NCBI GenBank assembly: GCA_947498125.1
Contig: CANMJH010000001.1
Coordinates: forward strand, 1,054,001 to 1,118,000
Direction: 5' to 3'
Length of the DNA stretch: 64,000 nt
Origin: an uncultured Nioella sp.
GTDB taxonomy: Bacteria > Pseudomonadota > Alphaproteobacteria > Rhodobacterales > Rhodobacteraceae
The translations under genes were made by a program, and so were the position numbers. Positions 1-64,000 of this stretch are shown here, piece by piece. The notes below the pieces were generated by a model. The model did no database searches. It worked only from the letters and a program-made list of their open reading frames with translations, and was not told the DNA's origin. Numbering within the stretch: the first letter of the stretch is position 1; every line of letters begins with the position of its first letter.

Positions 1-2
1 CA

Positions 3-293
3 CTGGGCGTTGAGTATGACCGCCTGCACCGGATCTGCAAACGCGATACGGGCCGGTCTCCGGCTGAGCTGGTACACGAGCGCATCACCGCAGAGGCCAA
101 GGCGCGATTGGAGAATTCAGGCTTGCCGCTGAAGAAGATTGCGGCAGATCTGGGGTTCTCGGATGCCTCGCGCTTTAGCCACTTTTTCAAACGTCGCACC
201 GATCTATCTCCGGGGGCGTATCGCGCGGTCGTGTCGCGCCCTGACAGTGATGATCTCCAAGACCTGCGGCGTGGGTTTTCGGACTGGCCTTGA
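3..293 (+). CDS. AraC-family transcriptional regulator, C-terminal part (5' end outside window)
   Basis: The frame is open from the first bases and ends at a TGA at 291-293, so about 96 C-terminal residues are visible. They form the usual AraC/XylS DNA-binding unit: a first helix-turn-helix (RLHRICKRDTGRSP), a linker helix, and a second helix-turn-helix (LKKIAADLGFSDASRFSHFF) ending in the family signature around FFKRRTDLSPGAYR. The ligand-binding N-terminal domain lies off the window, so the signal and target genes cannot be inferred. A 14-residue acidic tail follows the domain. The 210 bases downstream hold no recognisable gene. Domain assignment is secure; regulatory role is unknown. Confidence 0.88.
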   Translation: MGVEYDRLHRICKRDTGRSPAELVHERITAEAKARLENSGLPLKKIAADLGFSDASRFSHFFKRRTDLSPGAYRAVVSRPDSDDLQDLRRGFSDWP

Positions 294-506
294 ATAGAGA
301 AAACACTGCCATTCGGCTACCTGCGGATGGCAAACAGTTTGCCGTCGTCACGGGCCATATCGGACGGAATTCCAGGCACGAAGCTTTAATGCACCGCGAT
401 CTACCTGTCTTCTATACGGAACGCGTCAATGCCACATGCGTCTGGCCCTATGCGTCCTGAACGATCGATGCGACGCCGCGCATGGATAGCCGCACTTTAG
501 GCTTCC

Positions 507-1109
507 CTATCGGTTCAACAAAAGACGCCCGCCCAGCACTCCCAATGCTGCTGCTCCGACCCGGTCGATATAGAACTTCATTGCAAGATACCTTTCACTC
601 ACCACCTTGCGGCTCATGCCAAACGCCAAAAGGGAGTAAAACAAAACCTCGAACACAAAGTGGTTCGCGATGATGATGCCATTCTCAAAAAGCGTCATAT
701 TCGAAGGGAATATCACGGCAAGAACAGCCGCAGCGAATAACACCGTTTTAGGGTTAAGGACGTTAATCATCATACCCTGCCTTAGCGCGTGTGAAGTTGG
801 CCTATCACTTGCCTTGATCTGGTCGTGCGCTCCCCGCCACATACAATATGCAATGTAGATGAGATATAGCGCTCCAATAGTTTTGATAGCCACATAGGCC
901 CAAGGAAATAGCGAAAAGATTACGTCAAGCCCAAGCAGCGCGGCGGCGGTCCAAAGAGCAGCGACAAACCCCAAACCGATACCCGTTGCGATACCGGCCT
1001 GCCTTCCAGACGACAATGTGTTTTGGACGGCAACCAGGAAGGCAGGACCGGGACTTACGATAGCCGCCAATAGGGCGAGGTTGAAAGTAATGAGATGGGC
1101 GAGTTCCAT
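507..1109 (-). CDS. LysE/RhtB-family amino acid exporter
   Basis: A 200-residue, very hydrophobic protein with about six membrane segments, the size and pattern of LysE/RhtB exporters, which move amino acids or related metabolites out across the inner membrane. The family signature SPGPAF appears near residue 22, followed by the polar Q-N segment typical of the group. I place the start at the ATG at 1109 rather than at the upstream alternative at 1142, because an AGGA ribosome site sits just upstream and the protein then begins with the usual MELAHLITFN-type N-terminus. It stands alone, so the exported compound cannot be told. Confidence 0.85.
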   Translation of the reverse strand: MELAHLITFNLALLAAIVSPGPAFLVAVQNTLSSGRQAGIATGIGLGFVAALWTAAALLGLDVIFSLFPWAYVAIKTIGALYLIYIAYCMWRGAHDQIKASDRPTSHALRQGMMINVLNPKTVLFAAAVLAVIFPSNMTLFENGIIIANHFVFEVLFYSLLAFGMSRKVVSERYLAMKFYIDRVGAAALGVLGGRLLLNR

Positions 1110-1405
1110 AGTTAGTCCTATTTTTTCTTCAACAAGAGCCAATCAACGGAGCTTGTCAACTACGGGCCACCAATGTGAAAGCGGACATTGGCGAACCGCC
1201 GCGAAAGTCCGAAAAGGTCCGCATAACGACCTGCGCTTGATAGGGAAAATCTGAAATACATGGCGCCTCACATCGAGAACCACGTCCTGAACCGTCCTTC
1301 GTTGATCTGAAAGCGTTCAAAACGCGTCGATAAATCTGCTGGGCTTCGACAATCGGGGTAAGCTCCATCTAGCTATGAAACCGACACGTCAGCTATCATC
1401 GAACG
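1110..1405. other. Intergenic stretch without a supported gene
   Basis: About 296 bases between the LysE exporter and the GST gene. A 70-codon minus-strand frame (1156-1368) starts with a plausible-looking peptide (MELTPIVEAQQIYRRVLNAF) but has no ribosome site and loses protein-like composition after about 25 codons. It may be the remnant of a decayed gene. No terminator, tRNA or repeat was recognised. Confidence 0.4.
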
Positions 1406-2203
1406 TTATGAAAAAGACGTCCACATTTGGTTCAATTTAGGCCAGTGGATTTCGCCGCCTTTGCGGATTGCGGTTCGCATATCGTCACCCAAAGGCTTTG
1501 AGATTGCGACCGGGTAACTTGGACGCGCCTGCATCCGCGCAAGCCACGCGCCAACTTTCGGTGCGGTTTCGGCCCAAAGCCCCGCGTAGCCAAACAGATC
1601 AAGCCGATCAATGTACGAGACCAAAGCGACATCGGCAATTCCATGCTCGCGCCCTGTGACCCACTCGGTTTTCCCGATAGCGGCTTCCATGTCGGCAAAG
1701 GTGCGTTGCAAGGTTCCAAAAGCTTGCTGAACGTAAGGGGATGCCAAGCCATTTTTGAACAGATCCGCCCGTTTTAAGCGCGCAACAGGATCGGGCATTT
1801 TCGCAATCTGAGCGGCGATTTCCTCAGGGGACTTGACCGCCATGATCTTGTCCCGCGCTTCGGTACTGAACGTCAGCGTGGTAATCGCTGTGTGAATGTT
1901 CAACGTTCGCAAAAGCCAATGGCGTGCCCGCGCCTCGCTGATACGATCCGTGGGCATCAACTGCCCGTCGTTATAGTTTCTGTCCAGATATTCGACGATC
2001 AGACTGGATTCCCCCAGCACCAGATCGCCATCAATCAAGGTCGGGATCACGCCGTTTGGGTTCAGCGCAAGATACTCAGGATTGTTTTGCTCGCCCTTAG
2101 ACAGGTCAAGCGTGACGCCTTCAAAGTCCAGACCAATTTCGGCCAATGCGACGCGCACCTTGATGGAACAAACACTGGCGGGTGAATGGTAGAGTTTCAG
2201 CAT
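1406..2203 (-). CDS. Glutathione S-transferase family protein
   Basis: A 265-residue soluble protein with the thioredoxin-fold GST N-terminal domain (about residues 1-80: MLKLYHSPASVCSIKVR, cis-Pro motif GVIPTLIDG, glutathione-binding LGESSLIVEYLD) and an all-helical C-terminal domain (about 95-240). The family conjugates glutathione to electrophiles or acts as a glutathione-dependent isomerase, lyase or reductase; this member's substrate is not evident. A Ser/Cys pair near residues 10-13 (SVCS) is in the place of the catalytic residue. It follows the GntR gene by 28 bases on the same strand with its own AGGA ribosome site, so the two are likely co-transcribed. Confidence 0.88.
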   Translation of the reverse strand: MLKLYHSPASVCSIKVRVALAEIGLDFEGVTLDLSKGEQNNPEYLALNPNGVIPTLIDGDLVLGESSLIVEYLDRNYNDGQLMPTDRISEARARHWLLRTLNIHTAITTLTFSTEARDKIMAVKSPEEIAAQIAKMPDPVARLKRADLFKNGLASPYVQQAFGTLQRTFADMEAAIGKTEWVTGREHGIADVALVSYIDRLDLFGYAGLWAETAPKVGAWLARMQARPSYPVAISKPLGDDMRTAIRKGGEIHWPKLNQMWTSFS

Positions 2204-2231
2204 ATTGATCCTGCTATATTAGGTAAGTTTT

Positions 2232-3266
2232 CTAGGTATCGATCCGTTTGGCGAATTCGCATTCCGCGCCATCGGTGACGGCTTTGTAGCGCTCTAAACG
2301 TGACGAGCATTTCTCTCGGCTCTTCAGCAGATGCGCGAGAAGTCGTAGCTTACATTCCTCAGAGCGGCGGCGTTTTAATGCGCCCAGCACACCAAGATGT
2401 TCTTCGATAAAGGGGTCTTCATCGCCAACCGGGACCTCTTCGGTTGCCAAGACGTGTTTGGATAAAACGAGCCCCGCCTTGACCGACCTCAACGCCGTTA
2501 GCCCCGGCGCATTTTTTGCGTAACCCATCAGGTCGCGATGCAGCACCACTTCGAGATCGTCCAACTCTCGGCTCGTGACATTCGGCAAGCGGCTCAGCGC
2601 GTCTTCGTGCATTGCAATTGCCCGATCCAGAACGTCCATCGGAATGTGGATCGTGGCTTGTTCCAGCAATTTGGGCTCAAGCCATGACCGCACGTCGAAC
2701 AGCATCTCCAGCCGCTCGCAATCCATTTTCAAGGCGATCCATTGCCCGCCGGGGCGCCGTGCAACCAGCCCGTTGGTTTCCAGTTCGCGCAAGGAATCTT
2801 CCAGCGCGCTTCGCCCCACATTGTAATAGTCCTGCGCGGCCCGGATACTGATCCGCCACGCACCATGCACGGACAGACGCGAGATGTGACGCTCCAGATC
2901 TTCCAACAGCGGCGTCGGGGTATCAGTAGTTTTAAGCGCCTCTTTCAGGGACGCGATGCAGGTCGGGTAGTCTGTCAGGCGGCTGGTGGCACTTGTCTCC
3001 TCTGCACCCGTAACAAATCCGCGTGTGGGAAGCGGCGCAATCAATCCATACTCGACGAGGGTGTGCAGGGCCTGCCGCGCCGGGGTTCTGCTCACGTTAA
3101 AGACCTGTGCAAGCATACTTTCGTTGATCGCGACGGCGTCGGGAATTGTTTGAGCGCGGATTTCTGAGGCAATCGCATCCGCCAGCGCAAGATAAAGCGA
3201 CGGGTCGGACACATCTGGAATAGCCTGCCCGATCTCACTTGTATTGGCAGAGGTCTGCGATCTCAC
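2232..3266 (-). CDS. GntR-family transcriptional regulator, likely controlling the divergent sugar-acid operon
   Basis: A 344-residue protein with an N-terminal GntR winged helix (about residues 25-95, including NESMLAQVFNVSRTPARQAL and the wing LIAPLPTRGFV). A second, weaker winged-helix-like segment (about 130-195: YYNVGRSALEDSLRELETNGLVARR) is followed by an all-helical, FCD-like effector region. This is longer than the usual 230-250 residues because the HTH appears duplicated. The start is GTG: an in-frame TAA lies two codons upstream, and GGGAG sits 8 bases before the GTG. It is transcribed away from the UxaA-TRAP-sulfatase operon across 246 bases, the standard arrangement for a local regulator; a sugar acid or keto-deoxy intermediate is the likely effector (inference). 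Confidence 0.82.
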   Translation of the reverse strand: MRSQTSANTSEIGQAIPDVSDPSLYLALADAIASEIRAQTIPDAVAINESMLAQVFNVSRTPARQALHTLVEYGLIAPLPTRGFVTGAEETSATSRLTDYPTCIASLKEALKTTDTPTPLLEDLERHISRLSVHGAWRISIRAAQDYYNVGRSALEDSLRELETNGLVARRPGGQWIALKMDCERLEMLFDVRSWLEPKLLEQATIHIPMDVLDRAIAMHEDALSRLPNVTSRELDDLEVVLHRDLMGYAKNAPGLTALRSVKAGLVLSKHVLATEEVPVGDEDPFIEEHLGVLGALKRRRSEECKLRLLAHLLKSREKCSSRLERYKAVTDGAECEFAKRIDT

Positions 3267-3320
3267 ATCTTATCTCCCGCATGGTACTTCGACTTTCGCA
3301 AGACTGAGGTATTTTGAGTA

Positions 3321-3332
3321 TTGTTCAAACAA
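3321..3332. promoter_or_regulatory. Candidate GntR operator (inverted repeat TTGTT-CA-AACAA)
   Basis: A perfect inverted repeat with 5-base arms and a 2-base centre lies 55 bases upstream of the GntR start inside the AT-rich divergent control region (3267-3512). It fits the general GntR-family half-site rule (GT...AC). No second perfect copy was found in the region. The assignment as operator is inference. Confidence 0.4.
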
Positions 3333-3512
3333 AGTACATTATTTTCAGTTGGATAATCTTTCATTCTCATGACTAGCTTCACTTCAGTTGACTGTTTTTA
3401 CATACTTTTTTAACAATTCTGGAAAATACGGCTCTCTCACAAGTTAATAGTATCGCCAGACAAAGCAATATGTTCATGCTGGGGCAACAGCGAGAGAGGG
3501 ACCCAGAACACC

Positions 3513-5057
3513 ATGCGACACCACACCATCCTCAAGATCACTGAGGCCGATACTGTCGGTGTTGCATTGCTGACGCTGGACCCGGGCGACCGGGCTTGTG
3601 TGTCGTCAACAAATGGCGGCGTCGCGGCAGAATTTGATGTCGTCGAGCGTATCCCGCGCGGTCACAAGATCGCGCTGAGCGATATTGGCGCGGATGCCTT
3701 TGTTTATAAGTATGGACAGGTGATCGGTGTTGCGACCAACGACATTGCGCAAGGCGCGCATGTGCATAGTCATAACCTTTCGGGCGAAGGCGGGTATGAC
3801 CGCAAAAGCGCGCGGGCCGTCAGCGCGACCGAGATAGACCACGCGGCCTTGCCGGACAGCTTCATGGGATATGCCCGCCCGTCCGGCGAGGTTGGAACGC
3901 GCAACTATATCTCGCTGCTTTCCACAGTGAACTGTTCGGCCACGGTGTGCCGCGCAGTTGCCGACCATTTCAATCTGGGCGGCGGGCTGGACAAGTACGA
4001 AAACGTCGACGGGATCGTGGCCTTTACCCATGGGTTCGGCTGCGCCATCGATCCCGATGGGCTTGGCATGGCGATGCTGCAGCGCACGTTGATCGGGGCG
4101 GCCTTCAACCCCAATGTCGCGGCAACCGTCGTGATCGGCCTTGGCTGCGAGACCAATCAAGCGAAATTCATGTTGGCACGTTGCGGCATCACCGAGGCAC
4201 CAACCTTGAAGAGTTTCACCATCCAAGAGGCCGGCGGCACGCGCAAATCCATTGCCAAGGCCATTGCGTTTATCGAAGGCCTACTGCCCGAAGTGAACGC
4301 AGCTGGCCGAACACCGCAGCCGGTCTCGAAAATAAAACTGGCCCTGCAATGTGGCGGATCGGATGCCTATTCCGGTATTACCGCAAACCCCGCCCTTGGG
4401 ATTGCGTCCGATATCCTGATCGCCAAAGGTGGCACCGCGATCCTGTCCGAAACCCCTGAAATCTATGGCGCCGAACATCTGCTTGCTGTGCGGGCAACGC
4501 AAGAGAACGTCGGTGAAAAGTTGTTTGGTCTGATCGACTGGTGGCGCGATTACACGGACAAAGCGGGGGCCAGCATTGAGAACAATCCTTCTTATGGGAA
4601 TAAAAAGGGTGGCCTGACCACGATTGCCGAAAAGTCCCTCGGGGCAATCGCGAAATCAGGTCAAAGCCCGCTGACCGCCGTTTATGGCTATGGCGAGCCG
4701 GTGACTGAGCCGGGCCTCGTTTTCGTGGATACGCCCGGTTACGACCCGATCTGTTCGACGGGTCAAATCGCCTCTGGCGCGACGGTCATGTGCTTTACCA
4801 CCGGGCGCGGGTCCGTATCCGGGTTCAAACCTGTCCCGACCCTCAAATTATCGACAAACACGCCAATGTATGAGGCCATGCAGGATGACATGGACGTCAA
4901 TTGCGGCACTGTTCTGGAAGGTGAGACCCTGCGGGCGGTTGGCGAACGGATCTACGCCCGCATCATCGACACTGCGTCTGGAAAGAAAACACAAAGTGAA
5001 ATCAACGGCTTCGGCGACAATGAATTTGTGCCCTGGCAACTTGGAGCAATCCTTTAG
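3513..5057 (+). CDS. UxaA-family sugar-acid dehydratase (altronate/galactarate dehydratase type)
   Basis: A 514-residue single-chain member of the altronate/galactarate dehydratase family, an iron-dependent group that removes water from aldonic or aldaric acids to give 2-keto-3-deoxy acids and that also includes sulfolactate sulfo-lyase. Residues 1-95 form the SAF domain (GVATNDIAQGAHVHSHNLS). The rest is the catalytic part, with family motifs NYISLLSTVNCSATVC, THGFGCAID, GLGCETNQ, QCGGSDAYSGI, TTGRGSVSGFKPVPTLKLST and MDVNCGT; several cysteines in these are candidate metal ligands. Length matches UxaA/GarD (about 495-525). It is the first gene of the nine-gene operon, divergent from the GntR gene. 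The substrate is not determined by sequence alone; an L-configured aldonate or a sulfonated/sulfated acid are options. Confidence 0.87.
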   Translation: MRHHTILKITEADTVGVALLTLDPGDRACVSSTNGGVAAEFDVVERIPRGHKIALSDIGADAFVYKYGQVIGVATNDIAQGAHVHSHNLSGEGGYDRKSARAVSATEIDHAALPDSFMGYARPSGEVGTRNYISLLSTVNCSATVCRAVADHFNLGGGLDKYENVDGIVAFTHGFGCAIDPDGLGMAMLQRTLIGAAFNPNVAATVVIGLGCETNQAKFMLARCGITEAPTLKSFTIQEAGGTRKSIAKAIAFIEGLLPEVNAAGRTPQPVSKIKLALQCGGSDAYSGITANPALGIASDILIAKGGTAILSETPEIYGAEHLLAVRATQENVGEKLFGLIDWWRDYTDKAGASIENNPSYGNKKGGLTTIAEKSLGAIAKSGQSPLTAVYGYGEPVTEPGLVFVDTPGYDPICSTGQIASGATVMCFTTGRGSVSGFKPVPTLKLSTNTPMYEAMQDDMDVNCGTVLEGETLRAVGERIYARIIDTASGKKTQSEINGFGDNEFVPWQLGAIL

Positions 5058-5094
5058 CCCTGCTGTAACCGAAACTTAGAAAGAGACGAAAAAG

Positions 5095-5673
5095 ATGAAA
5101 TACGACGAAATGACCGACCTGCTTGAACCGGGGTATCTGGAGCTTGAAACCGGCTACCGGATGCTGCCCGAAAGCGAGGAACTGCTGGTCGCCGTCTACA
5201 ACCGCATGATGGGCTGCAAGCACGAGTGGCTGGATCGGTGGTTTGGCCATTTCGAAACTGAGGCCGATTTCATCGAATGGCATCCTGAAGAGCACTTCAC
5301 CCACGTCTGGAACGACAAGTGGAGCAAGGGCAATTACATCGGTGCCGCCCATACCGCCAAGCAAAAGATTGGCGGGCGTCAGCCGCAGTTTTCCACGATC
5401 CACTTTGAGGATCCGTCGATCATGTTCGACATGGACAAAGTGCGCGCCGCGAATGCAACGGTTGTGTTGGCCTATGGCACGCCCGGTGAATATGGCGATA
5501 GCGACTACAAGATGACGCGCTTTGTGCACATCGCGCGCAACACCCGTTTCGGATGTGAAATCCGCAGCCGCTTCTGGGTCAAGACAACCGAAGATTTCGG
5601 TCCGCTTCTGATCGACCACTGCTTCGGTGAGTTTGGATTTGCACAGGATATCTGGAAACGGGAGTTTTCCTAA
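5095..5673 (+). CDS. DAPG-hydrolase (PhlG)-like metal-dependent hydrolase
   Basis: A 192-residue soluble protein resembling the 2,4-diacetylphloroglucinol/phloretin hydrolase group, zinc enzymes of a helix-grip fold that cleave a carbon-carbon bond beside a ring ketone. Visible family-like features are GYLELETGYRMLP at the N-terminus, WFGHF, the WHPEEH cluster (His63, His67), the acidic Glu105, and an H-x3-E pair (His175/Glu179) near the C-terminus like the His/Glu ligand pair of PhlG. It is shorter than PhlG (about 290). It lies 37 bases after the UxaA-type gene and before the TRAP genes, so it probably acts on a sugar-derived or small-acid intermediate. The reaction is unknown; family placement is from motif memory and moderately certain. 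Confidence 0.55.
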   Translation: MKYDEMTDLLEPGYLELETGYRMLPESEELLVAVYNRMMGCKHEWLDRWFGHFETEADFIEWHPEEHFTHVWNDKWSKGNYIGAAHTAKQKIGGRQPQFSTIHFEDPSIMFDMDKVRAANATVVLAYGTPGEYGDSDYKMTRFVHIARNTRFGCEIRSRFWVKTTEDFGPLLIDHCFGEFGFAQDIWKREFS

Positions 5674-5731
5674 ATCCGCGTGTGCATCGCCACCAAAACT
5701 TGAACGAGACGAATAAGGGAGGAACTAAACC

Positions 5732-6781
5732 ATGAGTAATCTAAACAAGACAGTTTTCGTACTGGGCTTGGCCGCCAGCGTTGTCGGAAGCGGGCAGGCA
5801 ATGGCGCAGGCCGAATGCGGCTCGGTTAATTTGCTGTTCAACAAATTTGTTCCGGACAGCCACGCGTTTTACACCGGTGGTATGTTGCCTTGGGCCGAAG
5901 ACGTCGAAAGCGTCACCGAAGGCCGCGTCACGGTGTCGTTCACCTCGGCCTCACTGGCACCACCGCCGCAGCAATGGTCGATGGTAACGGACGGAATTGC
6001 CGATGTCGGACTGCAAGTGAACCCGCTTGAATCTGCAAGGTTACATCTGACCAATATCGGCGGCCTGCCGTTGGTGGGCAACCTGGCCGAGGCACGTGGT
6101 GTCGCCTTGTGGCGCACGCAGCAAGAATTCTTTTCAGACGCAGGCGAATACGACGGTGTGCACCTGCTTGGTCAGTTCACGAATGCGGGCGCGGGCCTTA
6201 TTTCCAGCCGCGAAGTCCATAGCATGGACGACGTCGCAGGTATGAAGTTCTGGACAATCGGCGGCCCACCTGCCGCTGTCGTCGAGGCAATTGGCGCGGT
6301 GCCAGTACCGGCGCCGGGCGAAGAGATGTTCAGCATGTTCTCACGGGGTGTTGTCGATGGTATCGCGACCAACTGGGGGGCAATGCGGGTCTGGAACGCT
6401 TATCGCTACACCGAAGCCTATGTTGATATTCCGGGTGGTCTTTATGCCGTCGATTTCTCATTCATCATGAACCAAGATGTCTGGGACGGCATTTGCGAGA
6501 CTGATCAAGAGCTGATCATGTCAGTGTCTGGCGAAAGGATCGCGCGAAACGTTGGCGTTGAGATCGACGAATATGACATCGTTACTCAGAGCGAGCTTCC
6601 AGAGCATGAGATCATCGTCATCGAACCTGATGCCGAATTCATGGCCGGCCTGGAAGAAAGCGTCGCCTACGCTCGCGACACCTGGATGGAAAGAGCCGCA
6701 GCGCGCGGCGTCGACGGCGAAGCCGCACTTGCATACTATCTTGAGCAGGTCGCAGCCGTAACTGCCGAGGCGGGCAACTAA
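5732..6781 (+). CDS. dctP: TRAP transporter periplasmic solute-binding protein (DctP type)
   Basis: A 349-residue exported binding protein that hands substrate to the Q/M permease encoded next. A signal peptide covers about residues 1-25 (cleavage near AMAQA-E). The DctP fold is recognisable from the segments VTVSFTSASLA, GIADVGLQ and SRGVVDGIATNWGAM. Most TRAP binding proteins carry an arginine in a K-[IL]-R-[VT] strand that clamps the ligand carboxylate; here that strand reads GMKFWTIGG, with Trp in the arginine position. The ligand may therefore bind differently or lack a free carboxylate. A strong GGGAGGA ribosome site precedes the ATG. It is the third gene of the operon; dctQ follows after one base. 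Confidence 0.9.
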   Translation: MSNLNKTVFVLGLAASVVGSGQAMAQAECGSVNLLFNKFVPDSHAFYTGGMLPWAEDVESVTEGRVTVSFTSASLAPPPQQWSMVTDGIADVGLQVNPLESARLHLTNIGGLPLVGNLAEARGVALWRTQQEFFSDAGEYDGVHLLGQFTNAGAGLISSREVHSMDDVAGMKFWTIGGPPAAVVEAIGAVPVPAPGEEMFSMFSRGVVDGIATNWGAMRVWNAYRYTEAYVDIPGGLYAVDFSFIMNQDVWDGICETDQELIMSVSGERIARNVGVEIDEYDIVTQSELPEHEIIVIEPDAEFMAGLEESVAYARDTWMERAAARGVDGEAALAYYLEQVAAVTAEAGN

Positions 6782-6782
6782 G

Positions 6783-7340
6783 GTGCCCGAGACCAAGAAA
6801 AAAGGCGTTGCGCGAAAGCGCAGCGTCGTCGCACCCAACTGGTTGCTCAGTTGTCTTGAATGGATCACGGCGGTGTCCATCTTTACAATGGCAATCCTGA
6901 TTTTTTCCGATGTCGTCTTGCGATATTTCTTCAACAGTCCCCTGCGCGGGGTCTATGAGATCAATGGGATGTTGCTTGGACTTCTGACGCTGTCCTCCCT
7001 TCCGCTGATCACCGAAGAGCGAAATCACATAACGGTCGATCTGATCGACAGTTTTTTGCACGGCCGCGTTCGCTTTATCTCGCAGCTGATCATTCTGGCT
7101 TTCCAGATGGTTATGATCGGGTTCATCGCCTGGCGGATCTACGCCATCGGGATACGCGAATGGCATAGCGGCTGGGTGACTGTTGATCTTCAAATCAGCC
7201 GCGCACCTCTTTTGTTGTTCATGGCCTTTCTTGGGGCTCTCACATCCGCGTTTTTGTTGATCATGATCGTTCAGTTCCTTCGGAAAAGACTGCCTGTCAT
7301 TCCAATTGGCGGCATGAATACCGGGGCCGACGATCTATGA
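6783..7340 (+). CDS. dctQ: TRAP transporter small permease (DctQ type)
   Basis: A 185-residue inner-membrane protein with four predicted membrane segments (roughly residues 22-44, 60-75, 98-120, 140-163) and the DctQ-type motif GVYEINGMLLGLL followed by EERNHITVDLI. It forms the membrane complex with DctM for sodium-driven solute uptake. The start is GTG, one base after the dctP stop, which implies translational coupling. The basic N-terminus (KKKGVARKRS) fits a cytoplasmic tail by the positive-inside rule. The gene order P-Q-M is complete. Confidence 0.9.
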   Translation: MPETKKKGVARKRSVVAPNWLLSCLEWITAVSIFTMAILIFSDVVLRYFFNSPLRGVYEINGMLLGLLTLSSLPLITEERNHITVDLIDSFLHGRVRFISQLIILAFQMVMIGFIAWRIYAIGIREWHSGWVTVDLQISRAPLLLFMAFLGALTSAFLLIMIVQFLRKRLPVIPIGGMNTGADDL

Positions 7341-7367
7341 GATTCCTGACTTATTGAAAGTAACACT

Positions 7368-8663
7368 ATGACCGTGCTTCTTATCGGAACGATCGTTCTC
7401 TTCGTGCTTGTCTTCGCAGGATTTCCCCTTGGCTTTACCCTTTTGGTGGTGGGCGCGGGCGGTTTCGCCATGCTCAGAAGCGTGGCTGCGTCTTATTCCA
7501 TGGTATCGCAGCAGATCCTCGAAGTGGTGATGAACACCAACTTTGTGGTGTTGCCGATGTTCATCCTGATGGGGGCTTTCATCTATCGTGCCTCCCTCGC
7601 GGATGACTTGTTTGATGCCGCCAACGCGTGGCTGGGGCACTTCCGGGGTGGTCTGGCCATTGCAACGGTTGCGGCCTGTGGCGGGTTTTCGGCTGTCTCG
7701 GGCAGCTCTCTGGCGACTGTGACGACAATGGCCAAGGTGGCCACGCCGTCGATGCGGCGCAACAACTATGCGGACAGTCTGTCGGCGGGCTGCATCTCGG
7801 CCGGTGGCACGATTGGCATCCTGATCCCCCCCAGTGCCGCGATGATCATCTACGGCATTCTGACCGAACAAGACATTGCGGCGCTGTTCGCAGCCGGGCT
7901 TTTGCCGGGTCTTTTGACCATCGCACTCTATATTATTGTTATCTTGGTACTGACGACGATCTGGCCGCATCTTGGGCCATCGGTTCCTAAAACCAGCTGG
8001 CACGAGCGGTTTCAGCGCACGATCAAAATCTGGGGCATTGTCGTGCTGTTCGTCTTGATCATGGGTGGCATCAGCTTTGGGATGTTCACTCCGAACGAGG
8101 CGGGCGGAATTGGCGCTGTTGGCGCGCTTCTCTTTGCCCTTGGTCGCCGCAAGATGACATGGCCGATTTTCTTTTCATCTTTGGTTGATGCGGCCAAGAC
8201 CACGGCGATGGTGTTCAGCATCGGGATCGGGGCGCTGGTGTTCAACAATCTCGTAACGATGTCCGGCTTTTCGGGCGCGGTCGCGGCATGGCTCGAGGCT
8301 TTGCCCTTGTCACCCATGGGGATCATGGTGGTGATCGTTCTGTTCTACTTCCTGCTCGGGATGGTGGTGGACGGTCTGGCGATGATTTTCCTGACAGTTC
8401 CGGTCATCTTCCCGGTGGTCGTGGCACTGGGCATGGACCCGATCTGGTTTGGCGTCTTGCTGGTGATCGTTGTCGAGGTCAGCCTGATCACACCGCCCAT
8501 CGGTATGAATGTCTTTGTTCTGAAATCGATGCTTCCGGGTGTGTCTTTGCGTACAATCTTCACAGGCATCGCGCCGTTTCTAGTGGCAGATTTGGTGCGG
8601 ATCGTCCTTGTCATGGCCTTCCCGGGCTTTGTGCTGTTCCTGCCCAGACTGGTGTTCGGATAA
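7368..8663 (+). CDS. dctM: TRAP transporter large permease (DctM type)
   Basis: A 431-residue polytopic inner-membrane protein with about twelve hydrophobic segments, the transport subunit of the TRAP system and a member of the ion transporter superfamily. Typical DctM stretches are visible: FAGFPLGFTLLV at the N-terminus, GCISAGGTIGILIPPSAAMIIYG, FGMFTPNEAGGIGAVGALL, and VVEVSLITPPIGMNVFVL near the C-terminus. It lies 27 bases after dctQ and 18 bases before the sulfatase, so import and sulfatase action are likely co-regulated. Confidence 0.93.
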   Translation: MTVLLIGTIVLFVLVFAGFPLGFTLLVVGAGGFAMLRSVAASYSMVSQQILEVVMNTNFVVLPMFILMGAFIYRASLADDLFDAANAWLGHFRGGLAIATVAACGGFSAVSGSSLATVTTMAKVATPSMRRNNYADSLSAGCISAGGTIGILIPPSAAMIIYGILTEQDIAALFAAGLLPGLLTIALYIIVILVLTTIWPHLGPSVPKTSWHERFQRTIKIWGIVVLFVLIMGGISFGMFTPNEAGGIGAVGALLFALGRRKMTWPIFFSSLVDAAKTTAMVFSIGIGALVFNNLVTMSGFSGAVAAWLEALPLSPMGIMVVIVLFYFLLGMVVDGLAMIFLTVPVIFPVVVALGMDPIWFGVLLVIVVEVSLITPPIGMNVFVLKSMLPGVSLRTIFTGIAPFLVADLVRIVLVMAFPGFVLFLPRLVFG

Positions 8664-8681
8664 CGCCGTGGGCGCATAATC

Positions 8682-10244
8682 ATGACCAAGCAGCCGAGTT
8701 TCATCCTTTATATCACCGATCAGCACCGCGCGGATTATCTCGGCTGCTATGGCCATCCCATTCTGAAAACGCCCAATATCGATGCCTTGGCGGCCAATGG
8801 GGTGGCTCACGACCGGTTTTATGTGGCCTGTCCGGTGTGTATGCCAAACCGCGCCAGCCTTATGACATGCCGGATGCCGTCCAGCCACGGTGTGCGCATG
8901 AACGGCATTCCGCTGGCCCGCCAACATGTGACCTTCGTCGACCTGCTGCGCGAGGCGGGCTATGACACCGCCCTGATCGGCAAAAGCCATCTGCAAACGT
9001 TTTCGGGATTGCCCCCCCTTCCAAGCTTTCCAGAGGCGCGCGACGGCTATCACGAATCCGCATCCCAAGCCGTCCGCCACGATGTGACGGCGGAAAACTA
9101 CAACAGCGAAGATCCAGCGTTCTGGCGCGAGGCTGACGCCACTGTCCCCACGCCATTCTATGGCTTCGATCACGTGGAACTGGTGACCTATCACGGGGAC
9201 CGCGTCGGCGGAGATTACAAACGTTGGCTACGCAATCACCGAGCGGATGCAGACAGTCTTATCGGCGCTGAAAATCAGCTGCCGCATGATTATGCCTGCC
9301 CGCAGGCCGTGCGTACAGCAGTCCCGGCAGAGCTCTATTCAACCACCTATATCGCAGAACGGGCTGAAGCTTGGTTGCAAGGGCGCAAAGATAAGGACCG
9401 CCCGTTCTTTCTTATGGTCAGCTGGCCTGATCCGCATCACCCGTTCAACCCCCCGGGCAAATATTGGGACATGTATAACCCCGCTGAATTCCCTGTCCCC
9501 AACGCCTTCGATACGCCCGGCTGGACGCCGCCGCCCCATGTTGCTGCTGTTCGGGCCGCGCGCCATGCGGGCACTGCGAACCTTTCAGGGATGGAAGCCA
9601 TCGGATGCTCTGCGCGAGAGGCGCAAGAGGCTCAAGCCCTAACTTGCGGCATGATCACCATGATCGACGACGCCGTTGGGCGGGTGCAGACGGCTTTGGC
9701 CGCTTCGGGCAAGGCTGCAGACACGGTGACGATGTTCACGACAGATCACGGCGACCACCTTGGCGATCATCGGATGTTGTTCAAAGGGGCCGAGCACTAC
9801 GAACAAGTCACTCGCGTCCCGTTTATCTGGTCCGATCCCGGCGGCGCATCCGGCCTGCGCAGGGATGACATTGGTCAGACCTTGGATATCGGCACCACGA
9901 TCCTTGAACGCGCCCGCATTGAACCGGCGGACGGGATGCAAGGCCGCGATCTAAACACCCCAGGCCGCGAACATGCGTTTATGCAGTTTGCCGCTCAAAC
10001 CAACCTTCCTGGCTCTGATCTGCCCGCTTCGGTCTTCACGATCCGCGACGCGCGCCACCGCTTGTCGATGTTCCAAGGTGTGGAGTGGGGCGAACTCTAC
10101 GACCTGCAAACCGATCCGTCAGAATTCGAAAACCTGTGGGACGACCCGGCCCATGCCCACACACGCGCCAGCCTGATCGAGCGCCTCGCTCGCGCATCAT
10201 TCGCCCATATCGATACTGTCCCGACACCCGTGTCGCGGGCCTGA
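8682..10244 (+). CDS. Type I sulfatase, apparently cytoplasmic
   Basis: A 520-residue member of the alkaline phosphatase-like sulfatases, which hydrolyse sulfate esters using a formylglycine made from an active-site cysteine. The maturation motif C-x-P-x-R is present as CMPNR at residues 53-57, and downstream residues ASLMTCR match the family consensus. Metal-binding features are ITDQH at 11-15 and [11 protein letters not shown] in the C-terminal half, followed by the lysine in MLFKGAEHY. There is no signal peptide: the protein starts [15 protein letters not shown], directly with the first core strand. It should therefore act in the cytosol on a small sulfated compound imported by the neighbouring TRAP system. 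No anaerobic-type maturase gene is visible. A phosphonate monoester hydrolase activity is a less likely alternative. Confidence 0.87.
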
Positions 10245-10287
10245 GGACCGATATGACATCCGCAACCCACATAACAAGGCACCCCAC

Positions 10288-11463
10288 ATGACCAAAATCA
10301 AATCCGTTCGCACTCGTGTCTGGAACTGGACGGGGCCGGTTGTCCCGCCTGAGGGCAATTTTTGCACCAATGCGTCGGATACGTTGTGGATCAAAGGGGA
10401 TGCCATGGCGTCTTTTCGGTTCCACCAATGGCTGACCTGCGAGGTTGAGACCACGGACGGCACCATCGGCATCGGCAACGCGGCCTTGGCGCCCAGCATC
10501 CTAAAACCCGTCATTGACGAATGGCTCGCCCCTTTGGTGATTGGCGAGGATCCGTTCGACTACGCCTATCTGTGGGAAAAGATGTACCGCCGCACCCAAG
10601 CTTGGGGTCGCAAGGGCCTTGGCATGACGGCGATCAGCGCCGTGGACATCGCCATTTGGGATCTGATGGGCAAGCTGGTGGACAAGCCGGTGTTCAAACT
10701 GCTTGGCGGACGCACGAAAGAAGCGATCCCGGTCTATTACTCAAAGCTGTATTCCGCCCCGATCGACGTGATGCAGCGCGAGGCGCAAGAGGCGCTGGAT
10801 GCCGGACATACAGCCTTTAAAATGCGTTTCGGCTGGGGTCCCAAAGACGGCATGGCGGGGATGCGTGAGAACCTCAAACGGGTTGAATGCGTGCGCGAAG
10901 TGATCGGCTATGATACCGATCTGATGGCCGATGCCTATATGGGCTGGAACGTGGATTACACCAAGCGAATGCTGCCCAAACTGGCCCCGTTTGAGCTGCG
11001 CTGGCTAGAGGAACCGGTCATCGGCGATGACACGGCGGGTTATGCGGAACTCAACGCGATGAACATCGTCCCGATTTCGGGAGGGGAGCATGAATTTTCC
11101 ATCATGGGCTGCAAAAACCTGATCGTCGATAAAGCCGTCAGCGTGCTGCAATATGACACCAACCGCGTGGGCGGCATCACGGCGGCGCAAAAGATCAACG
11201 CTATCGCGGAAGCGCATCAATTGCCGGTCATTCCCCATGCCGGGCAGATGCATAATTACCACCTGACAATGGCCAACACCAATTGTCCCATGTCCGAATA
11301 CTTCCCCGTCTTTGACGTCGAGGTCGGCAATGAGTTGTTCTACTACATCTTCGAAGGCGATCCCGACGCCGAAAACGGCCTGCTCCAACTGGATGACGAT
11401 AAGCCAGGCTTGGGCATTTCCATCACCGATAAGCACCTGCAACATTTTGAGATCACCGAATGA
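10288..11463 (+). CDS. Enolase-superfamily sugar-acid dehydratase (L-rhamnonate/L-lyxonate dehydratase type)
   Basis: A 391-residue mandelate racemase-subgroup enzyme that removes water from an acid sugar to give a 2-keto-3-deoxy acid, using Mg2+. The barrel carries the expected ligands: Asp in [11 protein letters not shown], Glu in RWLEEP, Glu in ISGGEHE. A candidate catalytic His lies in [13 protein letters not shown], and another in the GEHE segment. The region [16 protein letters not shown] and the GEHE/PHAG pattern resemble L-rhamnonate dehydratase more than mannonate or galactonate dehydratases. The next two genes encode the later steps of an L-pentonate route, matching the L-lyxonate pathway described in Pseudomonas aeruginosa, so L-lyxonate or another L-aldonate is the favoured substrate (inference). 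Confidence 0.85.
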
Positions 11464-12368
11464 CTTATTCTGGCATCTGGCCTGTCGCGCCCACCCCGTT
11501 TCACCCCGATGGCACGCTTGATCTTGAGGGGATGAAACGCGTCCTTGATTGCCTGATCGATCAGGGCGCGGATGGTATCTGCATTCTGGCGAATTTCTCG
11601 GAGCAGTTCCTGATCTCGGACGCCGAACGCGAAGTTTTGGCGCGCCTCAGCGTCGAACATATTGCTGGCCGTGTGCCTGTGATTGTCACGATCAGCCATT
11701 ATGCGACTCAAATCGCGGTTGAGCGGGCGCAGTTTGCCAAGGATCTTGGGGCAGACATCGTGATGATGATGCCGCCCTATCACGGCGCGCTGCTCAAAGG
11801 CACGCCCGAACAATCCTTCGAGCAATTCGCCGCTGTGGGCGAGGTCGGCATCCCGATCATGGTGCAGGACGCGCCGTTGTCCGGTGTTGATCTGCCCGTG
11901 CCCCTCTTGGTGCGGATGGCGAAAGAGATTGAGGCCGTCAAACTGTTCAAGATCGAATGCCCCCGCGCCGCGAATAAGATCCGCACGTTAATTGAAAAGG
12001 GGGGCGATGCGATTGAGGCGCCCTTTGACGGCGAAGAAGCGATCACCCTGCTAGCCGACCTTGATGCAGGGGCTACAGGCTCCATGACCAGCGGCATGAT
12101 CGTTGACCAGATTAAACCGGTGATCACCAAATACCACAGCGGCGACTTAGACGGGGCCACGGCGGCCTATGGGCGCGTTGCAATGGCCATCAACCACGAA
12201 AACCGCCAATGCGGCTGGCAATCCTGTAAGGCCGCAATGGTCGAAGGCGGCGTGATCACATCCGACTTCTGCCGCCACCCGATCCCGCCGCTGCATCCGG
12301 CGATCCGCGCGCGGCTACTTGACTTGATCACCCCGCTCAACCCGCTGGTCCTGCGTTGGGGTAAGTAG
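11460..12368 (+). CDS. L-2-keto-3-deoxypentonate (arabonate/lyxonate) dehydratase, DHDPS family
   Basis: A 302-residue Schiff-base enzyme of the dihydrodipicolinate synthase/N-acetylneuraminate lyase family. It closely resembles the Azospirillum L-2-keto-3-deoxyarabonate dehydratase: shared stretches are [65 protein letters not shown] and the C-terminal NPLVLRWGK. The expected Schiff-base lysine is in VKLFKIE. The reaction is dehydration and deamination-like rearrangement of a 2-keto-3-deoxy-L-pentonate to alpha-ketoglutaric semialdehyde. Its ATG overlaps the stop of the dehydratase gene (ATGA), and the semialdehyde dehydrogenase follows, so the assignment is well supported by context. Confidence 0.88.
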
Positions 12369-12407
12369 TCCTACTTCGCCCCTATAAGAATTTCAGAAGG
12401 AAAAACA

Positions 12408-13910
12408 ATGCTCAAAGGCAAACACTTGATCGCGGGCGAATGGTTGGACAGCGACGCGTCATTCGAGAACGAACCTGTTACAGGATCCCCTGACCTCTTC
12501 GCAGCAGGAACGGTCGCCTTGGTGGACCGCGCCTGCAAAGAAGCCGAGGACGCCTTTGTCACCTACGGCTATTCCACACGCGCAGACCGCGCCACATTTC
12601 TACGTGCAATCGCCGAAGAGATTGACGCGCGCGGCGATGACATCACTGCCATGGGCGTCAAGGAAACGGGCCTGCCCGAGGGACGCCTGATTGGCGAACG
12701 TGGCCGCACCGTGGGCCAGCTTCGGCTTTTCGCGGATCATATCGAAAAGGGCGACTATCTGGATCGGCGTCATGTCGCTGGCCAACCAGAGGCGCAGCCC
12801 TTGCCCCGGCCTGACCTGCATATGATCCAGCGCCCAATCGGCCCCGTTGCCGTCTTTGGCGCATCCAACTTTCCACTGGCGTTCTCAACCGCTGGCGGCG
12901 ACACTGCCGCCGCATTGGCAGCGGGATGTACGGTTGTGGTCAAAGGCCATTCGGCACATCCGGGCGTTGCCGATATCGTCGCGCAAGCCATTGATGCAGC
13001 GCGAAAAAAATGCGGCCTGCATCCTGGCGTCTTCAGCCAAGTGCAAGGCGGCAACCGGCAAGTGGGGCAAGCGATTGTCCAGCACCCGTTGATCAAGGCC
13101 GTCGGGTTTACAGGGTCGCTTGGTGGCGGCCGGGCGCTGTTCGATCTATGTGCGGCGCGCCCTGATCCGATCCCGTTCTTTGGTGAACTTGGGTCGGTCA
13201 ATCCGATGTTCGTGCTGGACGGCGCTCTGGCCAATCGCGCCGATGCAATCGCAAAGGGTTGGGCGGCGTCGCTTACGATGGGTGCCGGACAATTCTGCAC
13301 CAATCCCGGCGTGGCCGTCGTGACGGCGGGTTCAGACGCCGGAACCTTCATTGATGCAGCGCGGACCGCTTTGGAAGCTGTTGGCGCGCAGCCAATGTTA
13401 ACCGCCGGCATCGCGTCGGCGTTTCATCAAGGGCGCGACAGGTTCGCGAATAGCGGCGACGTGGACGTTGTGCTTTCAACCACCTGCACGGACCGTACTG
13501 CCACGCCCTACCTGTTTGCAACCACGGGCGCGGCATGGCTGGCCAATGAAGACCTTGGCGAAGAGGTGTTTGGCCCACTTGGGCTGGTGGTTGTGGTCAA
13601 CGACGTAGATGAACGCCTGGCCATCGCGCGGTCACTGAAAGGCCAGTTGACGGCGACCCTGCATCTAGACAGCGAAGATACCAAAGCCGCGCAAGACATT
13701 GTGCCGGTTCTGGAACGCAAAGTCGGGCGACTTCTTGCGAACGGGTATCCAACCGGCGTCGATGTATCGGACGCGATGGTGCATGGCGGGCCTTATCCCG
13801 CCTCCACCAATTTCGGAGCAACCTCCGTCGGCACATTGTCAATTCGCCGGTTTCTTCGCCCGGTTTGTTATCAGGATATGCCAGCCGCTCTCTTGCCGCA
13901 GGACCTTTGA
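12408..13910 (+). CDS. Alpha-ketoglutaric semialdehyde (2,5-dioxovalerate) dehydrogenase
   Basis: A 500-residue NAD(P)-dependent aldehyde dehydrogenase of the alpha-ketoglutaric semialdehyde dehydrogenase group. Diagnostic segments are FGASNFPLAFSTAGGDTAAAL (coenzyme-binding region), VVVKGHSAHPG, the general-base Glu in FFGELGSVNPMF, and the catalytic Cys in GAGQFCTNPG. It would convert the semialdehyde made by the preceding enzyme to 2-oxoglutarate, feeding the TCA cycle. An AGAAGGA ribosome site lies 7 bases upstream of the ATG. It is the last gene of the operon; the next 250 bases have no gene and no clear intrinsic terminator. Confidence 0.9.
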   Translation: MLKGKHLIAGEWLDSDASFENEPVTGSPDLFAAGTVALVDRACKEAEDAFVTYGYSTRADRATFLRAIAEEIDARGDDITAMGVKETGLPEGRLIGERGRTVGQLRLFADHIEKGDYLDRRHVAGQPEAQPLPRPDLHMIQRPIGPVAVFGASNFPLAFSTAGGDTAAALAAGCTVVVKGHSAHPGVADIVAQAIDAARKKCGLHPGVFSQVQGGNRQVGQAIVQHPLIKAVGFTGSLGGGRALFDLCAARPDPIPFFGELGSVNPMFVLDGALANRADAIAKGWAASLTMGAGQFCTNPGVAVVTAGSDAGTFIDAARTALEAVGAQPMLTAGIASAFHQGRDRFANSGDVDVVLSTTCTDRTATPYLFATTGAAWLANEDLGEEVFGPLGLVVVVNDVDERLAIARSLKGQLTATLHLDSEDTKAAQDIVPVLERKVGRLLANGYPTGVDVSDAMVHGGPYPASTNFGATSVGTLSIRRFLRPVCYQDMPAALLPQDL

Positions 13911-14164
13911 GACGGCAATGGCGGTAATACCCAACGGGAGAGATGAAAACTGCTGTTGAATGTCACGTCTTGGGCGTTCAAGGATGTCGACCCAAGGCCA
14001 GCTTTTTGCGCGCTCAAGCCCCCTGCCCGCGATCCATTTTTTTGTGCACGCTGCGCATATCCATTCTCGCGGACATCCTTAAGCCGAGGTCAAGTTTGAG
14101 CAGGATTTACAATGCTCGGGCGATCGTTTTGCTGCCCTGCCCACAATGCAAGTGGCAATAAGGG

Positions 14165-14557
14165 CTATCTATTCTCGGTTGCTTGAAATGCTTTTTTCGC
14201 AGCGGCTATCGTGTTTATGCAGGCCGGAACCCCGGCGTAAACCGCGACTTGCAGGATGATCTCGACGATCTCTTCCTGGGTCACGCCATTATTCATCGCC
14301 GCGCGAATGTGAAACTCTAATTGCCCAGAAGCCGTGCCCATTGCCGCAAGCATGGCGACTGTCAGCATTTCGCGTGTTCGCAGGTCGAGACCATCGCGCC
14401 CGACCACGTCGGCAAATGCAAATCCCAGCACGATTTCAAGAAAATCCTCGGACAGCTCATCAAGGTTTCTTTCCACTTTTGCGGGGGCGCCCGGATCCAG
14501 TTTCCTGAGCAGTTCAAGCGCCGCCTTGCGCCGGGGGGTGGCCGCGTTTTCGCTCAT
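14165..14557 (-). CDS. Carboxymuconolactone decarboxylase family protein
   Basis: A 130-residue small helical protein of the CMD/AhpD-like fold. The core runs from about residue 55 to 120 with REMLTVAMLAAMG, QLEFHIRAAMNNGVTQEEIVEIILQ and VYAGVPACINT, closest to gamma-carboxymuconolactone decarboxylase-like proteins. The redox C-x-x-C of AhpD is absent, so a peroxidase role is unlikely. Its start overlaps the stop of the upstream aldo/keto reductase gene (ATGA), so the two form one transcription unit under the divergent LysR gene. Isolated CMD-like proteins often accompany reductases; the reaction here is unknown. Confidence 0.86.
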   Translation of the reverse strand: MSENAATPRRKAALELLRKLDPGAPAKVERNLDELSEDFLEIVLGFAFADVVGRDGLDLRTREMLTVAMLAAMGTASGQLEFHIRAAMNNGVTQEEIVEIILQVAVYAGVPACINTIAAAKKAFQATENR

Positions 14558-15537
14558 GCGTCGACGCCTTTCATACCCTCTTTGGTGTACCGCCCGCCCT
14601 TGATGCCGGCGGCCTTGATCGCGTCTTCCAGATGGGCCCCTTCCGCCTTGGTCAGCGTCAACTGCGCGGCCTGGACGTTTTGTTCAAGATATTTCACCTG
14701 CCGCGTGCCGGGGATCGGAACGATGTTATCGCCTTTGGACAGGACCCAAGCCAAAGCGACCTGCGCGGGCGTCCAGCCCTTTTCCAGCGCCATTGTTTTT
14801 AGGATGTCGACGGCGCTTTGGTTTTGCTGGATGTTCTCGGGCGCAAAGCGCGGCAAGCCGACCCGAAAATCGCCGTCTTCGAATTGGGTTGTCTGGTCGA
14901 AAATCCCGGCAAGAAACCCACGCCCAAGCGGGGAATAGGGGACAAAGCCGATGCCCAGCTGATGACAGGTTGGCAGGATTTCGGCTTCGACGTCCCGGCT
15001 CCAGAGGGAGTATTCGGTTTGAAGGGCCGTGACGGGGTGAACCGCATGGGCACGGCGCAGCGTTGCGGCGGAAACTTCGCACAATCCGATATGGCCGATC
15101 TTTCCCTCTTCAACCAAAAGCGCCAATTCCCCCATGACATCCTCGACCGGGTAAGAGCGATCAAGGCGGTGGACATAATAAAGGTCGATATAGTCCCGAT
15201 CGAGACGTTTCAGGGACGCTTCGCAAGCTTGGCGGGCATATTCGGGGCTGTTGTCGAGCGTGCGGGCATATTCGCCGGGTTTGCGCCGGATCCCGAACTT
15301 CGTCGCGATAACCGCGTCGATCTTGCTGCTTGCAAGAAACCGGCCAAGCAATTCTTCGTTATGGCCAGATCCGTAGGTGTCGGCCGAGTCGAAAAAGGTC
15401 ACGCCAAGCTCAGCCGCGCGGTGGAGAACTTCGGTGGACGCGACATCGTCGCGGGGGCCGTAAAATTCACTCATCCCCATGCAGCCAAGCCCCACGGCAC
15501 TGACGGTCAAACTGTTCGATAGGGTTCTGGTTTGCAT
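14554..15537 (-). CDS. Aldo/keto reductase
   Basis: A 327-residue NADPH-dependent reductase of the AKR superfamily (YajO/AKR13-like). Seen are GLGCMGMSEFYG at the N-terminus, the catalytic Asp-Tyr of FFDSADTYGSGHNEELLG, the Lys in VIATKFGIR, the His in LYYVHRLD, and the cofactor region IVPIPGTRQVKYLEQN. The frame continues upstream for 86 codons, but that stretch is not AKR-like and crosses the divergent LysR gene; the ATG at 15537 has GGAGA upstream and gives the standard N-terminus. It is divergent from a LysR gene over 93 bases and followed by the CMD-like gene. Confidence 0.92.
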   Translation of the reverse strand: MQTRTLSNSLTVSAVGLGCMGMSEFYGPRDDVASTEVLHRAAELGVTFFDSADTYGSGHNEELLGRFLASSKIDAVIATKFGIRRKPGEYARTLDNSPEYARQACEASLKRLDRDYIDLYYVHRLDRSYPVEDVMGELALLVEEGKIGHIGLCEVSAATLRRAHAVHPVTALQTEYSLWSRDVEAEILPTCHQLGIGFVPYSPLGRGFLAGIFDQTTQFEDGDFRVGLPRFAPENIQQNQSAVDILKTMALEKGWTPAQVALAWVLSKGDNIVPIPGTRQVKYLEQNVQAAQLTLTKAEGAHLEDAIKAAGIKGGRYTKEGMKGVDA

Positions 15538-15594
15538 TTGGGTCTCCGTTTTACGGGCGAAACCTGCATTTCCATCTCTGAAAACGAAATAGCC

Positions 15595-15625
15595 GTTTCT
15601 GAAACAAGGGTTTCCATATATGGAA
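15595..15625. promoter_or_regulatory. Stacked palindromes in the AKR/LysR divergent promoter
   Basis: Two inverted repeats stand next to each other: GTTTC-T-GAAAC at 15595-15605 and the perfect 14-base palindrome TTCCATATATGGAA at 15612-15625, which ends 5 bases before the LysR ATG. The spacing and their place between divergent genes suit binding of the LysR regulator, with the second covering its own ribosome site and so allowing self-repression. Function is inference. Confidence 0.5.
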
Positions 15626-15630
15626 GACAG

Positions 15631-16527
15631 ATGGCTCGAATGAATCTTGATGACGCGCCGGTTTTTCTGGCAATCGCCCGGACCGGAACGCTGACCGCGG
15701 CGGCGGCGCAGTTGGGGACGGGAATCGCAACGGTTTCGCGCAAGATTGAGCGATTGGAGCTTGCCTTGGGCGTTCCGCTTTTTGCGCGCCATCAAAGCGG
15801 ATACACCTTAACGGATGAAGGCGAGGCGTTGCTGCCCCGCGCCGAGGCGCTGGAAGAAGCGGCGCAGCGGTTTCGGCTGGATGCAGCGTCTGAAGCAGAA
15901 GCCATCGGCCATGTCAGGGTGGCAACGGCCGAAAACCTTGCCAATGATGTTATTATCCCAAGCCTTTCCGGTCTGCTGCAAACGAACCCGGGTTTGACGA
16001 TTGAGGTTCTGACCGACATCACCACGTCAAACCTGCACCGGCGGGATGCTGATCTTGCGGTCAGGATGGTCCGCCCTGAGCGTGGCAATCTGACGGTCCG
16101 GCAAGTCGGCACTCTGGGCTATGGTCTTTACGGGTCAGCCGAGTATCTGGCGAACAGATCATCGCATGATCAAAGCCTTTTTGCGGATGATCGTTTCATT
16201 GGCTGGTCCGAGCGCCAACAAATGCTACCGGCGGCGCAATGGTTGGAACGGAAGATGAAGGGCGACGCGCCTGCAATCATGACGTCATCGCTGTTTGGGC
16301 AAGTGACGGCTGCGAAATCTGGTCTGGGTTTGGCGATCTTACCGCATTTCCTTGCAGCGCCTGCGGGGCTGAAACAGGTTGCTGGCGATATCGGCTTGGA
16401 TCAACCGATCTGGCTTGTGATCCATAGCGATCTTTTGGCGTCCCACCGCGTTCGGATCGTGGCGGATCATCTGGCGCATGTTATCGCGTCAAACGACGCC
16501 CGCCTTCGGGGGCACCGCCCGGAATAG
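15631..16527 (+). CDS. LysR-family transcriptional regulator
   Basis: A 298-residue LysR-type regulator. The N-terminal winged helix spans about residues 4-63 (FLAIARTGTLTAAAAQLGTGIATVSRKIERLE), followed by a linker and a two-lobed effector domain (from about residue 92: VRVATAENLANDVIIPSL). The open frame begins 33 codons earlier but those codons overlap the promoter palindromes; the ATG at 15631 preceded by GGAAG is preferred, with ATG 15640 as an alternative. It is divergent from the aldo/keto reductase-CMD pair and most likely controls it. Confidence 0.9.
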   Translation: MARMNLDDAPVFLAIARTGTLTAAAAQLGTGIATVSRKIERLELALGVPLFARHQSGYTLTDEGEALLPRAEALEEAAQRFRLDAASEAEAIGHVRVATAENLANDVIIPSLSGLLQTNPGLTIEVLTDITTSNLHRRDADLAVRMVRPERGNLTVRQVGTLGYGLYGSAEYLANRSSHDQSLFADDRFIGWSERQQMLPAAQWLERKMKGDAPAIMTSSLFGQVTAAKSGLGLAILPHFLAAPAGLKQVAGDIGLDQPIWLVIHSDLLASHRVRIVADHLAHVIASNDARLRGHRPE

Positions 16528-16544
16528 GTGGGCTTGCCTCGACC

Positions 16545-16566
16545 TGTTTTCCAATTTTGAAAAACA
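16545..16566. promoter_or_regulatory. Imperfect 22-base palindrome upstream of the ALDH-ABC operon
   Basis: TGTTTTCC...GAAAAACA forms an imperfect inverted repeat (18 of 22 positions symmetrical) 128 bases before the aldehyde dehydrogenase start. AT-rich symmetry of this size suits a dimeric repressor. No regulator gene for the ABC operon lies directly beside it, so the protein that would bind is unknown. Confidence 0.3.
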
Positions 16567-16693
16567 AACTACCTGAAATCGCTATTTTCTTCGGATTGTG
16601 AGTAAGCCCATCTTGCTGCTGAACGAATGTGCAGCGGCCTGACAGGGTTTACCCAAGTCGCAGCACTCCAGAATTACTTCGGGAGGAACAGCG

Positions 16694-18181
16694 ATGCTCG
16701 ACACGCAGTCGGACACTATTCAAGAATTCAAAATGCTGATCGATGGCAAATGGGTCGATGCGGCATCTGGCACGAAGCTGCCTTCGGAAAATCCATATAT
16801 CGGAAAAGTCTGGGCGAATGTCCCGGATGGTGGCGCAGAGGATATTGACGCAGCCGTCAAAGCCGCCCGCGCCGCGTTTGAGGGCGAGTGGGGCGCTTTG
16901 AGCGCGCAGGCTCGCGGGAAGCTGATGCGCAAACTGGGCGATCTGATTGCCGAGAACGCAGAAGACATCGCTCGGGTCGAAAGCACCGATAATGGCAAGC
17001 TCTATAAAGAGATGCTTGCGCAGGCGAAATACCTGCCCGAGTGGCTGTATTACTTCGCAGGAGCCGCAGATAAATTCGGCGGCGAGGTCATCCCGTCGGA
17101 ACGTCCGAATTTTCACATCTATACGCGCCACGAACCTATTGGAGTGATCGGGGCCATCACCCCGTGGAATTCGCCGGTTCTGCTGCTTGGTTTCAAACTG
17201 GCCCCTGCATTGGCCGCCGGGTGTACGATGGTTGTGAAGCCCTCTGAACATACGCCTGCCTCTACATTGCGGTTTGCGCAACTATTCGAGGAAGCGGGCT
17301 TTCCCCCCGGTGTTTTCAACGTGGTCACTGGTGGGCGCGATGCAGGTGAGGCGCTGTCGCGGCATCCCGGCATCAACAAGCTGGCCTTTACCGGATCGGA
17401 CGTGACCGGCAAACGCGTCATGCAGGCAGGCGCCGAGAACTTCACCCGCGTCACGCTGGAATTGGGGGGTAAATCGCCCAACATCGTTTTTGAAGACGCC
17501 GACATTGAGGCGGCTGCGAATGGCGTGATTGCCGGGATCTTTGGCGCGACCGGCCAGACATGCATGGCGGGCTCCCGACTGTTGGTGCAATCCTCGATCA
17601 AGGATGAGCTTCTTAAGCGCGTCGCAGAGCGGGCCAAGACCATTAAACTTGGCGATCCGATGAATATGGAAACCGAGATGGGGCCGATGGCAACGCGGCC
17701 TCAGTTCGACAAGGTCATGGGCATTCTGGACCGCGCTAAATCCCAAGGGGCAACCTTCCTTTCAGGTGGACGAGCAAGCCCGGATCACGATGGCTTTTTC
17801 ATCGAAGCCACAATCGTTGACGGAATTACGCCTGACATGGAAATCGCCAAGGATGAGATCTTTGGCCCGGTTCTGTCCGTTCTGACATTCGATACCGAAG
17901 AAGAAGGCATCAAGCTGGCCAATGATACCCGGTTTGGGTTGGCAGCTGGGATCTGGACGCAATCCGGACAGCGGGGAACCCGTGTCGCGCATGCGGTTCG
18001 GGCGGGAACCGTGTGGATCAATGCCTACCGGGTTGTTGCGCCCAATGTGCCGTTCGGGGGTTTCGGTCATTCAGGCATCGGCCGTGAAAACGGGTTTGAC
18101 GCCATTCGTGGCTATACCGAGACAAAAGCCGTGTGGGTCGAGTTGACGGGCGCAACACGCGATCCGTTCAACATTGGTTGA
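16694..18181 (+). CDS. NAD(P)-dependent aldehyde dehydrogenase
   Basis: A 495-residue aldehyde dehydrogenase of the broad betaine/DhaS-like group. The coenzyme fold includes ITPWNSPVLLLGFKLAPALAAG and KPSEHTP; GFTGS is present as AFTGSDVTG; the general base is Glu in TLELGGKSPN; the nucleophile is Cys in GATGQTCMAGS. The C-terminal oligomerisation motif is FGGFGHSGIGREN. A GGAGGA ribosome site precedes the ATG. It is the first gene of a co-directional set with a lyase, an ABC sugar importer and a LeuD-like gene, so it probably oxidises an aldehyde produced in that pathway, such as one released by the lyase (inference). Confidence 0.92.
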   Translation: MLDTQSDTIQEFKMLIDGKWVDAASGTKLPSENPYIGKVWANVPDGGAEDIDAAVKAARAAFEGEWGALSAQARGKLMRKLGDLIAENAEDIARVESTDNGKLYKEMLAQAKYLPEWLYYFAGAADKFGGEVIPSERPNFHIYTRHEPIGVIGAITPWNSPVLLLGFKLAPALAAGCTMVVKPSEHTPASTLRFAQLFEEAGFPPGVFNVVTGGRDAGEALSRHPGINKLAFTGSDVTGKRVMQAGAENFTRVTLELGGKSPNIVFEDADIEAAANGVIAGIFGATGQTCMAGSRLLVQSSIKDELLKRVAERAKTIKLGDPMNMETEMGPMATRPQFDKVMGILDRAKSQGATFLSGGRASPDHDGFFIEATIVDGITPDMEIAKDEIFGPVLSVLTFDTEEEGIKLANDTRFGLAAGIWTQSGQRGTRVAHAVRAGTVWINAYRVVAPNVPFGGFGHSGIGRENGFDAIRGYTETKAVWVELTGATRDPFNIG

Positions 18182-18189
18182 CCGGGGGC

Positions 18190-19065
18190 ATGGCAATGAA
18201 TTGGTTTTCCAATCGGGTCCGGTCTGATGAGGGCATCCTGACCCTCAACGGGGCACATGACGCGTTTAGTGCGAAAATGCTGTCCCGGACTGCGGCCGAG
18301 GCTGTCTATTGCGGCGGGTTCGCCGCGACAGCCGCGCAGTTCGCCCTGCCAGATATTGGTCTGCTGACCCAGACCGAAATGGTGCAGATCTATGGGCGGA
18401 TGCAGCAGGCCTGCGCTGGAAAACCCTTTATTGTCGATGCTGACGCGGGGCATGGCGGCTTGCTGAATGTCGAGCGCACGGTTGGCTTGCTGGCCGCAGC
18501 CGGTGTTGCTGCGTTTCATATTGAGGATCAGGTGCTGCCCAAGCGCTGCGGGCATCTTGCCGGGAAAGACGTGGTTTCGCGGCATGATGCGATTGCCCGT
18601 GTTCGGGTGGCCGCCAGATGTAGCGAAGCCCATGGGATCGGTGTGATTGCCCGCACAGATGCAATCGCGGTGCATGGGTTTGATGAAGCGATCTGGCGGG
18701 CAAATGCCTATCTGGATGCGGGCGCCGCTGCCGTCTTCATCGACGCGCCAGAAACCCCGGCCCAGATCAGGGCCATTCCAAAATCCATCGCCGGACCCGT
18801 GGTGTTCAACGCCGCGCCCACCGGCATCGCCGCCCCGCCAGAGGATCGGGCGTTGCAGGAAATGGGCTACGCGGCCGTCTTGCATCCGCTGGCAACGATT
18901 ATGGCGGCGACAGAGGCCATCACCGGGAAATTCCCGGCGAGCGGACCCCGAAACAGGGACGTGCCGAATGGGTCATTCGCGCATCTCAACGAAATTCTCG
19001 AAACCACCAAATATCTGGATCGAGAAGAGAGGTGGTCGCGGCCAATGCCGGCTGATCACCCGTAA
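18190..19065 (+). CDS. Isocitrate lyase/PEP mutase superfamily C-C lyase
   Basis: A 291-residue barrel enzyme related to methylisocitrate lyase, 2,3-dimethylmalate lyase and oxaloacetate decarboxylase. Seen are the Mg-binding DADAGHGG (about residues 84-91), HIEDQVLPKRCGHLAGK with the loop KRCGH that carries the catalytic Cys of the lyases, and VIARTDAIAVHG. Having KRCGH argues for a true lyase that cleaves a 2-hydroxy-dicarboxylate into pyruvate, glyoxylate or a similar oxo acid plus a carboxylic acid. The ATG at 18190 is 8 bases after the ALDH stop with GGGGG upstream; the frame is open further left but overlaps the ALDH gene. The exact substrate is unknown. Confidence 0.83.
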   Translation: MAMNWFSNRVRSDEGILTLNGAHDAFSAKMLSRTAAEAVYCGGFAATAAQFALPDIGLLTQTEMVQIYGRMQQACAGKPFIVDADAGHGGLLNVERTVGLLAAAGVAAFHIEDQVLPKRCGHLAGKDVVSRHDAIARVRVAARCSEAHGIGVIARTDAIAVHGFDEAIWRANAYLDAGAAAVFIDAPETPAQIRAIPKSIAGPVVFNAAPTGIAAPPEDRALQEMGYAAVLHPLATIMAATEAITGKFPASGPRNRDVPNGSFAHLNEILETTKYLDREERWSRPMPADHP

Positions 19066-19096
19066 AATTCACAGAACTCTCTGGGAGGAGACACAG

Positions 19097-20194
19097 ATGA
19101 AACTCTTGAAATATGTACTTGCTGGCGCGCTGGTTGCGTCAGGTCAGGCTGCCGTCGCGCAGTCAGAGATTGAGGCGGCAGGTGCGGCACTGGCCGGGCC
19201 CGCAGTTGAATTGCCAGAGCGCACGATTGGCATTCTGCAGCTGAACGCTCAGGCGGAAGTTGCATTTCGCATCGCAGAAGGGGCCCGGATTCCGGCCGAA
19301 CGGCTGGGGTGGACGGTGATTGTGTGCGACAGCCTTGGCGATCCGGCCCGTATGGCCAGTTGCTCTGAAAGCCTTCTGAACCAAGGTGTTGATGCCATTC
19401 TGACGGTCGCGATTGAACCCGCGCCGGTGATGGCCCAGCTGCGCCGCGCAGAGGAAGAAGGCGTTTTGTGGCTGACCCTCGGGGGCGGCACGACGCCAAG
19501 CGAATTGATTACGGCGCAATACGCGCCGCTGGAAACAGAAATGTCGGATTTGCTGCATGACTACCTGATCGAGCAGCTTGCGCAGCGCCCCGGCGATGCA
19601 CACACCATGGCCATTTCGACCTTTAGTCAGGTTTGGGCCGGACGGGCGCGGTCAGATGATCTTTATGCCGATCTTGAGGGCACAAATATCGAAGTGGTGG
19701 ACGAGCATGTCAGCGACCTTGCCAACCAGATTGCAGATGCGCGCCAGTCGGTTACAAGCCAGCTGACCGCCTTTCCGAATGTCGATGCACTTTACGGGAC
19801 CGCAAATTACACTGTTCCCGTCATGGGCCAGCTGGTTGCCCAACGGTTTCCCGGCGCGGACTTTCCGGAACGGCCGCTTGTCCTGGGATATCTCGACGAT
19901 CTGGTGAACCTTGAAGCTGTGCGCCGGGGGCAAGTTGATGCCATCGCAACGATGCGCCTTGATGCGGCAAGTTACACCGCGATTGACCAGCTTGCGCAGC
20001 ATTTCGCCCGTGGCACGGCGCTTAACCCTGATGCCTATCTGGAAAGCGAGACGGTCTATGGCATCGATTTGCGCGAAGCCACTCTTGTGACGGCTGAAAA
20101 CCTGCCGCCTGAGGGTGAATATGTTGAGCCATCGGCAGACTTCATCGCATTTTTCAATGCGAAGTGGGATGCTGAGTTCGGCATCGGGGAGTGA
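19097..20194 (+). CDS. ABC transporter sugar-type periplasmic binding protein
   Basis: A 365-residue exported protein with a signal peptide (about residues 1-21, cleavage near AVAQ-S) followed by a two-domain periplasmic binding fold of the ribose/xylose (peripla_BP_4) type: IGILQLNAQAEVAFRIAEGA, LLNQGVDAILTVAIEP, and a hinge near VLGYLDDL. It delivers the ligand to the Rbs-type permease encoded next. The long frame that starts at 18647 is an out-of-frame overlap with the lyase gene; the ATG at 19097 has GGGAGGAG upstream. The ligand is unknown; low similarity to classical RbsB features suggests a non-standard sugar or polyol. Confidence 0.85.
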   Translation: MKLLKYVLAGALVASGQAAVAQSEIEAAGAALAGPAVELPERTIGILQLNAQAEVAFRIAEGARIPAERLGWTVIVCDSLGDPARMASCSESLLNQGVDAILTVAIEPAPVMAQLRRAEEEGVLWLTLGGGTTPSELITAQYAPLETEMSDLLHDYLIEQLAQRPGDAHTMAISTFSQVWAGRARSDDLYADLEGTNIEVVDEHVSDLANQIADARQSVTSQLTAFPNVDALYGTANYTVPVMGQLVAQRFPGADFPERPLVLGYLDDLVNLEAVRRGQVDAIATMRLDAASYTAIDQLAQHFARGTALNPDAYLESETVYGIDLREATLVTAENLPPEGEYVEPSADFIAFFNAKWDAEFGIGE

Positions 20195-20198
20195 TGCA

Positions 20199-21239
20199 AT
20201 GACCCTGACGCATGAAGACTCTCCCTTACACAACTCGGCATCGTCAGGGTCCGGCGACCGGGGGCGTAAAGCCTCCGGCCAGCCGCTGCTGGGGCGCGTG
20301 CTTGGCAATTTACAAAACTACGGATTATTTCTGGCGCTCCTTGCCGCGATTTGCTTTTTCAGCGTTCTAAGGCCCGATGCTTTTTTCTCGGCCACGAATG
20401 CGCGGTCGGTTCTGACATTGGCCGCTCCGCTTTTGATCGCATCCCTCGGCCTGACGATTGCGCTGGCCGTCAATGAGATTGACCTGTCCGTCGGTTCGAT
20501 GATTGGCCTGAGCGGCGCTTTGGCGGTTTGCCTGATGTCGTTTTATGGCGTGCCTTGGTTGCTGGCGATCCTTGCCGCGCTGCTGGCGGGCATCATCGCG
20601 GGTTTGGTGATCGGCGCGCTTGTCTCGCTTGGCGGTGCGAACTCGCTTATCATCACCTTGGGCATGGCCACCTTTTTGACGGGGATCGAGTTTACGCTCA
20701 CCGACCAAAGGACCATCTACACCAATATCGACCCCAGCTATATCGCCATTGGTCAGTCTTACTTTTTCGGGATGAGCGTTCAGGTCTGGATCGCCGCCGG
20801 GATCGCGTTCTGCGCGTGGATCTTGCTCGAGAAAACTGAAACCGGGCGGTTTATCTACGCGGTGGGTGCCAATCCAAACGCGGCCTTTCTGGCTGGTGTT
20901 CCGGTCAGCCGGTTGCGGATCTTTGGCTTTGTCAGCGTCGCAATTTGCGCCAGCATTGCGGGCATTCTTTTGACATCTCAATCTGCATCCGCGTTTTCCA
21001 ATTCCGGCCAGCCCTATCTGCTTCCGGCTTTCGCGGCCGCCTTTCTTGGATCGACGATGTCAGTTGATGGGCGCTTTACGGTTGTCGGCACGGTTATTGC
21101 CGTTCTCTTTATCGGTGTTATCCAAACCGGCCTGACGATGCTGCAACTGTCCAATGGGGCGATCAACCTTGCGCAGGGCGGGTTGTTGATCATCGCGGTC
21201 ATGCTCAGCCGCCTTGGCCGGTTGAAAGGGGCGGGCTAA
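20199..21239 (+). CDS. ABC transporter permease, ribose (RbsC) family
   Basis: A 346-residue inner-membrane protein with about eight to ten membrane segments. Family segments are LIASLGLTIALAVNEIDLSVGSMIGLSGA, GGANSLIITLGMATFLTG, GRFIYAVGANPNAAFLAGVPV and SRLRIFGFV. The N-terminal 35 residues are polar and cytoplasmic. The ATG at 20199 is 5 bases after the binding-protein stop, preceded by GGGGAG; the open frame further left is an overlap. The stop overlaps the ATG of the ATPase gene (TAATG), indicating coupled translation. Confidence 0.9.
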   Translation: MTLTHEDSPLHNSASSGSGDRGRKASGQPLLGRVLGNLQNYGLFLALLAAICFFSVLRPDAFFSATNARSVLTLAAPLLIASLGLTIALAVNEIDLSVGSMIGLSGALAVCLMSFYGVPWLLAILAALLAGIIAGLVIGALVSLGGANSLIITLGMATFLTGIEFTLTDQRTIYTNIDPSYIAIGQSYFFGMSVQVWIAAGIAFCAWILLEKTETGRFIYAVGANPNAAFLAGVPVSRLRIFGFVSVAICASIAGILLTSQSASAFSNSGQPYLLPAFAAAFLGSTMSVDGRFTVVGTVIAVLFIGVIQTGLTMLQLSNGAINLAQGGLLIIAVMLSRLGRLKGAG

Positions 21240-22747
21240 TGGCGTTGCTTTCTTTAAACGACATATCGAAATCCTATCCGGGGGTTCATGCCGCGGATGC
21301 GGTTCACCTGAATGTCTCGCGCGGGGAAGTTCTTGGACTTGTTGGTAAAAACGGCGCCGGAAAAAGCACGATCATCCGAATTATTGCAGGCGTCGAGCAA
21401 GCCGATAGCGGTGCGATTTTGATCGACGATCAGCCAGTGACCTTTGACCAAGCGGCGGATGCGACCCGCGCGGGCATTGCGGTTGTCCATCAGGAATTGG
21501 GCGACATCCCCTCGCTGACTGTTGGCGAAAATATTCTGCTTGGTCTGGGCTATCCGCGCCGGTTTGGCCTGATCGACAAATCGGAGCTGCGCAAAAAGGC
21601 CAGGGCGGCGCTTGCTGCAATCAATTCAGATTTGGATGTTGATCAGCCGGTCTCCAGCCTCAGCGTCGCGCAGCGCCGCATGGTTATGTTGGCCCGTGGG
21701 ATCGCGGCGCATGCAAGACTTGTTGTGCTTGATGAACCAACGGCTTCCCTTACCGATACAGAGATTGCTGATCTTTATGCGGTGATCGCAAAGCTGAGGG
21801 GCGCTGGGGTTGCCATCATCTATGTCTCGCACCGTTTGGAGGAGATCCTGAACCTGACATCCCGCGTTGTCGTTATGCGCGATGGTAAGGTCGTCGAAGA
21901 CCGGATGACAGAGACGCTTGACGAGGCTGGGTTGGTCGAGTTGATTTCGGGCCGGAGGGGCGATTTGAGTGAGGCTCCTGCGCAAAAAGAGGCGACGCAT
22001 TTCACAAAACGCGCGTTGCGGGTCGACGGGCTGGTTCCTTTGAAAGGCGCGCCGCCGGTTACTTTGGACGTCCACCAAGGTGAAATCGTCGGCATTGCCG
22101 GTCTTGCCGGTTCGGGCCGAAGTGAGATGCTGCGGCAAATCATGGGCGCGGATGCAAACGAGGCCATTTCCCATGAGATTATGGGCCGGACGGTAAAAGT
22201 TCGGGGGCCAAAAGATGCGTGGGCGCATGGGATTGCTCTGGTGCCTGAGGATCGGCGCACGCAAGGCGCCATTCTGCAATTCACCGTTGCCCGGAATGTC
22301 ACGCTTGCATCCCTGCGCAAACACCGTCTTTCGACAAACATGATGTTTCCGTCTGTGGCGAAGGAAAACAAAGTCACCCGGCATCTTATCAATGAGCTGA
22401 AAATCAAGGTGAACACTCCCGATATTCGTATCGGGACCCTTTCCGGCGGCAATCAACAAAAGGCGATCCTTGCGCGGTGTCTTGCGGCGGATGCAGACAT
22501 TCTTTTGCTCGACGAACCGACGCATGGCGTTGATGTTGCCGCTAAGGCCGAAATCTACCGCGTCATTCGGGAGCTTGCCAATCAGGGGAAGGCGATTGTC
22601 ATCGTTTCCTCCGAGCTGAAGGAAATCGAAGGTCTGGTGGACCGCGCGCTGGTCTTAAGGGCCGGGCGGCATGTCGCGACGATTGAAGGTGACGATGTTA
22701 CCGAAGATTCGGTCCTGAGATACTGCTTTGCATCGGAGGCAGGATGA
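21239..22747 (+). CDS. ABC transporter ATP-binding protein, sugar (RbsA) family
   Basis: A 502-residue tandem ATPase energising the importer. The first half has Walker A GLVGKNGAGKST (about residues 36-47), a degenerate signature SLSVAQRRM and Walker B LVVLDEPTAS. The second half has the usual degraded Walker A (GIAGLAGSGRSE), an intact signature LSGGNQQK and Walker B ILLLDEPTHGVDV. This asymmetry is normal for RbsA/MglA proteins. Its ATG overlaps the permease stop and its own stop overlaps the LeuD-like ATG, so the four genes are translated as one unit. Confidence 0.94.
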   Translation: MALLSLNDISKSYPGVHAADAVHLNVSRGEVLGLVGKNGAGKSTIIRIIAGVEQADSGAILIDDQPVTFDQAADATRAGIAVVHQELGDIPSLTVGENILLGLGYPRRFGLIDKSELRKKARAALAAINSDLDVDQPVSSLSVAQRRMVMLARGIAAHARLVVLDEPTASLTDTEIADLYAVIAKLRGAGVAIIYVSHRLEEILNLTSRVVVMRDGKVVEDRMTETLDEAGLVELISGRRGDLSEAPAQKEATHFTKRALRVDGLVPLKGAPPVTLDVHQGEIVGIAGLAGSGRSEMLRQIMGADANEAISHEIMGRTVKVRGPKDAWAHGIALVPEDRRTQGAILQFTVARNVTLASLRKHRLSTNMMFPSVAKENKVTRHLINELKIKVNTPDIRIGTLSGGNQQKAILARCLAADADILLLDEPTHGVDVAAKAEIYRVIRELANQGKAIVIVSSELKEIEGLVDRALVLRAGRHVATIEGDDVTEDSVLRYCFASEAG

Positions 22748-23406
22748 AACGGACCGCCCCGCTGAAAGCTGCCTCTGGCCCGAATGGCAGAATGCTGCAC
22801 GAAATTGTTGTTGCCTTGCCTGCGATCAATATTGATACGGATGCGATCTTTCCCAAGCAGTTTCTCAAAACCGTCAAACGCACCGGATTGCAGGACGCTT
22901 TATTTGCCGATTGGCGGTTCGGTGAAGATGGAACACCAAATGGCGATTTCGTTTTGAATAAGCCGGGGTTTGCAGCGGCGAAAATCCTGATCGGCGGGGA
23001 TAATTTCGGCTGCGGTTCGTCGCGCGAACATGCCGTTTGGGCCTTGAAGGATTACGGTTTCAAAGTGCTTATTTCAACCTCCTTTGGCGGGATTTTCCGG
23101 GACAATTGCATCAAGAACGGCGTCTGGCCTCTTACCGTTTCACAGGTGGATCTGGATGTTTTGGTGCGCCATGGTGCGAAGGATACCCCACAAACGATCA
23201 CGATTGACCTTGAGAACCTGTTGGTTTTTCCGGGCGATGGCACAACGATCCGCGCGCATATATCACGTTCAGATTATAATAATTTGCGGAACGGAATGGA
23301 TCAGATCGACGGCACCTTAAAGCAAATCACAGCAATTGAAGCGTTCGAACAACGCCATTTGCGCCGGTTTCCATGGGTTAATGCTGCCGGAATGACCGCC
23401 CCGTAA
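22744..23406 (+). CDS. 3-isopropylmalate dehydratase small subunit-like (LeuD) protein, without a large subunit nearby
   Basis: A 220-residue member of the aconitase swivel-domain family (LeuD type). Seen are ALPAINIDTDAIFPKQFL near the N-terminus, the core GGDNFGCGSSREHAVWALKDYG and FGGIFRDNCIKNGVWPL. LeuD works only with the Fe-S large subunit LeuC to isomerise or hydrate hydroxy-dicarboxylates, but no LeuC gene is present between here and either side in this window. Its ATG overlaps the ABC ATPase stop (ATGA), an unusual coupling for a biosynthetic leucine gene, so a catabolic hydratase or isomerase role with the lyase upstream is more likely (inference). Confidence 0.87.
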   Translation: MKRTAPLKAASGPNGRMLHEIVVALPAINIDTDAIFPKQFLKTVKRTGLQDALFADWRFGEDGTPNGDFVLNKPGFAAAKILIGGDNFGCGSSREHAVWALKDYGFKVLISTSFGGIFRDNCIKNGVWPLTVSQVDLDVLVRHGAKDTPQTITIDLENLLVFPGDGTTIRAHISRSDYNNLRNGMDQIDGTLKQITAIEAFEQRHLRRFPWVNAAGMTAP

Positions 23407-23511
23407 CGGGCCAAGCTCAACCCACTCGCACGTCGCAATTTGGCAGTGGGCGAAGGATGGCCACCTAATATTCGTGATCACCTCCGCTCGCTGCCGATGA
23501 CCCGGCGCTCT

Positions 23512-24144
23512 TTACCGCTCGTTAAAGGACAAGCCTGCAAAAACACGGATCGGGCTGCCCCGTTCCAACCCCCTATGAAGTCGGTTTTGACGAGATTTCT
23601 GCGCGTCTTCTTCGGCTGCTGCATGGCCATCGGACAAGTCTTGCAACCGCCTAAGCGCTAAGGCCTTATTGCGATGTTGCGAGCGCGCCTCGCGGACCAC
23701 AACAGTTAAACCCGTAGGGCCATGTACGGCTCGAACCGCACTATCAGTTGTGTTTTGATGCTGCCCGCCGGGCCCACCAGCGCGCAGGGTCGAATAGGCC
23801 ACATCCGCTTCTGCAATATGCGCATGATTATGCTTGGCCGTTGGCAGTTTAAACACACCAACAAACCAATTACTGCGCTTGTGATGCTTTCGAATAGGGC
23901 TTTTCACGCGCCATTGAACCGTACCGATCCACGCCTGTCCAAACCGCGCCGCCTGCGCACCATGGACAACCACAGTCGCCGAGCGTGACCCTTTGCGTTT
24001 TGTTGTGACATGGGCAGACCAATCCAACCCTAACGCTTCAGCCTCTCCCTGCATGCGCTCAAGAATATGGCCAACAGCCATGCTGCATTCCTCGGGACCA
24101 TCCCCTGCGGTCACCAGCAATGCCAATTGAGGAACATCCGTCAT
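23512..24144 (-). CDS. prfH: Peptide chain release factor homolog PrfH
   Basis: A 210-residue class I release-factor relative lacking the codon-recognition domain. The peptidyl-tRNA hydrolysis motif GGQ lies at residues 126-128 within TLRAGGPGGQHQN, followed by VRAVHGPTGL as in RF1/RF2, and the C-terminus is basic. Published work on PrfH of Gammaproteobacteria shows that it frees ribosomes stalled after cleavage of 16S rRNA in the decoding centre, so that the partner ligase RtcB2 can reseal the rRNA. Here it overlaps the upstream rtcB-type gene by four bases (ATGA), matching that pairing. Identification as PrfH is firm; the damaging agent in this organism is unknown. Confidence 0.9.
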   Translation of the reverse strand: MTDVPQLALLVTAGDGPEECSMAVGHILERMQGEAEALGLDWSAHVTTKRKGSRSATVVVHGAQAARFGQAWIGTVQWRVKSPIRKHHKRSNWFVGVFKLPTAKHNHAHIAEADVAYSTLRAGGPGGQHQNTTDSAVRAVHGPTGLTVVVREARSQHRNKALALRRLQDLSDGHAAAEEDAQKSRQNRLHRGLERGSPIRVFAGLSFNER

Positions 24145-25265
24145 CGCCTTTTCTCCTGTCGGATTTTTTTGAAGGTAAGAATCGGGTTTAGCTTGGCCGC
24201 CACTTGTCCAGCACCTGTTGCCTCAAGATCCGCCACGACGGCGCCCGCGGATTTATAGGCCGAGGGCGCTTCTTCAATCAGCAGATCACGATCTTCGCAG
24301 ATGATGCGTCCGCCAAATGGCGTACGCTGCATAGCAATAAGATCTGACGCCTTTCCGCGAACCCGCCCGTGCATCGAGGATCGATCATACCGCCGCCCTG
24401 CCCCATGGGCGAGCGATGACAGTGCTTCGGGGGCATCCAAGGGACGCATAAGATAACTGGAAGTCGCCCGAGACCCCGCCACAGGCACCAGCGCGCCAGT
24501 GGCCGCAGCCCCTTTGCGATGCAACCACCCGTCTGCGGTTTGCGTCAGCACATTATGAGGAGCATCCGCAATCAGCCGCAGATCGGCCCGCAATGCATCT
24601 GCAGCGCGTTCGGCAATGATTTGGCGATTCAAACTGGCCCAACGTGCTGCCCGATCATGATTTTGCACGTAAAGCTCCGCATCGGCACCCTGCAGGCCGC
24701 TAAAGGCCGTTTGAGGTAAGGCAGCAAGAGTTGCAGCACCCAACCCGCGTGAGCCAGAATGCACCAGAAGATAGGTTAAATGACGGTCTAAACCATCCTC
24801 TTCGCCCCCTTCGACCATCGCCTGAACTTCGCAAAAGTGATTGCCACCACCAATTGTGCCCAGTGCATCTGCGAATAGATCGCCAGCCAAGTTTGATGCT
24901 TCAAGCCGGTGATTTATCAACCCTTCCAAAGGCGCGCCTAACACGCGCATCCGGCGTTCGGCCTTTTCCAGCTTTAGTTTGCGCAAGGGCAGGTCAAGCT
25001 CGAAAAAACTCATGCCGCAGCCGATATCGTTGCCGATCAGTTGCGGATAGATCCGATCTGCCAAGATTGCGCAGCCAACCGGCCCGTATTTGCCGGGATG
25101 CAGATCAGGAAAAGCCGCGATTTTTGTGACGCCAGCCCATGCACTGACTTGTTTAAGTTGATCTTCTGCGCGGCCATCGATCCACGCAGTTGCTGTATAA
25201 AAACGAGAGATGATCCCATCCGACTGCCGCGCAGACGGATGATCACCCAAATTAGGAGTGCCCAT
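24141..25265 (-). CDS. rtcB: RNA ligase RtcB, PrfH-associated (RtcB2) type
   Basis: A 374-residue RtcB-family ligase, which joins RNA 2',3'-cyclic phosphate and 5'-OH ends in a GTP- and Mn-dependent reaction. Conserved blocks are GNDIGCGMSF (metal-binding Asp and Cys), TIGGGNHFCE, LVHSGSRGLG, VAGSRATSSYL and LAHGAGRRYDRS, where the His is the guanylylated residue. It is shorter than the tRNA-splicing RtcB (about 400-480) and has variant sequences such as IGCG for INCG, as expected for the RtcB2 branch found with prfH. The first 10 residues are poorly conserved. An inverted repeat lies in its leader (25297-25310). Confidence 0.9.
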   Translation of the reverse strand: MGTPNLGDHPSARQSDGIISRFYTATAWIDGRAEDQLKQVSAWAGVTKIAAFPDLHPGKYGPVGCAILADRIYPQLIGNDIGCGMSFFELDLPLRKLKLEKAERRMRVLGAPLEGLINHRLEASNLAGDLFADALGTIGGGNHFCEVQAMVEGGEEDGLDRHLTYLLVHSGSRGLGAATLAALPQTAFSGLQGADAELYVQNHDRAARWASLNRQIIAERAADALRADLRLIADAPHNVLTQTADGWLHRKGAAATGALVPVAGSRATSSYLMRPLDAPEALSSLAHGAGRRYDRSSMHGRVRGKASDLIAMQRTPFGGRIICEDRDLLIEEAPSAYKSAGAVVADLEATGAGQVAAKLNPILTFKKIRQEKRR

Positions 25266-25296
25266 TGAAATGGTCCTATAGTCTTCTGTTTTGAAA

Positions 25297-25310
25297 TGGC
25301 CAAAAGGCCA
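25297..25310. promoter_or_regulatory. Small hairpin in the rtcB2-prfH leader
   Basis: TGGCC-AAAA-GGCCA is a perfect 5-bp stem with a 4-base loop, 32-45 bases upstream of the rtcB ATG. It could be a leader RNA structure or a binding site. The 260-base region (25266-25524) holds no gene; another short palindrome, CGAAC-G-GTTCG, lies at 25422-25432. Function is not known. Confidence 0.25.
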
Positions 25311-25524
25311 GAGATCACGTCATCTAAATCTGAGCGATTTAGCCCGTGATGCGCCCTGTGAGGGGAAATAATTTCTGTGTCATCTGCGTCCCTCCTGTTG
25401 TTTGGCATGACTATTCTGAGCCGAACGGTTCGTGGAAGTTCCTACCGCTGCACGGTTGTTTCTTCAAATCTTGTTTTTGAAACGTCTCGCACCTGTTGCA
25501 AAGCTACCTCTGCGCCCTTGAAAT

Positions 25525-27081
25525 TCATAGGTTACGAGGGCCGTCCTTGCTGAATTCTATGCGAAACCGCGCGCCTGCGTTGCAGGGTTCGACGGTCAGG
25601 TTTCCACCAACGGCTTCGACGACGGCCCGCACGATATTGAGCCCCATTCCAGTCCCGCCGCCGTCGCGCCGCGTGGTAAAAAACGGGGTCAGGACTTTAT
25701 CAAGGTTCCCCTCGCTTATCCCCGTTCCATCATCTTCAATAATCAGCGACGTGTCATCAGAGCCAGACCGAACTGTAAGGGTCACGACCTTTGCCTCATG
25801 TTGCAGCGCGTTCTCCAACATATGGGTCAGGATAATCCGAAATGCATCAGTGTGGATCGGCAAGACATGCGCCGCGTTTCGTGTAGTAATATCAAGTGGC
25901 GTGAACCGAGGCGCGACTTCATCCACGACAGGGTCGAGGCGTGTTTCACCATCAACCTCGGTTTGATCAGCAAGGCTAAAGGCGCGCATGCTGGCCAAAA
26001 GGTCTTCCATCCGGGCAGCGTCACGGTTGATATTATTCAAAAACCGCTGACGTTGGGCTTCGGTCATATTTGTATCGCGCATCAGCTCGGCCGCGCCTTT
26101 TATGGCCGTGAGCGGCGACTTCAGCTCATGTGTGACATGGGCCGTGTAGGTCTTCAGCCCATCTTGCTGATTTTGCAGCCGCTCTGTCAGGGTTTGAAAG
26201 CTGTTGCTCAGCGTTTCGATCTCGCGGGTTCCGAAATGGCTGCCTTGTGTCCAGCGCTGTCCATTGGCCCCTGTGGATTGCGTGCGCCTTATCAAAGTCA
26301 TTATGGGCCGCGTGATGAACCGCCAGAATACGAACCCTATCAGCGCCGTTGAAATCAACACAAATAACGCGGCTTTGGCCAGATTGAACCGCTCGCCATA
26401 GAGAAAGCGGAAAATATGGTTAGGGGTCCGGCTAATGTAGACGGCCCCAATCACCTCGTCGTTGACGAGCACGGGCATCGCCACAAAAACGCGTACCCGT
26501 GTGCCCCGGCTGAAAGAGTACAAAACCGGCTCCGGCGTTGTGCGTATGCGTTCGCGGGCAACGGAAACTGTCTGCCCTTGCAAGGCGCGGGAAACCTCGG
26601 ACACATGGATCAGGGATTGGCCGATTTCAGCGCTGCCACCAATCACTTGCCCCTGATTATCCAACAGACGGTATCCCGCCAGTGTGCCGATCTGCGCGGT
26701 CACGGCCACGCGCGACAATGCCGGCCCGATTGCCGAATAAACGGGATCAACATCCCCTTCCGCCGGCACAGCCTCGGGGCGAGGCGGCAAAATATTTTCG
26801 CGCCGCATCGATAAAGACGGAAAAACCCCTGAATAGATCTGCGGCTCGTTCGGGGTCGATGCCGGTTCGCGGCCCGTTTCCGCCGCATAAAGCTCGCTAT
26901 AGACAGCAGCCAGAATTGCCCCTTGGGCAAGCACGCTTTCTTCGGTTTGTTGGACAAGCTGGTTGGCATAAAATTTGAAAAGGAAAAGCCCCGCAAAAGG
27001 CAGGCACAGGACCAACCCCAAAACCAGCATCACGACAGACCATAGGCGCGGCCGCCATTTTCGGGTTAGGCCAGCTTGCAC
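25525..27081 (-). CDS. creC: CreC-like sensor histidine kinase
   Basis: A 518-residue membrane-bound sensor kinase. The first membrane helix is about residues 16-36, then a periplasmic sensor domain (about 37-235), a second helix (236-256) and a HAMP linker. The H-box is AHVTHELKSPLTAIKGAAEL with phosphorylated His318, very like CreC. The N-box is HMLENALQHE (Asn424), and the ATP lid has EDDGTGIS and GGGTGMGLNIV. I place the start at GTG 27081, inside the end of the response-regulator gene (17-base overlap), with AAGGA about 8 bases upstream; the open frame further left is overlap with that gene. It should phosphorylate the CreB-like regulator. The stimulus is unknown. Confidence 0.88.
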   Translation of the reverse strand: MQAGLTRKWRPRLWSVVMLVLGLVLCLPFAGLFLFKFYANQLVQQTEESVLAQGAILAAVYSELYAAETGREPASTPNEPQIYSGVFPSLSMRRENILPPRPEAVPAEGDVDPVYSAIGPALSRVAVTAQIGTLAGYRLLDNQGQVIGGSAEIGQSLIHVSEVSRALQGQTVSVARERIRTTPEPVLYSFSRGTRVRVFVAMPVLVNDEVIGAVYISRTPNHIFRFLYGERFNLAKAALFVLISTALIGFVFWRFITRPIMTLIRRTQSTGANGQRWTQGSHFGTREIETLSNSFQTLTERLQNQQDGLKTYTAHVTHELKSPLTAIKGAAELMRDTNMTEAQRQRFLNNINRDAARMEDLLASMRAFSLADQTEVDGETRLDPVVDEVAPRFTPLDITTRNAAHVLPIHTDAFRIILTHMLENALQHEAKVVTLTVRSGSDDTSLIIEDDGTGISEGNLDKVLTPFFTTRRDGGGTGMGLNIVRAVVEAVGGNLTVEPCNAGARFRIEFSKDGPRNL

Positions 27082-27758
27082 GCGCCCATCCTTAACCCGA
27101 CACCGTGCACGGTCACGATACTGTCGGCGCAGCCTACTCCGGCCAATTTGCTGCGGATATTGCGGATATGACTGTCGATCGTCCGATCCGAAACATGAAC
27201 ATTCACACCATATAGCGCCCCTACCAATTGCGGACGGGATACAACATTCGACGGGCGTTGCATCAACGCGTGAAGTAGCGAAAATTCCGAGGCGGTAAGG
27301 GCAACCTCTTGCCCGGCCAAAAGGCACTGATGCTTGGCTGTATCGATTTGCAAATCACCGACGCTGATCGCTCGGGCCTCTTCCGGTATCGCCATCTGAG
27401 ACCGTTTCAAAATCGCCTTGATCCGCGCCATCAATTCGCGGGGCGAAAACGGTTTGGTGACATAATCATCACCGCCGAGTTCCAGCCCGATAATCCGGTC
27501 AATCTCATCATCGCGGGCCGTCAGGAACAAAATCGGCAAGTCCGAGGTTTTGCGAATGGCTTTGCACACTTCCAGACCGTCCATCTCTGGCAAGCCTACA
27601 TCCAGCACTATGAGATCAGGAGCATCGCGGGCGGCAATTTTCAGCGCCGCCAACCCATCTTCGGCAAAGCCCGTGGTAAAACCGGATTTCTCAGCGGCAA
27701 AGCCAATAACCTCACGGATATTTGGATCGTCATCAACGATGAGAATGTGACCGGACAT
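27066..27758 (-). CDS. creB: CreB-like OmpR-family response regulator
   Basis: A 230-residue two-domain regulator. The receiver domain (about residues 1-115) has the acidic pair DDD at 9-11, the phosphoacceptor Asp53 in VLDVGLPEMDG, and the conserved Thr and Lys in FLTARDDE and DDYVTKPFSPREL. The C-terminal winged helix (about 130-225) is of OmpR type: LTASEFSLLHALMQRP and VSDRTIDSHIRNIRSKL. The frame is open 59 codons earlier but the ATG at 27758 gives the standard MSGHILIVDDD start. It lies 7 bases after the DUF4173 gene and overlaps the kinase gene. Confidence 0.9.
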   Translation of the reverse strand: MSGHILIVDDDPNIREVIGFAAEKSGFTTGFAEDGLAALKIAARDAPDLIVLDVGLPEMDGLEVCKAIRKTSDLPILFLTARDDEIDRIIGLELGGDDYVTKPFSPRELMARIKAILKRSQMAIPEEARAISVGDLQIDTAKHQCLLAGQEVALTASEFSLLHALMQRPSNVVSRPQLVGALYGVNVHVSDRTIDSHIRNIRSKLAGVGCADSIVTVHGVGLRMGACKLA

Positions 27759-27765
27759 AATGCGC

Positions 27766-29304
27766 CTACCCCTCAGACCTTTCGGCAAGATAGCGTTGAA
27801 GGCGCCATTGGCGAAAGCCCCAATCCCGCCAATTCTCAATCGGCTCAAACTGAGGATACCCGCGCCAAACTTCGGCACAAAACGCCTCGCCGGATTGGGC
27901 TTCAAATGCGTGGATCGCAGGCAAGGCTTGGCCACTCATCCGGCAGATATAGCCGACATCCCGATCACCGAACCGGTTTGGGTTTTGCAAATTATATGTC
28001 GCAATAACGTGGGCGAAATTGATGAAACATACCACATAAAGCGTACCGTAGAGGATAATCACATTCGACCGTATCAACCATGACAGGCTTTTGCCTTGCG
28101 TGATTTGAACGATGGTAAGCATCAATGCCACAAAGACCAAACCCATCCAAATAAAGGCCGCCACGCGCAGATTTGTTAGGCTGTAGGCTTCTATATAGAG
28201 GTTCAGACGAACGGCGGCAGTGATGACCAGAACCATGTTCTGCCCTATCCACAGCAGCATCAAAACCCGCAACAGCCGGTTCCTGCCGACCATCCGATAT
28301 GTGGCAATGGCAAAAAGACCCGCCAAGAGCGCCGTTGCCACCAAAGGATACGCGCCCTGATGCGCGTAGCGGGCATACGTCATCCCCTCGGGCAGGGCCA
28401 GACCGCCGGTTAGAACACCCAAGTCCATTGCTGTCTGCACCAAGAAAAGCGCATTAAAAAGCACGAGCGATGTGCGAACAGATTCCTCGTTGATCAATCC
28501 CAGTTTTGCCTTTGCGTTAGGTCGCGGCGTTTTCTTCGGGGCAGCCGCGCTGCCCAACCAGCTTTTATCAAGGGTCAGGAACGGCCAAAGCGCGCAGGCC
28601 AAAACGGCCCAGAACACGCCACGATCAATATGCTCAGCGCATAGGAATTTAAGGCGCGAAAGCTGCTCAAGATACTGCTCCAACACAGGGTTCGCCGCGC
28701 TCAATAAGGCGACGAAAACAAGCCCAACCCCCATAGGCAAAACCAACGCCCTGGCCCGTTGCGCCATGTTTCGTTCGGCCCGCATGCCTTTAACTTCATT
28801 AGCCGCAAATATGGGAAGCATCGCCACACCAATGGTCGCAATTCGCGCCGCAATCCAAAGGCTTTGCCACCAAGTGAGCAGCCGGTCATATGTGACCCAG
28901 ATCGCCAGAACGACAAGACCAGAAAGGCTGAACAAAATTGACATGGCGTGAAGCACTTCAATCAACGGCAAATTACATAGCACTTCAAACCCAAGTGCCA
29001 TTGCCCATTGACGCGGACGCACCCCACCGGGTTTCATCGCAAGGATCGCCACTGAAAGCGCCATTGCAAAAAGCGCAACAGACAGGCCGCGATCATGTTC
29101 CCAAAACAGCCAATCTGCCAAAAGAACCAGAAAAAGAAGCAGCCCCAAAGCGCCGGGGCGGCGTTTCGGAAAATCGGTGACACATTCGGGCAATGCAATG
29201 TCACCGCCGGCATCGGCTGTGTTTTCGGACTTACTGCTTGATAGCCACCAACCATCGCGCCGGATGCTGTTCGGCATTCCATGGATCACTAAATCTCCGC
29301 TCAT
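27766..29304 (-). CDS. DUF4173/DUF4153-type multi-pass membrane protein
   Basis: A 512-residue inner-membrane protein with about a dozen hydrophobic segments starting near residue 45, separated by short loops, and a C-terminal soluble tail of about 90 residues with conserved-looking NFAHVIATYNL, GYICRMSGQALP and WRDWGFRQWRL. The pattern matches the DUF4173 family of unknown function. The ATG at 29304 is preceded by GGAGAG; the 31 codons upstream in frame are not membrane-like. It heads an operon with the CreBC-like system, which suggests it is a sensor accessory or the regulated output in the envelope (inference). Confidence 0.8.
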   Translation of the reverse strand: MSGDLVIHGMPNSIRRDGWWLSSSKSENTADAGGDIALPECVTDFPKRRPGALGLLLFLVLLADWLFWEHDRGLSVALFAMALSVAILAMKPGGVRPRQWAMALGFEVLCNLPLIEVLHAMSILFSLSGLVVLAIWVTYDRLLTWWQSLWIAARIATIGVAMLPIFAANEVKGMRAERNMAQRARALVLPMGVGLVFVALLSAANPVLEQYLEQLSRLKFLCAEHIDRGVFWAVLACALWPFLTLDKSWLGSAAAPKKTPRPNAKAKLGLINEESVRTSLVLFNALFLVQTAMDLGVLTGGLALPEGMTYARYAHQGAYPLVATALLAGLFAIATYRMVGRNRLLRVLMLLWIGQNMVLVITAAVRLNLYIEAYSLTNLRVAAFIWMGLVFVALMLTIVQITQGKSLSWLIRSNVIILYGTLYVVCFINFAHVIATYNLQNPNRFGDRDVGYICRMSGQALPAIHAFEAQSGEAFCAEVWRGYPQFEPIENWRDWGFRQWRLQRYLAERSEG

Positions 29305-29432
29305 CTGTCTCTCCGCTTTTTGGGGGATCATTTGACCCGATGAATGACAGCGGCTTTTGCAAATGAGCGCGGCAAGACGTGCAGAGGCCAATGGCATTTG
29401 GTGCAGATCTTGTGCAGAGGCGAAGGCAACAC

Positions 29433-29473
29433 AAAAAAAGGCCCGGCGCTTTTGGCAGCCGGGCCCCTTTTTT
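29433..29473 (-). terminator. Rho-independent terminator after the alginate lyase gene
   Basis: A perfect 8-bp stem GGCCCGGC/GCCGGGCC (29440-29447 and 29458-29465) with a 10-base loop is flanked by a run of seven A on the left and a run of T on the right. On the minus strand it lies directly after the alginate lyase stop at 29491 and ends in a U-run. The T-run on the other strand could let it act in both directions. Confidence 0.88.
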
Positions 29474-29490
29474 CATTTTAATAGGATCGC

Positions 29491-31380
29491 TTATTCCACG
29501 GGCGGTGCATCATGGTTGGCTTCAAGAGCGAAGAAAGTCACCTGATCATAGTCGCGATCACGCCATTCCATGTTGTCGTTCTGCGAATAAGCCCCCGCTT
29601 TGAAGAACATGAACTCTTCTGGGCCGTTAAAGCCGCTATCGATCATGTCCAAAGGCTCGGCCTCAACCACGGTGCCATCGGCGCGCGTGATCGAAACATG
29701 CAGCATTGGGTGGACAACGCCGTCAATCTCCTCGCCGCGCACGGCAATCTCGTAAGAGAAGACTTCGTCAAGCAAAATGCCGTCTTCGGGGTTTTCCAGC
29801 GTGCTTGAGCGACCACCGATCAGCTCAACCCACACCTCTTCGCCTTCGGCCGGTTCATGGGCATAGTAGATTGACCCATGGGTGTTGAACGGCAGACGGC
29901 GATAATACAGGCGGATCGGTTCATCATCACGGGCATGGATTTGCCCGATGATAACCCGACCAACCCGGCCCGGCTCACCCATGCGGGTCACCCGGTTCAC
30001 GGCCAATGTTGCGGTCATCACACCGTCTACGCCGCCCGCCATCATCTGAGTTTCCAGAGGAGCAGAGGAGAACACCCAGTTGTTGCGACTTGGGTCTGCC
30101 TCATCGTCGCCGCGCGTTGGAATAGAGGTATCCCCTGCCCGCAACATGCCGCGCAATTCGGACCGGATGTACCTTGAATTTGGCGTGGACGCGCCACCGC
30201 CGGTGGTGCGGAAAACCATGCCACCCGACACGGGATCTGTGTAGAACACATCCAGATCCTGCCAGCCGCCAGCCAGATCCGTCTCGCTGATTTCATCCGC
30301 CCGACCATCGCTGTCCATGTCGTAAGGCAAGGTGATTTTCCAGCCAGACAGGTCGAAATTCTCGGATGGCGGCAGCAAAGTTGCCAGACCATAGATGCTT
30401 TCGCCCCGTGCTTCTGGTGTGTCCGACCCGTCGCCTGTGGTTTCAATCTCGCCAAAGCCGCAGCCCCAAGGTTGCGCTTCTACAATTGAATTCCAGTCAT
30501 TGCTGTCATTGCCAAAGCCCGAGATGCGGACATAGCGCGCAATGACGTCGTTAAAGTCATAGCGCTCGATGGTCACTGTCGTGCCGCTGGATGGACGTTG
30601 TTCGACAGCGGTCTGCCAGCTTGATCCATCCGACGAGGTTTCGATCGTAAAGAAGCTGCGGCGCGCATCCCCGCGATACCATGCAATGCCAAATTCTTTC
30701 AGCGTTTGGGGCAAGCCCATGTCGAGAACGACAAAACGCCCCTCGCCTTCTGCCGACCAGCGCGATTCCGGGCTGAAATCGGCATCGGTAATATTGTCGA
30801 CCACATAATCGGCATCCCAGTCGCCTTCGGTAAAGACGCGGTTGACCCGAAGCTGAGACATCGCCGTACAGCTGCCCGGAATTTCCGTAAATGTCGGTGG
30901 GCCTGCCTCAGCAGCGGTCAGAGCCGGGCCCGACAAAGCCGCAAGGTCGAAGTCATCGAAACGCCCTTCGCCGCCATTGTAGACACCGTATATCAGTGCC
31001 TCGGTCGCATCGCCTGAATTGAACGGAATGCTGACAGGCACCCAAGTATCGCCATCGCCTTCGGACGAAACCGTCAGATCTTCACCGCCGATTTCAATCC
31101 CGACGGTTCCGGCGCCTTTAATAAAGAGCGTCAGCTCATAATCACTATCGGGATGCAGCGTTACCAGCTGCTCAAAACGACCGGTTTCGGTCGTGATTTT
31201 CATTGAATGCGCGCCAGTATTCGAATGGTCAGAAATCGATGTCACACCGCTTGATGTGTCGATTTCGGTCCATGCGCTAAACCCATATTCGAACCCTGGG
31301 TTCTGAATAATCGTCTGCGCGTGTCCCGCCGCTGTTGTGGCTAGCAATGACACCATTGCAGCCTTCACCAGTGAATGCAT
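29491..31380 (-). CDS. Secreted PL7 alginate lyase with two carbohydrate-binding modules
   Basis: A 629-residue exported enzyme. A signal peptide covers about residues 1-22 (cleavage near GHAQ). An N-terminal jelly-roll module like CBM16/CBM4 (about 23-150, starting IIQNPGFEYGFSAW) is followed by an F5/8-type CBM32-like module (about 175-305) and the PL7 catalytic domain (about 340-620). The three PL7 signatures are present: RSELR at 406-410, QIH at 480-482 and FFKAGAYSQN near 592-601. QIH-type enzymes usually prefer guluronate-containing blocks. It beta-eliminates alginate outside the cell. The ATG at 31380 has GGAGG five bases upstream. It is monocistronic with its own terminator; no other alginate-degrading gene is adjacent. 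Confidence 0.9.
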   Translation of the reverse strand: MHSLVKAAMVSLLATTAAGHAQTIIQNPGFEYGFSAWTEIDTSSGVTSISDHSNTGAHSMKITTETGRFEQLVTLHPDSDYELTLFIKGAGTVGIEIGGEDLTVSSEGDGDTWVPVSIPFNSGDATEALIYGVYNGGEGRFDDFDLAALSGPALTAAEAGPPTFTEIPGSCTAMSQLRVNRVFTEGDWDADYVVDNITDADFSPESRWSAEGEGRFVVLDMGLPQTLKEFGIAWYRGDARRSFFTIETSSDGSSWQTAVEQRPSSGTTVTIERYDFNDVIARYVRISGFGNDSNDWNSIVEAQPWGCGFGEIETTGDGSDTPEARGESIYGLATLLPPSENFDLSGWKITLPYDMDSDGRADEISETDLAGGWQDLDVFYTDPVSGGMVFRTTGGGASTPNSRYIRSELRGMLRAGDTSIPTRGDDEADPSRNNWVFSSAPLETQMMAGGVDGVMTATLAVNRVTRMGEPGRVGRVIIGQIHARDDEPIRLYYRRLPFNTHGSIYYAHEPAEGEEVWVELIGGRSSTLENPEDGILLDEVFSYEIAVRGEEIDGVVHPMLHVSITRADGTVVEAEPLDMIDSGFNGPEEFMFFKAGAYSQNDNMEWRDRDYDQVTFFALEANHDAPPVE

Positions 31381-31408
31381 TGTTTCCTCCAAAAACTCCT
31401 CCGGAAGA

Positions 31409-31420
31409 CTAGTATACTAG
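31409..31420. promoter_or_regulatory. 12-base perfect palindrome upstream of the alginate lyase
   Basis: CTAGTATACTAG lies 29 bases upstream of the lyase ATG. The core TAGTATACTA fits the T-x-G-T-x-T-A-C-x-A pattern bound by FCD-type GntR regulators, several of which control uronate and alginate genes. Its position close to the start suits repression of the lyase when inducer is absent. The binding protein is not identified. The rest of 31381-31662 shows no gene. Confidence 0.5.
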
Positions 31421-31662
31421 GATACCCGATTCTCAGCAAGATGTTAGGCCGCCAAGGCGGGCTGACGTAACTGCACCTAAAAATGGCGATCAATTTTCTT
31501 GGGTCTGGCGCACGAGCGTTTAGGAAAGTCAGCAACCGTAAGTTGCAGGCGCAGCACGGCGCCTTGTTGCCATTTCGGCAATGCTACCCTACCCGATAAG
31601 TGCTTCTCGGGTCGCCATTTCAATTTTTATAACGGGTCAATACGTGTTTGAAAGGATTGACC

Positions 31663-32160
31663 ATGGCTGCCGCAAAGGGTGCTGTTGAAGAGAAACTAGA
31701 AGCGCTTGGGCTGAAACTGCCGCCTGCGCCGCGCCCGATCGGGAATTACCTGCCCGCAGTACAGGTCGGCAATATTCTTTATGTCTCGGGCACGCTTGGG
31801 ACAGTGCGCGATGAAAACGACCAAGACATTATGCCGATCAAAGGCAAGTTGGGCGGCGAGCTTACGATTAAGCAAGGGTACCAATCTGCGAAACTGATGG
31901 CGCTGAACCATCTGGCTTTGATGAAAAAGGTCATCGGCGATCTGGACCGGATCGAGCGCATCGTGAAAATGGTCGGATATGTCAATTCCGCACCCGGTTT
32001 TACCGAAGCACATTTAGTCCTCAATGGCGCGTCTGATCTTTATGTCGATCTGCTGGGCGAAGAGCGCGGCAAACATGCCCGTGCGGCCCTGTTCCAAAAT
32101 GAACTTGGGCTTGATGCACCGGTAGAAGCGGAAATGACCGTTCTGCTCAAGTCAGAGTGA
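31663..32160 (+). CDS. RidA/YjgF/YER057c/UK114 family protein
   Basis: A 165-residue member of the Rid family, longer than the canonical 125-130 residues. Seen are GNILYVSGTLGT, SAKLMALNHLALMKKVIGDLDRIERIVKMVGYVNS and HARAALFQNELGLDAPVEAEMTVLL. RidA proper hydrolyses reactive enamines/imines using an arginine in R-x-x-x-x (often VARLP); here the equivalent region is ALFQNELG, so this is probably another Rid subgroup (of the long Rid1-7 types) with a different or unknown reaction. Start ATG 31663 follows AAAGGA by 6 bases. Its end overlaps the convergent LysR gene by 9 bases. Confidence 0.88.
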   Translation: MAAAKGAVEEKLEALGLKLPPAPRPIGNYLPAVQVGNILYVSGTLGTVRDENDQDIMPIKGKLGGELTIKQGYQSAKLMALNHLALMKKVIGDLDRIERIVKMVGYVNSAPGFTEAHLVLNGASDLYVDLLGEERGKHARAALFQNELGLDAPVEAEMTVLLKSE

Positions 32161-33114
32161 TTCCTTCGGTGGCGCCCACCATTTGTCGCGCGCCGCCGAC
32201 AATGCCTGCTGGTCACGGTCTTCCCAAAGTGAAAATCGCTCCTCGGCAAATTTCGCAAACAACTCGGTTCCCGGTGACAGCGCCCTTTGACGGCGCCGCG
32301 CAATCGACAATTGTCGATGGACAAAAGCGGCACATTCCAGATTAACGGGAACGAGAGTGCCGGTTGTTAGCTCGGTATAGACACCCTGGACGGGCACAAA
32401 AATGACTGCCTGATTGCGCAGCGCATAACTTCTTAGAAATTGCAGCAGATTGCTGCGCGCAGCGGGCGCGACCTTTGCCTTGGCTTTTTTGGCCACACGT
32501 TTGACCAGTTGGCTGATCCCAAAACTGTCATCCGGCAGAACATGCACGTGGGTCAAAAGCACGTCTAGCTCGACCTTCGTTCCATCGCTTAACGGGTGGC
32601 CCGGTGGCACAAAAGCCAAGAGCGGCTGGTGATAATGCGCGAAGGTTTCAATCGCGTGGTGATGGGCAAAATCATAAACAAATCCGATATCGGCCTCATA
32701 GCGATCCAGCGCATCCACGGTTTCGTCGCGGCTTGCCACCGTGATGTCAAATGTCACTTCAGGGTAGAGCTGGTTAAACTCAGTCAGGATATCTGGCAGA
32801 AAATTCTCGGTTATGCCTTCAACCGTGGTGATCCGAATGGACCCGCGATTAAGCGAGCGCAGGTCATCAATATCCGACTGGACAAGTTGCAGTTGGGCTT
32901 CGATCTTTAGCCCGTGTTTCCACAAACGTTCACCGGCTTCTGTCAGCATCACCCCGTCCGAGCGGCGATCCAGCAATACGCAATCCAGCTCATGCTCCAA
33001 CGCCGAGATCTGCCGGCTGATGGCAGATGCCGCAACATGCTGGCGTTCAGACGCACGTCGGATCGACTTACATTTCGCAACTTCCAGAAAATATTTTAAA
33101 GCGTTCAGATTCAT
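32152..33114 (-). CDS. LysR-family transcriptional regulator of the TRAP-amidase genes
   Basis: A 320-residue LysR-type regulator with the N-terminal winged helix (about residues 1-60: YFLEVAKCKSIRRASERQHVAASAISRQISALEHEL) and effector domain from about residue 92 (GSIRITTVEGITENFLPDIL), with a basic C-terminal half. It is divergent from the TRAP-amidase operon over 265 bases and convergent with the RidA-like gene, so the natural targets are the TRAP genes. A 7-bp inverted repeat in the shared promoter region may be its site. The effector is unknown. Confidence 0.9.
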   Translation of the reverse strand: MNLNALKYFLEVAKCKSIRRASERQHVAASAISRQISALEHELDCVLLDRRSDGVMLTEAGERLWKHGLKIEAQLQLVQSDIDDLRSLNRGSIRITTVEGITENFLPDILTEFNQLYPEVTFDITVASRDETVDALDRYEADIGFVYDFAHHHAIETFAHYHQPLLAFVPPGHPLSDGTKVELDVLLTHVHVLPDDSFGISQLVKRVAKKAKAKVAPAARSNLLQFLRSYALRNQAVIFVPVQGVYTELTTGTLVPVNLECAAFVHRQLSIARRRQRALSPGTELFAKFAEERFSLWEDRDQQALSAARDKWWAPPKESL

Positions 33115-33165
33115 AGCATACCCCTAGAAGTTCCGCACAAAATATACCCATTTAGAAGCTACATC

Positions 33166-33184
33166 CGTTGCCGTTTTGGCAACG
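33166..33184. promoter_or_regulatory. Inverted repeat in the LysR/TRAP divergent promoter
   Basis: CGTTGCC-GTTTT-GGCAACG has perfect 7-base arms and a 5-base spacer, placed 52 bases from the LysR start and about 196 from dctP. The length and spacing suit either a LysR recognition site or an RNA hairpin. No gene was seen in 33115-33379. Confidence 0.4.
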
Positions 33185-33379
33185 CCTGCGTCGCAAGATA
33201 ATGCTACCGGATTCAAATTTTGCAATGCGATAGTTCATGAAACAAACGAGATCGTGACAGCTCACGCTTCTCAGGACCTCAGTTTGTTTGGCCACCGGGC
33301 GCATCTGCAAAGCCGGGTTTGGTCTATGAATACTGGGGAAAAGCAACTGCATAAGTCTGTCTAAGAAAAGGTACGCAAC

Positions 33380-34357
33380 ATGAAACTGTCTTTGCCTGCA
33401 TCTATCATTACCGTTTCCACCCTGCTCGCCGGGATGGCGAGTGCGGACACGGTCACACTGCGCCTCGGGCATACCGGTGCGCCAACCCACCACTATCAAA
33501 CCATCTCGGAACTTTTCGCTGATACCGTCAGCGAGCGTTCGAATGGCGAGATTCAAATCGACGTTTACCCCGCCGACCAGCTGGGCCGCCAACTTGAAGC
33601 GGTCGAAGGCACCATGCTTGGCACGCAAGATATTTTTCTGGTCTCTGACACGGTTTTGTCCAACTGGGTTCCGGATATGGGCATCTTGAACCTACCCTTC
33701 TTGTTCTCATCCTTGGATGATGTTCACGAAGTGCTGGAAGGGCCTGTGGGCGACCAGCTTGAGGCGCGGATGGAAGGCACTGGCGCTGTTGTGATCGGAT
33801 GGTGGATGGGCGGTCTGCGCAACATCACCAATAACGAGCAACCGATCATGCACCCATCGGATCTTGAGGGCGTCACCATCCGCGTTCCCGAAGGTGAGGT
33901 CTTTGTAGAAACTTTCCGAGCAATGGGCGCTAACCCTGTCGTAATCTCATTCGGAGAGCTGTATTCGGCATTGCAACTGGGCACCGCAGACGCACAGGAA
34001 AACCCGCCTGCGCATATCCTGACCCAGCGGTTTTATGAAGTTCAGGCCTATACCTCGCGGACGGCGCATATCTATCTGGGCTCACCCCTGATCATGAACG
34101 AAGCGCTCTTGGACTCGCTGTCGGAAGAGCACCGCCAAATCCTGCTGGAGACCGCAACAGAAATGGCGGCGGTTCATCTGGAAATGGTGAACGATCTGGA
34201 AGATGCGCAATGGGCAGAACTGGCCGAGCTTGGGAACCAAATCAACGACGTTGATATTGCCCCCTTCCAAGAAGCCACGGCCCCTGTCATTGAAATGTTC
34301 AGTGAAACACTGGATGCAGGTATCATCGCCGAGATTCAGGCGACGTTAGCTGACTAA
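33380..34357 (+). CDS. dctP: TRAP transporter periplasmic solute-binding protein (second system)
   Basis: A 325-residue exported DctP-type binding protein. The signal peptide is about residues 1-22 (cleavage near MASA-D). The carboxylate-clamping arginine is present in GVTIRVPEG, and family segments QLGRQLEAVEGTMLGTQDIF and LYSALQLGTADAQENPP follow. The ligand is therefore probably a carboxylate, perhaps one bearing an amide, given the amidase at the end of the operon (inference). It is divergent from the LysR gene; dctQ starts 51 bases downstream. Confidence 0.92.
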   Translation: MKLSLPASIITVSTLLAGMASADTVTLRLGHTGAPTHHYQTISELFADTVSERSNGEIQIDVYPADQLGRQLEAVEGTMLGTQDIFLVSDTVLSNWVPDMGILNLPFLFSSLDDVHEVLEGPVGDQLEARMEGTGAVVIGWWMGGLRNITNNEQPIMHPSDLEGVTIRVPEGEVFVETFRAMGANPVVISFGELYSALQLGTADAQENPPAHILTQRFYEVQAYTSRTAHIYLGSPLIMNEALLDSLSEEHRQILLETATEMAAVHLEMVNDLEDAQWAELAELGNQINDVDIAPFQEATAPVIEMFSETLDAGIIAEIQATLAD

Positions 34358-34408
34358 TCCAATCTGGCCCGCAACGTCCCTGGTTGCGGGCCAGCCAAAG
34401 GGCATCCC

Positions 34409-34882
34409 ATGAAAATCTTTGATTTTTTAGAGACATTTGTGAAGATCGTCGCCGGCGTGTGCTTGTTTGCGGTTTTTGCGTTGGTCACGGTGCAAGTTGC
34501 CAGTCGCTTTATCTTCAACTCCTCGGTTGCGGCTGCCAGTGAGCTTTCGATTTACGCGATGATCTGGACGGTGTTTCTGGGGGCTGCGGTTGCGTTCAGG
34601 TCCAATAGCCACATCGCGATGGACATCTTAAAGAACCGTTTTCCCGCGCGGATCATGCCTATTGCAGATGGCGTAATCTTCCTGCTTTTGGCCGGTTTTT
34701 TGTGTCTTATCGCCACGGAAGGGTTCGACCTGTCTATGCGAGCCATGCGGCAGACGTCTCCAGCCTCAAAAATTCCGGTGGGCTACATAACAATGGCCAT
34801 TCCCGTTGGCTCAATTCTTGCGTTGGTTTTCCTGTGTGAATGGCAGGCGCGACAGCTCCATAAGGCGAGAAACCGTGACTGA
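34409..34882 (+). CDS. dctQ: TRAP transporter small permease (second system)
   Basis: A 157-residue protein with four membrane segments (about residues 10-32, 46-64, 86-106, 127-148). The DctQ-type signature includes FNSSVAAASELSIYAMIWTVFLGAAVAFRSNSHIAMD. It overlaps the start of dctM by 8 bases, so the two membrane subunits are translated together. Confidence 0.9.
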   Translation: MKIFDFLETFVKIVAGVCLFAVFALVTVQVASRFIFNSSVAAASELSIYAMIWTVFLGAAVAFRSNSHIAMDILKNRFPARIMPIADGVIFLLLAGFLCLIATEGFDLSMRAMRQTSPASKIPVGYITMAIPVGSILALVFLCEWQARQLHKARNRD

Positions 34883-36137
34883 GATTCTCTTTATCGCATT
34901 GTTTGTTTTGCTGTTGCTTGGCGTTCCGGTTGCTTTTTCACTTGGAATCGCATCTGTCGTTGCACTTCATTTTGCCAGCCCCATTCCACTTATCATTATC
35001 CCGCAAAAACTGTTCAATGGGCTTAACGCTTTCCCCTTTCTTGCCATTCCGCTGTTCCTTTTGGCGGGGAATATTATGGCGGCTGCGCAAATATCCGAGC
35101 GGTTGGTCAAATTGGCCGGCCTCTTTTTGGGGCGGTATCCGGGAGGACTGGCGCAGATGTCGACAGGTGCATCAGCGTTCTTTGGAGCGATCTCAGGCTC
35201 GGCCCCTGCCACCACGTCGGCCATTGGTGCCATTGTCATCCCTTCCATGAAAAGCCGGGGCTACGCGCCAGCCTTTGCAGGCGCAGTTGTCGCCTCATCC
35301 GGCGCGCTTGGGCTGATCATTCCGCCCAGCCTGACGATGGTTATTTATGGAACGATCGCCGATGTTTCGATCGGTGATCTCTTCATTGCGGGCATTCTGC
35401 CGGGGATCTGCATCGCTTTCGCACTGGGCGCTGTGAATTACCTTTTGGCCAAACGGAACGGGCTGGCGGGTGAAGCGCCCGGACCGGATGTGAATGCGGG
35501 TAAAGTCATTGCCGAAAGCAGTTTGGCGCTGATCATGCCAGCCATTATTCTCGGGGGCATTTATGGCGGTGTGTTTACCCCAACAGAATCCGCCGCGATT
35601 GCCTGTTTGTACGGCCTCATAATCGGCCTGTTTGTCTATCGGACAATCACCATCAAATCGCTTGGACCAATTTTTGTTGATACGGCAATTAGTTCGGCGA
35701 TTGTGATGTACCTGATGGGCACAGCAAATGCATTTTCCTATATCATCACAGCCGAGCAGGTGCCGCAGGCCGTCGCCGCCTCATTCCTTGAGTTAAGCTC
35801 GAACCCGACCCTGATCATGTTCATGATCCTGGCCCTTCTGCTGATTGCCGGAACCTTTTTGGACAACGTTGCGGCTCTTGTCCTTTTGGTGCCGACATTG
35901 GGCACTCTCATCACCGCACTTGGGATCGACCCGATCTATTTCGGAGTTTTCACAATCATCGCCTTGGCCGTTGGCAATTTCACGCCTCCGGTCGGCTTGA
36001 ACCTGTTCATAGCCGCGCGCCTGTCAGGATCGCGGATGGAAGATATCTCAAAAAGCGCCTTACCCTATATCGGGGCCTATCTGTTCGTTCTTGTGGTGCT
36101 GATCCTCTTCCCGCAATTCATCACAATGTTCGTCTAG
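34875..36137 (+). CDS. dctM: TRAP transporter large permease (second system)
   Basis: A 420-residue polytopic membrane subunit with the DctM blocks VPVAFSLGIASVVAL, FFGAISGSAPATTSAIGAIVIPSM, SSGALGLIIPPSLTMVIYG and IALAVGNFTPPVGLNLFIAA. The open frame begins further left, but the GTG at 34875, overlapping the dctQ stop and preceded by AAGGCGAG, gives the standard N-terminus with a hydrophobic first helix. The amidase gene follows after 34 bases. Confidence 0.92.
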   Translation: MTEILFIALFVLLLLGVPVAFSLGIASVVALHFASPIPLIIIPQKLFNGLNAFPFLAIPLFLLAGNIMAAAQISERLVKLAGLFLGRYPGGLAQMSTGASAFFGAISGSAPATTSAIGAIVIPSMKSRGYAPAFAGAVVASSGALGLIIPPSLTMVIYGTIADVSIGDLFIAGILPGICIAFALGAVNYLLAKRNGLAGEAPGPDVNAGKVIAESSLALIMPAIILGGIYGGVFTPTESAAIACLYGLIIGLFVYRTITIKSLGPIFVDTAISSAIVMYLMGTANAFSYIITAEQVPQAVAASFLELSSNPTLIMFMILALLLIAGTFLDNVAALVLLVPTLGTLITALGIDPIYFGVFTIIALAVGNFTPPVGLNLFIAARLSGSRMEDISKSALPYIGAYLFVLVVLILFPQFITMFV

Positions 36138-36171
36138 ATACGGGCCAATAACAAGAAATCGGAGCTGATTT

Positions 36172-37530
36172 GTGACCATCGATTTGACGGGCAAAACCGC
36201 ATCAATCCTGGCGGCGCAGCTTGCGTCGGGTGACCTGACATCAGAGGAGTTGGTAAAGTCCTGCCTGTCAGCGATCGCCGCCCTTGGCGACCCTGCGATC
36301 TTCATCACGCTGATGGGTGACACGGCACTGACTGCCGCACGCGCAAGTGACGCAAGACGACGGGCCGGAAGGCCGCTCAGCGCGTGGGACGGCATCCCTG
36401 TGGCTTGGAAGGATCTGGTGGATATTCCGGGCACATCTACAACGGCAGGCAGTGCGGTTTACAAAGATGCAACACCGCCTGCCAAAGCCGCCAAAATCTA
36501 CGACAATTGCGAAAAAGCCGGGCTGATTTGCATCGGAAAAACCAACCTGTCTGAATTTGCCTATTCGGGTCTCGGTTTGAACCCACATTATGGAACGCCG
36601 GTGAACCCGCATTCTGGGCATGTCGATCTGGCTCCGGGTGGGTCATCCGCGGGGTCTGCCGTTGCCGTTGCCGCCAATCTGGTGCCGCTTGCTGTAGGAA
36701 CAGACACCGCCGGGTCGGTCCGCGTGCCCGCGTCATTTTGTGGGATATCGGGCTACAAATCCAGCCAGAGCCATTACGACAAGACCGGAATAGCGCCCCT
36801 TTCGACGAGCTTGGATTCCGTTGGTACCTTCGCGCATTCGGTCGATGACATCATCCAGTTTGACGCAATCCTGCGCGACGTTGACCTGCCGCCCCGGCCC
36901 GACACATACGCCGAACACCCAAACATCGTTATTCCGAAAGATATCGTTATGGAGGGATTGGACACAGAGGTTTTGGCCAGCTTCGATCAGCTCCTAGGGC
37001 GGCTCGATGCCGCTGGATACAAAATCGAACACCGCGCCTTTCCGATTTTCACGGTAGTCGCAGAGCTTTTTGCAAAGCACGGGACGCTCACCGTGGCCGA
37101 GGCGGCGACGATCCACAAAGACCTGCTGGCCAGCGAAGACGCTAATGCCATGGACCGGCGCGTTTTGGACCGCATAAAAACAGCAAGCCAATTCTCGGCG
37201 CAGGATTACATACAGCTTCAATGGGAGCGAACCCGTCTGGAGGGTGAGGTCTCAAGCAGCCTCGGCTCGGACCTTTTGTTGTTTCCAACCGTACCTATCA
37301 CGGCGCCACCCATTGCGGAACTGGACGCCGATGACGAGCTCTTTGTGCGCACCAACCTGCTAGCGCTGAGAAACACAATGCTCGGTAATTACCTTGGTAT
37401 GCCCGGCGTTAATCTAACCATCGGAAATACTAAAAGCGGATCGCCGATCGGCGCGCTATTTTCGATGGCGACGGGAATGGATCTAGCCCTACTGCGCCAC
37501 TGCGATGAGATCGAGCGCCAGATTGGGTAG
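36172..37530 (+). CDS. Amidase (amidase-signature family)
   Basis: A 452-residue amidase-signature hydrolase that cleaves a carbon-nitrogen amide bond. The Ser-cisSer-Lys triad is visible: Lys80 in AWKDLVDIPG, cis-Ser158 in APGGSSAGSA, and nucleophile Ser182 in TDTAGSVRVPA. There is no signal peptide, so it acts in the cytosol. The start is GTG with GGAG about 10 bases upstream. Being last in the TRAP operon, it probably hydrolyses the imported compound; candidates include ureido, carbamoyl or N-acyl acids. It is not GatA: gatC and gatB are absent and the C-terminal half differs. Confidence 0.9.
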   Translation: MTIDLTGKTASILAAQLASGDLTSEELVKSCLSAIAALGDPAIFITLMGDTALTAARASDARRRAGRPLSAWDGIPVAWKDLVDIPGTSTTAGSAVYKDATPPAKAAKIYDNCEKAGLICIGKTNLSEFAYSGLGLNPHYGTPVNPHSGHVDLAPGGSSAGSAVAVAANLVPLAVGTDTAGSVRVPASFCGISGYKSSQSHYDKTGIAPLSTSLDSVGTFAHSVDDIIQFDAILRDVDLPPRPDTYAEHPNIVIPKDIVMEGLDTEVLASFDQLLGRLDAAGYKIEHRAFPIFTVVAELFAKHGTLTVAEAATIHKDLLASEDANAMDRRVLDRIKTASQFSAQDYIQLQWERTRLEGEVSSSLGSDLLLFPTVPITAPPIAELDADDELFVRTNLLALRNTMLGNYLGMPGVNLTIGNTKSGSPIGALFSMATGMDLALLRHCDEIERQIG

Positions 37531-37592
37531 CGGCCCCCAATTGCGGTCTATCTCTTATATCTGACTTGAAAGCCCCGCCATTGCCGCCGCGG

Positions 37593-37618
37593 TAAGAGAG
37601 CGTCATCGCGCGCTCTTA
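37593..37618. other. Stem-loop downstream of the amidase gene
   Basis: TAAGAGAGCG and CGCGCTCTTA form a 10-bp stem with one mismatch around a 6-base loop, 62 bases after the amidase stop. There is no T-run, so it is not a standard intrinsic terminator; it may protect the 3' end of the mRNA or help stop transcription before the oppositely oriented tRNA gene. Confidence 0.4.
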
Positions 37619-37736
37619 CATACCAATGGAAACGGCGGGCACACCTAGGTCGAACGCATTAACTCGCGGCGTTTCCACGAAACACCTGTCGTTCGGCTTT
37701 TTTTGGAAGTCAGCTTCTCTTCTATCAAAGAGAGTT

Positions 37737-37821
37737 TGGTGCGGGTGAAGGGACTCGAACCCCCACGCCTCGCGGCGCCAGAACCTAAATCTGGTGCGTC
37801 TACCAATTCCGCCACACCCGC
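37737..37821 (-). tRNA. tRNA-Leu (anticodon UAG)
   Basis: An 85-base tRNA on the minus strand with the CCA end encoded. The 7-bp acceptor stem GCGGGTG/CACCCGC pairs perfectly, the D-arm reads GGCGGAATTGGTAGACGC, the anticodon stem-loop is CCAGA-TTTAGGT-TCTGG with anticodon TAG, and the T-arm carries GGTTCGAGTCC. A long variable arm between anticodon and T stems is typical of leucine tRNAs. Its 3' end faces the accessory half of the window, the side where elements that use tRNA 3' ends would insert. Confidence 0.97.
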
Positions 37822-37985
37822 ATTTGCGCGCTCTCTAACAAGAAGATTGCGGGCTGGCGAGAGGGAAATTGCGTCTTTTTGGTGACCTCGGTCATTTTTC
37901 ATGTCATGATGATCGAAATCCTTCGCGCAAACCGACCGGGCCAACCGGCAAAAGACGAGGGAACGGCAGTAACGGAAGCAGGCAC

Positions 37986-39062
37986 ATGCCCGTATTTAGC
38001 ATTTGGATGCTGGGGGAAAGCAATCTCAGCATTTCCAGCAGTGAAGAACTCTCTGGCTATGTCCAGGGCGATGGCAGCCATCTGGTTGGCGAGACCATCA
38101 CCTTTGACAGCAAACTCTGGACTGAAACCAACATCAAAGACAATGATCTTGGTTTTGGCGAAGATGAAGATATTCAGCGCTTGCATGGAGAAACGACAAT
38201 CGATGGCGTGACATATAGCCATAATAGTATTGTTGAAGCGGAATATATTCTGACCGTAAGCGACCCAAGCGGCACGACTTATCAGTTTATCGGTTACAAT
38301 ATCAACGAGCCCGGCAGCCCCTATGAAACTTACGGGACGGTTGAAGGTCTGGCGCTTATTGATAACGGGAATGGATTCCCGCCTGCAGGCGTTCCACTCA
38401 CCGTAATTTCGTCGACGGATGGGCCAAGCAACGGCATAGATGTCCCTGTCACTACGATCTATACCCCGCCCTGCTTCACGCCCGGCACGATGATCCAAAC
38501 ACCGCTCGGCGAGCGACCGGTTGAGATGTTGAACGTCGGCGATCTGGTCACGACCCGCGATGCGGGCGCGAAAAAGATTTTGTGGATTGGATCGGTTGAG
38601 GTCAGCGCGAAACAGCAAGAAACGAACCGCGACTTGCGCCCGATCCTGATCCGCGAAAATGCGTTTGGTGCCGGGCTGCCCGAGCGCGACATGCGTTTGT
38701 CGCCGCAACATCGCCTCCTTGTGTGTGACGACAGGGCAGAAATGTTTTTTGGCGCGGGCGAGGTCTTGGTGGCGGCCAAACATCTGGTCGATGGCGATGC
38801 GGTGGTACAGGAAGCCCCCGATACGTCCGTCACCTATTTGCATCTGTTTTGCGAAGATCATCAGATCCTTTTTGCCGATGGGCTGGAGGCCGAAAGCTTC
38901 CGCCCCGGCGCGGTCAGCTTGAAATCGCTGCCTGACGCTTCACGCGAAGAATTTTTAGAACTTTTCCCGGAATTTTCGGTCGACTCCCATCCCGCAACAG
39001 AGGCCTGCCGTCCGATGTTGAAATCTTGGGAAGCAGAAATGCTGCGCAGAGACGTGGCCTAA
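37986..39062 (+). CDS. Hint (hedgehog/intein) domain protein
   Basis: A 358-residue protein with an N-terminal beta-rich region (about 1-155) and a Hint domain (about 160-305). The Hint active-site Cys163 is at PPCFTPGTMIQTPLGERPVE, followed by LNVGDLVTTRDAG, and LSPQHRLLV supplies a conserved His (242), as in the many Hint proteins of Roseobacters that carry surface or RTX-like N-terminal domains. Here the residues needed for self-cleavage chemistry appear intact. There is no classical signal peptide. The ATG at 37986 is preferred to the upstream frame extension. The biological role of this family is unknown; a degenerate relative follows directly. Confidence 0.85.
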   Translation: MPVFSIWMLGESNLSISSSEELSGYVQGDGSHLVGETITFDSKLWTETNIKDNDLGFGEDEDIQRLHGETTIDGVTYSHNSIVEAEYILTVSDPSGTTYQFIGYNINEPGSPYETYGTVEGLALIDNGNGFPPAGVPLTVISSTDGPSNGIDVPVTTIYTPPCFTPGTMIQTPLGERPVEMLNVGDLVTTRDAGAKKILWIGSVEVSAKQQETNRDLRPILIRENAFGAGLPERDMRLSPQHRLLVCDDRAEMFFGAGEVLVAAKHLVDGDAVVQEAPDTSVTYLHLFCEDHQILFADGLEAESFRPGAVSLKSLPDASREEFLELFPEFSVDSHPATEACRPMLKSWEAEMLRRDVA

Positions 39063-39156
39063 ACACGAGATAAGGCTTGGGCGCGCAAATGGTTTGCGTT
39101 AACCTCGCTTCAAATAAATGCGGTCAAAAATGACCCGATCAGAGCAGGACAGTTAC

Positions 39157-39639
39157 ATGTCACATATATCCGAGCGCCGCGCAGGGGGTCTTGCGGTTGA
39201 CCTCAGCTATTCGGCCTTTCCTTTGGGGACAGAAATCCTGTCTCTTGCTGGCGCTTTGCCGGTTGAAGCGCTGTATCCCGGTGACCGCGTGATCACGCGC
39301 GATGGCGGCGCGCAGGTGCTGGTCGATATTCAGCGCCATGACGTGCCTGAGGATTTGACGTTTCTCCGTGTCAGTAAAGATGCGCTTGGCGGCAAACCCA
39401 GCCGAGAGGTGCTTTTGCCCTCTGAGCAACGGCTCTTGCTGCGCGATTGGCGCGCGCAAGCCCTGTTTGGCACGCCGCAGGCCCGTGTGCCGCTGTCCCG
39501 GCTTGTCGATGGGGAGTTTGTGGCCGCCACTGATGCGCGGCCCGAGGCGCTGCTGACCCTGCATTTCGCGCATGAGCATATTGTTTATGCAGACGGGCTT
39601 GAGCTTTTCAGCGCCGCGCGCGTGACGGTCGACGCCTGA
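39157..39639 (+). CDS. Degenerate Hint-domain protein
   Basis: A protein of about 160 residues aligned with the Hint domain of its neighbour: AFPLGTEILSLAGALPVEALYPGDRVITRDGGAQ matches the N-terminal block, but the nucleophile Cys is replaced by Ala, and LSPQHRLLV has become LPSEQRLLL, losing the His. The C-terminal LHFAHEHIVYADGLELFSA matches the partner's end. It is likely inactive in self-cleavage. I prefer the ATG at 39157 with AGGA 7 bases upstream; ATGs at 39118 and 39130 in the same frame are alternatives. It may be a duplicated copy that now works with, or regulates, the first protein. Confidence 0.78.
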   Translation: MSHISERRAGGLAVDLSYSAFPLGTEILSLAGALPVEALYPGDRVITRDGGAQVLVDIQRHDVPEDLTFLRVSKDALGGKPSREVLLPSEQRLLLRDWRAQALFGTPQARVPLSRLVDGEFVAATDARPEALLTLHFAHEHIVYADGLELFSAARVTVDA

Positions 39640-39710
39640 CCCTTTGAACTGCCTGTCGCGAGGGCGACACTGCAAGGCGCACGCGCCCAATACCCTAGAC
39701 GAAACGGCGC

Positions 39711-41336
39711 TTAGCCGTTGATCTCAAGATCACGGAAAACAGCAGGCAACGCTTCTGGAATATCCTCGGCGATTAGACCCGGTCCGAACTTAAGGGCGCA
39801 TTCGGTGTGAAGCCATGCGCCCGTTTCCGCCGCTTGCATGGGAAAGAAGCCGCGGGCCAGCAGACCGGTGATAAAGCCAGCCAGAACATCCCCGGACCCG
39901 GCAGTGGCCAACCACGGCGCGGCGCGGTCATAGGCAGATGAATTTATCGCAGCCAAACCGTTTTCATTTGCGATCACAGTATCGGGACCTTTGAACAAAA
40001 CGGTGCACCCGGCCCGCGTTGCGGCGTCTCTTGTCGCGTCCACCTTGGAATAGGCTGGTCCTTTGGTCGGCGGGGCCGCCAGTTTTTCTGCGATATCCGG
40101 GAACAGGCGCGCGAACTCACCCTGATGCGGGGTCAGAACGCATTTTGGATGCAGCATCGAAAAAAGGCGGTCCGGGTCATCCCCAAACGCCGATAGCGCA
40201 TCGGCATCCAAAACGGCGGCGCGCCCGGTTTCTACGGCGACCGGAACAAGCGCGCGCGCCCGCTCATGACCCAATCCCGGCCCGATGCAGAGCGCATTGA
40301 TGCGGGCATCTTCCAGTTGAGATGCGAGCGCGTCGGCATCCTCACATTTGCGCAGCATGATCGCTGTCAACTGATTGGCGCATTCCATCATCGCCGAGCC
40401 CGGCGCCGCAACAGTCACCACCCCTGCCCCAACACGAAGCGCTCCGCGTGCGGCAAGCCGGGCTGCACCGCTGCGGCCGATGGGGCCGGAGAGGATAAGC
40501 GCGTGGCCGTGGCTGTATTTATGGGTGCTGTTCTTTTCGGCAGGTTTTCCTGTTAGTGAAACCACCCGTACGATCGAGCGTTTGCGCTCCTCATATTCTT
40601 CTATGGCCCTTCCGATTTCTTCGCTGCGTGAGGGAGTACTTTTTTTTCTCGACTTCACCTCCTGAATTAATTCTTCAATAGACCCGAATTTCGGCACTGG
40701 CAGACCAATATCAACGGCTACGACTTTTCCCGTCGCTGCGGGGCCCTCAGCCAAAAAGTGCCCGTTTTTGGGCTTGTAGAAAGTAACTGTGAGATCCGCT
40801 TTTCCTGCGACACTCAGAAGTTTGCCGCTGTCACTGCAAAGACCCGATGGCAAATCGACTGAAACAACCCGGTAAGCCCTTTTCGCTTTCCATTGCTGCG
40901 ACAATGAATATGAAATCTCCTTGGAGATTGTGCGCTTCAATCCAATTCCGAACAACGCATCAACGACGATTTTCGCAACTGGAATCCAAAATCCGTTTGG
41001 TAAAGGCTTCACCTCCCCTAACTCACACCACCGTTCATAATTCGCCTTCGCATCCGGCGGCAGCCTCTCTGGATCACCATAGAGAAACACCTCCACCTCC
41101 CAGCCCTGCCCCCTCAACAGACGCGCAACGACGAACCCGTCGCCGCCGTTATTGCCGGGGCCGCAGAGTACTACGGCCCTCTGTGGAGCCTCTGCAAATT
41201 CAGGCCACTCCTCGAAAATGGCCTCTACGACGCCCTTCCCGGCGCGTTCCATCAGCTCAAGCCCGGTGACTTCGCCCGAGGCGATTGCCGCCTCTTCGAT
41301 GGCGCGCATTTGTGCGGCTGTTAGGAGTTCGGACAA
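39711..41336 (-). CDS. nnr: Bifunctional NAD(P)HX epimerase/dehydratase (Nnr)
   Basis: A 541-residue repair enzyme for hydrated NAD(P)H. The N-terminal YjeF epimerase domain (about 1-205) has LTAAQMRAIEEAAI, ELMERAG and VVLCGPGNNGGDGFVVAR. The C-terminal ribokinase-like dehydratase domain (about 250-540) has GRSGAARLAARGALRVGAGVVT, GPGLG, VLDADAL, TPHQGEFARL, GCTVLFKGPDTVI and ATAGSGDVLAG. I choose TTG at 41336, preceded by AAAAGGA, because it gives the family-typical start (SELLTAAQMRAIE); a GTG at 41375 would add 13 atypical residues. It is divergent from glnB. Confidence 0.93.
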   Translation of the reverse strand: MSELLTAAQMRAIEEAAIASGEVTGLELMERAGKGVVEAIFEEWPEFAEAPQRAVVLCGPGNNGGDGFVVARLLRGQGWEVEVFLYGDPERLPPDAKANYERWCELGEVKPLPNGFWIPVAKIVVDALFGIGLKRTISKEISYSLSQQWKAKRAYRVVSVDLPSGLCSDSGKLLSVAGKADLTVTFYKPKNGHFLAEGPAATGKVVAVDIGLPVPKFGSIEELIQEVKSRKKSTPSRSEEIGRAIEEYEERKRSIVRVVSLTGKPAEKNSTHKYSHGHALILSGPIGRSGAARLAARGALRVGAGVVTVAAPGSAMMECANQLTAIMLRKCEDADALASQLEDARINALCIGPGLGHERARALVPVAVETGRAAVLDADALSAFGDDPDRLFSMLHPKCVLTPHQGEFARLFPDIAEKLAAPPTKGPAYSKVDATRDAATRAGCTVLFKGPDTVIANENGLAAINSSAYDRAAPWLATAGSGDVLAGFITGLLARGFFPMQAAETGAWLHTECALKFGPGLIAEDIPEALPAVFRDLEING

Positions 41337-41504
41337 AAGATAAATCCTTTTCGGAAACAAGTTTTCAAACTGCACATTTTTTACGCGCGTTGCGTATATT
41401 TTTATCGCACCCGCCGGAATCCTAAGCTGATCCAGCCTTGACAGAGGCTACCCGATTGCCCCCCCTGATTGAAAGTGGTGTCAGGGATGCCAGAAACTCG
41501 GTAA

Positions 41505-41858
<354 letters not shown>

Positions 41859-41910
41859 GTTGGTCTGACCGCCCTATCCCATTTATCCAATCTCTTAAGG
41901 AAAGCTGAAC

Positions 41911-43317
41911 ATGAGCAACGAAAATGTTCTCAACCTGATCCGAGAAGAAGACATCGAATATGTCGACATCCGGTTCACTGACCCGCGCGGCAAGCTGCAG
42001 CACGTCACTGTGATGTCTGATCAGGTCGACGAAGACTTCCTCGAAGAAGGCTTCATGTTTGACGGCTCCTCGATCGCGGGTTGGAAGTCGATCGAAGAAT
42101 CCGACATGAAACTGATGCCGGACACCAATAGCGCCTATATCGACCCGTTCTATGCTGAGAAAACACTGTGTATTCACTGCTCGGTCGTTGAGCCTGACAC
42201 TGGCGAACCCTATGCGCGTGACCCACGCGGCACTGCTGAAAAAGCCGAAGCCTACCTGATTTCTTCGGGTATCGGTGACACCTCTTACTGGGGTCCAGAA
42301 GCAGAATTCTTCCTCTTCGACGATGTTCGTTTCTCGGTAGAAATGAATAAAGTTTCGTTCGAAGTTGATGCACAGGACGCGTCCTGGAATTCTGACACCG
42401 AATACGAAATGGGCAACATGGGCCATCGTCCGGGCATCAAGGGCGGCTATTTCCCTGTGAACCCAACCGACGCGGCGCAAGACCTTCGTTCGGAAATGCT
42501 GTCGACCATGAAGAAAATCGGCATGAAAGTTGACAAGCACCACCACGAGGTTGCGTCTTGTCAGCACGAGCTGGGCCTGATCTTCGGTTCGCTGACCCAT
42601 CAAGCCGATGAGCTGCAGAAATATAAATATGTGATCCACAACGTGGCACATGCTTATGGCAAATCTGCAACCTTCATGCCCAAGCCCATCTCGGGCGATA
42701 ACGGCACCGGTATGCACGTGAACATGTCGATCTTCAAAGACGGCAAGCCTTTGTTCTCGGGCGACAAATACGCGGATCTGTCGGACGAAGCTCTGTGGTT
42801 CATCGGCGGCATCCTGAAGCACGCCAAGACCCTGAACGCCTTCACCAACCCAGCAACCAACAGCTACAAACGCCTGATCCCAGGTTTTGAAGCGCCTGTT
42901 CTGCGCGCCTATTCGGCTCGTAACCGGTCGGGTTGTGTTCGTATTCCATGGGCCGAAAATCCCAAAGCCAAGCGCGTCGAAGCGCGTTTCCCTGATCCAG
43001 CAGCAAACCCCTACCTGTGCTTTGCAGCTCTGTTGATGGCTGGCCTTGACGGCATCGAAAACAAAATCAACCCAGGTGAAGCGTCTGACAAAGATCTCTA
43101 TGATCTGCCCCCAGAAGAGCTGGCCGGTATCCCAACGGTTTGTGCATCTTTGCGCGAAGCTCTGGAATGCCTCGAATCCGATCACGACTTCCTGCTGAAG
43201 GGCGACGTGTTCACCAAAGACCAGATCGAGGGTTACCTTGAACTGAAATGGGACGAGGTTTATGCCTTTGAGCACACCCCGCACCCTGTTGAGTACAAAA
43301 TGTATTACAGCTGCTAA
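41911..43317 (+). CDS. glnA: Type I glutamine synthetase
   Basis: A 468-residue GSI-beta enzyme that makes glutamine from glutamate, ammonia and ATP as a dodecamer. Seen are FDGSSIAGW in the N-terminal domain, the metal-binding [23 protein letters not shown], the [16 protein letters not shown] loop, [10 protein letters not shown], and the adenylylation site Tyr397 in [10 protein letters not shown]. The codon use is biased as in a highly expressed gene. It follows glnB and is closed by a strong terminator. Confidence 0.98.
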
Positions 43318-43336
43318 TCTTAGCACTGCAAATACG

Positions 43337-43366
43337 AAAAGGGCGCCCGATTGGGCGCCCTTTTTT
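43337..43366 (+). terminator. Rho-independent terminator after glnA
   Basis: A perfect GC-rich stem AGGGCGCCC/GGGCGCCCT (43340-43348 and 43353-43361) with a 4-base loop, followed by six T, lies 20 bases after the glnA stop. AAAA on the left would give a short U-run for the convergent minus-strand gene at 43393, so it may work in both directions. Confidence 0.95.
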
Positions 43367-43392
43367 ATTGAGAAAAGACCATTGCGGCGGGG

Positions 43393-44133
43393 TTAGTTTT
43401 CAGACGTTACCCCGGGCGTGCCTTCGGCTACGTCTTCCTCGGCCACATCCGGCAAAACGGTGCCCTCAGGGGCACAGTCACCGGCGCGCAACGCGTCAAT
43501 GGCAGCCATTGCGGCATCAAAGCCATCCGCGCTTAGGTTAATCTGCATGGGCGCGACCAATGGGTAAATCAGTGGGCCGCGGTCTCCGCGCATTTGCATC
43601 ACGTGGGTCCGGGCCATAACGGGGCCATAAACGCCCGAAGCGGCATCGGCCGAAAAAGCGCGATGCGCAATGGTGCGCAATGTGCGCGCGCCAGTGGGGG
43701 CGTTAATATTTTCTTGGTCGCCCGCTTCGGTTGCGGCCGTGCGCATTTCGCTAAAGATACCGCCAGCAGTCTGAATTTCGCCCCAGGCAGCTTGTGACGG
43801 AACAAGGGTCAATCGGCGATTGCCGCTCACAGTGTCTTCGGCTGGAAGGATGCCGGTAATCGGATCAAGGTCGCGCAAATCCATGCGCAGCACTTGGATG
43901 CCAACCGGGTCTCCCATCGCTTGACCCTGTGTGGTGAGCAGCGTCTGGACAATAGTGCAAGTTTGCAATTCCAACTCGATCGCCGTGTAATCATTGGATT
44001 CTTCGTTAAAAGAATATCCCGGTGACGCGGCGCGGATCGCCAACGCTTCGGGCGCGGCTACATCTTGGGCGCTAAGCACCCCCGCAGAAGTCCAAAGTGC
44101 AGCTATTGCAAGTCCGGCTTGGGCGAGACGCAT
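43393..44133 (-). CDS. Exported protein of unknown function
   Basis: A 246-residue protein with a signal peptide (about residues 1-22, cleavage near VLSAQ-D), thus periplasmic or outer surface. The mature part is mixed alpha/beta with a hydrophobic stretch LTLVPSQAAWGEIQTAGGIFSEM, two Cys (Cys59 and Cys226) that could form a disulfide, and an acidic tail (EEDVAEGTPGVTSEN). I recognise no domain. The ATG is preceded by AAAAGGAGAG. It is convergent with glnA and shares the terminator region; it seems monocistronic. Confidence 0.8.
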   Translation of the reverse strand: MRLAQAGLAIAALWTSAGVLSAQDVAAPEALAIRAASPGYSFNEESNDYTAIELELQTCTIVQTLLTTQGQAMGDPVGIQVLRMDLRDLDPITGILPAEDTVSGNRRLTLVPSQAAWGEIQTAGGIFSEMRTAATEAGDQENINAPTGARTLRTIAHRAFSADAASGVYGPVMARTHVMQMRGDRGPLIYPLVAPMQINLSADGFDAAMAAIDALRAGDCAPEGTVLPDVAEEDVAEGTPGVTSEN

Positions 44134-44215
44134 TCAACTCTCCTTTTATTAAAATTTGGTGCAATGCCTTACAGCATTTGCGTCTGGCCGCCAGATGGCC
44201 AAATTGATTTAGACA

Positions 44216-44413
44216 TCAAAACCGAGTGAAACGCCGGGCGACACGGGTCATTTGACGCAGGCCTTGCGAATTGCGTTGTGCGCCCTGTCGTTCATCTGGA
44301 CGGTCTGCCTGCTCACCGCGTCCACGCATTGCCATATCGATGCCTGCATCGACGCCGCGCGTGACAGTGCGACGGATCAAACGGTTGATAATCATCGAAA
44401 TGATGCGATCCAT
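44216..44413 (-). CDS. Small basic protein of unknown function
   Basis: A 65-residue protein starting MDRIISMIINRLIRRTVTRGVDAGI with an amphipathic helix, followed by a glycine/arginine/glutamine-rich polar tail and ending RVARRFTRF. The ATG at 44413 has an ideal GGAGG 8 bases upstream; a longer in-frame start at 44440 lacks one. The strong ribosome site and regular composition support a real gene of a type seen in Rhodobacteraceae. The arginine-rich amphipathic N-terminus suggests peripheral membrane or nucleic-acid contact (inference). Confidence 0.65.
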   Translation of the reverse strand: MDRIISMIINRLIRRTVTRGVDAGIDMAMRGRGEQADRPDERQGAQRNSQGLRQMTRVARRFTRF

Positions 44414-44552
44414 AGGAGCCTCCAAAATCATTCGTGACATCTATAGCACGAATTTAAGGCGAAAATCAGGCGCATTCGCCGAAAATCAGGACATGCTTGG
44501 ATTCTTTTTTAAGTATTTTGATCGTTTTCAGACCGATTGACGGTTGGATAGC

Positions 44553-45224
44553 CTATCCGTCAAACATATCGCTCTGATCCTCTTCTAGATCCAGCACGTC
44601 TTCATCCTCATCGTCTTCACTTTGCGCGCCAAGGAAGCTGCCGGGCTGCATCCGCGATTCCAGCAGACCAGCCTCACGCAATTCTTTGATTCCTGGTAAG
44701 TCGCGCGGGGTTTCCAGCCCGAAATGATCCAAGAACTGATCCGTCACAACAAAGGTCACGGGGCGGCCCGGTGTCATTTTACGACGCCCAAAGCGGATCC
44801 ATTCCAGTTCAATTAGTTGATCAATCGTCCCGCGACTAACGGAGACGCCACGAATTTCTTCAATCTCGGCGCGGGTTGCGGGTTGGTGATAGGCAATGAT
44901 CGCCAGCGTTTCGATAGCCGCACGGCTGAGTTTCCGCGTTTCCACCGTCTCACGGCTCATCAAAAAGCCTAAATCGGCGGCCGTGCGGAAAGCCCAGCCA
45001 TCCCCAACGCGCGTCAACACCACGCCCCGCCCCTCAAAGCGTTTGCGTAGCAACACTAAGGCCTCGGCAGGATCGCAACCATGGGGCATGCGCGCCGCCA
45101 TTTCGCGGGTTGTCAAAGGTTCGGTCGAGGCAAAGAGCATCGCCTCGAGCATCCGTTCCTGTTCGGCCAAGGGCGGCGCTTTGAAAAGGCTTTCCTCGCC
45201 AGGCTGCGTGACATCATTCTCCAT
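44553..45224 (-). CDS. scpB: Segregation and condensation protein B
   Basis: A 223-residue ScpB, the winged-helix dimer that joins ScpA and SMC in chromosome condensation. Two winged helices are visible, at about residues 25-95 (LEAMLFASTEPLTTREMAARMP) and 100-180 (AAIETLAIIAYHQPATRAEIEEIRGVSVSRGTIDQLIELEWI), the second containing the family signature. The acidic tail (SEDDEDEDVLDLEEDQSD) is typical of alphaproteobacterial members. It overlaps scpA by 11 bases. Confidence 0.95.
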   Translation of the reverse strand: MENDVTQPGEESLFKAPPLAEQERMLEAMLFASTEPLTTREMAARMPHGCDPAEALVLLRKRFEGRGVVLTRVGDGWAFRTAADLGFLMSRETVETRKLSRAAIETLAIIAYHQPATRAEIEEIRGVSVSRGTIDQLIELEWIRFGRRKMTPGRPVTFVVTDQFLDHFGLETPRDLPGIKELREAGLLESRMQPGSFLGAQSEDDEDEDVLDLEEDQSDMFDG

Positions 45225-46014
45225 CAGGGCCTCGTGATTTCAGATGGATTGGGGAAAACATCTCATTTTGGCGCAACTCGGCCTTTCCGGCCTTCACCAG
45301 TTCCAGAGCCGCGGCAAAAGTTGATGCCGTGGCCGAGCGTCGCCGGCCCGGATCACGGCGAAATCCATCTGGGATAAAACTAATAATATCAACCCACTCG
45401 CCCGTGAATCCAATCATACCACGCATTCGTTCCAACGCTTCTTCCATAGTAAATATTGAATCGCGGTCCAATACAAAGGGACGAAATTCGTCTTTCGTGC
45501 GGATACGCGAATAGGCCTGCATCAAGTCAAACAGCGTCGCGGTATAGGTCACGGTGCGGGCGGTCTCGACCTGCTCAGGGACACCGCGTTGAAACCGGTC
45601 ACGCCCCAGCCTGTCACGGGCCATTAGCTGAGCCGCACGCTCACGCATTGCGGACAGCCGCTCAAGCTGGAATGCCAGATGCGCGGCCAGTTCTTCGCCC
45701 GATGGCCCCTCTTCTCCGGGCTCAGGCGGCAGCAGCAATCGCGATTTCAGAAAGGCCAACCACGCCGCCATAACAAGGTAATCGGCCGCCAGTTCAATCC
45801 GCAGGCTGCGGGCTTTTTCCACGAAAGTCAGGTATTGCTCGGCCAACATCAAAACCGAGATTTTTCGCAAATCCACTTTCTGCGTCCGTGATAGCGTCAG
45901 AAGCAGGTCCAACGGCCCCTCGAACCCATCAACATCGACAATCAGCGCCTCGGCGGCGCGCCGTTCGGCCACCGCATCAAAGGCGTCATCGTCATTATGT
46001 TCGGTGTCAGACAT
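45214..46014 (-). CDS. scpA: Segregation and condensation protein A
   Basis: A 266-residue ScpA kleisin. The N-terminal SMC-binding part has VDGFEGPLDLLLTLSRTQKVDLRKISVLMLAEQYL and YLVMAAWLAFLKSRLLLP; the C-terminal winged helix is present near the end (TFAAALELVKAGKAELRQNEMFSPIHLK). It overlaps nagZ at its start and scpB at its end. ATG 46014 is preferred to a GTG one codon upstream. Confidence 0.95.
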   Translation of the reverse strand: MSDTEHNDDDAFDAVAERRAAEALIVDVDGFEGPLDLLLTLSRTQKVDLRKISVLMLAEQYLTFVEKARSLRIELAADYLVMAAWLAFLKSRLLLPPEPGEEGPSGEELAAHLAFQLERLSAMRERAAQLMARDRLGRDRFQRGVPEQVETARTVTYTATLFDLMQAYSRIRTKDEFRPFVLDRDSIFTMEEALERMRGMIGFTGEWVDIISFIPDGFRRDPGRRRSATASTFAAALELVKAGKAELRQNEMFSPIHLKSRGPDGE

Positions 46015-47023
46015 CACCCATCCCGGTCAGAAGCAACTGAAGGTCCGCTTCTGCACCGGCAATGTCAAGATCTTGTGGCAAAGGGCATGCGTGAATGGCC
46101 CTTTCAAGCCGCGCCGCCCCCTTCGAGCCAAGCGCGCCGGCCTGATCGACGACCGCTCGCATTTCGGTCAGGTCGCCATTGCAATGCAAAATCACATCAC
46201 ATCCCGCCGCGCGGGCGCGCGCAGCGCGGGCGTCAATTGGGCCCGGCAGCGCCTCCATCGACAAATCATCCGTCATCAATAACCCGCCAAACCCGATTTG
46301 ATCGCGGATCACATTCATCATTTTCGCGCTGAGAGTGGCAGGAAGATCCGGATCAATCACCTCGTAGACCAGATGGGCCGTCATCCCCCATCCAAGGTCA
46401 TTCAGCGCCTTAAAGACCGCAAAATCCTGTTGAGTCAACATGTCAGCCCCCGCAGCGACCCGCGGCAAATCCAAATGGCTATCAACTGTGCCCAGCCCAT
46501 GACCGGGAATATGTTTGAGGACAGGATGCACCCCCGCCGCCAAAAGCCCATCGGCCACAGCGCGCGCGCGCGGCACCACAGTTTCAAGCTGATCCCCATA
46601 GCAACGATTGCGCAAAAACGGATGGGTTTGGGGCCGCGCGATATCAGCCAAAGGCGCGCAATTTCCGTCTATCCCAAGGGCCTTATGCTCGGCCCCGATC
46701 AAGAGGGCCCGCAGATACATCGCCCGCTCTGCATTTGCGCCCGCGCGCTCTGCAAATTCCAAGGGAGGATCCCATTCGCGCCAATGAGGGGCGCGCAGGC
46801 GCTGCACGCGCCCGCCTTCCTGATCAATAAATATGGGCGCGTCACGGCCAATGGCATCGCGCAGCGCGCTTGTCAGCGCCCGCACCTGGTTGGGCGTTTC
46901 GATGTTTCGGGCAAAAAGGATGAAGCCAACCGGCTGAACTTGCGCGAAAAAAGTGGCTTCTTCCGGCAATAGCTGCGCGCCCGACACTCCTAGAATCGCG
47001 GCAGAATATTCCGCCACGCCCAA
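46007..47023 (-). CDS. nagZ: Beta-N-acetylhexosaminidase NagZ
   Basis: A 338-residue glycoside hydrolase family 3 enzyme of cell-wall recycling that removes N-acetylglucosamine from muropeptide fragments in the cytosol. Seen are VGFILFARN, FIDQEGGRVQRLR, KHIPGHGLGTVDSH with the catalytic His, and MTDDLSMEALPG with the nucleophile Asp. I prefer TTG at 47023, 8 bases after the SPOR gene stop, giving the usual start (GVAEYSAAILG); a GTG at 47056 inside the SPOR gene is the alternative. It overlaps scpA by 8 bases. Confidence 0.93.
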   Translation of the reverse strand: MGVAEYSAAILGVSGAQLLPEEATFFAQVQPVGFILFARNIETPNQVRALTSALRDAIGRDAPIFIDQEGGRVQRLRAPHWREWDPPLEFAERAGANAERAMYLRALLIGAEHKALGIDGNCAPLADIARPQTHPFLRNRCYGDQLETVVPRARAVADGLLAAGVHPVLKHIPGHGLGTVDSHLDLPRVAAGADMLTQQDFAVFKALNDLGWGMTAHLVYEVIDPDLPATLSAKMMNVIRDQIGFGGLLMTDDLSMEALPGPIDARAARARAAGCDVILHCNGDLTEMRAVVDQAGALGSKGAARLERAIHACPLPQDLDIAGAEADLQLLLTGMGDV

Positions 47024-47031
47024 TGACCCGC

Positions 47032-47916
47032 TCAGCGGACCGAAACGGGGATACACGCCGCCCCTTGCGCATTCAAAGCCGTACAGAACCGACGCGCGTC
47101 AGACAGATCGTCAAACCCATGTGCCCGCAGACGGAAGAACTCGCGCCCGCCTGAGACAGCAGATTGCACAACACGATCCTTGTCGCGGAAGTAATCGGGG
47201 AATTGTTGCGCCAAACGCGCCCACTCAGTGCGGGCTGTATCCGCATCATCAAAGGCACCAAGCTGCACCAGACGGGTGCCAGCGGCAAGGCCGGCTGCTG
47301 CAATTTCAGTGGTATCAGTGTTGGCCAAAACTGGCGTGGCGGCCAAAGACGCCACTTGCAGGCCTGTTGGGCGCACAGCCGGGCGCTGCGAGCGCGCGAC
47401 ACCGGGAATGGTTGACGAAATCACCTCGATCAGCGGCCGCGTCGCAGTACCCTCTGCATCGGCCAATGGCTCAAGCGGTACAGATTCTTCCAAAAGGCGA
47501 TCAATCAAGGCAAGCGTCTCTTCTTCTGAAACAGAAGGCGCCGTGCCTGCATCCGCCGGCAAGCTGGCAGAGCTGAGGTCGATCTCTTCCAGATCAAGGG
47601 GTTCAGGGGCCAAAACAATGCGTTCTGCTGCTGGTTCAGCCTCTTCGCCTTCTGAAATGCGGTTCACGGCCAAGCCCTGATGATCTGCAATATCACCACC
47701 GGGATTTTCCGGGGCGACGCGCATTGGACCCTCAAGCGCCCGGATTACCGGCACGCCAGACACATCGCGGACAGTCAGTTGCCACGCCCAAATCGCCAGC
47801 CCAACCACCAAGCCGACAGATGCCAAAGCGCCCATCCAATTAAGAATAACAGCGGCTCCGGTTCCCGGCCCTTCGGCCGCCGGAGCGCGATCGTCGAAAT
47901 ATTCCATATCTGCCAT
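47032..47916 (-). CDS. SPOR-domain membrane protein
   Basis: A 294-residue bitopic protein: a short cytoplasmic N-terminus, one membrane helix (about residues 26-48, ILNWMGALASVGLVVGLAIWAW), a long acidic, proline-rich periplasmic linker and a C-terminal SPOR domain (about 215-294, TRLVQLGAFDDADTARTEWARLAQQFPDYF) that binds denuded septal peptidoglycan. Such proteins localise to the division site. ATG 47916 is preferred, with AGGGCAGG upstream. It sits between argS and nagZ, a common order in Rhodobacteraceae. Confidence 0.92.
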   Translation of the reverse strand: MADMEYFDDRAPAAEGPGTGAAVILNWMGALASVGLVVGLAIWAWQLTVRDVSGVPVIRALEGPMRVAPENPGGDIADHQGLAVNRISEGEEAEPAAERIVLAPEPLDLEEIDLSSASLPADAGTAPSVSEEETLALIDRLLEESVPLEPLADAEGTATRPLIEVISSTIPGVARSQRPAVRPTGLQVASLAATPVLANTDTTEIAAAGLAAGTRLVQLGAFDDADTARTEWARLAQQFPDYFRDKDRVVQSAVSGGREFFRLRAHGFDDLSDARRFCTALNAQGAACIPVSVR

Positions 47917-48037
47917 GCCTGCCCTCGCAACCCCGATATGGGCAGTCCGCACATGGCGGCACACCGGGTTCCTATATGATCCTGCTCGACCCCGGTCCGG
48001 CTGTTATTTGGTCGCCCCGTTTGTTCGGAACTGACCG

Positions 48038-49768
48038 TCAGCGCATTTCTTCGACCGGCGTTACGCCAAGAATACCAAGACCGCTCGAAATAACAACCTG
48101 TACTGCAGCAATCAGGGCTAATTTTGCTTTCGAGGCAACAGGATCATCTTCTTGCAGGAAACGAAGCTGGGTTTCGGCATTGCCCTTATTCCACAGCGCG
48201 TGGAAATCCGACGCCAGATCATAGAGGTAGAAAGCCACCCGGTGCGGCTCGTGCGTTTTGGCGGCAATCTCAACCAAACGCGGCCATTCCGCCAGCTTTG
48301 CCACCAAGGCCAGCTCGGAGGGATGCGCGATATTCGACAGGTCAGAGGCATCGGATGTGATGCCCGCCTCAGCCGCCTTGCGCTGCACCGAACAGATCCG
48401 CGCATTTGCATATTGCACGTAGAAAACCGGGTTATCCTTGGACTGCTCCCGCACCTTATCCAGATCAAAATCTAGCGGCGCGTCGTTCTTGCGTGTCAGC
48501 ATCACAAACCGGGTTACATCGGGGCCAACCATCTCAACCAGATCGGCCAAGGTCACAAATGTACCCGCCCGTTTCGACATCTTGAACGGTTCGCCATTTT
48601 TGAACAGCCGCACCAATTGCGCCAGCTTAATGTCCAGCGGCACGGTCCCGCCCGAAAGCGCGGAAACGGCGGCTTTCATCCGTTTGACATAGCCACCGTG
48701 ATCGGCGCCAAATACATCAATTAGGGCGTCGAAGCCTCTGGAAACCTTATCATAATGATATGCGATGTCCGGCGCGAAATAGGTCCAGGCCCCGTCAGAT
48801 TTCTTGACGGGCCGGTCGACATCATCCCCGTGATCTGTGGATTTAAAAAGTGTCTGTTCACGCGGCTCCCAATCTTCGGGCTTCTTGCCTTTCGGCGGCT
48901 CTAGCACGCCTTCATAGATCAGGCCCTTGCCATCCAGATCGGCCAGCGCCGCCTCGATCCGGCCGGTGCCATAGAGCGATTTTTCGCTAAAGAAATGATC
49001 CATTTCGATGCCGAGCAACGCCAGATCCGCACGGATCAGGCCCATCATCGCATCAGTCGCAAATTCGCGGATCTCGGCCAGCCAGAACTGCTCGCCCTTG
49101 CCAACAAACGCGTCACCGACCTTGTCCTTCAGCGCTTCACCCACGCCGATCAGATAGTCGCCGGGATATGTGCCATCCTCAAATGCAACCTCTTGGCCAT
49201 GGGCTTCGAGGTAGCGCAGATAGACAGACCGTGCCAGCACATCGACCTGCGCGCCGCCATCATTGATATAGTATTCGCGGGTGACGTTGTGGCCGGTGAA
49301 ATCCAAAAGCGACGCCAAAGCATCGCCAAAAACCGCGCCGCGTGTGTGTCCGACATGCAAAGGCCCCGTGGGGTTCGCCGAAACATATTCGACATTCACC
49401 TTGGCGTTCTGACCCATAGCCGAGCGACCATAGCTATCGCCCGCCGCCAAAATGCCCGCAACAACCGATTGCCAGGTTTGCACACTCAGCCGCAGGTTTA
49501 AGAACCCAGGTCCGGCCACTTCGGCGGTATCGATCCGAGGATCTTCGGCCAGTTTGGCCGCCAGTGTTTCTGCAATATCACGGGGTTTCATCTTGGCCGC
49601 TTTGGCCAAAACCATCGCAGCATTCGTCGCCATATCGCCATGGGCGGCATCTCGGGGTGGCTCAACCGCAACATGTTTCATCTCCAGACCACCGGGCAAT
49701 GTGCCTTCGTTGGTCATGGCGGTCAGCGCGGCAATCACGGCCTCGCGAATATCAGCAAACAAGTTCAT
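48038..49768 (-). CDS. argS: Arginyl-tRNA synthetase
   Basis: A 576-residue class I synthetase that charges tRNA-Arg. The HIGH motif appears as [19 protein letters not shown] (about residue 125), the KMSKS-like loop as [10 protein letters not shown] (about residue 365), and the anticodon-binding DALR domain near the C-terminus ([24 protein letters not shown]) ends in [13 protein letters not shown] 49768 with GGA eight bases upstream is preferred over one four codons earlier. It heads the minus-strand cluster leading to scpB. Confidence 0.97.
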
Positions 49769-49891
49769 ATCGGGATCCATCCATCTGATGCGAAGCGGGG
49801 TTTACCACGGGCAGGCGCAAGGTCAATGACTCGTGGGCGCGCAAGGCCCCTGCCCGGCATCGCGAAAGCGAGGCCCGCGGCGCGGCGAAGG

Positions 49892-49956
49892 CTTCCCCCT
49901 GCCAAGGGGGAAGGTTGAGACGCGCCGCCCCCCGGGTCGGGGCCGGAAGGCCCCGA
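49892..49956. repeat. Pair of GC-rich hairpins upstream of argS
   Basis: Two perfect inverted repeats stand 23 bases apart: CTTCCCCCT-GCCA-AGGGGGAAG (49892-49913) and TCGGGGCC-GGAA-GGCCCCGA (49937-49956). The surrounding 110 bases are much richer in G+C than the neighbouring genes. The arrangement resembles short palindromic intergenic elements; neither hairpin has a T-run. It lies between argS and the interrupted small gene. Confidence 0.55.
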
Positions 49957-49967
49957 AACTTGGCGTT

Positions 49968-50336
49968 TTACTTTAGTGCCGAAGCCGCTTCACAGCGCGC
50001 ATAAATTGTGGCCAGCCTGTCGCGCAAAATGACAAGCCCATCATCCCAAGTCGGCGAAATGACAAAACTCTGGCTCCAAACCTCGCCTTCACCCTGGCAT
50101 CTGGCTTCCTAAAGAACTGCGCTCTCAATCCCGTCTATTCGGCGTCCACGCTCTAGCTCGCAAAGGCTTTCGTAGAAATACAGGTGATTTCCGTCGATTT
50201 GTAGCACCGCTTCGGTCGGCGGCGCGCTACAATCGCCTACCTGATAGGATCCGTTGGGCAGGGGCGGCAAATCAGACAAGGCTGTCGTAGCCATCAATGC
50301 GCCAACAGCGCCAGAGATAATATCAACGCTTTCCAC
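49968..50336 (-). pseudogene. Small exported-type protein gene interrupted by an in-frame TAG
   Basis: A 75-codon frame (50336-50109) ends at TAG, but the same frame continues with protein-like sequence for 46 more codons to TAA at 49968-49970 (EARCQGEGEVWSQSF..., ending IYARCEAASALK). Joined, the product is about 122 residues with a hydrophobic N-terminus (ISGAVGALMATTALS), NGSYQVGDCSAPPTEAVLQI, and four Cys (two on each side of the TAG), consistent with a small periplasmic protein with disulfides. The TAG replaces one residue within ESAVL-x-EARCQG; one base change from TTG, TGG or CAG would restore it. No family is recognised. It could be a recent pseudogene, a sequencing error or, less likely, readthrough. 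Confidence 0.6.
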
Positions 50337-50345
50337 CGCGCCCTC

Positions 50346-51518
50346 TTATTTGAAAGTTTGCGCCGGGTCCAAACCCTTTGCTTCGGTGCCAAAGATCTGC
50401 CCATGTTGCATCAAGGCAAAGCGGTCCGTCATTCCGGCAATGTAATCGGCAACAAGGCGCGCGCGGGCTGTTTCATCCTGCGCGGCCGCCACATCGTCTT
50501 TCCATTCCGCAGGCAGCATTTCGGGATGGGCCATATAGGTCGGAAACAACTCTTCTATGACTTTGGTGACCTCTTTGCGCATCTCAACCACGGCGGGCGC
50601 CCGGTACATTCGTGAAAACAGGAACGCGCGGATCTCCTTTAGGTCGGCAAAAAGCGCCTTTGAGAATTGCACCACCGGTTGGCCAAAATTCCGCAATGCC
50701 GCGACATCTGCCACGTCGGCCTCAGCCAACCGCATCTCGGCCTCGGTGATCACATCCGACACCATGACGCCAAAAACGCGCCTCAGCGCCTCGGCTCGTC
50801 GGCGCTTCGTTTCAAGATCTGGATATAGCCGGTCCACTGCAGCAAAGGCGGCGCCAATGATCGGCAACTCGGCAGCTTCATCATCCGAAAACAGCCCGGC
50901 GCGCAGACCATCGGCCAAATCGTGATTGTTATAGGCAACATCATCCGACACCGCCGCCACTTGCGCCTCACCGCTGGCATGGGTGCCAAGCTCTAGGTCG
51001 TGACCCGCGTTATATTCGGCCAATGCAAAGGGAAGATCGCCTTTCACTGGTCCATTATGTTTTGCGATGCCTTCAAGCGTTTCCCATGTCAGATTCAGCC
51101 CATCAAATCCGGCATAGTTTCGTTCCAAAGACGTGACGATTTTCAGCGCCTGCGCATTGTGATCAAAGCCACCATAAGGGGCCATCAGCGCATTTAGCGC
51201 GTCCTCACCCGTGTGCCCAAATGGTGTATGTCCCAGATCATGAGCCAGCGCGACCGCTTCTGCCAGATCTTCATTCAGCCCGAGCGCGCGCGCAATTGTG
51301 CGCGCAACTTGCGCCACTTCAATCGAATGGGTCAGGCGCGTGCGAAAATAATCGCCCTCATGTTCAATGAAAACCTGCGTCTTATGTTTTAGCCGCCGAA
51401 ACGCACCAGCGTGGATTATTCTGTCCCGATCTCTTTGAAATGGAGACCTAAACGCGCTTTCCGCTTCTTCAAATCGCCTGCCCCGGCTGCCCTGTGGGGA
51501 GCAAGCATATCGCGCCAT
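50346..51518 (-). CDS. dgt: dGTP triphosphohydrolase-like protein
   Basis: A 390-residue HD-domain enzyme that hydrolyses dNTPs to deoxynucleosides and triphosphate. The motifs are RDRDRIIHAGAFRRLKHKTQVF, HSIEVAQVARTIAR, and the HD core ALAHDLGHTPFGHTGEDAL, with a later Asp in AAVSDDVAYNNHDLADGLRAG. This is the dGTPase type 2 found across alphaproteobacteria. ATG 51518 with GGAGG upstream is preferred to an ATG at 51551. It is divergent from erpA over 125 bases. Confidence 0.93.
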   Translation of the reverse strand: MARYACSPQGSRGRRFEEAESAFRSPFQRDRDRIIHAGAFRRLKHKTQVFIEHEGDYFRTRLTHSIEVAQVARTIARALGLNEDLAEAVALAHDLGHTPFGHTGEDALNALMAPYGGFDHNAQALKIVTSLERNYAGFDGLNLTWETLEGIAKHNGPVKGDLPFALAEYNAGHDLELGTHASGEAQVAAVSDDVAYNNHDLADGLRAGLFSDDEAAELPIIGAAFAAVDRLYPDLETKRRRAEALRRVFGVMVSDVITEAEMRLAEADVADVAALRNFGQPVVQFSKALFADLKEIRAFLFSRMYRAPAVVEMRKEVTKVIEELFPTYMAHPEMLPAEWKDDVAAAQDETARARLVADYIAGMTDRFALMQHGQIFGTEAKGLDPAQTFK

Positions 51519-51643
51519 TACCAAATTCCGCCTCCAATTTGCCTGCCGCATGGGGGATTTGCCCGTCCCTCATGCCTTGTCCGGCCCCGCCTTGGCCCAT
51601 ATATTCAACTTATCGCAAACCCCAAGCTTAGAGTTAAGTCCAA

Positions 51644-51976
51644 ATGGCGCTACAGATTCCCCCCAAGGTCACGCCCCGCGCTTTTGAGCGTCTTTCCGAG
51701 ATCAATGATGGTTCCGATGCGGCCAAGGCGCTGCGTGTTGCCGTTGAAGGCGGCGGATGCTCAGGGTTTCAATATGAAATTACGCTCGATGACCCGTCCG
51801 ATGACGATTTGGTTCTGGAAGGCGGCGGGCAAAAGGTTGTTATCGACGCGGTTTCATTGCCCTTCCTGGCCGATGCGGTGATTGATTTCAGTGAAGAGCT
51901 CATCGGCGCTCGGTTCGTGATCGAAAACCCCAATGCGACGGCCTCTTGCGGCTGTGGCACCTCGTTCTCGATGTAA
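51644..51976 (+). CDS. erpA: Iron-sulfur cluster insertion protein ErpA (A-type carrier)
   Basis: A 110-residue A-type carrier that passes Fe-S clusters to target enzymes. The three cluster cysteines are present: Cys39 in EGGGCSGFQYE, Cys102 and Cys104 in SCGCGTSFS. The ErpA assignment over IscA/SufA rests on overall pattern and its isolation from isc/suf genes. It is convergent with the unknown secreted-protein gene, 9 bases apart. Confidence 0.93.
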   Translation: MALQIPPKVTPRAFERLSEINDGSDAAKALRVAVEGGGCSGFQYEITLDDPSDDDLVLEGGGQKVVIDAVSLPFLADAVIDFSEELIGARFVIENPNATASCGCGTSFSM

Positions 51977-51985
51977 CGCCGCGCC

Positions 51986-53263
51986 TTAAAACCCAAATGA
52001 AATCAGAGGCTCAAGCCCGTTCTGTGGGGACAGTAAGGCGTCGGCTTGTTCGGCCGCGCGCACCGCGTCGGGCGATATCACATCCGAGGCCATGAGCTGA
52101 TCAAGCGCTTCTTCAACGGCTGTCTCGGCCGGGTCTTCTGACACGCTTGGCGCTGCCGCTGGCGCGTTCGCAACGGGCGCGGCCAGAGATGGAAAGGAGG
52201 GTGCTGGCACGGTCGAACTCGACATCGTTCCCACGATAGAAAATCCTGTGGTGGCGCCAATCGTGTTCGAGGCCGGCTCAAAATTCTGGCTGGTCGACAC
52301 CGCATTGCGCCGCGAAGGTGTTTGGGCTTCCTCATCCGCCAGCGTGGCGAGATAAGCAGCCCGATTGGCCAGACGTTCGCGCGCCGCGTTCAACAAAAAC
52401 TCGCGCTGCGGCCCCGCCTCGGTAATTGCGGCCAAGGATAAAAGCGGCGCGGTGGGGCGCGCATCAAAGCCAACCCGAGCTGCCAGATCTTGCAATTCCT
52501 GCAACTGACTTGAATCTGATTGTCTATCAGAAAAGATCGTTGTCAAAAGGGCGGCTTCAGCCAAAAGTCCAGCTTGCCCAGCAACATCCGCCCCCGGATC
52601 TGCCTCCAACGCTTCGGCGCGCAGGGTCAGGTCGGTCAATGCTGCTTCACGCGTGGTCAGTGGCAAAGCCTCAGGATCTGCGCCGGGCGGATTAGGTAAG
52701 AGGATCAGGGTTTGCAGACGCAGGGGATCAGGGCTTTGGCTCACCTCAGAGGCAATCTCGGCCTCGGATAAAGCGTGATAATACAGCGGCTCGCAGCAGC
52801 CGATATCATGCGCCAGATCTGTCCAAATCGCCCGATCAATGACGTTTTGCACTTCACTTTGCATCCAATCCTGCATCGCTGCGGCGACTATGGCCGTGCG
52901 GGCCAGCCCTACGCGCAGTTGATCTTGCGCCTCTTCTGCGCTGACATCGCCGGCCTCGATCGCGGCTTGCCACGCATCAAGGCGGGCAAGATGTTCAGTG
53001 AAAAACACCTCATACCCGGTCCAGCGCGCAGACACCTCGGCGCTCCAACGATCCAAAAACCGTTCTGAAAATTCGACATTGTTGTTTTCGAAACCGCGCG
53101 CAATTTGCGCCCGCGCTGGCGCAATCGAGAACCCTGCCGTCAGTTCATCTTGCTCAGAGGCAAGCTCGCTCTGCAATTGCATCATCAGCGCACCCGTTTG
53201 CGCTTGCGCGACCAAGGGCAGCACAAGCGCAAAGAGCAGCGAGAAGAGGAAGCGAATGATCAT
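51986..53263 (-). CDS. Exported protein of unknown function
   Basis: A 425-residue protein with a signal peptide (about residues 1-21, cleavage near AQAQ-T). The mature part is largely helical, alanine- and glutamate-rich (residues 25-330), with one adjacent Cys pair (DIGCCEPLYY, near 155), followed by a low-complexity Ala/Pro/Ser linker (about 345-390) and an acidic helical tail. No catalytic motif was recognised. The helix-rich repetitive character suggests a scaffold or coiled-coil periplasmic protein. A possible 44-codon secreted ORF lies 21 bases upstream on the same strand. Confidence 0.8.
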   Translation of the reverse strand: MIIRFLFSLLFALVLPLVAQAQTGALMMQLQSELASEQDELTAGFSIAPARAQIARGFENNNVEFSERFLDRWSAEVSARWTGYEVFFTEHLARLDAWQAAIEAGDVSAEEAQDQLRVGLARTAIVAAAMQDWMQSEVQNVIDRAIWTDLAHDIGCCEPLYYHALSEAEIASEVSQSPDPLRLQTLILLPNPPGADPEALPLTTREAALTDLTLRAEALEADPGADVAGQAGLLAEAALLTTIFSDRQSDSSQLQELQDLAARVGFDARPTAPLLSLAAITEAGPQREFLLNAARERLANRAAYLATLADEEAQTPSRRNAVSTSQNFEPASNTIGATTGFSIVGTMSSSTVPAPSFPSLAAPVANAPAAAPSVSEDPAETAVEEALDQLMASDVISPDAVRAAEQADALLSPQNGLEPLISFGF

Positions 53264-53284
53264 GAAATGGGGGTCAATCTGTCG

Positions 53285-53419
53285 TTAAAATGGAAGGGAA
53301 AGAAGGGAAAAAAGGCTGTGAGAAATAGGGGATACCGGGCCAATCCCGGTGGGTGCTGCCATGACCTTCAGCGGCAAAGCAAGGAAGATCACGAAAATAG
53401 CTGTCATCAAATTGCGCAT
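53285..53419 (-). CDS. Possible 44-residue secreted peptide
   Basis: A short frame reading MRNLMTAIFVIFLALPLKVMA then a 23-residue Pro/Ser/Leu-rich segment: a good signal-peptide shape with cleavage near VMAA-P. A GGGA element lies about 9 bases before the ATG. It ends 21 bases before the large exported protein gene and may be a leader or a separate small secreted peptide. The evidence is the signal peptide only, so it is a tentative call. Confidence 0.35.
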   Translation of the reverse strand: MRNLMTAIFVIFLALPLKVMAAPTGIGPVSPISHSLFSLLSLPF

Positions 53420-53576
53420 TGGTCTGGTCCCGAAAATGGTAGGCTCTAAAAGGGGTTCGTCCATGAGTATTAAAGTGTCATATTTACACTTAATACGCAA
53501 TCCCCCTTGGAAAAAACCTGCGCATCCGCGAAAATACCTGTAATTTCTGTAGTTTGAACACGAACAAGGCGAACCC

Positions 53577-54356
53577 ATGAAGATTGCAACCTTCAATATC
53601 AATGGAATTAAGGCCCGCGTTCAGGCGCTTTGTGACTGGCTCGACGAATCATCGCCCGATGTTGCGCTGCTGCAGGAAATCAAATCCATTGACGAAAATT
53701 TCCCCCGCGAGCTGTTTGAAGAGCGCGGCTATAATGTCGAAACCCATGGCCAGAAAAGCTTCAATGGCGTTGCGATCCTGTCCAAATTCCCGCTTGAGGA
53801 TGTGACGCGCGGATTGCCCGGCGATGATAGCGACGAACAGGCCCGCTGGATTGAAGCGACTGTGGTGGGCGATCAGGCCGTGCGCCTATGCGGGCTATAT
53901 CTGCCCAACGGCAACCCCTGCCCCGGCCCCAAATATGATTACAAACTGGCATGGATGGCCCGGTTAGAGGCGCGCGCCAAGGAGCTGCTGCAAGGTGAAA
54001 TGCCGGTGGTGATGGCAGGTGATTACAACATCATCCCACAAGACGAAGATGCCGCGAGGCCAGAAGCGTGGCAAGAAGATGCGCTGGCCCGCCCCGAAAG
54101 TCGCGCCGCGTTTCGCCGGATCTTGAACCTTGGTTTTACCGAAGCGTTCCGCGCCCGTGTTCAAGGCCCAGAGCATTATTCGTTCTGGGATTACCAAGCC
54201 GGGTCATGGCAGCGAAATGACGGCATCCGCATTGACCATCTCTTGCTCAGCCCTGAGGCCGCAGATCTTATGCAAGATGTCCAGATCGATGCTGGCATAA
54301 GGGGCCGCGAAAAACCGTCCGATCATGTCCCGGTTTGGATTGATCTCGCCGCTTAA
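53577..54356 (+). CDS. xthA: Exodeoxyribonuclease III
   Basis: A 259-residue Mg-dependent apurinic/apyrimidinic endonuclease and 3'-5' exonuclease of base excision repair. Seen are TFNINGIKARV at the start, LLQEIKSID with the metal-binding Glu, LYLPNGNP, the catalytic Asp in VVMAGDYNIIPQ, SFWDYQAG, GIRIDHLLLS and the final Asp-His in KPSDHVPVWIDL. Size and motifs match XthA. Its end overlaps the convergent monooxygenase gene by four bases. Confidence 0.95.
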   Translation: MKIATFNINGIKARVQALCDWLDESSPDVALLQEIKSIDENFPRELFEERGYNVETHGQKSFNGVAILSKFPLEDVTRGLPGDDSDEQARWIEATVVGDQAVRLCGLYLPNGNPCPGPKYDYKLAWMARLEARAKELLQGEMPVVMAGDYNIIPQDEDAARPEAWQEDALARPESRAAFRRILNLGFTEAFRARVQGPEHYSFWDYQAGSWQRNDGIRIDHLLLSPEAADLMQDVQIDAGIRGREKPSDHVPVWIDLAA

Positions 54357-55537
54357 GAGATCCGCCCGGCCCCGTGCGTGACGTCATGGCCGTAAATCCA
54401 ATCAAAGGGTTTTGCCGCCAAATCTGGCGCAAATTTTGCGGCCGTCTTTAGGGCCAGATGGGCCATGGCGCGGTAAGGTCCGGGACGCAGGTGATAGTTT
54501 TCGGCATTCTTCACGGCGGCCTCAACCACGCGCCCCGTTCGGGGTTTGCGCAAGGTTTCGAACCGAAGAAAGGCAGCCTCAGCGCTATCTTCCTCGGCCA
54601 GCGCATCTGCCAGAACCCACGCATCTTCAAGTGCCATATTGGCCCCTTGCGCAAGGAAGGGAAGCGTCGGATGGGCCGCGTCGCCGATAATCAGCGCACG
54701 GCCAGAGGACCAGGTTTTCGCAGGTTGATGGCGGAATAGCCCCCACAGGTAGACCTCGGTCGCCATCGCCAAAAGATCCCGCGCTTCTGGGCAGAAATCT
54801 GCAAAAGCGCTTTGCATGTTTGCGGGGCTGTCCCGATGCGACCAGCCCTCGGCGGCCCAGTCGTCGCGTTCCTGAACCGCAACGATATTCATCAATTCCC
54901 CGCCCCGCAGCGGATAGGTCACCAAATGACAGCCGGGCCCCATATAGACCGTGGGTTCGGCGGGCGTATCGGGTTTGTCCAGCGGCAAGGTGCAACGCCA
55001 CGCGACCTGCCCGGTGAACTGCGCCTTGGCACCGGGAAAAAGCGCGCGCCGGGTGGGTGAATGAATACCATCTGCGCCAATAAGAACCGGCGTTTGCAGG
55101 CCGCCCCCGCCCGCCAGAGCCAATTCGCAGCCATCTGCAAAAGGCGTGACGCGTTCGACATTCTGGCCCAGCTCAATCTGAACACCGGCATCCAGAGCGG
55201 CGCGGCGCAGCATGCCAATCAGATCGGCGCGGTGGATCAGATGATAGGTGCGCGCCGGATGATCAAGCGCCATGCGGTACACTTCAGATCCCCGCCGAAA
55301 ATCGCGCAACACCACGGCGCGCGCACGCGGGGCGGCTTCGCTAAGCGCCTCTGACAGACCCAAAGCGCGCAGAACCTGCGCACCGTTTGGCGTCACTTGC
55401 AGACCTGCGCCAACCTCGCGGATGGCATCCGCGCGTTCCAGCACCCGCACAACTGCGCCGCGCTGCGCCAGCGCCGTGGCGGTTGCCAACCCCGCAATGC
55501 CAGCGCCCAAAATGGTGATTTCTTGCCCGATCAGCAT
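54353..55537 (-). CDS. FAD-dependent monooxygenase (salicylate/3-hydroxybenzoate hydroxylase type)
   Basis: A 394-residue class A flavoprotein hydroxylase. The FAD-binding motif is ITILGAGIAGLATATALAQRG (residues 7-27), the DG motif is VLIGADGIHSPTRR, and GRALIIGDAAHPTLPFLAQGANMALEDA is the second FAD motif. Such enzymes use NAD(P)H and O2 to hydroxylate aromatic acids or ubiquinone precursors. No aromatic pathway genes are near, so the substrate is open. ATG 55537 is preferred to a GTG four codons upstream. Confidence 0.9.
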   Translation of the reverse strand: MLIGQEITILGAGIAGLATATALAQRGAVVRVLERADAIREVGAGLQVTPNGAQVLRALGLSEALSEAAPRARAVVLRDFRRGSEVYRMALDHPARTYHLIHRADLIGMLRRAALDAGVQIELGQNVERVTPFADGCELALAGGGGLQTPVLIGADGIHSPTRRALFPGAKAQFTGQVAWRCTLPLDKPDTPAEPTVYMGPGCHLVTYPLRGGELMNIVAVQERDDWAAEGWSHRDSPANMQSAFADFCPEARDLLAMATEVYLWGLFRHQPAKTWSSGRALIIGDAAHPTLPFLAQGANMALEDAWVLADALAEEDSAEAAFLRFETLRKPRTGRVVEAAVKNAENYHLRPGPYRAMAHLALKTAAKFAPDLAAKPFDWIYGHDVTHGAGRIS

Positions 55538-55576
55538 GTGCCACCCCACCCTCTTTCAAAAAATGCCGGCTTTCAC

Positions 55577-55603
55577 AAAAACACCGGAGCCTAGGCCCCG
55601 GTG
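55577..55603 (-). terminator. Rho-independent terminator after dksA
   Basis: On the minus strand, CACCGGGGCC and GGCTCCGGTG pair as a stem (one G-U wobble) and are followed by five U, 65 bases after the dksA-like stop. On the plus strand the A-run is at 55577-55581. This is a typical intrinsic terminator. Confidence 0.8.
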
Positions 55604-55667
55604 ATGCGCCCCTGACGATGTCAGGCACTCTTTTAGCAATCTTTTGATCGGTCTGCCTTGCGGCAAA

Positions 55668-56090
55668 TCAATCGTCGCGATGAACTTTTTCGCGGCGCTC
55701 ATGACGCTCTTGCGCTTCAAGGCTCATCGTTGCGATGGGCCGCGCATCCAGACGTTTCAGCGAAATGGGATCGCCGGTCACGTCACAATAGCCATATTCG
55801 CCTTCTTCAATCCGGCGCAGCGCTGAATCGATCTTACTGATCAATTTACGCTGACGATCCCGCGTGCGCAGTTCAAGCGCCCGGTCGGTTTCCTCGCTGG
55901 CGCGGTCGGCAACATCTGGAATATTTCGTGTGTCATCTTGAAGAACCGCCACAGTCGAGCGGCTTTCGTCCAAAAGTTCATCTCTCCAAGCAAAAAGCTT
56001 GCGCCGGAAATATTCCAGCTGGAGATCATTCATAAAAGGTTCGTCCTCAGCGGGACGATAATCTTCAGGCAGAAAGGATTCAGCTTTCAT
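55668..56090 (-). CDS. dksA: DksA-type RNA polymerase-binding regulator with one zinc-site cysteine
   Basis: A 140-residue DksA, which binds in the RNA polymerase secondary channel and with ppGpp resets promoter use. The coiled coil (about residues 30-95) has DVADRASEETDRALELRTRDRQRKLISKI with the tip Asp and Ala expected for DksA. The zinc finger region YCDVTGDPISLKRLDARPIATMSLEAQ keeps only Cys102; the other three positions of the C4 site are Thr, Ser and Ala. Zinc-free or cysteine-poor DksA proteins are known in Rhodobacteraceae and make the protein independent of zinc and thiol redox state. It is followed by a terminator. Confidence 0.93.
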   Translation of the reverse strand: MKAESFLPEDYRPAEDEPFMNDLQLEYFRRKLFAWRDELLDESRSTVAVLQDDTRNIPDVADRASEETDRALELRTRDRQRKLISKIDSALRRIEEGEYGYCDVTGDPISLKRLDARPIATMSLEAQERHERREKVHRDD

Positions 56091-56288
56091 AGTACTCCCC
56101 TATACGGGACCGGCCTTCCCCTGGGGGACGCTTAAGCGACTCACTTGGCACCAAGGTAGCGCGGCCTCTCACGCGTCGATTACAGAATCGCGAACAGAAT
56201 GTCACGTGCCTAATGTGGGGTTGAGGCACCCATTTCTGATGTTATTGTCGCGCCTGGAAAACGCCGGGCAAGTGATTGAGGGTACTTT

Positions 56289-57128
56289 ATGAAATTCAAC
56301 GGAACCGCCGATTATGTGGCCACCGAAGACCTGACAGTCGCGGTTAACGCAGCGGTAACTTTGGAGCGCCCCTTGCTGGTAAAGGGCGAACCGGGCACCG
56401 GAAAAACCGAATTGGCCCGCCAGGTCGCTGGCGCGCTGGATCTGCCGATTATCGAATGGCATGTGAAATCGACCACCCGCGCCCAGCAGGGTCTTTATGA
56501 ATATGATGCCGTTAGCCGGCTACGCGACTCTCAACTGGGTGAAGAACGTGTTCACGATGTCGCGAACTACATCCGCAAAGGCAAGCTTTGGCAGGCCTTC
56601 GAGGCAGAAAGCCGGGTCGTTCTTTTGATTGATGAGGTCGACAAAGCCGATATCGAATTTCCAAATGACCTGCTGCAAGAGCTCGATCGGATGGAATTCT
56701 TTGTCTACGAAACCGGCGAAACGATCCGTGCAAAAACTCGCCCAATTGTCATCATCACGTCCAACAATGAAAAAGAGCTGCCCGATGCCTTTTTGCGCCG
56801 CTGCTTTTTCCATTACATCCAATTTCCTGAGCTTGATGTCCTGAAACGGATCGTCGAAGTGCATCACCCCGGCATCAAACCTGCGCTTTTGACCGCCGCC
56901 CTGACGCAGTTCTACGAAATTCGCGAACAGACGGGTTTGAAGAAGAAACCATCAACATCCGAAGTTCTGGACTGGCTTAAACTCCTCTTGGCCGAAGATC
57001 TGGCCCCAGAAGATCTGCGTCGCGATGGGGCCTCGGCCCTTCCCAAATTGCACGGCGCATTGTTGAAAAACGAGCAGGACGTAGCGCTTTTCGAACGGTT
57101 GGCCTTTATGGCGCGCGCAGGGCGCTGA
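56289..57128 (+). CDS. MoxR-family AAA+ ATPase
   Basis: A 279-residue MoxR-type ATPase. Walker A is VKGEPGTGKTEL (about residues 36-47), Walker B VLLIDEVDKAD, sensor 1 PIVIITSNNEKELPDAFLRRC with the arginine finger pair. MoxR proteins work as chaperones with VWA-domain partners in assembling cofactor enzymes or complexes. Its partner here is the CoxE-like VWA protein at 59269. The two are separated by three other genes on the same strand. Confidence 0.92.
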   Translation: MKFNGTADYVATEDLTVAVNAAVTLERPLLVKGEPGTGKTELARQVAGALDLPIIEWHVKSTTRAQQGLYEYDAVSRLRDSQLGEERVHDVANYIRKGKLWQAFEAESRVVLLIDEVDKADIEFPNDLLQELDRMEFFVYETGETIRAKTRPIVIITSNNEKELPDAFLRRCFFHYIQFPELDVLKRIVEVHHPGIKPALLTAALTQFYEIREQTGLKKKPSTSEVLDWLKLLLAEDLAPEDLRRDGASALPKLHGALLKNEQDVALFERLAFMARAGR

Positions 57129-57244
57129 CCCTGCCCGGTCATACAAAATTGAACCGGAAATAATTTGCGCCGCTCCTGATTTGTGCCACATTCGTTTTTT
57201 AACTTTCCGTACGGGCAGCCAAAAATAATGACGAGGCACCACGA

Positions 57245-57700
57245 GTGAACAATAATATCAAGATCCGCCCCATCAGGGCCGGTGACCGCATGGCGTGGGA
57301 GACGCTTTGGCGAGATTACCTAAAATTTTATGATACCGAATTGCCGGGCGAGATTTATGACGCAACTTTTACGCGCTATTCTGATCCCGAATTTTTGCAG
57401 ATGTGCGGCTGGATGGCCTGGGATGACGAAACGCCGCTTGGCCTTGTGCATTCCATTGCCCACCAACATGGCTGGCGCATCGAAGACGTCACCTATCTGC
57501 AAGACTTGTTCACTGTACCTGCCGCACGCGGTAAGGGCGTGGCCCGCGCTTTGATCGAAACGGTTTATGAAGATGCAGATGCCTCGGGGCGGGCCAATGT
57601 CTATTGGCTGACCCAAACTGGAAATGACGCAGCGCGCCGTCTTTATGATAGGATCGCCAAACCCACTGACTTTATGGTCTACCGACGGAATGTGAATTGA
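57245..57700 (+). CDS. GNAT-family N-acetyltransferase
   Basis: A 151-residue GNAT enzyme that transfers an acetyl group from acetyl-CoA to an amine. The acetyl-CoA-binding motif is visible as LQDLFTVPAARGKGVARALIETVY (about residues 84-107), with the substrate part upstream (IRPIRAGDRMAWETLWRDYLKFY) and the C-terminal WLTQTGNDAARRLYDRI. It starts with GTG. The acceptor is unknown. It lies 6 bases before the DUF2927 gene. Confidence 0.9.
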   Translation: MNNNIKIRPIRAGDRMAWETLWRDYLKFYDTELPGEIYDATFTRYSDPEFLQMCGWMAWDDETPLGLVHSIAHQHGWRIEDVTYLQDLFTVPAARGKGVARALIETVYEDADASGRANVYWLTQTGNDAARRLYDRIAKPTDFMVYRRNVN

Positions 57701-57705
57701 GCCAA

Positions 57706-59085
57706 ATGTTGCGCAGCGTAATAACCTTGTTTTCTTGTGCGGTTTTGGCCGCCTGTTCCACCGCGCCCATTGGCGACATCCCGGAACGCCGGGCCACCGG
57801 CCCCGCCGTCGAACTGCCACCAATGGCCAGCTTTACCGCCGCCAGCCCCGGCGCGCCGACCCGGCCTAATACGGAAATGGCCCGTGATTTCCTTGACCTC
57901 AGCTTTGAGATGGAAAGCGGGCGCCCGATCCCGGTTCTGTCCCGCTTTGAAGGCGCAGTTACCGTAGCTTTACGCCCCGGCGCTGGTCCGTCATCGATGT
58001 CGCGGGATCTTGACCAATTGCTGACCCGGATCAGAAACGAAGCGCGAATAAATATCACCCGCGTGCCGCATGGCGGTCCGACGGCCTCGATCACGATCCA
58101 AACGCTGCCGCGCAGCCAGATGCAACGCGCCGTGCCGCATGCCGCCTGTTTTGTCGTGCCGCGCGTGTCGTCGTGGGACGAGTTTCGCGCCGCGCGTCGA
58201 AGCCCGGCAACTTTAGATTGGACCACGTTGGAAACCCGCCAGCGGGCCGCGATTTTCATCCCCTCGGATGTCAGCCCGCAAGAGGTGCGCGATTGCCTGC
58301 ATGAGGAAGTGGCCCAAGCACTTGGCCCCCTCAATGACCTCTACCGCTTGCCCGACAGCGTCTTTAATGACGATAATTTCAACACCGTTCTGACCGGTTT
58401 TGATATGTTAATCTTGCGCGCCTATTACGATCCGGCCCTTTCATCAGGCATGAGCCGGCGACAGGTGGCCAATCGCCTTCCCGCAGTTTTCAACCGCTTG
58501 AACCCAGCCGGGCGCGGCGGTGGCAGCGCAGGCACAGAGGCCCCAAATCGCGAGTGGATATCCGCCATTGAAACGGCACTTGGCGGAAGCACCTCGTCAA
58601 ATGCACGCGTTGCCGCAGCCGAGCGGGCGGTGGCGATTGCAGCATCCAGCGGATGGCAGGACGTGCGCCTTGGCTTCAGCCATTTCGCCCTTGCCCGCCT
58701 GACATTGCCCCGTGACCCTGACGTGTCGCTGGTGCATTTCATCGCCGCTGGTGCGAATTTCCGCCAAATTGGCCCGAATTCGATCCAAACCGCTCATATC
58801 AACATGCAACTGGCCGCCTTCTCCCTGACTGGCGGGGATGCCGATCAAGCGCTGACCTTGGTCAATCAGGCACTGCCCACCGCAAGGCTAGCCGAAAATG
58901 CCACCCTTTTATCGACCCTGTTGATGTTGAAGGCCGAAGCGCTTGAATTGCAGGGCCGTGTCTCAGAAGCCGCAGCTGTGCGCCTCGACAGCCTTGCTTG
59001 GGCACGGTATGGGTTTGGCCGGGATGAAGCAGTGCGAGACCGTCTGACGGAAGTTGCATCGCTCTCTCCGCAAAACCGTAGCTAG
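57706..59085 (+). CDS. DUF2927-type lipoprotein with tetratricopeptide-like C-terminus
   Basis: A 459-residue lipoprotein: signal peptide ending in the lipobox LAAC (about residue 17), so anchored in the membrane on the periplasmic side. The middle (about 60-275) fits the DUF2927 family: FLDLSFEMESGRPIPVLSRFEGAV, the HE-containing CLHEEVAQALGPLNDLYRLPDSVFND, and LRAYYDPALSSGM; the H-E may be a metal or catalytic site (inference). The C-terminal part (about 300-450) is helical with repeat-like spacing typical of TPR domains. ATG 57706 is chosen; a TTG three codons upstream overlaps the GNAT stop. Confidence 0.82.
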   Translation: MLRSVITLFSCAVLAACSTAPIGDIPERRATGPAVELPPMASFTAASPGAPTRPNTEMARDFLDLSFEMESGRPIPVLSRFEGAVTVALRPGAGPSSMSRDLDQLLTRIRNEARINITRVPHGGPTASITIQTLPRSQMQRAVPHAACFVVPRVSSWDEFRAARRSPATLDWTTLETRQRAAIFIPSDVSPQEVRDCLHEEVAQALGPLNDLYRLPDSVFNDDNFNTVLTGFDMLILRAYYDPALSSGMSRRQVANRLPAVFNRLNPAGRGGGSAGTEAPNREWISAIETALGGSTSSNARVAAAERAVAIAASSGWQDVRLGFSHFALARLTLPRDPDVSLVHFIAAGANFRQIGPNSIQTAHINMQLAAFSLTGGDADQALTLVNQALPTARLAENATLLSTLLMLKAEALELQGRVSEAAAVRLDSLAWARYGFGRDEAVRDRLTEVASLSPQNRS

Positions 59086-59100
59086 GCAAAAGGGGCCAGC

Positions 59101-59253
59101 ATGATACCGACCATTGGGGGCGTCATCGGCGCTGGCTTAGGGGCCTTGATTGCGCGTATGCGCAAAGGTGACCGGATGGATATGCTGCATTACGCAGGTG
59201 TCTTTGGGATTATCGGTTTCGTGGTTTCCACGGCCGTGCTTGTGCTCAGCTAA
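59101..59253 (+). CDS. 50-residue membrane protein of unknown function
   Basis: A short frame with AAGGGG upstream of its ATG, 15 bases after the DUF2927 gene and 15 before the CoxE-like gene. The protein reads MIPTIGGVIGAGLGALIA, a polar basic loop (RMRKGDRMDM), then a second hydrophobic helix (YAGVFGIIGFVVSTAVLVLS). Two membrane segments and a Gly-rich first helix suggest a small inner-membrane protein. Tight packing in the operon and clear composition support it as real although it is short. Confidence 0.75.
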   Translation: MIPTIGGVIGAGLGALIARMRKGDRMDMLHYAGVFGIIGFVVSTAVLVLS

Positions 59254-59268
59254 GCTTGGGGCGCGGCG

Positions 59269-60453
59269 ATGTTCCTGCCCTTCTTCGAAACACTTCGCGC
59301 GGCGCGCGTTCCGGTCTCACTCAGGGAATATCTGGCCTTTCTCGAAGGCGTCAGCGCCGGTTTGGTGACCTATGACATCGACGGGTTTTACTATCTGGCC
59401 CGCAGCGCAATGGTCAAAGACGAACGCCACATTGATCGCTTTGATCAGGCCTTTGCCCATGTTTTTGGAGGGCTAGAGGCCATCACCCCCGAAGAGGTGA
59501 TGGAGGCCGCAGAAATTCCCGCAGAATGGCTGCAAAAGCTGGCCGAAAAACACCTTTCCGCCGAAGAACGCGCCGAGATTGAGGCGCTTGGCGGGTTCGA
59601 AAAGCTGATGGAAACGCTGCGCGAGCGCCTGAAAGAACAAGAGGGCCGCCATCAGGGCGGCAATAAATGGATCGGCACGGCGGGCACCTCGCCTTTTGGC
59701 GCTTACGGCTATAACCCGGAAGGCGTGCGGATCGGTCAAAAAGAAAGTCGCCACCAGCGCGCCGTCAAAGTCTGGGACAAGCGCGAGTTTAAGAACCTTG
59801 ATGACAGTGTTGAGCTGGGGACGCGCAATATCAAAGTCGCCCTCAAACGCCTGCGCCAATGGGCGCGCACCGGTGCCGAGGAAGAGCTGGACCTTTCCGG
59901 CACGATCCGCGCCACTGCCGAGAACGGATATCTCGATGTCAAAACTCGGCCCGAGCGGCGAAATGCCGTAAAAGTTCTTCTTTTTCTGGATGTTGGCGGG
60001 TCGATGGACCCCTACATCCGTGTGGTCGAGGAGCTGTTCAGCGCCGCCCGCGCCGAGTTTAAACATCTGGAATATTTCTATTTTCACAACTGCCTTTACG
60101 AAGGCGTCTGGTGCGATAATCGCCGGCGCTGGACCGAGCAGATGGACACCCATGAGGTGCTGAACACCTACGGGTCCGACTACAAATGTATCTTCGTGGG
60201 CGACGCCGCAATGAGCCCTTATGAAATCGCCTATCGCGGCGGCGCAAATGAGCATTGGAACGAGGAAACCGGCGAGACGTGGCTGATGCGCGCGCGCACC
60301 CAGTGGCCGGATCATCTTTGGATCAATCCAACACCCGAGGCGCATTGGCGCTATACCCAGTCGATCCAAATGATCCATAAGATCTTCGACGGACGCATGG
60401 TGCCGATGACGTTGGACGGCATTGACCGTGGAATGCGAGAGCTTGGGCGCTAA
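59269..60453 (+). CDS. VWA-domain protein, CoxE-like, partner of MoxR
   Basis: A 394-residue cytosolic protein with an N-terminal helical region (about 1-120), a hinge, and a von Willebrand A domain from about 235. The metal-ion site appears as DVGGSMDPY, a variant of DxSxS in which the first Ser is Gly, as often seen in CoxE-type proteins; later KCIFVGDAAMSPYE completes the site. With MoxR at 56289 it forms a standard MoxR/VWA pair used for metal-centre or complex maturation. Its own target is not clear because no CO dehydrogenase genes are near. Confidence 0.9.
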   Translation: MFLPFFETLRAARVPVSLREYLAFLEGVSAGLVTYDIDGFYYLARSAMVKDERHIDRFDQAFAHVFGGLEAITPEEVMEAAEIPAEWLQKLAEKHLSAEERAEIEALGGFEKLMETLRERLKEQEGRHQGGNKWIGTAGTSPFGAYGYNPEGVRIGQKESRHQRAVKVWDKREFKNLDDSVELGTRNIKVALKRLRQWARTGAEEELDLSGTIRATAENGYLDVKTRPERRNAVKVLLFLDVGGSMDPYIRVVEELFSAARAEFKHLEYFYFHNCLYEGVWCDNRRRWTEQMDTHEVLNTYGSDYKCIFVGDAAMSPYEIAYRGGANEHWNEETGETWLMRARTQWPDHLWINPTPEAHWRYTQSIQMIHKIFDGRMVPMTLDGIDRGMRELGR

Positions 60454-60529
60454 TTACGTCTGCATAAGATTTATTTCGACAGAAAGCGGCAGTTTCGCCG
60501 TGTCATAGGGACAGGACGGGGACATATTT

Positions 60530-60877
60530 TTGCGAAAGCTTTTAAAGATTTGGCGTGCAGCGCCCTTGGCCAGCGCGATACTGGGGCTTGCCCTGATCGC
60601 AGCGGCATGGTTCGCCGTGCGCGGCATTGCGTTCTGGATCTATTGGAATGACCCCGCCCATCAGTTTCAAGAGGTCCGAGGCTGGATGACGCCCGGCTAT
60701 ATCGCGCAATCCTGGGATGTCCCTATCCCGGTTGTGCGCGATGCCATTGGGCTTGAAAATGGCGACCACCGGATCGGCGCAATCGACCGATATGCGGTGC
60801 GCGAAGGTCTGTCGACCGACGCTCTGATTGCCGAGATCGAGGCCGCCATTGCGGCCCATCGGAGCGGCGCAGAATGA
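60530..60877 (+). CDS. Small membrane-anchored protein of unknown function
   Basis: A 115-residue protein with one N-terminal membrane helix (about residues 13-39, ASAILGLALIAAAWFAVRGIAFWIYW) and a periplasmic part ending with a helix-turn-helix-like arrangement (DVPIPVVRDAIGLENGDHRIGAIDRYAVREGLSTDALIAEIEAAI). The start is TTG, preceded by GGGGA at 9 bases. Its stop overlaps the ATG of the DedA-type gene, so the two are translationally coupled and may act together. Confidence 0.78.
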   Translation: MRKLLKIWRAAPLASAILGLALIAAAWFAVRGIAFWIYWNDPAHQFQEVRGWMTPGYIAQSWDVPIPVVRDAIGLENGDHRIGAIDRYAVREGLSTDALIAEIEAAIAAHRSGAE

Positions 60878-61479
60878 GCGAGACCTTCTTCAGCCTTCTG
60901 TCCACTTACGGGCCTTTGGTCATCTTTCTATCGGCCTTCTTTTCCTGCCTCTTGGTGCCGATCCCAACATCCTTGATGATGATCACCGGCGGCGCGTTTG
61001 TTGTCACCGGTGATCTTGTGTTGTGGCACGTGCTGCTCTCGGCCTATCTGGGCGCTTGTCTAGGCGATCAAACCGGCTATTTCATTGGCCGCTCTGGCGG
61101 CAGCCCCGTGTTGGATCATTTGGCCAAAAGCCCCGGGCGCAAAGCTGTTCTTAAACGGGCGCGCGCGCTTGTGGATCGGCGCGGCGGCATCGGTGTTTTC
61201 TTTTCGACATGGGCCGTCGCCCCGCTTGGCCCATGGGTGAATTTTATCGCCGGGGCGACGGGGCTCAGCTGGGCGCGGTTTACCATCGCCGATGTGTTGG
61301 GCGAGGCGATTTGGGTCACGTCTTATGTCGGGCTTGGCATGCTCTTTTCGACACAAATCGATAGCGTTTCCGAAATCGCGGGCGATGTGGCTGGGTTGAT
61401 TGCGGCTTTGGTTGTCGCTGCCACGATGATCCTATGGATACGTGCGGTGATGAAACATCAGAAATCGCAGCGCGCCTAA
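60874..61479 (+). CDS. DedA-family membrane protein
   Basis: A 201-residue inner-membrane protein of the DedA/VTT family, which includes undecaprenyl-phosphate and phospholipid flippases. Seen are LVPIPTSLMMITGGAFVV, GACLGDQTGYFIGR, the charged re-entrant-type segment RGGIGVFFSTWAVAPLGPWVNFIAGATGLSW and a C-terminal helix. It overlaps the preceding small gene by four bases and is followed after 36 bases by an M48 peptidase gene. Confidence 0.9.
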   Translation: MSETFFSLLSTYGPLVIFLSAFFSCLLVPIPTSLMMITGGAFVVTGDLVLWHVLLSAYLGACLGDQTGYFIGRSGGSPVLDHLAKSPGRKAVLKRARALVDRRGGIGVFFSTWAVAPLGPWVNFIAGATGLSWARFTIADVLGEAIWVTSYVGLGMLFSTQIDSVSEIAGDVAGLIAALVVAATMILWIRAVMKHQKSQRA

Positions 61480-61515
61480 GCTTGCTTTTCCAGCAAAACC
61501 GCCCATTTAAAAGCT

Positions 61516-62205
61516 ATGATCCTGCGCCTCACCCCCATTTTGCTGGCAGTCCTTTACGGGCTATTGATGTATCAGCTGTCGGCGTGGCGCACGCGTGCAC
61601 GCCTTACCGCGCAATCTACCGAGCTTGCCGACCCCGTCATAAAGGCCCTCACCGACCGGATGGCCGCATCGCTTGAGATCCCAAGGATCCGCGTGAATAT
61701 CTACGAGGTCGATATCATCAACGGGCTGGCGGCCCCCGACGGGCGCATTTTTTTGACGCGCGGCCTTTATGACAAATACCGCCTGGGCGATGTAAGTGCC
61801 GAAGAATTGGCAAGTGTGATTGCCCATGAGCTGGGCCATGTCGCGCTTGGGCATTCGCGCCGAAGGATGATCGACTTTTCCGGCCAAAATGCTTTACGCG
61901 CTGTCCTGAACACGGTCATCGGGCGAATTATTCCCCTTATCGGACCATGGATTTCGGATGCCGTTATGACTTTGGTTGCTGCACGGCTGAGCCGCAGCGA
62001 TGAATTTGAGGCCGATGCTTATGCTGCGGCGCTTCTGGTTAAGGCAGGTATTGGCACCACGCCCCAAAAAACGCTTCTGCTCAAGCTTGAGGAAATGGCA
62101 GGCGGTGCAGCGCGTCAGACGCCCGCATGGCTGCTGAGCCATCCAAAACCACCCAAACGGGTGGCGGCAATTGATGATCTTGAAGCAAGTTGGCGTCGCA
62201 GTTGA
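61516..62205 (+). CDS. M48-family membrane metallopeptidase
   Basis: A 229-residue zinc peptidase of the HtpX/Oma1 type. One membrane anchor is at residues 4-20. The zinc site is HELGH (His104, Glu105, His108) with a distal Glu in RSDEFEADAYAA. A second hydrophobic segment (about 140-158) follows. The size suggests a minimal M48 enzyme for periplasmic or membrane protein quality control. It is convergent with the PIN gene, and the tandem hairpins at 62224-62266 lie between them. Confidence 0.9.
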   Translation: MILRLTPILLAVLYGLLMYQLSAWRTRARLTAQSTELADPVIKALTDRMAASLEIPRIRVNIYEVDIINGLAAPDGRIFLTRGLYDKYRLGDVSAEELASVIAHELGHVALGHSRRRMIDFSGQNALRAVLNTVIGRIIPLIGPWISDAVMTLVAARLSRSDEFEADAYAAALLVKAGIGTTPQKTLLLKLEEMAGGAARQTPAWLLSHPKPPKRVAAIDDLEASWRRS

Positions 62206-62223
62206 CCTTTCCGGGATCGGTGG

Positions 62224-62266
62224 AAAACTCATTGATGAGTTTTCAAAAAATCCATCAATGGATTTT
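62224..62266. terminator. Tandem hairpins between convergent genes
   Basis: Two perfect inverted repeats follow each other: AAAACTCA-TTGA-TGAGTTTT (62224-62243) and AAAATCCA-TCAA-TGGATTTT (62247-62266), each with 8-base arms. They share an A4/T4 outer part and have complementary loops (TTGA and TCAA), so they could pair with each other. They probably end both convergent transcripts (M48 gene at 62205 and PIN gene at 62275). Confidence 0.7.
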
Positions 62267-62274
62267 GCCCCGCA

Positions 62275-62817
62275 TCAAGCCGCCAGCGCTTTCCCCAATC
62301 GCGGCAGCCGCGCGCGTTTGAACAGGCTGCGCATCGGATCATCTCGCCCGGTCGCGTCTTTGAATGTCGCATATTCCTGCGCGGCGATTTCAGCAATTTT
62401 TTCGGGCTCGTCTAACCACAAAGCATACAAAAACGCATCTGGATGCACTGCCTCAACCCCCTGACCCATCAGCTCACGCTTAGGAAAATCTTTAAGGTTC
62501 ATCGTCACGATCTTATCCGCACCCCCCGCAATCGCGGCGGCAAGCACATGGATATCGGCCAAATCCGGCAGCCATAGCTGCTCCTCTAGGCTTGCATCCC
62601 ATGTGACCGCAGCCTCGGGCCATTTTGTCGCCAGCACCGCCTGCGCGCCCAATGCCATCGCCCCATCTCCGGGGTTCAGGCGCTCTGCCGTATGCTTCCA
62701 CTCGCCCAAAATGCGTTCCGACCAAATCGGCTCAAAAAGCCCAAGATCGGCTGCGCCCAACACCATCCCTCGCAAAAAGGTTGGGTAGAGCACATTTGCA
62801 TCAAGGCAGATCTTCAT
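62275..62817 (-). CDS. PIN-domain protein (RSP_2648-like)
   Basis: A 180-residue PIN-fold protein. The first acidic residue is in KICLDANVLYPTFLRG, and later acids lie in PDLADIHVLAAAIAGGADKIVTMNLKDFP, which fits the four-acid nuclease centre. This type is common in Rhodobacteraceae and usually has no antitoxin beside it; here none is adjacent. Its start overlaps the stop of the methyltransferase gene by four bases, suggesting an RNA-related role (inference). Confidence 0.85.
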   Translation of the reverse strand: MKICLDANVLYPTFLRGMVLGAADLGLFEPIWSERILGEWKHTAERLNPGDGAMALGAQAVLATKWPEAAVTWDASLEEQLWLPDLADIHVLAAAIAGGADKIVTMNLKDFPKRELMGQGVEAVHPDAFLYALWLDEPEKIAEIAAQEYATFKDATGRDDPMRSLFKRARLPRLGKALAA

Positions 62818-64000
62818 TCCAAAAGCCGGAACGCCAGCGCTTTGAGGTAACCTGTATCAGACAAGGCCGGGTGCTGCGGATGGTCTGGCCCTGCAAAGCC
62901 AGTGTAGATCAGCCGTGGGTCACGGCCCGCGCGCCCAATTCCGCGCAAGCAAGATTGGCGAAATTTCGGCAATTCGGCCGCGTGCGAACACGAACACAGC
63001 ATCAATGTCCCGCCGGGCGCCACTAAGGGCGCAGCAAGGCGGGCGACACGTTCATAGGCGCGAAGCCCCTTTGAAAGGGCTTGTTTGGACGGGGCAAAAG
63101 CGGGCGGGTCAGCAATCACAAGGTCAAACTGCGCGCCCTCTTTGGCAAGGTCTTCCATCGCTGCGAATGCGTCGCCCTGTCTGGTTTCGAAATCGGCAGA
63201 TCTACCCATCGCCTCCGCCCCTTTTGAGGCGAGATCAAGCGCAGGGGCGGACGAGTCTACCGCCAGAGCCTTTGTCGCCCCTCCGGCCAGAGCGGCCAAT
63301 GAGAACCCGCCAACATGGCTAAAGACATCCAGAACCGCCCCCCCACGTGCCACGCGGGCCGCAAAGGCATGGTTTGGGCGTTGGTCAAAGAAGAGGCCGG
63401 TTTTTTGTCCGCCCATGACATCTGCAAAATAGGTCGCGCCATTCATATCAACCGGGATCGGGGCGTTTGGTGCGTCGCCGCGCAAGATCACTTGCTCTTC
63501 AGGCAGATCTTCCAGCGACCGCGCCCGGCCGGTGCCGTTTTTTATCACGACCTCTGCGCCGGTTTCCTGCACAAGGATCTCGGTCAAAAGATCCAGACGC
63601 TCTTCCAACCAAATCGCGTTGGGTTGCACAACAAGCGTATCACAGAACCGGTCAATGATCAGACCCGGCAGCCCGTCGCCTTCGGCATGAACAAGCCTAT
63701 AAAACGGCTCGTCGTAGATTTGTGTCCGGGCGGTCAAAGCGGCCCGAAGACGCGCAGTCAGCCAAGGGGCATCGATCTGGACCTCTGACGCGCGATCCAA
63801 CACGCGAAACGCGATTTTGGATCCGACGGTGGCAACGCCAATAGCAATCGGCTCTCGCGCGGCATCTTCAAGCACCGCCAATGCACCCGCAGGCACGGCG
63901 CGGGATCGACGATCAAGGACAAGTTCATCTGCCCATGCCCAAGGATGGCCATGGCGGATTCGGCGGGCGTCAGCGTTTGGTTTAAGGCGTAACGAAAAAA
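62814..64000 (-). CDS. rlmI: RlmI-like 23S rRNA methyltransferase (5' end outside window)
   Basis: A class I SAM-dependent methyltransferase related to RlmI, which makes m5C in 23S rRNA. The frame stays open through the right edge, so the gene is cut at its 5' end: upstream of an apparent GTG at 63896 the sequence continues in frame as LRLKPNADARRIRHGHPWAWADEL, the N-terminal PUA domain. The methyltransferase part has YADVMGGQKTGLFFDQRPN, VLDVFSHVGGFSLAAL (motif I), IADPPAFAPSK (motif IV) and LCSCSHAAEL with the catalytic Cys. It is translationally coupled to the PIN gene. Confidence 0.9.
   Translation of the reverse strand, partial: FSLRLKPNADARRIRHGHPWAWADELVLDRRSRAVPAGALAVLEDAAREPIAIGVATVGSKIAFRVLDRASEVQIDAPWLTARLRAALTARTQIYDEPFYRLVHAEGDGLPGLIIDRFCDTLVVQPNAIWLEERLDLLTEILVQETGAEVVIKNGTGRARSLEDLPEEQVILRGDAPNAPIPVDMNGATYFADVMGGQKTGLFFDQRPNHAFAARVARGGAVLDVFSHVGGFSLAALAGGATKALAVDSSAPALDLASKGAEAMGRSADFETRQGDAFAAMEDLAKEGAQFDLVIADPPAFAPSKQALSKGLRAYERVARLAAPLVAPGGTLMLCSCSHAAELPKFRQSCLRGIGRAGRDPRLIYTGFAGPDHPQHPALSDTGYLKALAFRLLE

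Follow-up and report, generated by a model that had tools for sequence, protein, structure and literature searches.

The window examined here, a 64,000-nucleotide stretch from an uncultured Nioella sp., carries an operon that probably joins TRAP import, cytosolic desulfation and a pentonate route, with a sulfated C5 aldonate or its sulfated sugar counterpart as the most likely substrate. Nine same-strand genes run from 3513 to 13910 (+) with intergenic gaps of at most 58 bases, and their contiguity and short spacing are best explained by a single catabolic operon. A GntR/FCD-type transcriptional regulator is encoded divergently from it (2232..3266, minus strand; Pfam GntR 6.9e-13, FCD 4.5e-08) and is its presumed regulator; a scan for promoters and terminators returned counts at or near the shuffled level. 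All three DctP-type TRAP subunits are present by Pfam, namely the substrate-binding protein DctP, with a signal peptide recognized by eye (5732..6781, +; PF03480, 4.7e-19), the small permease DctQ (6783..7340, +; PF04290, 5.7e-18) and the large permease DctM (7368..8663, +; PF06808, 3.8e-90). The sulfatase gene follows (8682..10244, +), and then three genes of a sugar-acid pathway. The operon also encodes a small PhlG-domain (DAPG-hydrolase-like) protein (5095..5673, +; Pfam DAPG_hydrolase 1.9e-25), for which no homologue at E<=1e-40 was found in 295 other genomes of the family.

In the route that we propose, DctPQM would import a small sulfate ester intact, and the cytosolic sulfatase, activated by the formylglycine-generating enzyme (FGE) of the genome, would free the sulfate. 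The desulfated sugar acid would then be dehydrated by an enolase-type dehydratase, and a UxaA-type enzyme may act on a different epimer or form. A second dehydration, by the L-2-keto-3-deoxypentonate dehydratase, would yield alpha-ketoglutarate semialdehyde, which the aldehyde dehydrogenase would oxidize to alpha-ketoglutarate, as in the non-phosphorylative pentonate route. We infer both that the TRAP cargo is the substrate of the sulfatase and which sugar it carries, the latter from the neighbouring genes. Trp174 of DctP, in place of the customary carboxylate anchor, speaks against a plain sugar acid bound in the usual manner, so that a standard sugar acid is a less certain ligand. A sulfated neutral sugar is another possible ligand of DctP, although the operon (3513-13910) contains no aldose or sugar dehydrogenase for a neutral sugar. 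To our knowledge, sulfated pentonates are not established seawater metabolites.

The original prediction described a sulfatase that has no signal peptide, opens directly with its core strand, carries an intact CMPNR maturation site and lies 18 bases behind a TRAP permease gene, and each of these features is borne out. DctM ends at 8663 and the ATG of the sulfatase is at 8682, leaving 18 bases between them. Read outward from this ATG, the in-frame codons are ATC ATA CGC GGG CGT CGC, followed by the TAA at 8661 that closes the frame and is the stop codon of DctM itself. None of these six codons is ATG, GTG or TTG, so a signal peptide gained from an upstream start, an objection named at the outset, is excluded. 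AlphaFold, run with 24 aligned sequences, gives a model (mean pLDDT 82, pTM 0.88) in which residues 6-14 form the first core strand, and the same start point is shared by 24 homologues in the alignment. On this sequence, the 520-aa protein is full-length, lacks a signal peptide and is predicted to be cytosolic.

The protein matches the Pfam families Sulfatase (E=4.5e-42) and SGSH_C (6.9e-14), its CxPxR motif reads CMPNR (residues 53-57), and the metal and catalytic set is complete (D13, Q14, C53, N74, K101, H103, H252/H253, D355, H356 and K368). All ten mappable active-site residues agree with those of SmCS and SpAS1, the residue set of choline sulfatase and SpAS1 being that given in PMC5870055. 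The genome also encodes the FGE that the original prediction had proposed looking for (G000:C1:169449-170276), whose match to formylglycine-generating enzymes of solved structure stands at 2.9e-84 and whose cysteine pair lies in LCHISYC. Motif, active-site residues and FGE thus confirm, at the level of sequence, the assignment of the ORF as an FGly-dependent (S1) sulfatase.

This sulfatase is one of 13 in the genome, about 12 of which look cytosolic when their sequences are inspected by eye; the sole signal-like N-terminus recognized in this way belongs to L091:9293-10594. Most of the cytosolic-looking sulfatases lie in importer clusters (TRAP, TTT or ABC), and one sibling is encoded 5 bases behind the second DctPQM of the same genome (L088). 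These siblings, together with the conserved importer coupling described below, support the earlier proposal of import followed by cytosolic desulfation, both steps of which we infer. Within this genome, such a pairing of importer and cytosolic-looking sulfatase is the rule rather than an exception.

The pathway enzymes point to the type of molecule that would be consumed. Downstream of the sulfatase lies an enolase-superfamily (mandelate racemase subgroup) sugar-acid dehydratase (10288..11463, +; PDB 3stp E=4.6e-234), probably of the L-lyxonate dehydratase type. The entries 3stp, 3ssz and 3sqs, all matched at about 1e-230, carry either the label putative galactonate dehydratase or no name in their depositions, and we take this group to be the L-lyxonate dehydratases of Ghasempur et al. 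2014. The residues given there are reportedly R179/H316, and the window enzyme has a KxR motif (K178-M-R180) and the catalytic H317, one residue off that numbering. The next gene encodes a DHDPS-superfamily 2-keto-3-deoxypentonate dehydratase with the Schiff-base Lys164 (11460..12368, +), which matches the L-2-keto-3-deoxyarabonate dehydratase 3fkk at 8.4e-105, compared with 3.4e-25 for the next other family. The last gene encodes an aldehyde dehydrogenase (12408..13910, +; PDB 3v4c E=7.7e-221; GQFC catalytic cysteine C297) that resembles the 3v4c group, presumably type III alpha-ketoglutarate-semialdehyde dehydrogenases. The PDB matches behind these assignments are full-length, and the presence of these enzyme families together indicates a route from a C5 aldonate to alpha-ketoglutarate. 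At the other end of the operon, the UxaA/GarD-superfamily sugar-acid dehydratase (SAF + GD_AH; 3513..5057, +; Pfam GD_AH_C 7.4e-99) has C141, C177, C212 and C280. Four cysteines are conserved in UxaA/GarD dehydratases except in sulfolactate sulfo-lyase (PMC6336799), and a sulfo-lyase identity was rejected because all four iron-binding cysteines are present.

Of 20 relatives with examined gene neighbourhoods, most have an orthologue of the enolase-type dehydratase at 72-87% identity. It usually adjoins the deoxypentonate dehydratase, in many cases together with the aldehyde dehydrogenase, and no sulfatase lies in any of the 20 neighbourhoods. Neither these neighbourhoods nor those of the sulfatase relatives yielded a relative in which sulfatase and pentonate module occur together, so the link between them rests on one operon. 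The occurrence of the module elsewhere without a sulfatase suggests that the importer and the sulfatase were added to an existing sugar-acid pathway, and this is what the operon looks like.

The coupling of the sulfatase to an importer extends well beyond the window, and comparable pairs of importer and sulfatase are found in many bacteria. Of 80 sulfatase relatives (48-68% identity), 53 are immediately preceded on their strand by a TRAP permease, with a spacing that ranges from -17 to +48 bases and has a median of 8; these are fused TRAP permeases, usually with a TAXI binding protein before them. In one further relative (L227), the TRAP genes lie directly downstream of the sulfatase. In an evenly drawn sample of 296 genomes of the family, a TRAP gene is directly adjacent at 23 of 35 homologous loci. 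With about 18 TRAP large permeases in the genome, a random gene would be expected after one in roughly 0.5% of cases, so both fractions place the coupling beyond chance. In a tree of 55 proteins, the window sulfatase branches from within the clade linked to TAXI-TRAP (three successive forks with support of 97/84, 99/89 and 100/98), which makes the pairing with DctPQM probably a later one. The window sulfatase would then probably have switched its importer partner from TAXI-TRAP to DctPQM.

The neighbours of the sulfatase relatives are varied catabolic genes, including SdsA-type alkylsulfatases and aromatic-acid genes, and none of the relatives lies near the pentonate module. This variety is what would be expected if a different sulfate ester, such as a sulfated phenolic acid or an alkyl sulfate, were imported and cleaved in the cytosol for sulfur scavenging, the pentonate pathway being unrelated and sharing only the operon. 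We regard this explanation as unlikely, although it is the most serious competitor, as it fits poorly with a contiguous operon with short gaps, in which no sulfate-starvation gene was seen and the other enzymes form a coherent pathway to alpha-ketoglutarate.

A scan of a viral collection found no relatives, and a plasmid collection held only relatives of 44-46% identity, in three records. In many loci (L195-L224), an SdsA-type metallo-beta-lactamase alkylsulfatase lies near a TAXI-TRAP and an S1 sulfatase, bringing two unrelated sulfatase classes together. Within the literature covered, a search for TRAP with sulfatase did not find the pairing described.

The binding protein is unexpected in one residue. 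A carboxylate-binding Arg is present in 96.8% of DctP proteins (PMC4646407); the window DctP has Trp174 where this residue (Arg147 of SiaP) is expected, the Arg being a typical rather than a strictly defining feature. At this position, the 13 DctP proteins of the genome comprise 8 with Arg, 3 with Ala, Phe or Gly, and 2 with Trp, and these last two are exactly those encoded with sulfatases. The nearest homologues follow the same division, with a sulfatase link in 8/8 of the Trp type and no link in 2/2 of the Arg type. Overall, 12 of 15 Trp-type relatives are sulfatase-linked, and Arg-type homologues almost never are. The Trp-type proteins form one clade (support 99/95), so these links do not represent independent events. 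In a fresh sample of 40 homologues, a sulfatase lies beside 2/5 of the Trp-type and 0/35 of the Arg-type proteins (Fisher P = 0.013); with only two of five linked, a general rule that Trp means sulfatase is not absolute. Conversely, the DctP proteins of L081 and L082 are sulfatase-coupled yet keep the Arg, in loci with aromatic-acid-type genes. Taken together, the clade, the fresh sample and these counter-examples indicate that Trp marks a mostly sulfatase-linked TRAP clade. In one of the three Trp-type exceptions (L325:6311-8257), a sulfotransferase-domain protein adjoins instead of a sulfatase.

Could the TRAP system import an ordinary, unsulfated sugar acid, with the substrate of the sulfatase made inside the cell? 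The pentonate module does pair elsewhere with other importers and no sulfatase. However, the window DctP belongs to the mostly sulfatase-linked Trp-type clade, from which nearby Arg-type homologues differ in this respect. We therefore consider an unsulfated cargo improbable, and retain import of the sulfate ester itself as the preferred reading. As a broader and more tentative proposal, on which we would not yet wager, this TRAP clade, in which Trp replaces Arg in the binding protein, may be dedicated to sulfate esters, its transporters being inherited jointly with cytosolic sulfatases from two or more subfamilies. With the TAXI-TRAP-linked sulfatases included, it might then constitute a route of importing first and desulfating inside for Alphaproteobacteria that use small sulfated organics as carbon, including the sulfated pentonate pathway of the window operon.

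By sequence and fold, the sulfatase falls in the arylsulfatase/phosphonate monoester hydrolase (AS/PMH) subgroup, its best matches being PMHs and the SpAS1/SpAS2 enzymes of Silicibacter pomeroyi. In SpAS1 numbering, K101 and H103 characterize sulfatases, and Tyr with Thr/Asp at these positions characterizes PMHs (PMC5488252). That the enzyme is a PMH or a phosphodiesterase rather than a sulfatase, a possibility raised by the PMHs among its closest solved folds (2w8s and 2vqr; TM 0.75-0.77) and by the promiscuity that the same source describes for the superfamily, is very improbable and was rejected, because the window enzyme has K101 and H103 in place of Tyr and Thr/Asp, both are kept in 24/24 aligned homologues, and its NCBIfam PehA score is 193.7 against a cut-off of 900. 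The phosphonate-ester activity named as a danger to the original prediction is thus countered, at the level of sequence, by the sulfatase signature. The sulfatase has the K101/H103 pair in common with the dimeric arylsulfatases SpAS1 and SpAS2 (4upi, 4upl), with 24-26% identity over the whole fold, but belongs to a different subfamily.

Import followed by cytosolic desulfation is already known for choline sulfate, with choline-O-sulfate uptake and a cytosolic choline sulfatase (BetT/BetC, SmCS; PMC5870055, PMC10132767). As in BetT/BetC, an importer gene adjoins the FGly sulfatase in the window, and the Lys/His/Asn/Asp-His active site is the same (PMC5870055, PMC10132767). In contrast, the window importer is a TRAP system rather than BetT, the downstream genes belong to a sugar-acid pathway rather than to betaine synthesis, and a choline sulfatase identity is not supported, the NCBIfam equivalog scoring 187.8 bits against a cut-off of 433. 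The remaining genes share with the non-phosphorylative pentonate pathway (L-arabinonate/L-lyxonate to alpha-ketoglutarate) three reaction types and the same enzyme families (PMC6336799), but here a sulfatase precedes the route and its importer is a TRAP system of the Trp type. The P, Q and M subunits are encoded in order, as in SiaPQM and IsePQM. Sulfonate uptake by TRAP is known for IseP (PMC11668362); unlike the window DctP with its Trp, the isethionate-binding IseP keeps its arginines. What appears to be new is the combination of a sulfatase paired with TRAP, a pentonate pathway and a binding protein of the Trp type.

Discussion of marine sulfatases usually centres on the exported degradation of polysaccharides. 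One bloom study assigned sulfatase genes mainly to Bacteroidetes, alongside TonB-dependent transporters, and TRAP genes to Alphaproteobacteria (PMC4829426). The loci described here unite both themes: in many alphaproteobacteria, predicted cytosolic sulfatases are coupled to TRAP importers. If their substrates are small sulfated sugars or acids, this would be a distinct, self-contained (non-sharing) use of sulfated carbon. For a TRAP binding protein without the customary carboxylate anchor, the operon also suggests a class of ligands that can be tested.

Other loci of the same genome, and of the window, show further arrangements. In the window itself, a second TRAP system (33380-37530) consists of a DctP with the usual Arg, a small and a large permease, and then an amidase. 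Elsewhere, a TAXI-TRAP and a cytosolic sulfatase lie beside a homogentisate dioxygenase, a fumarylacetoacetase and an aromatic-ring monooxygenase (L089:6931-19097), and L090:9836-17249 has a TAXI-TRAP and a sulfatase with a similar gene set; both are candidate routes for sulfated phenolic acids. In L092:8812-13301, the tripartite tricarboxylate transporter genes for TctC, TctB and TctA are directly followed by a sulfatase without a signal peptide. Finally, L085:6866-19900 (C1:129866-142900) contains an ABC sugar importer between two CxPxR sulfatases, a third sulfatase-like gene, an aldo-keto reductase, an amidohydrolase-family lactonase candidate and a UxaA-type dehydratase. This gene content suggests a parallel pathway, whose substrate would be a sulfated deoxysugar, for example fucose.
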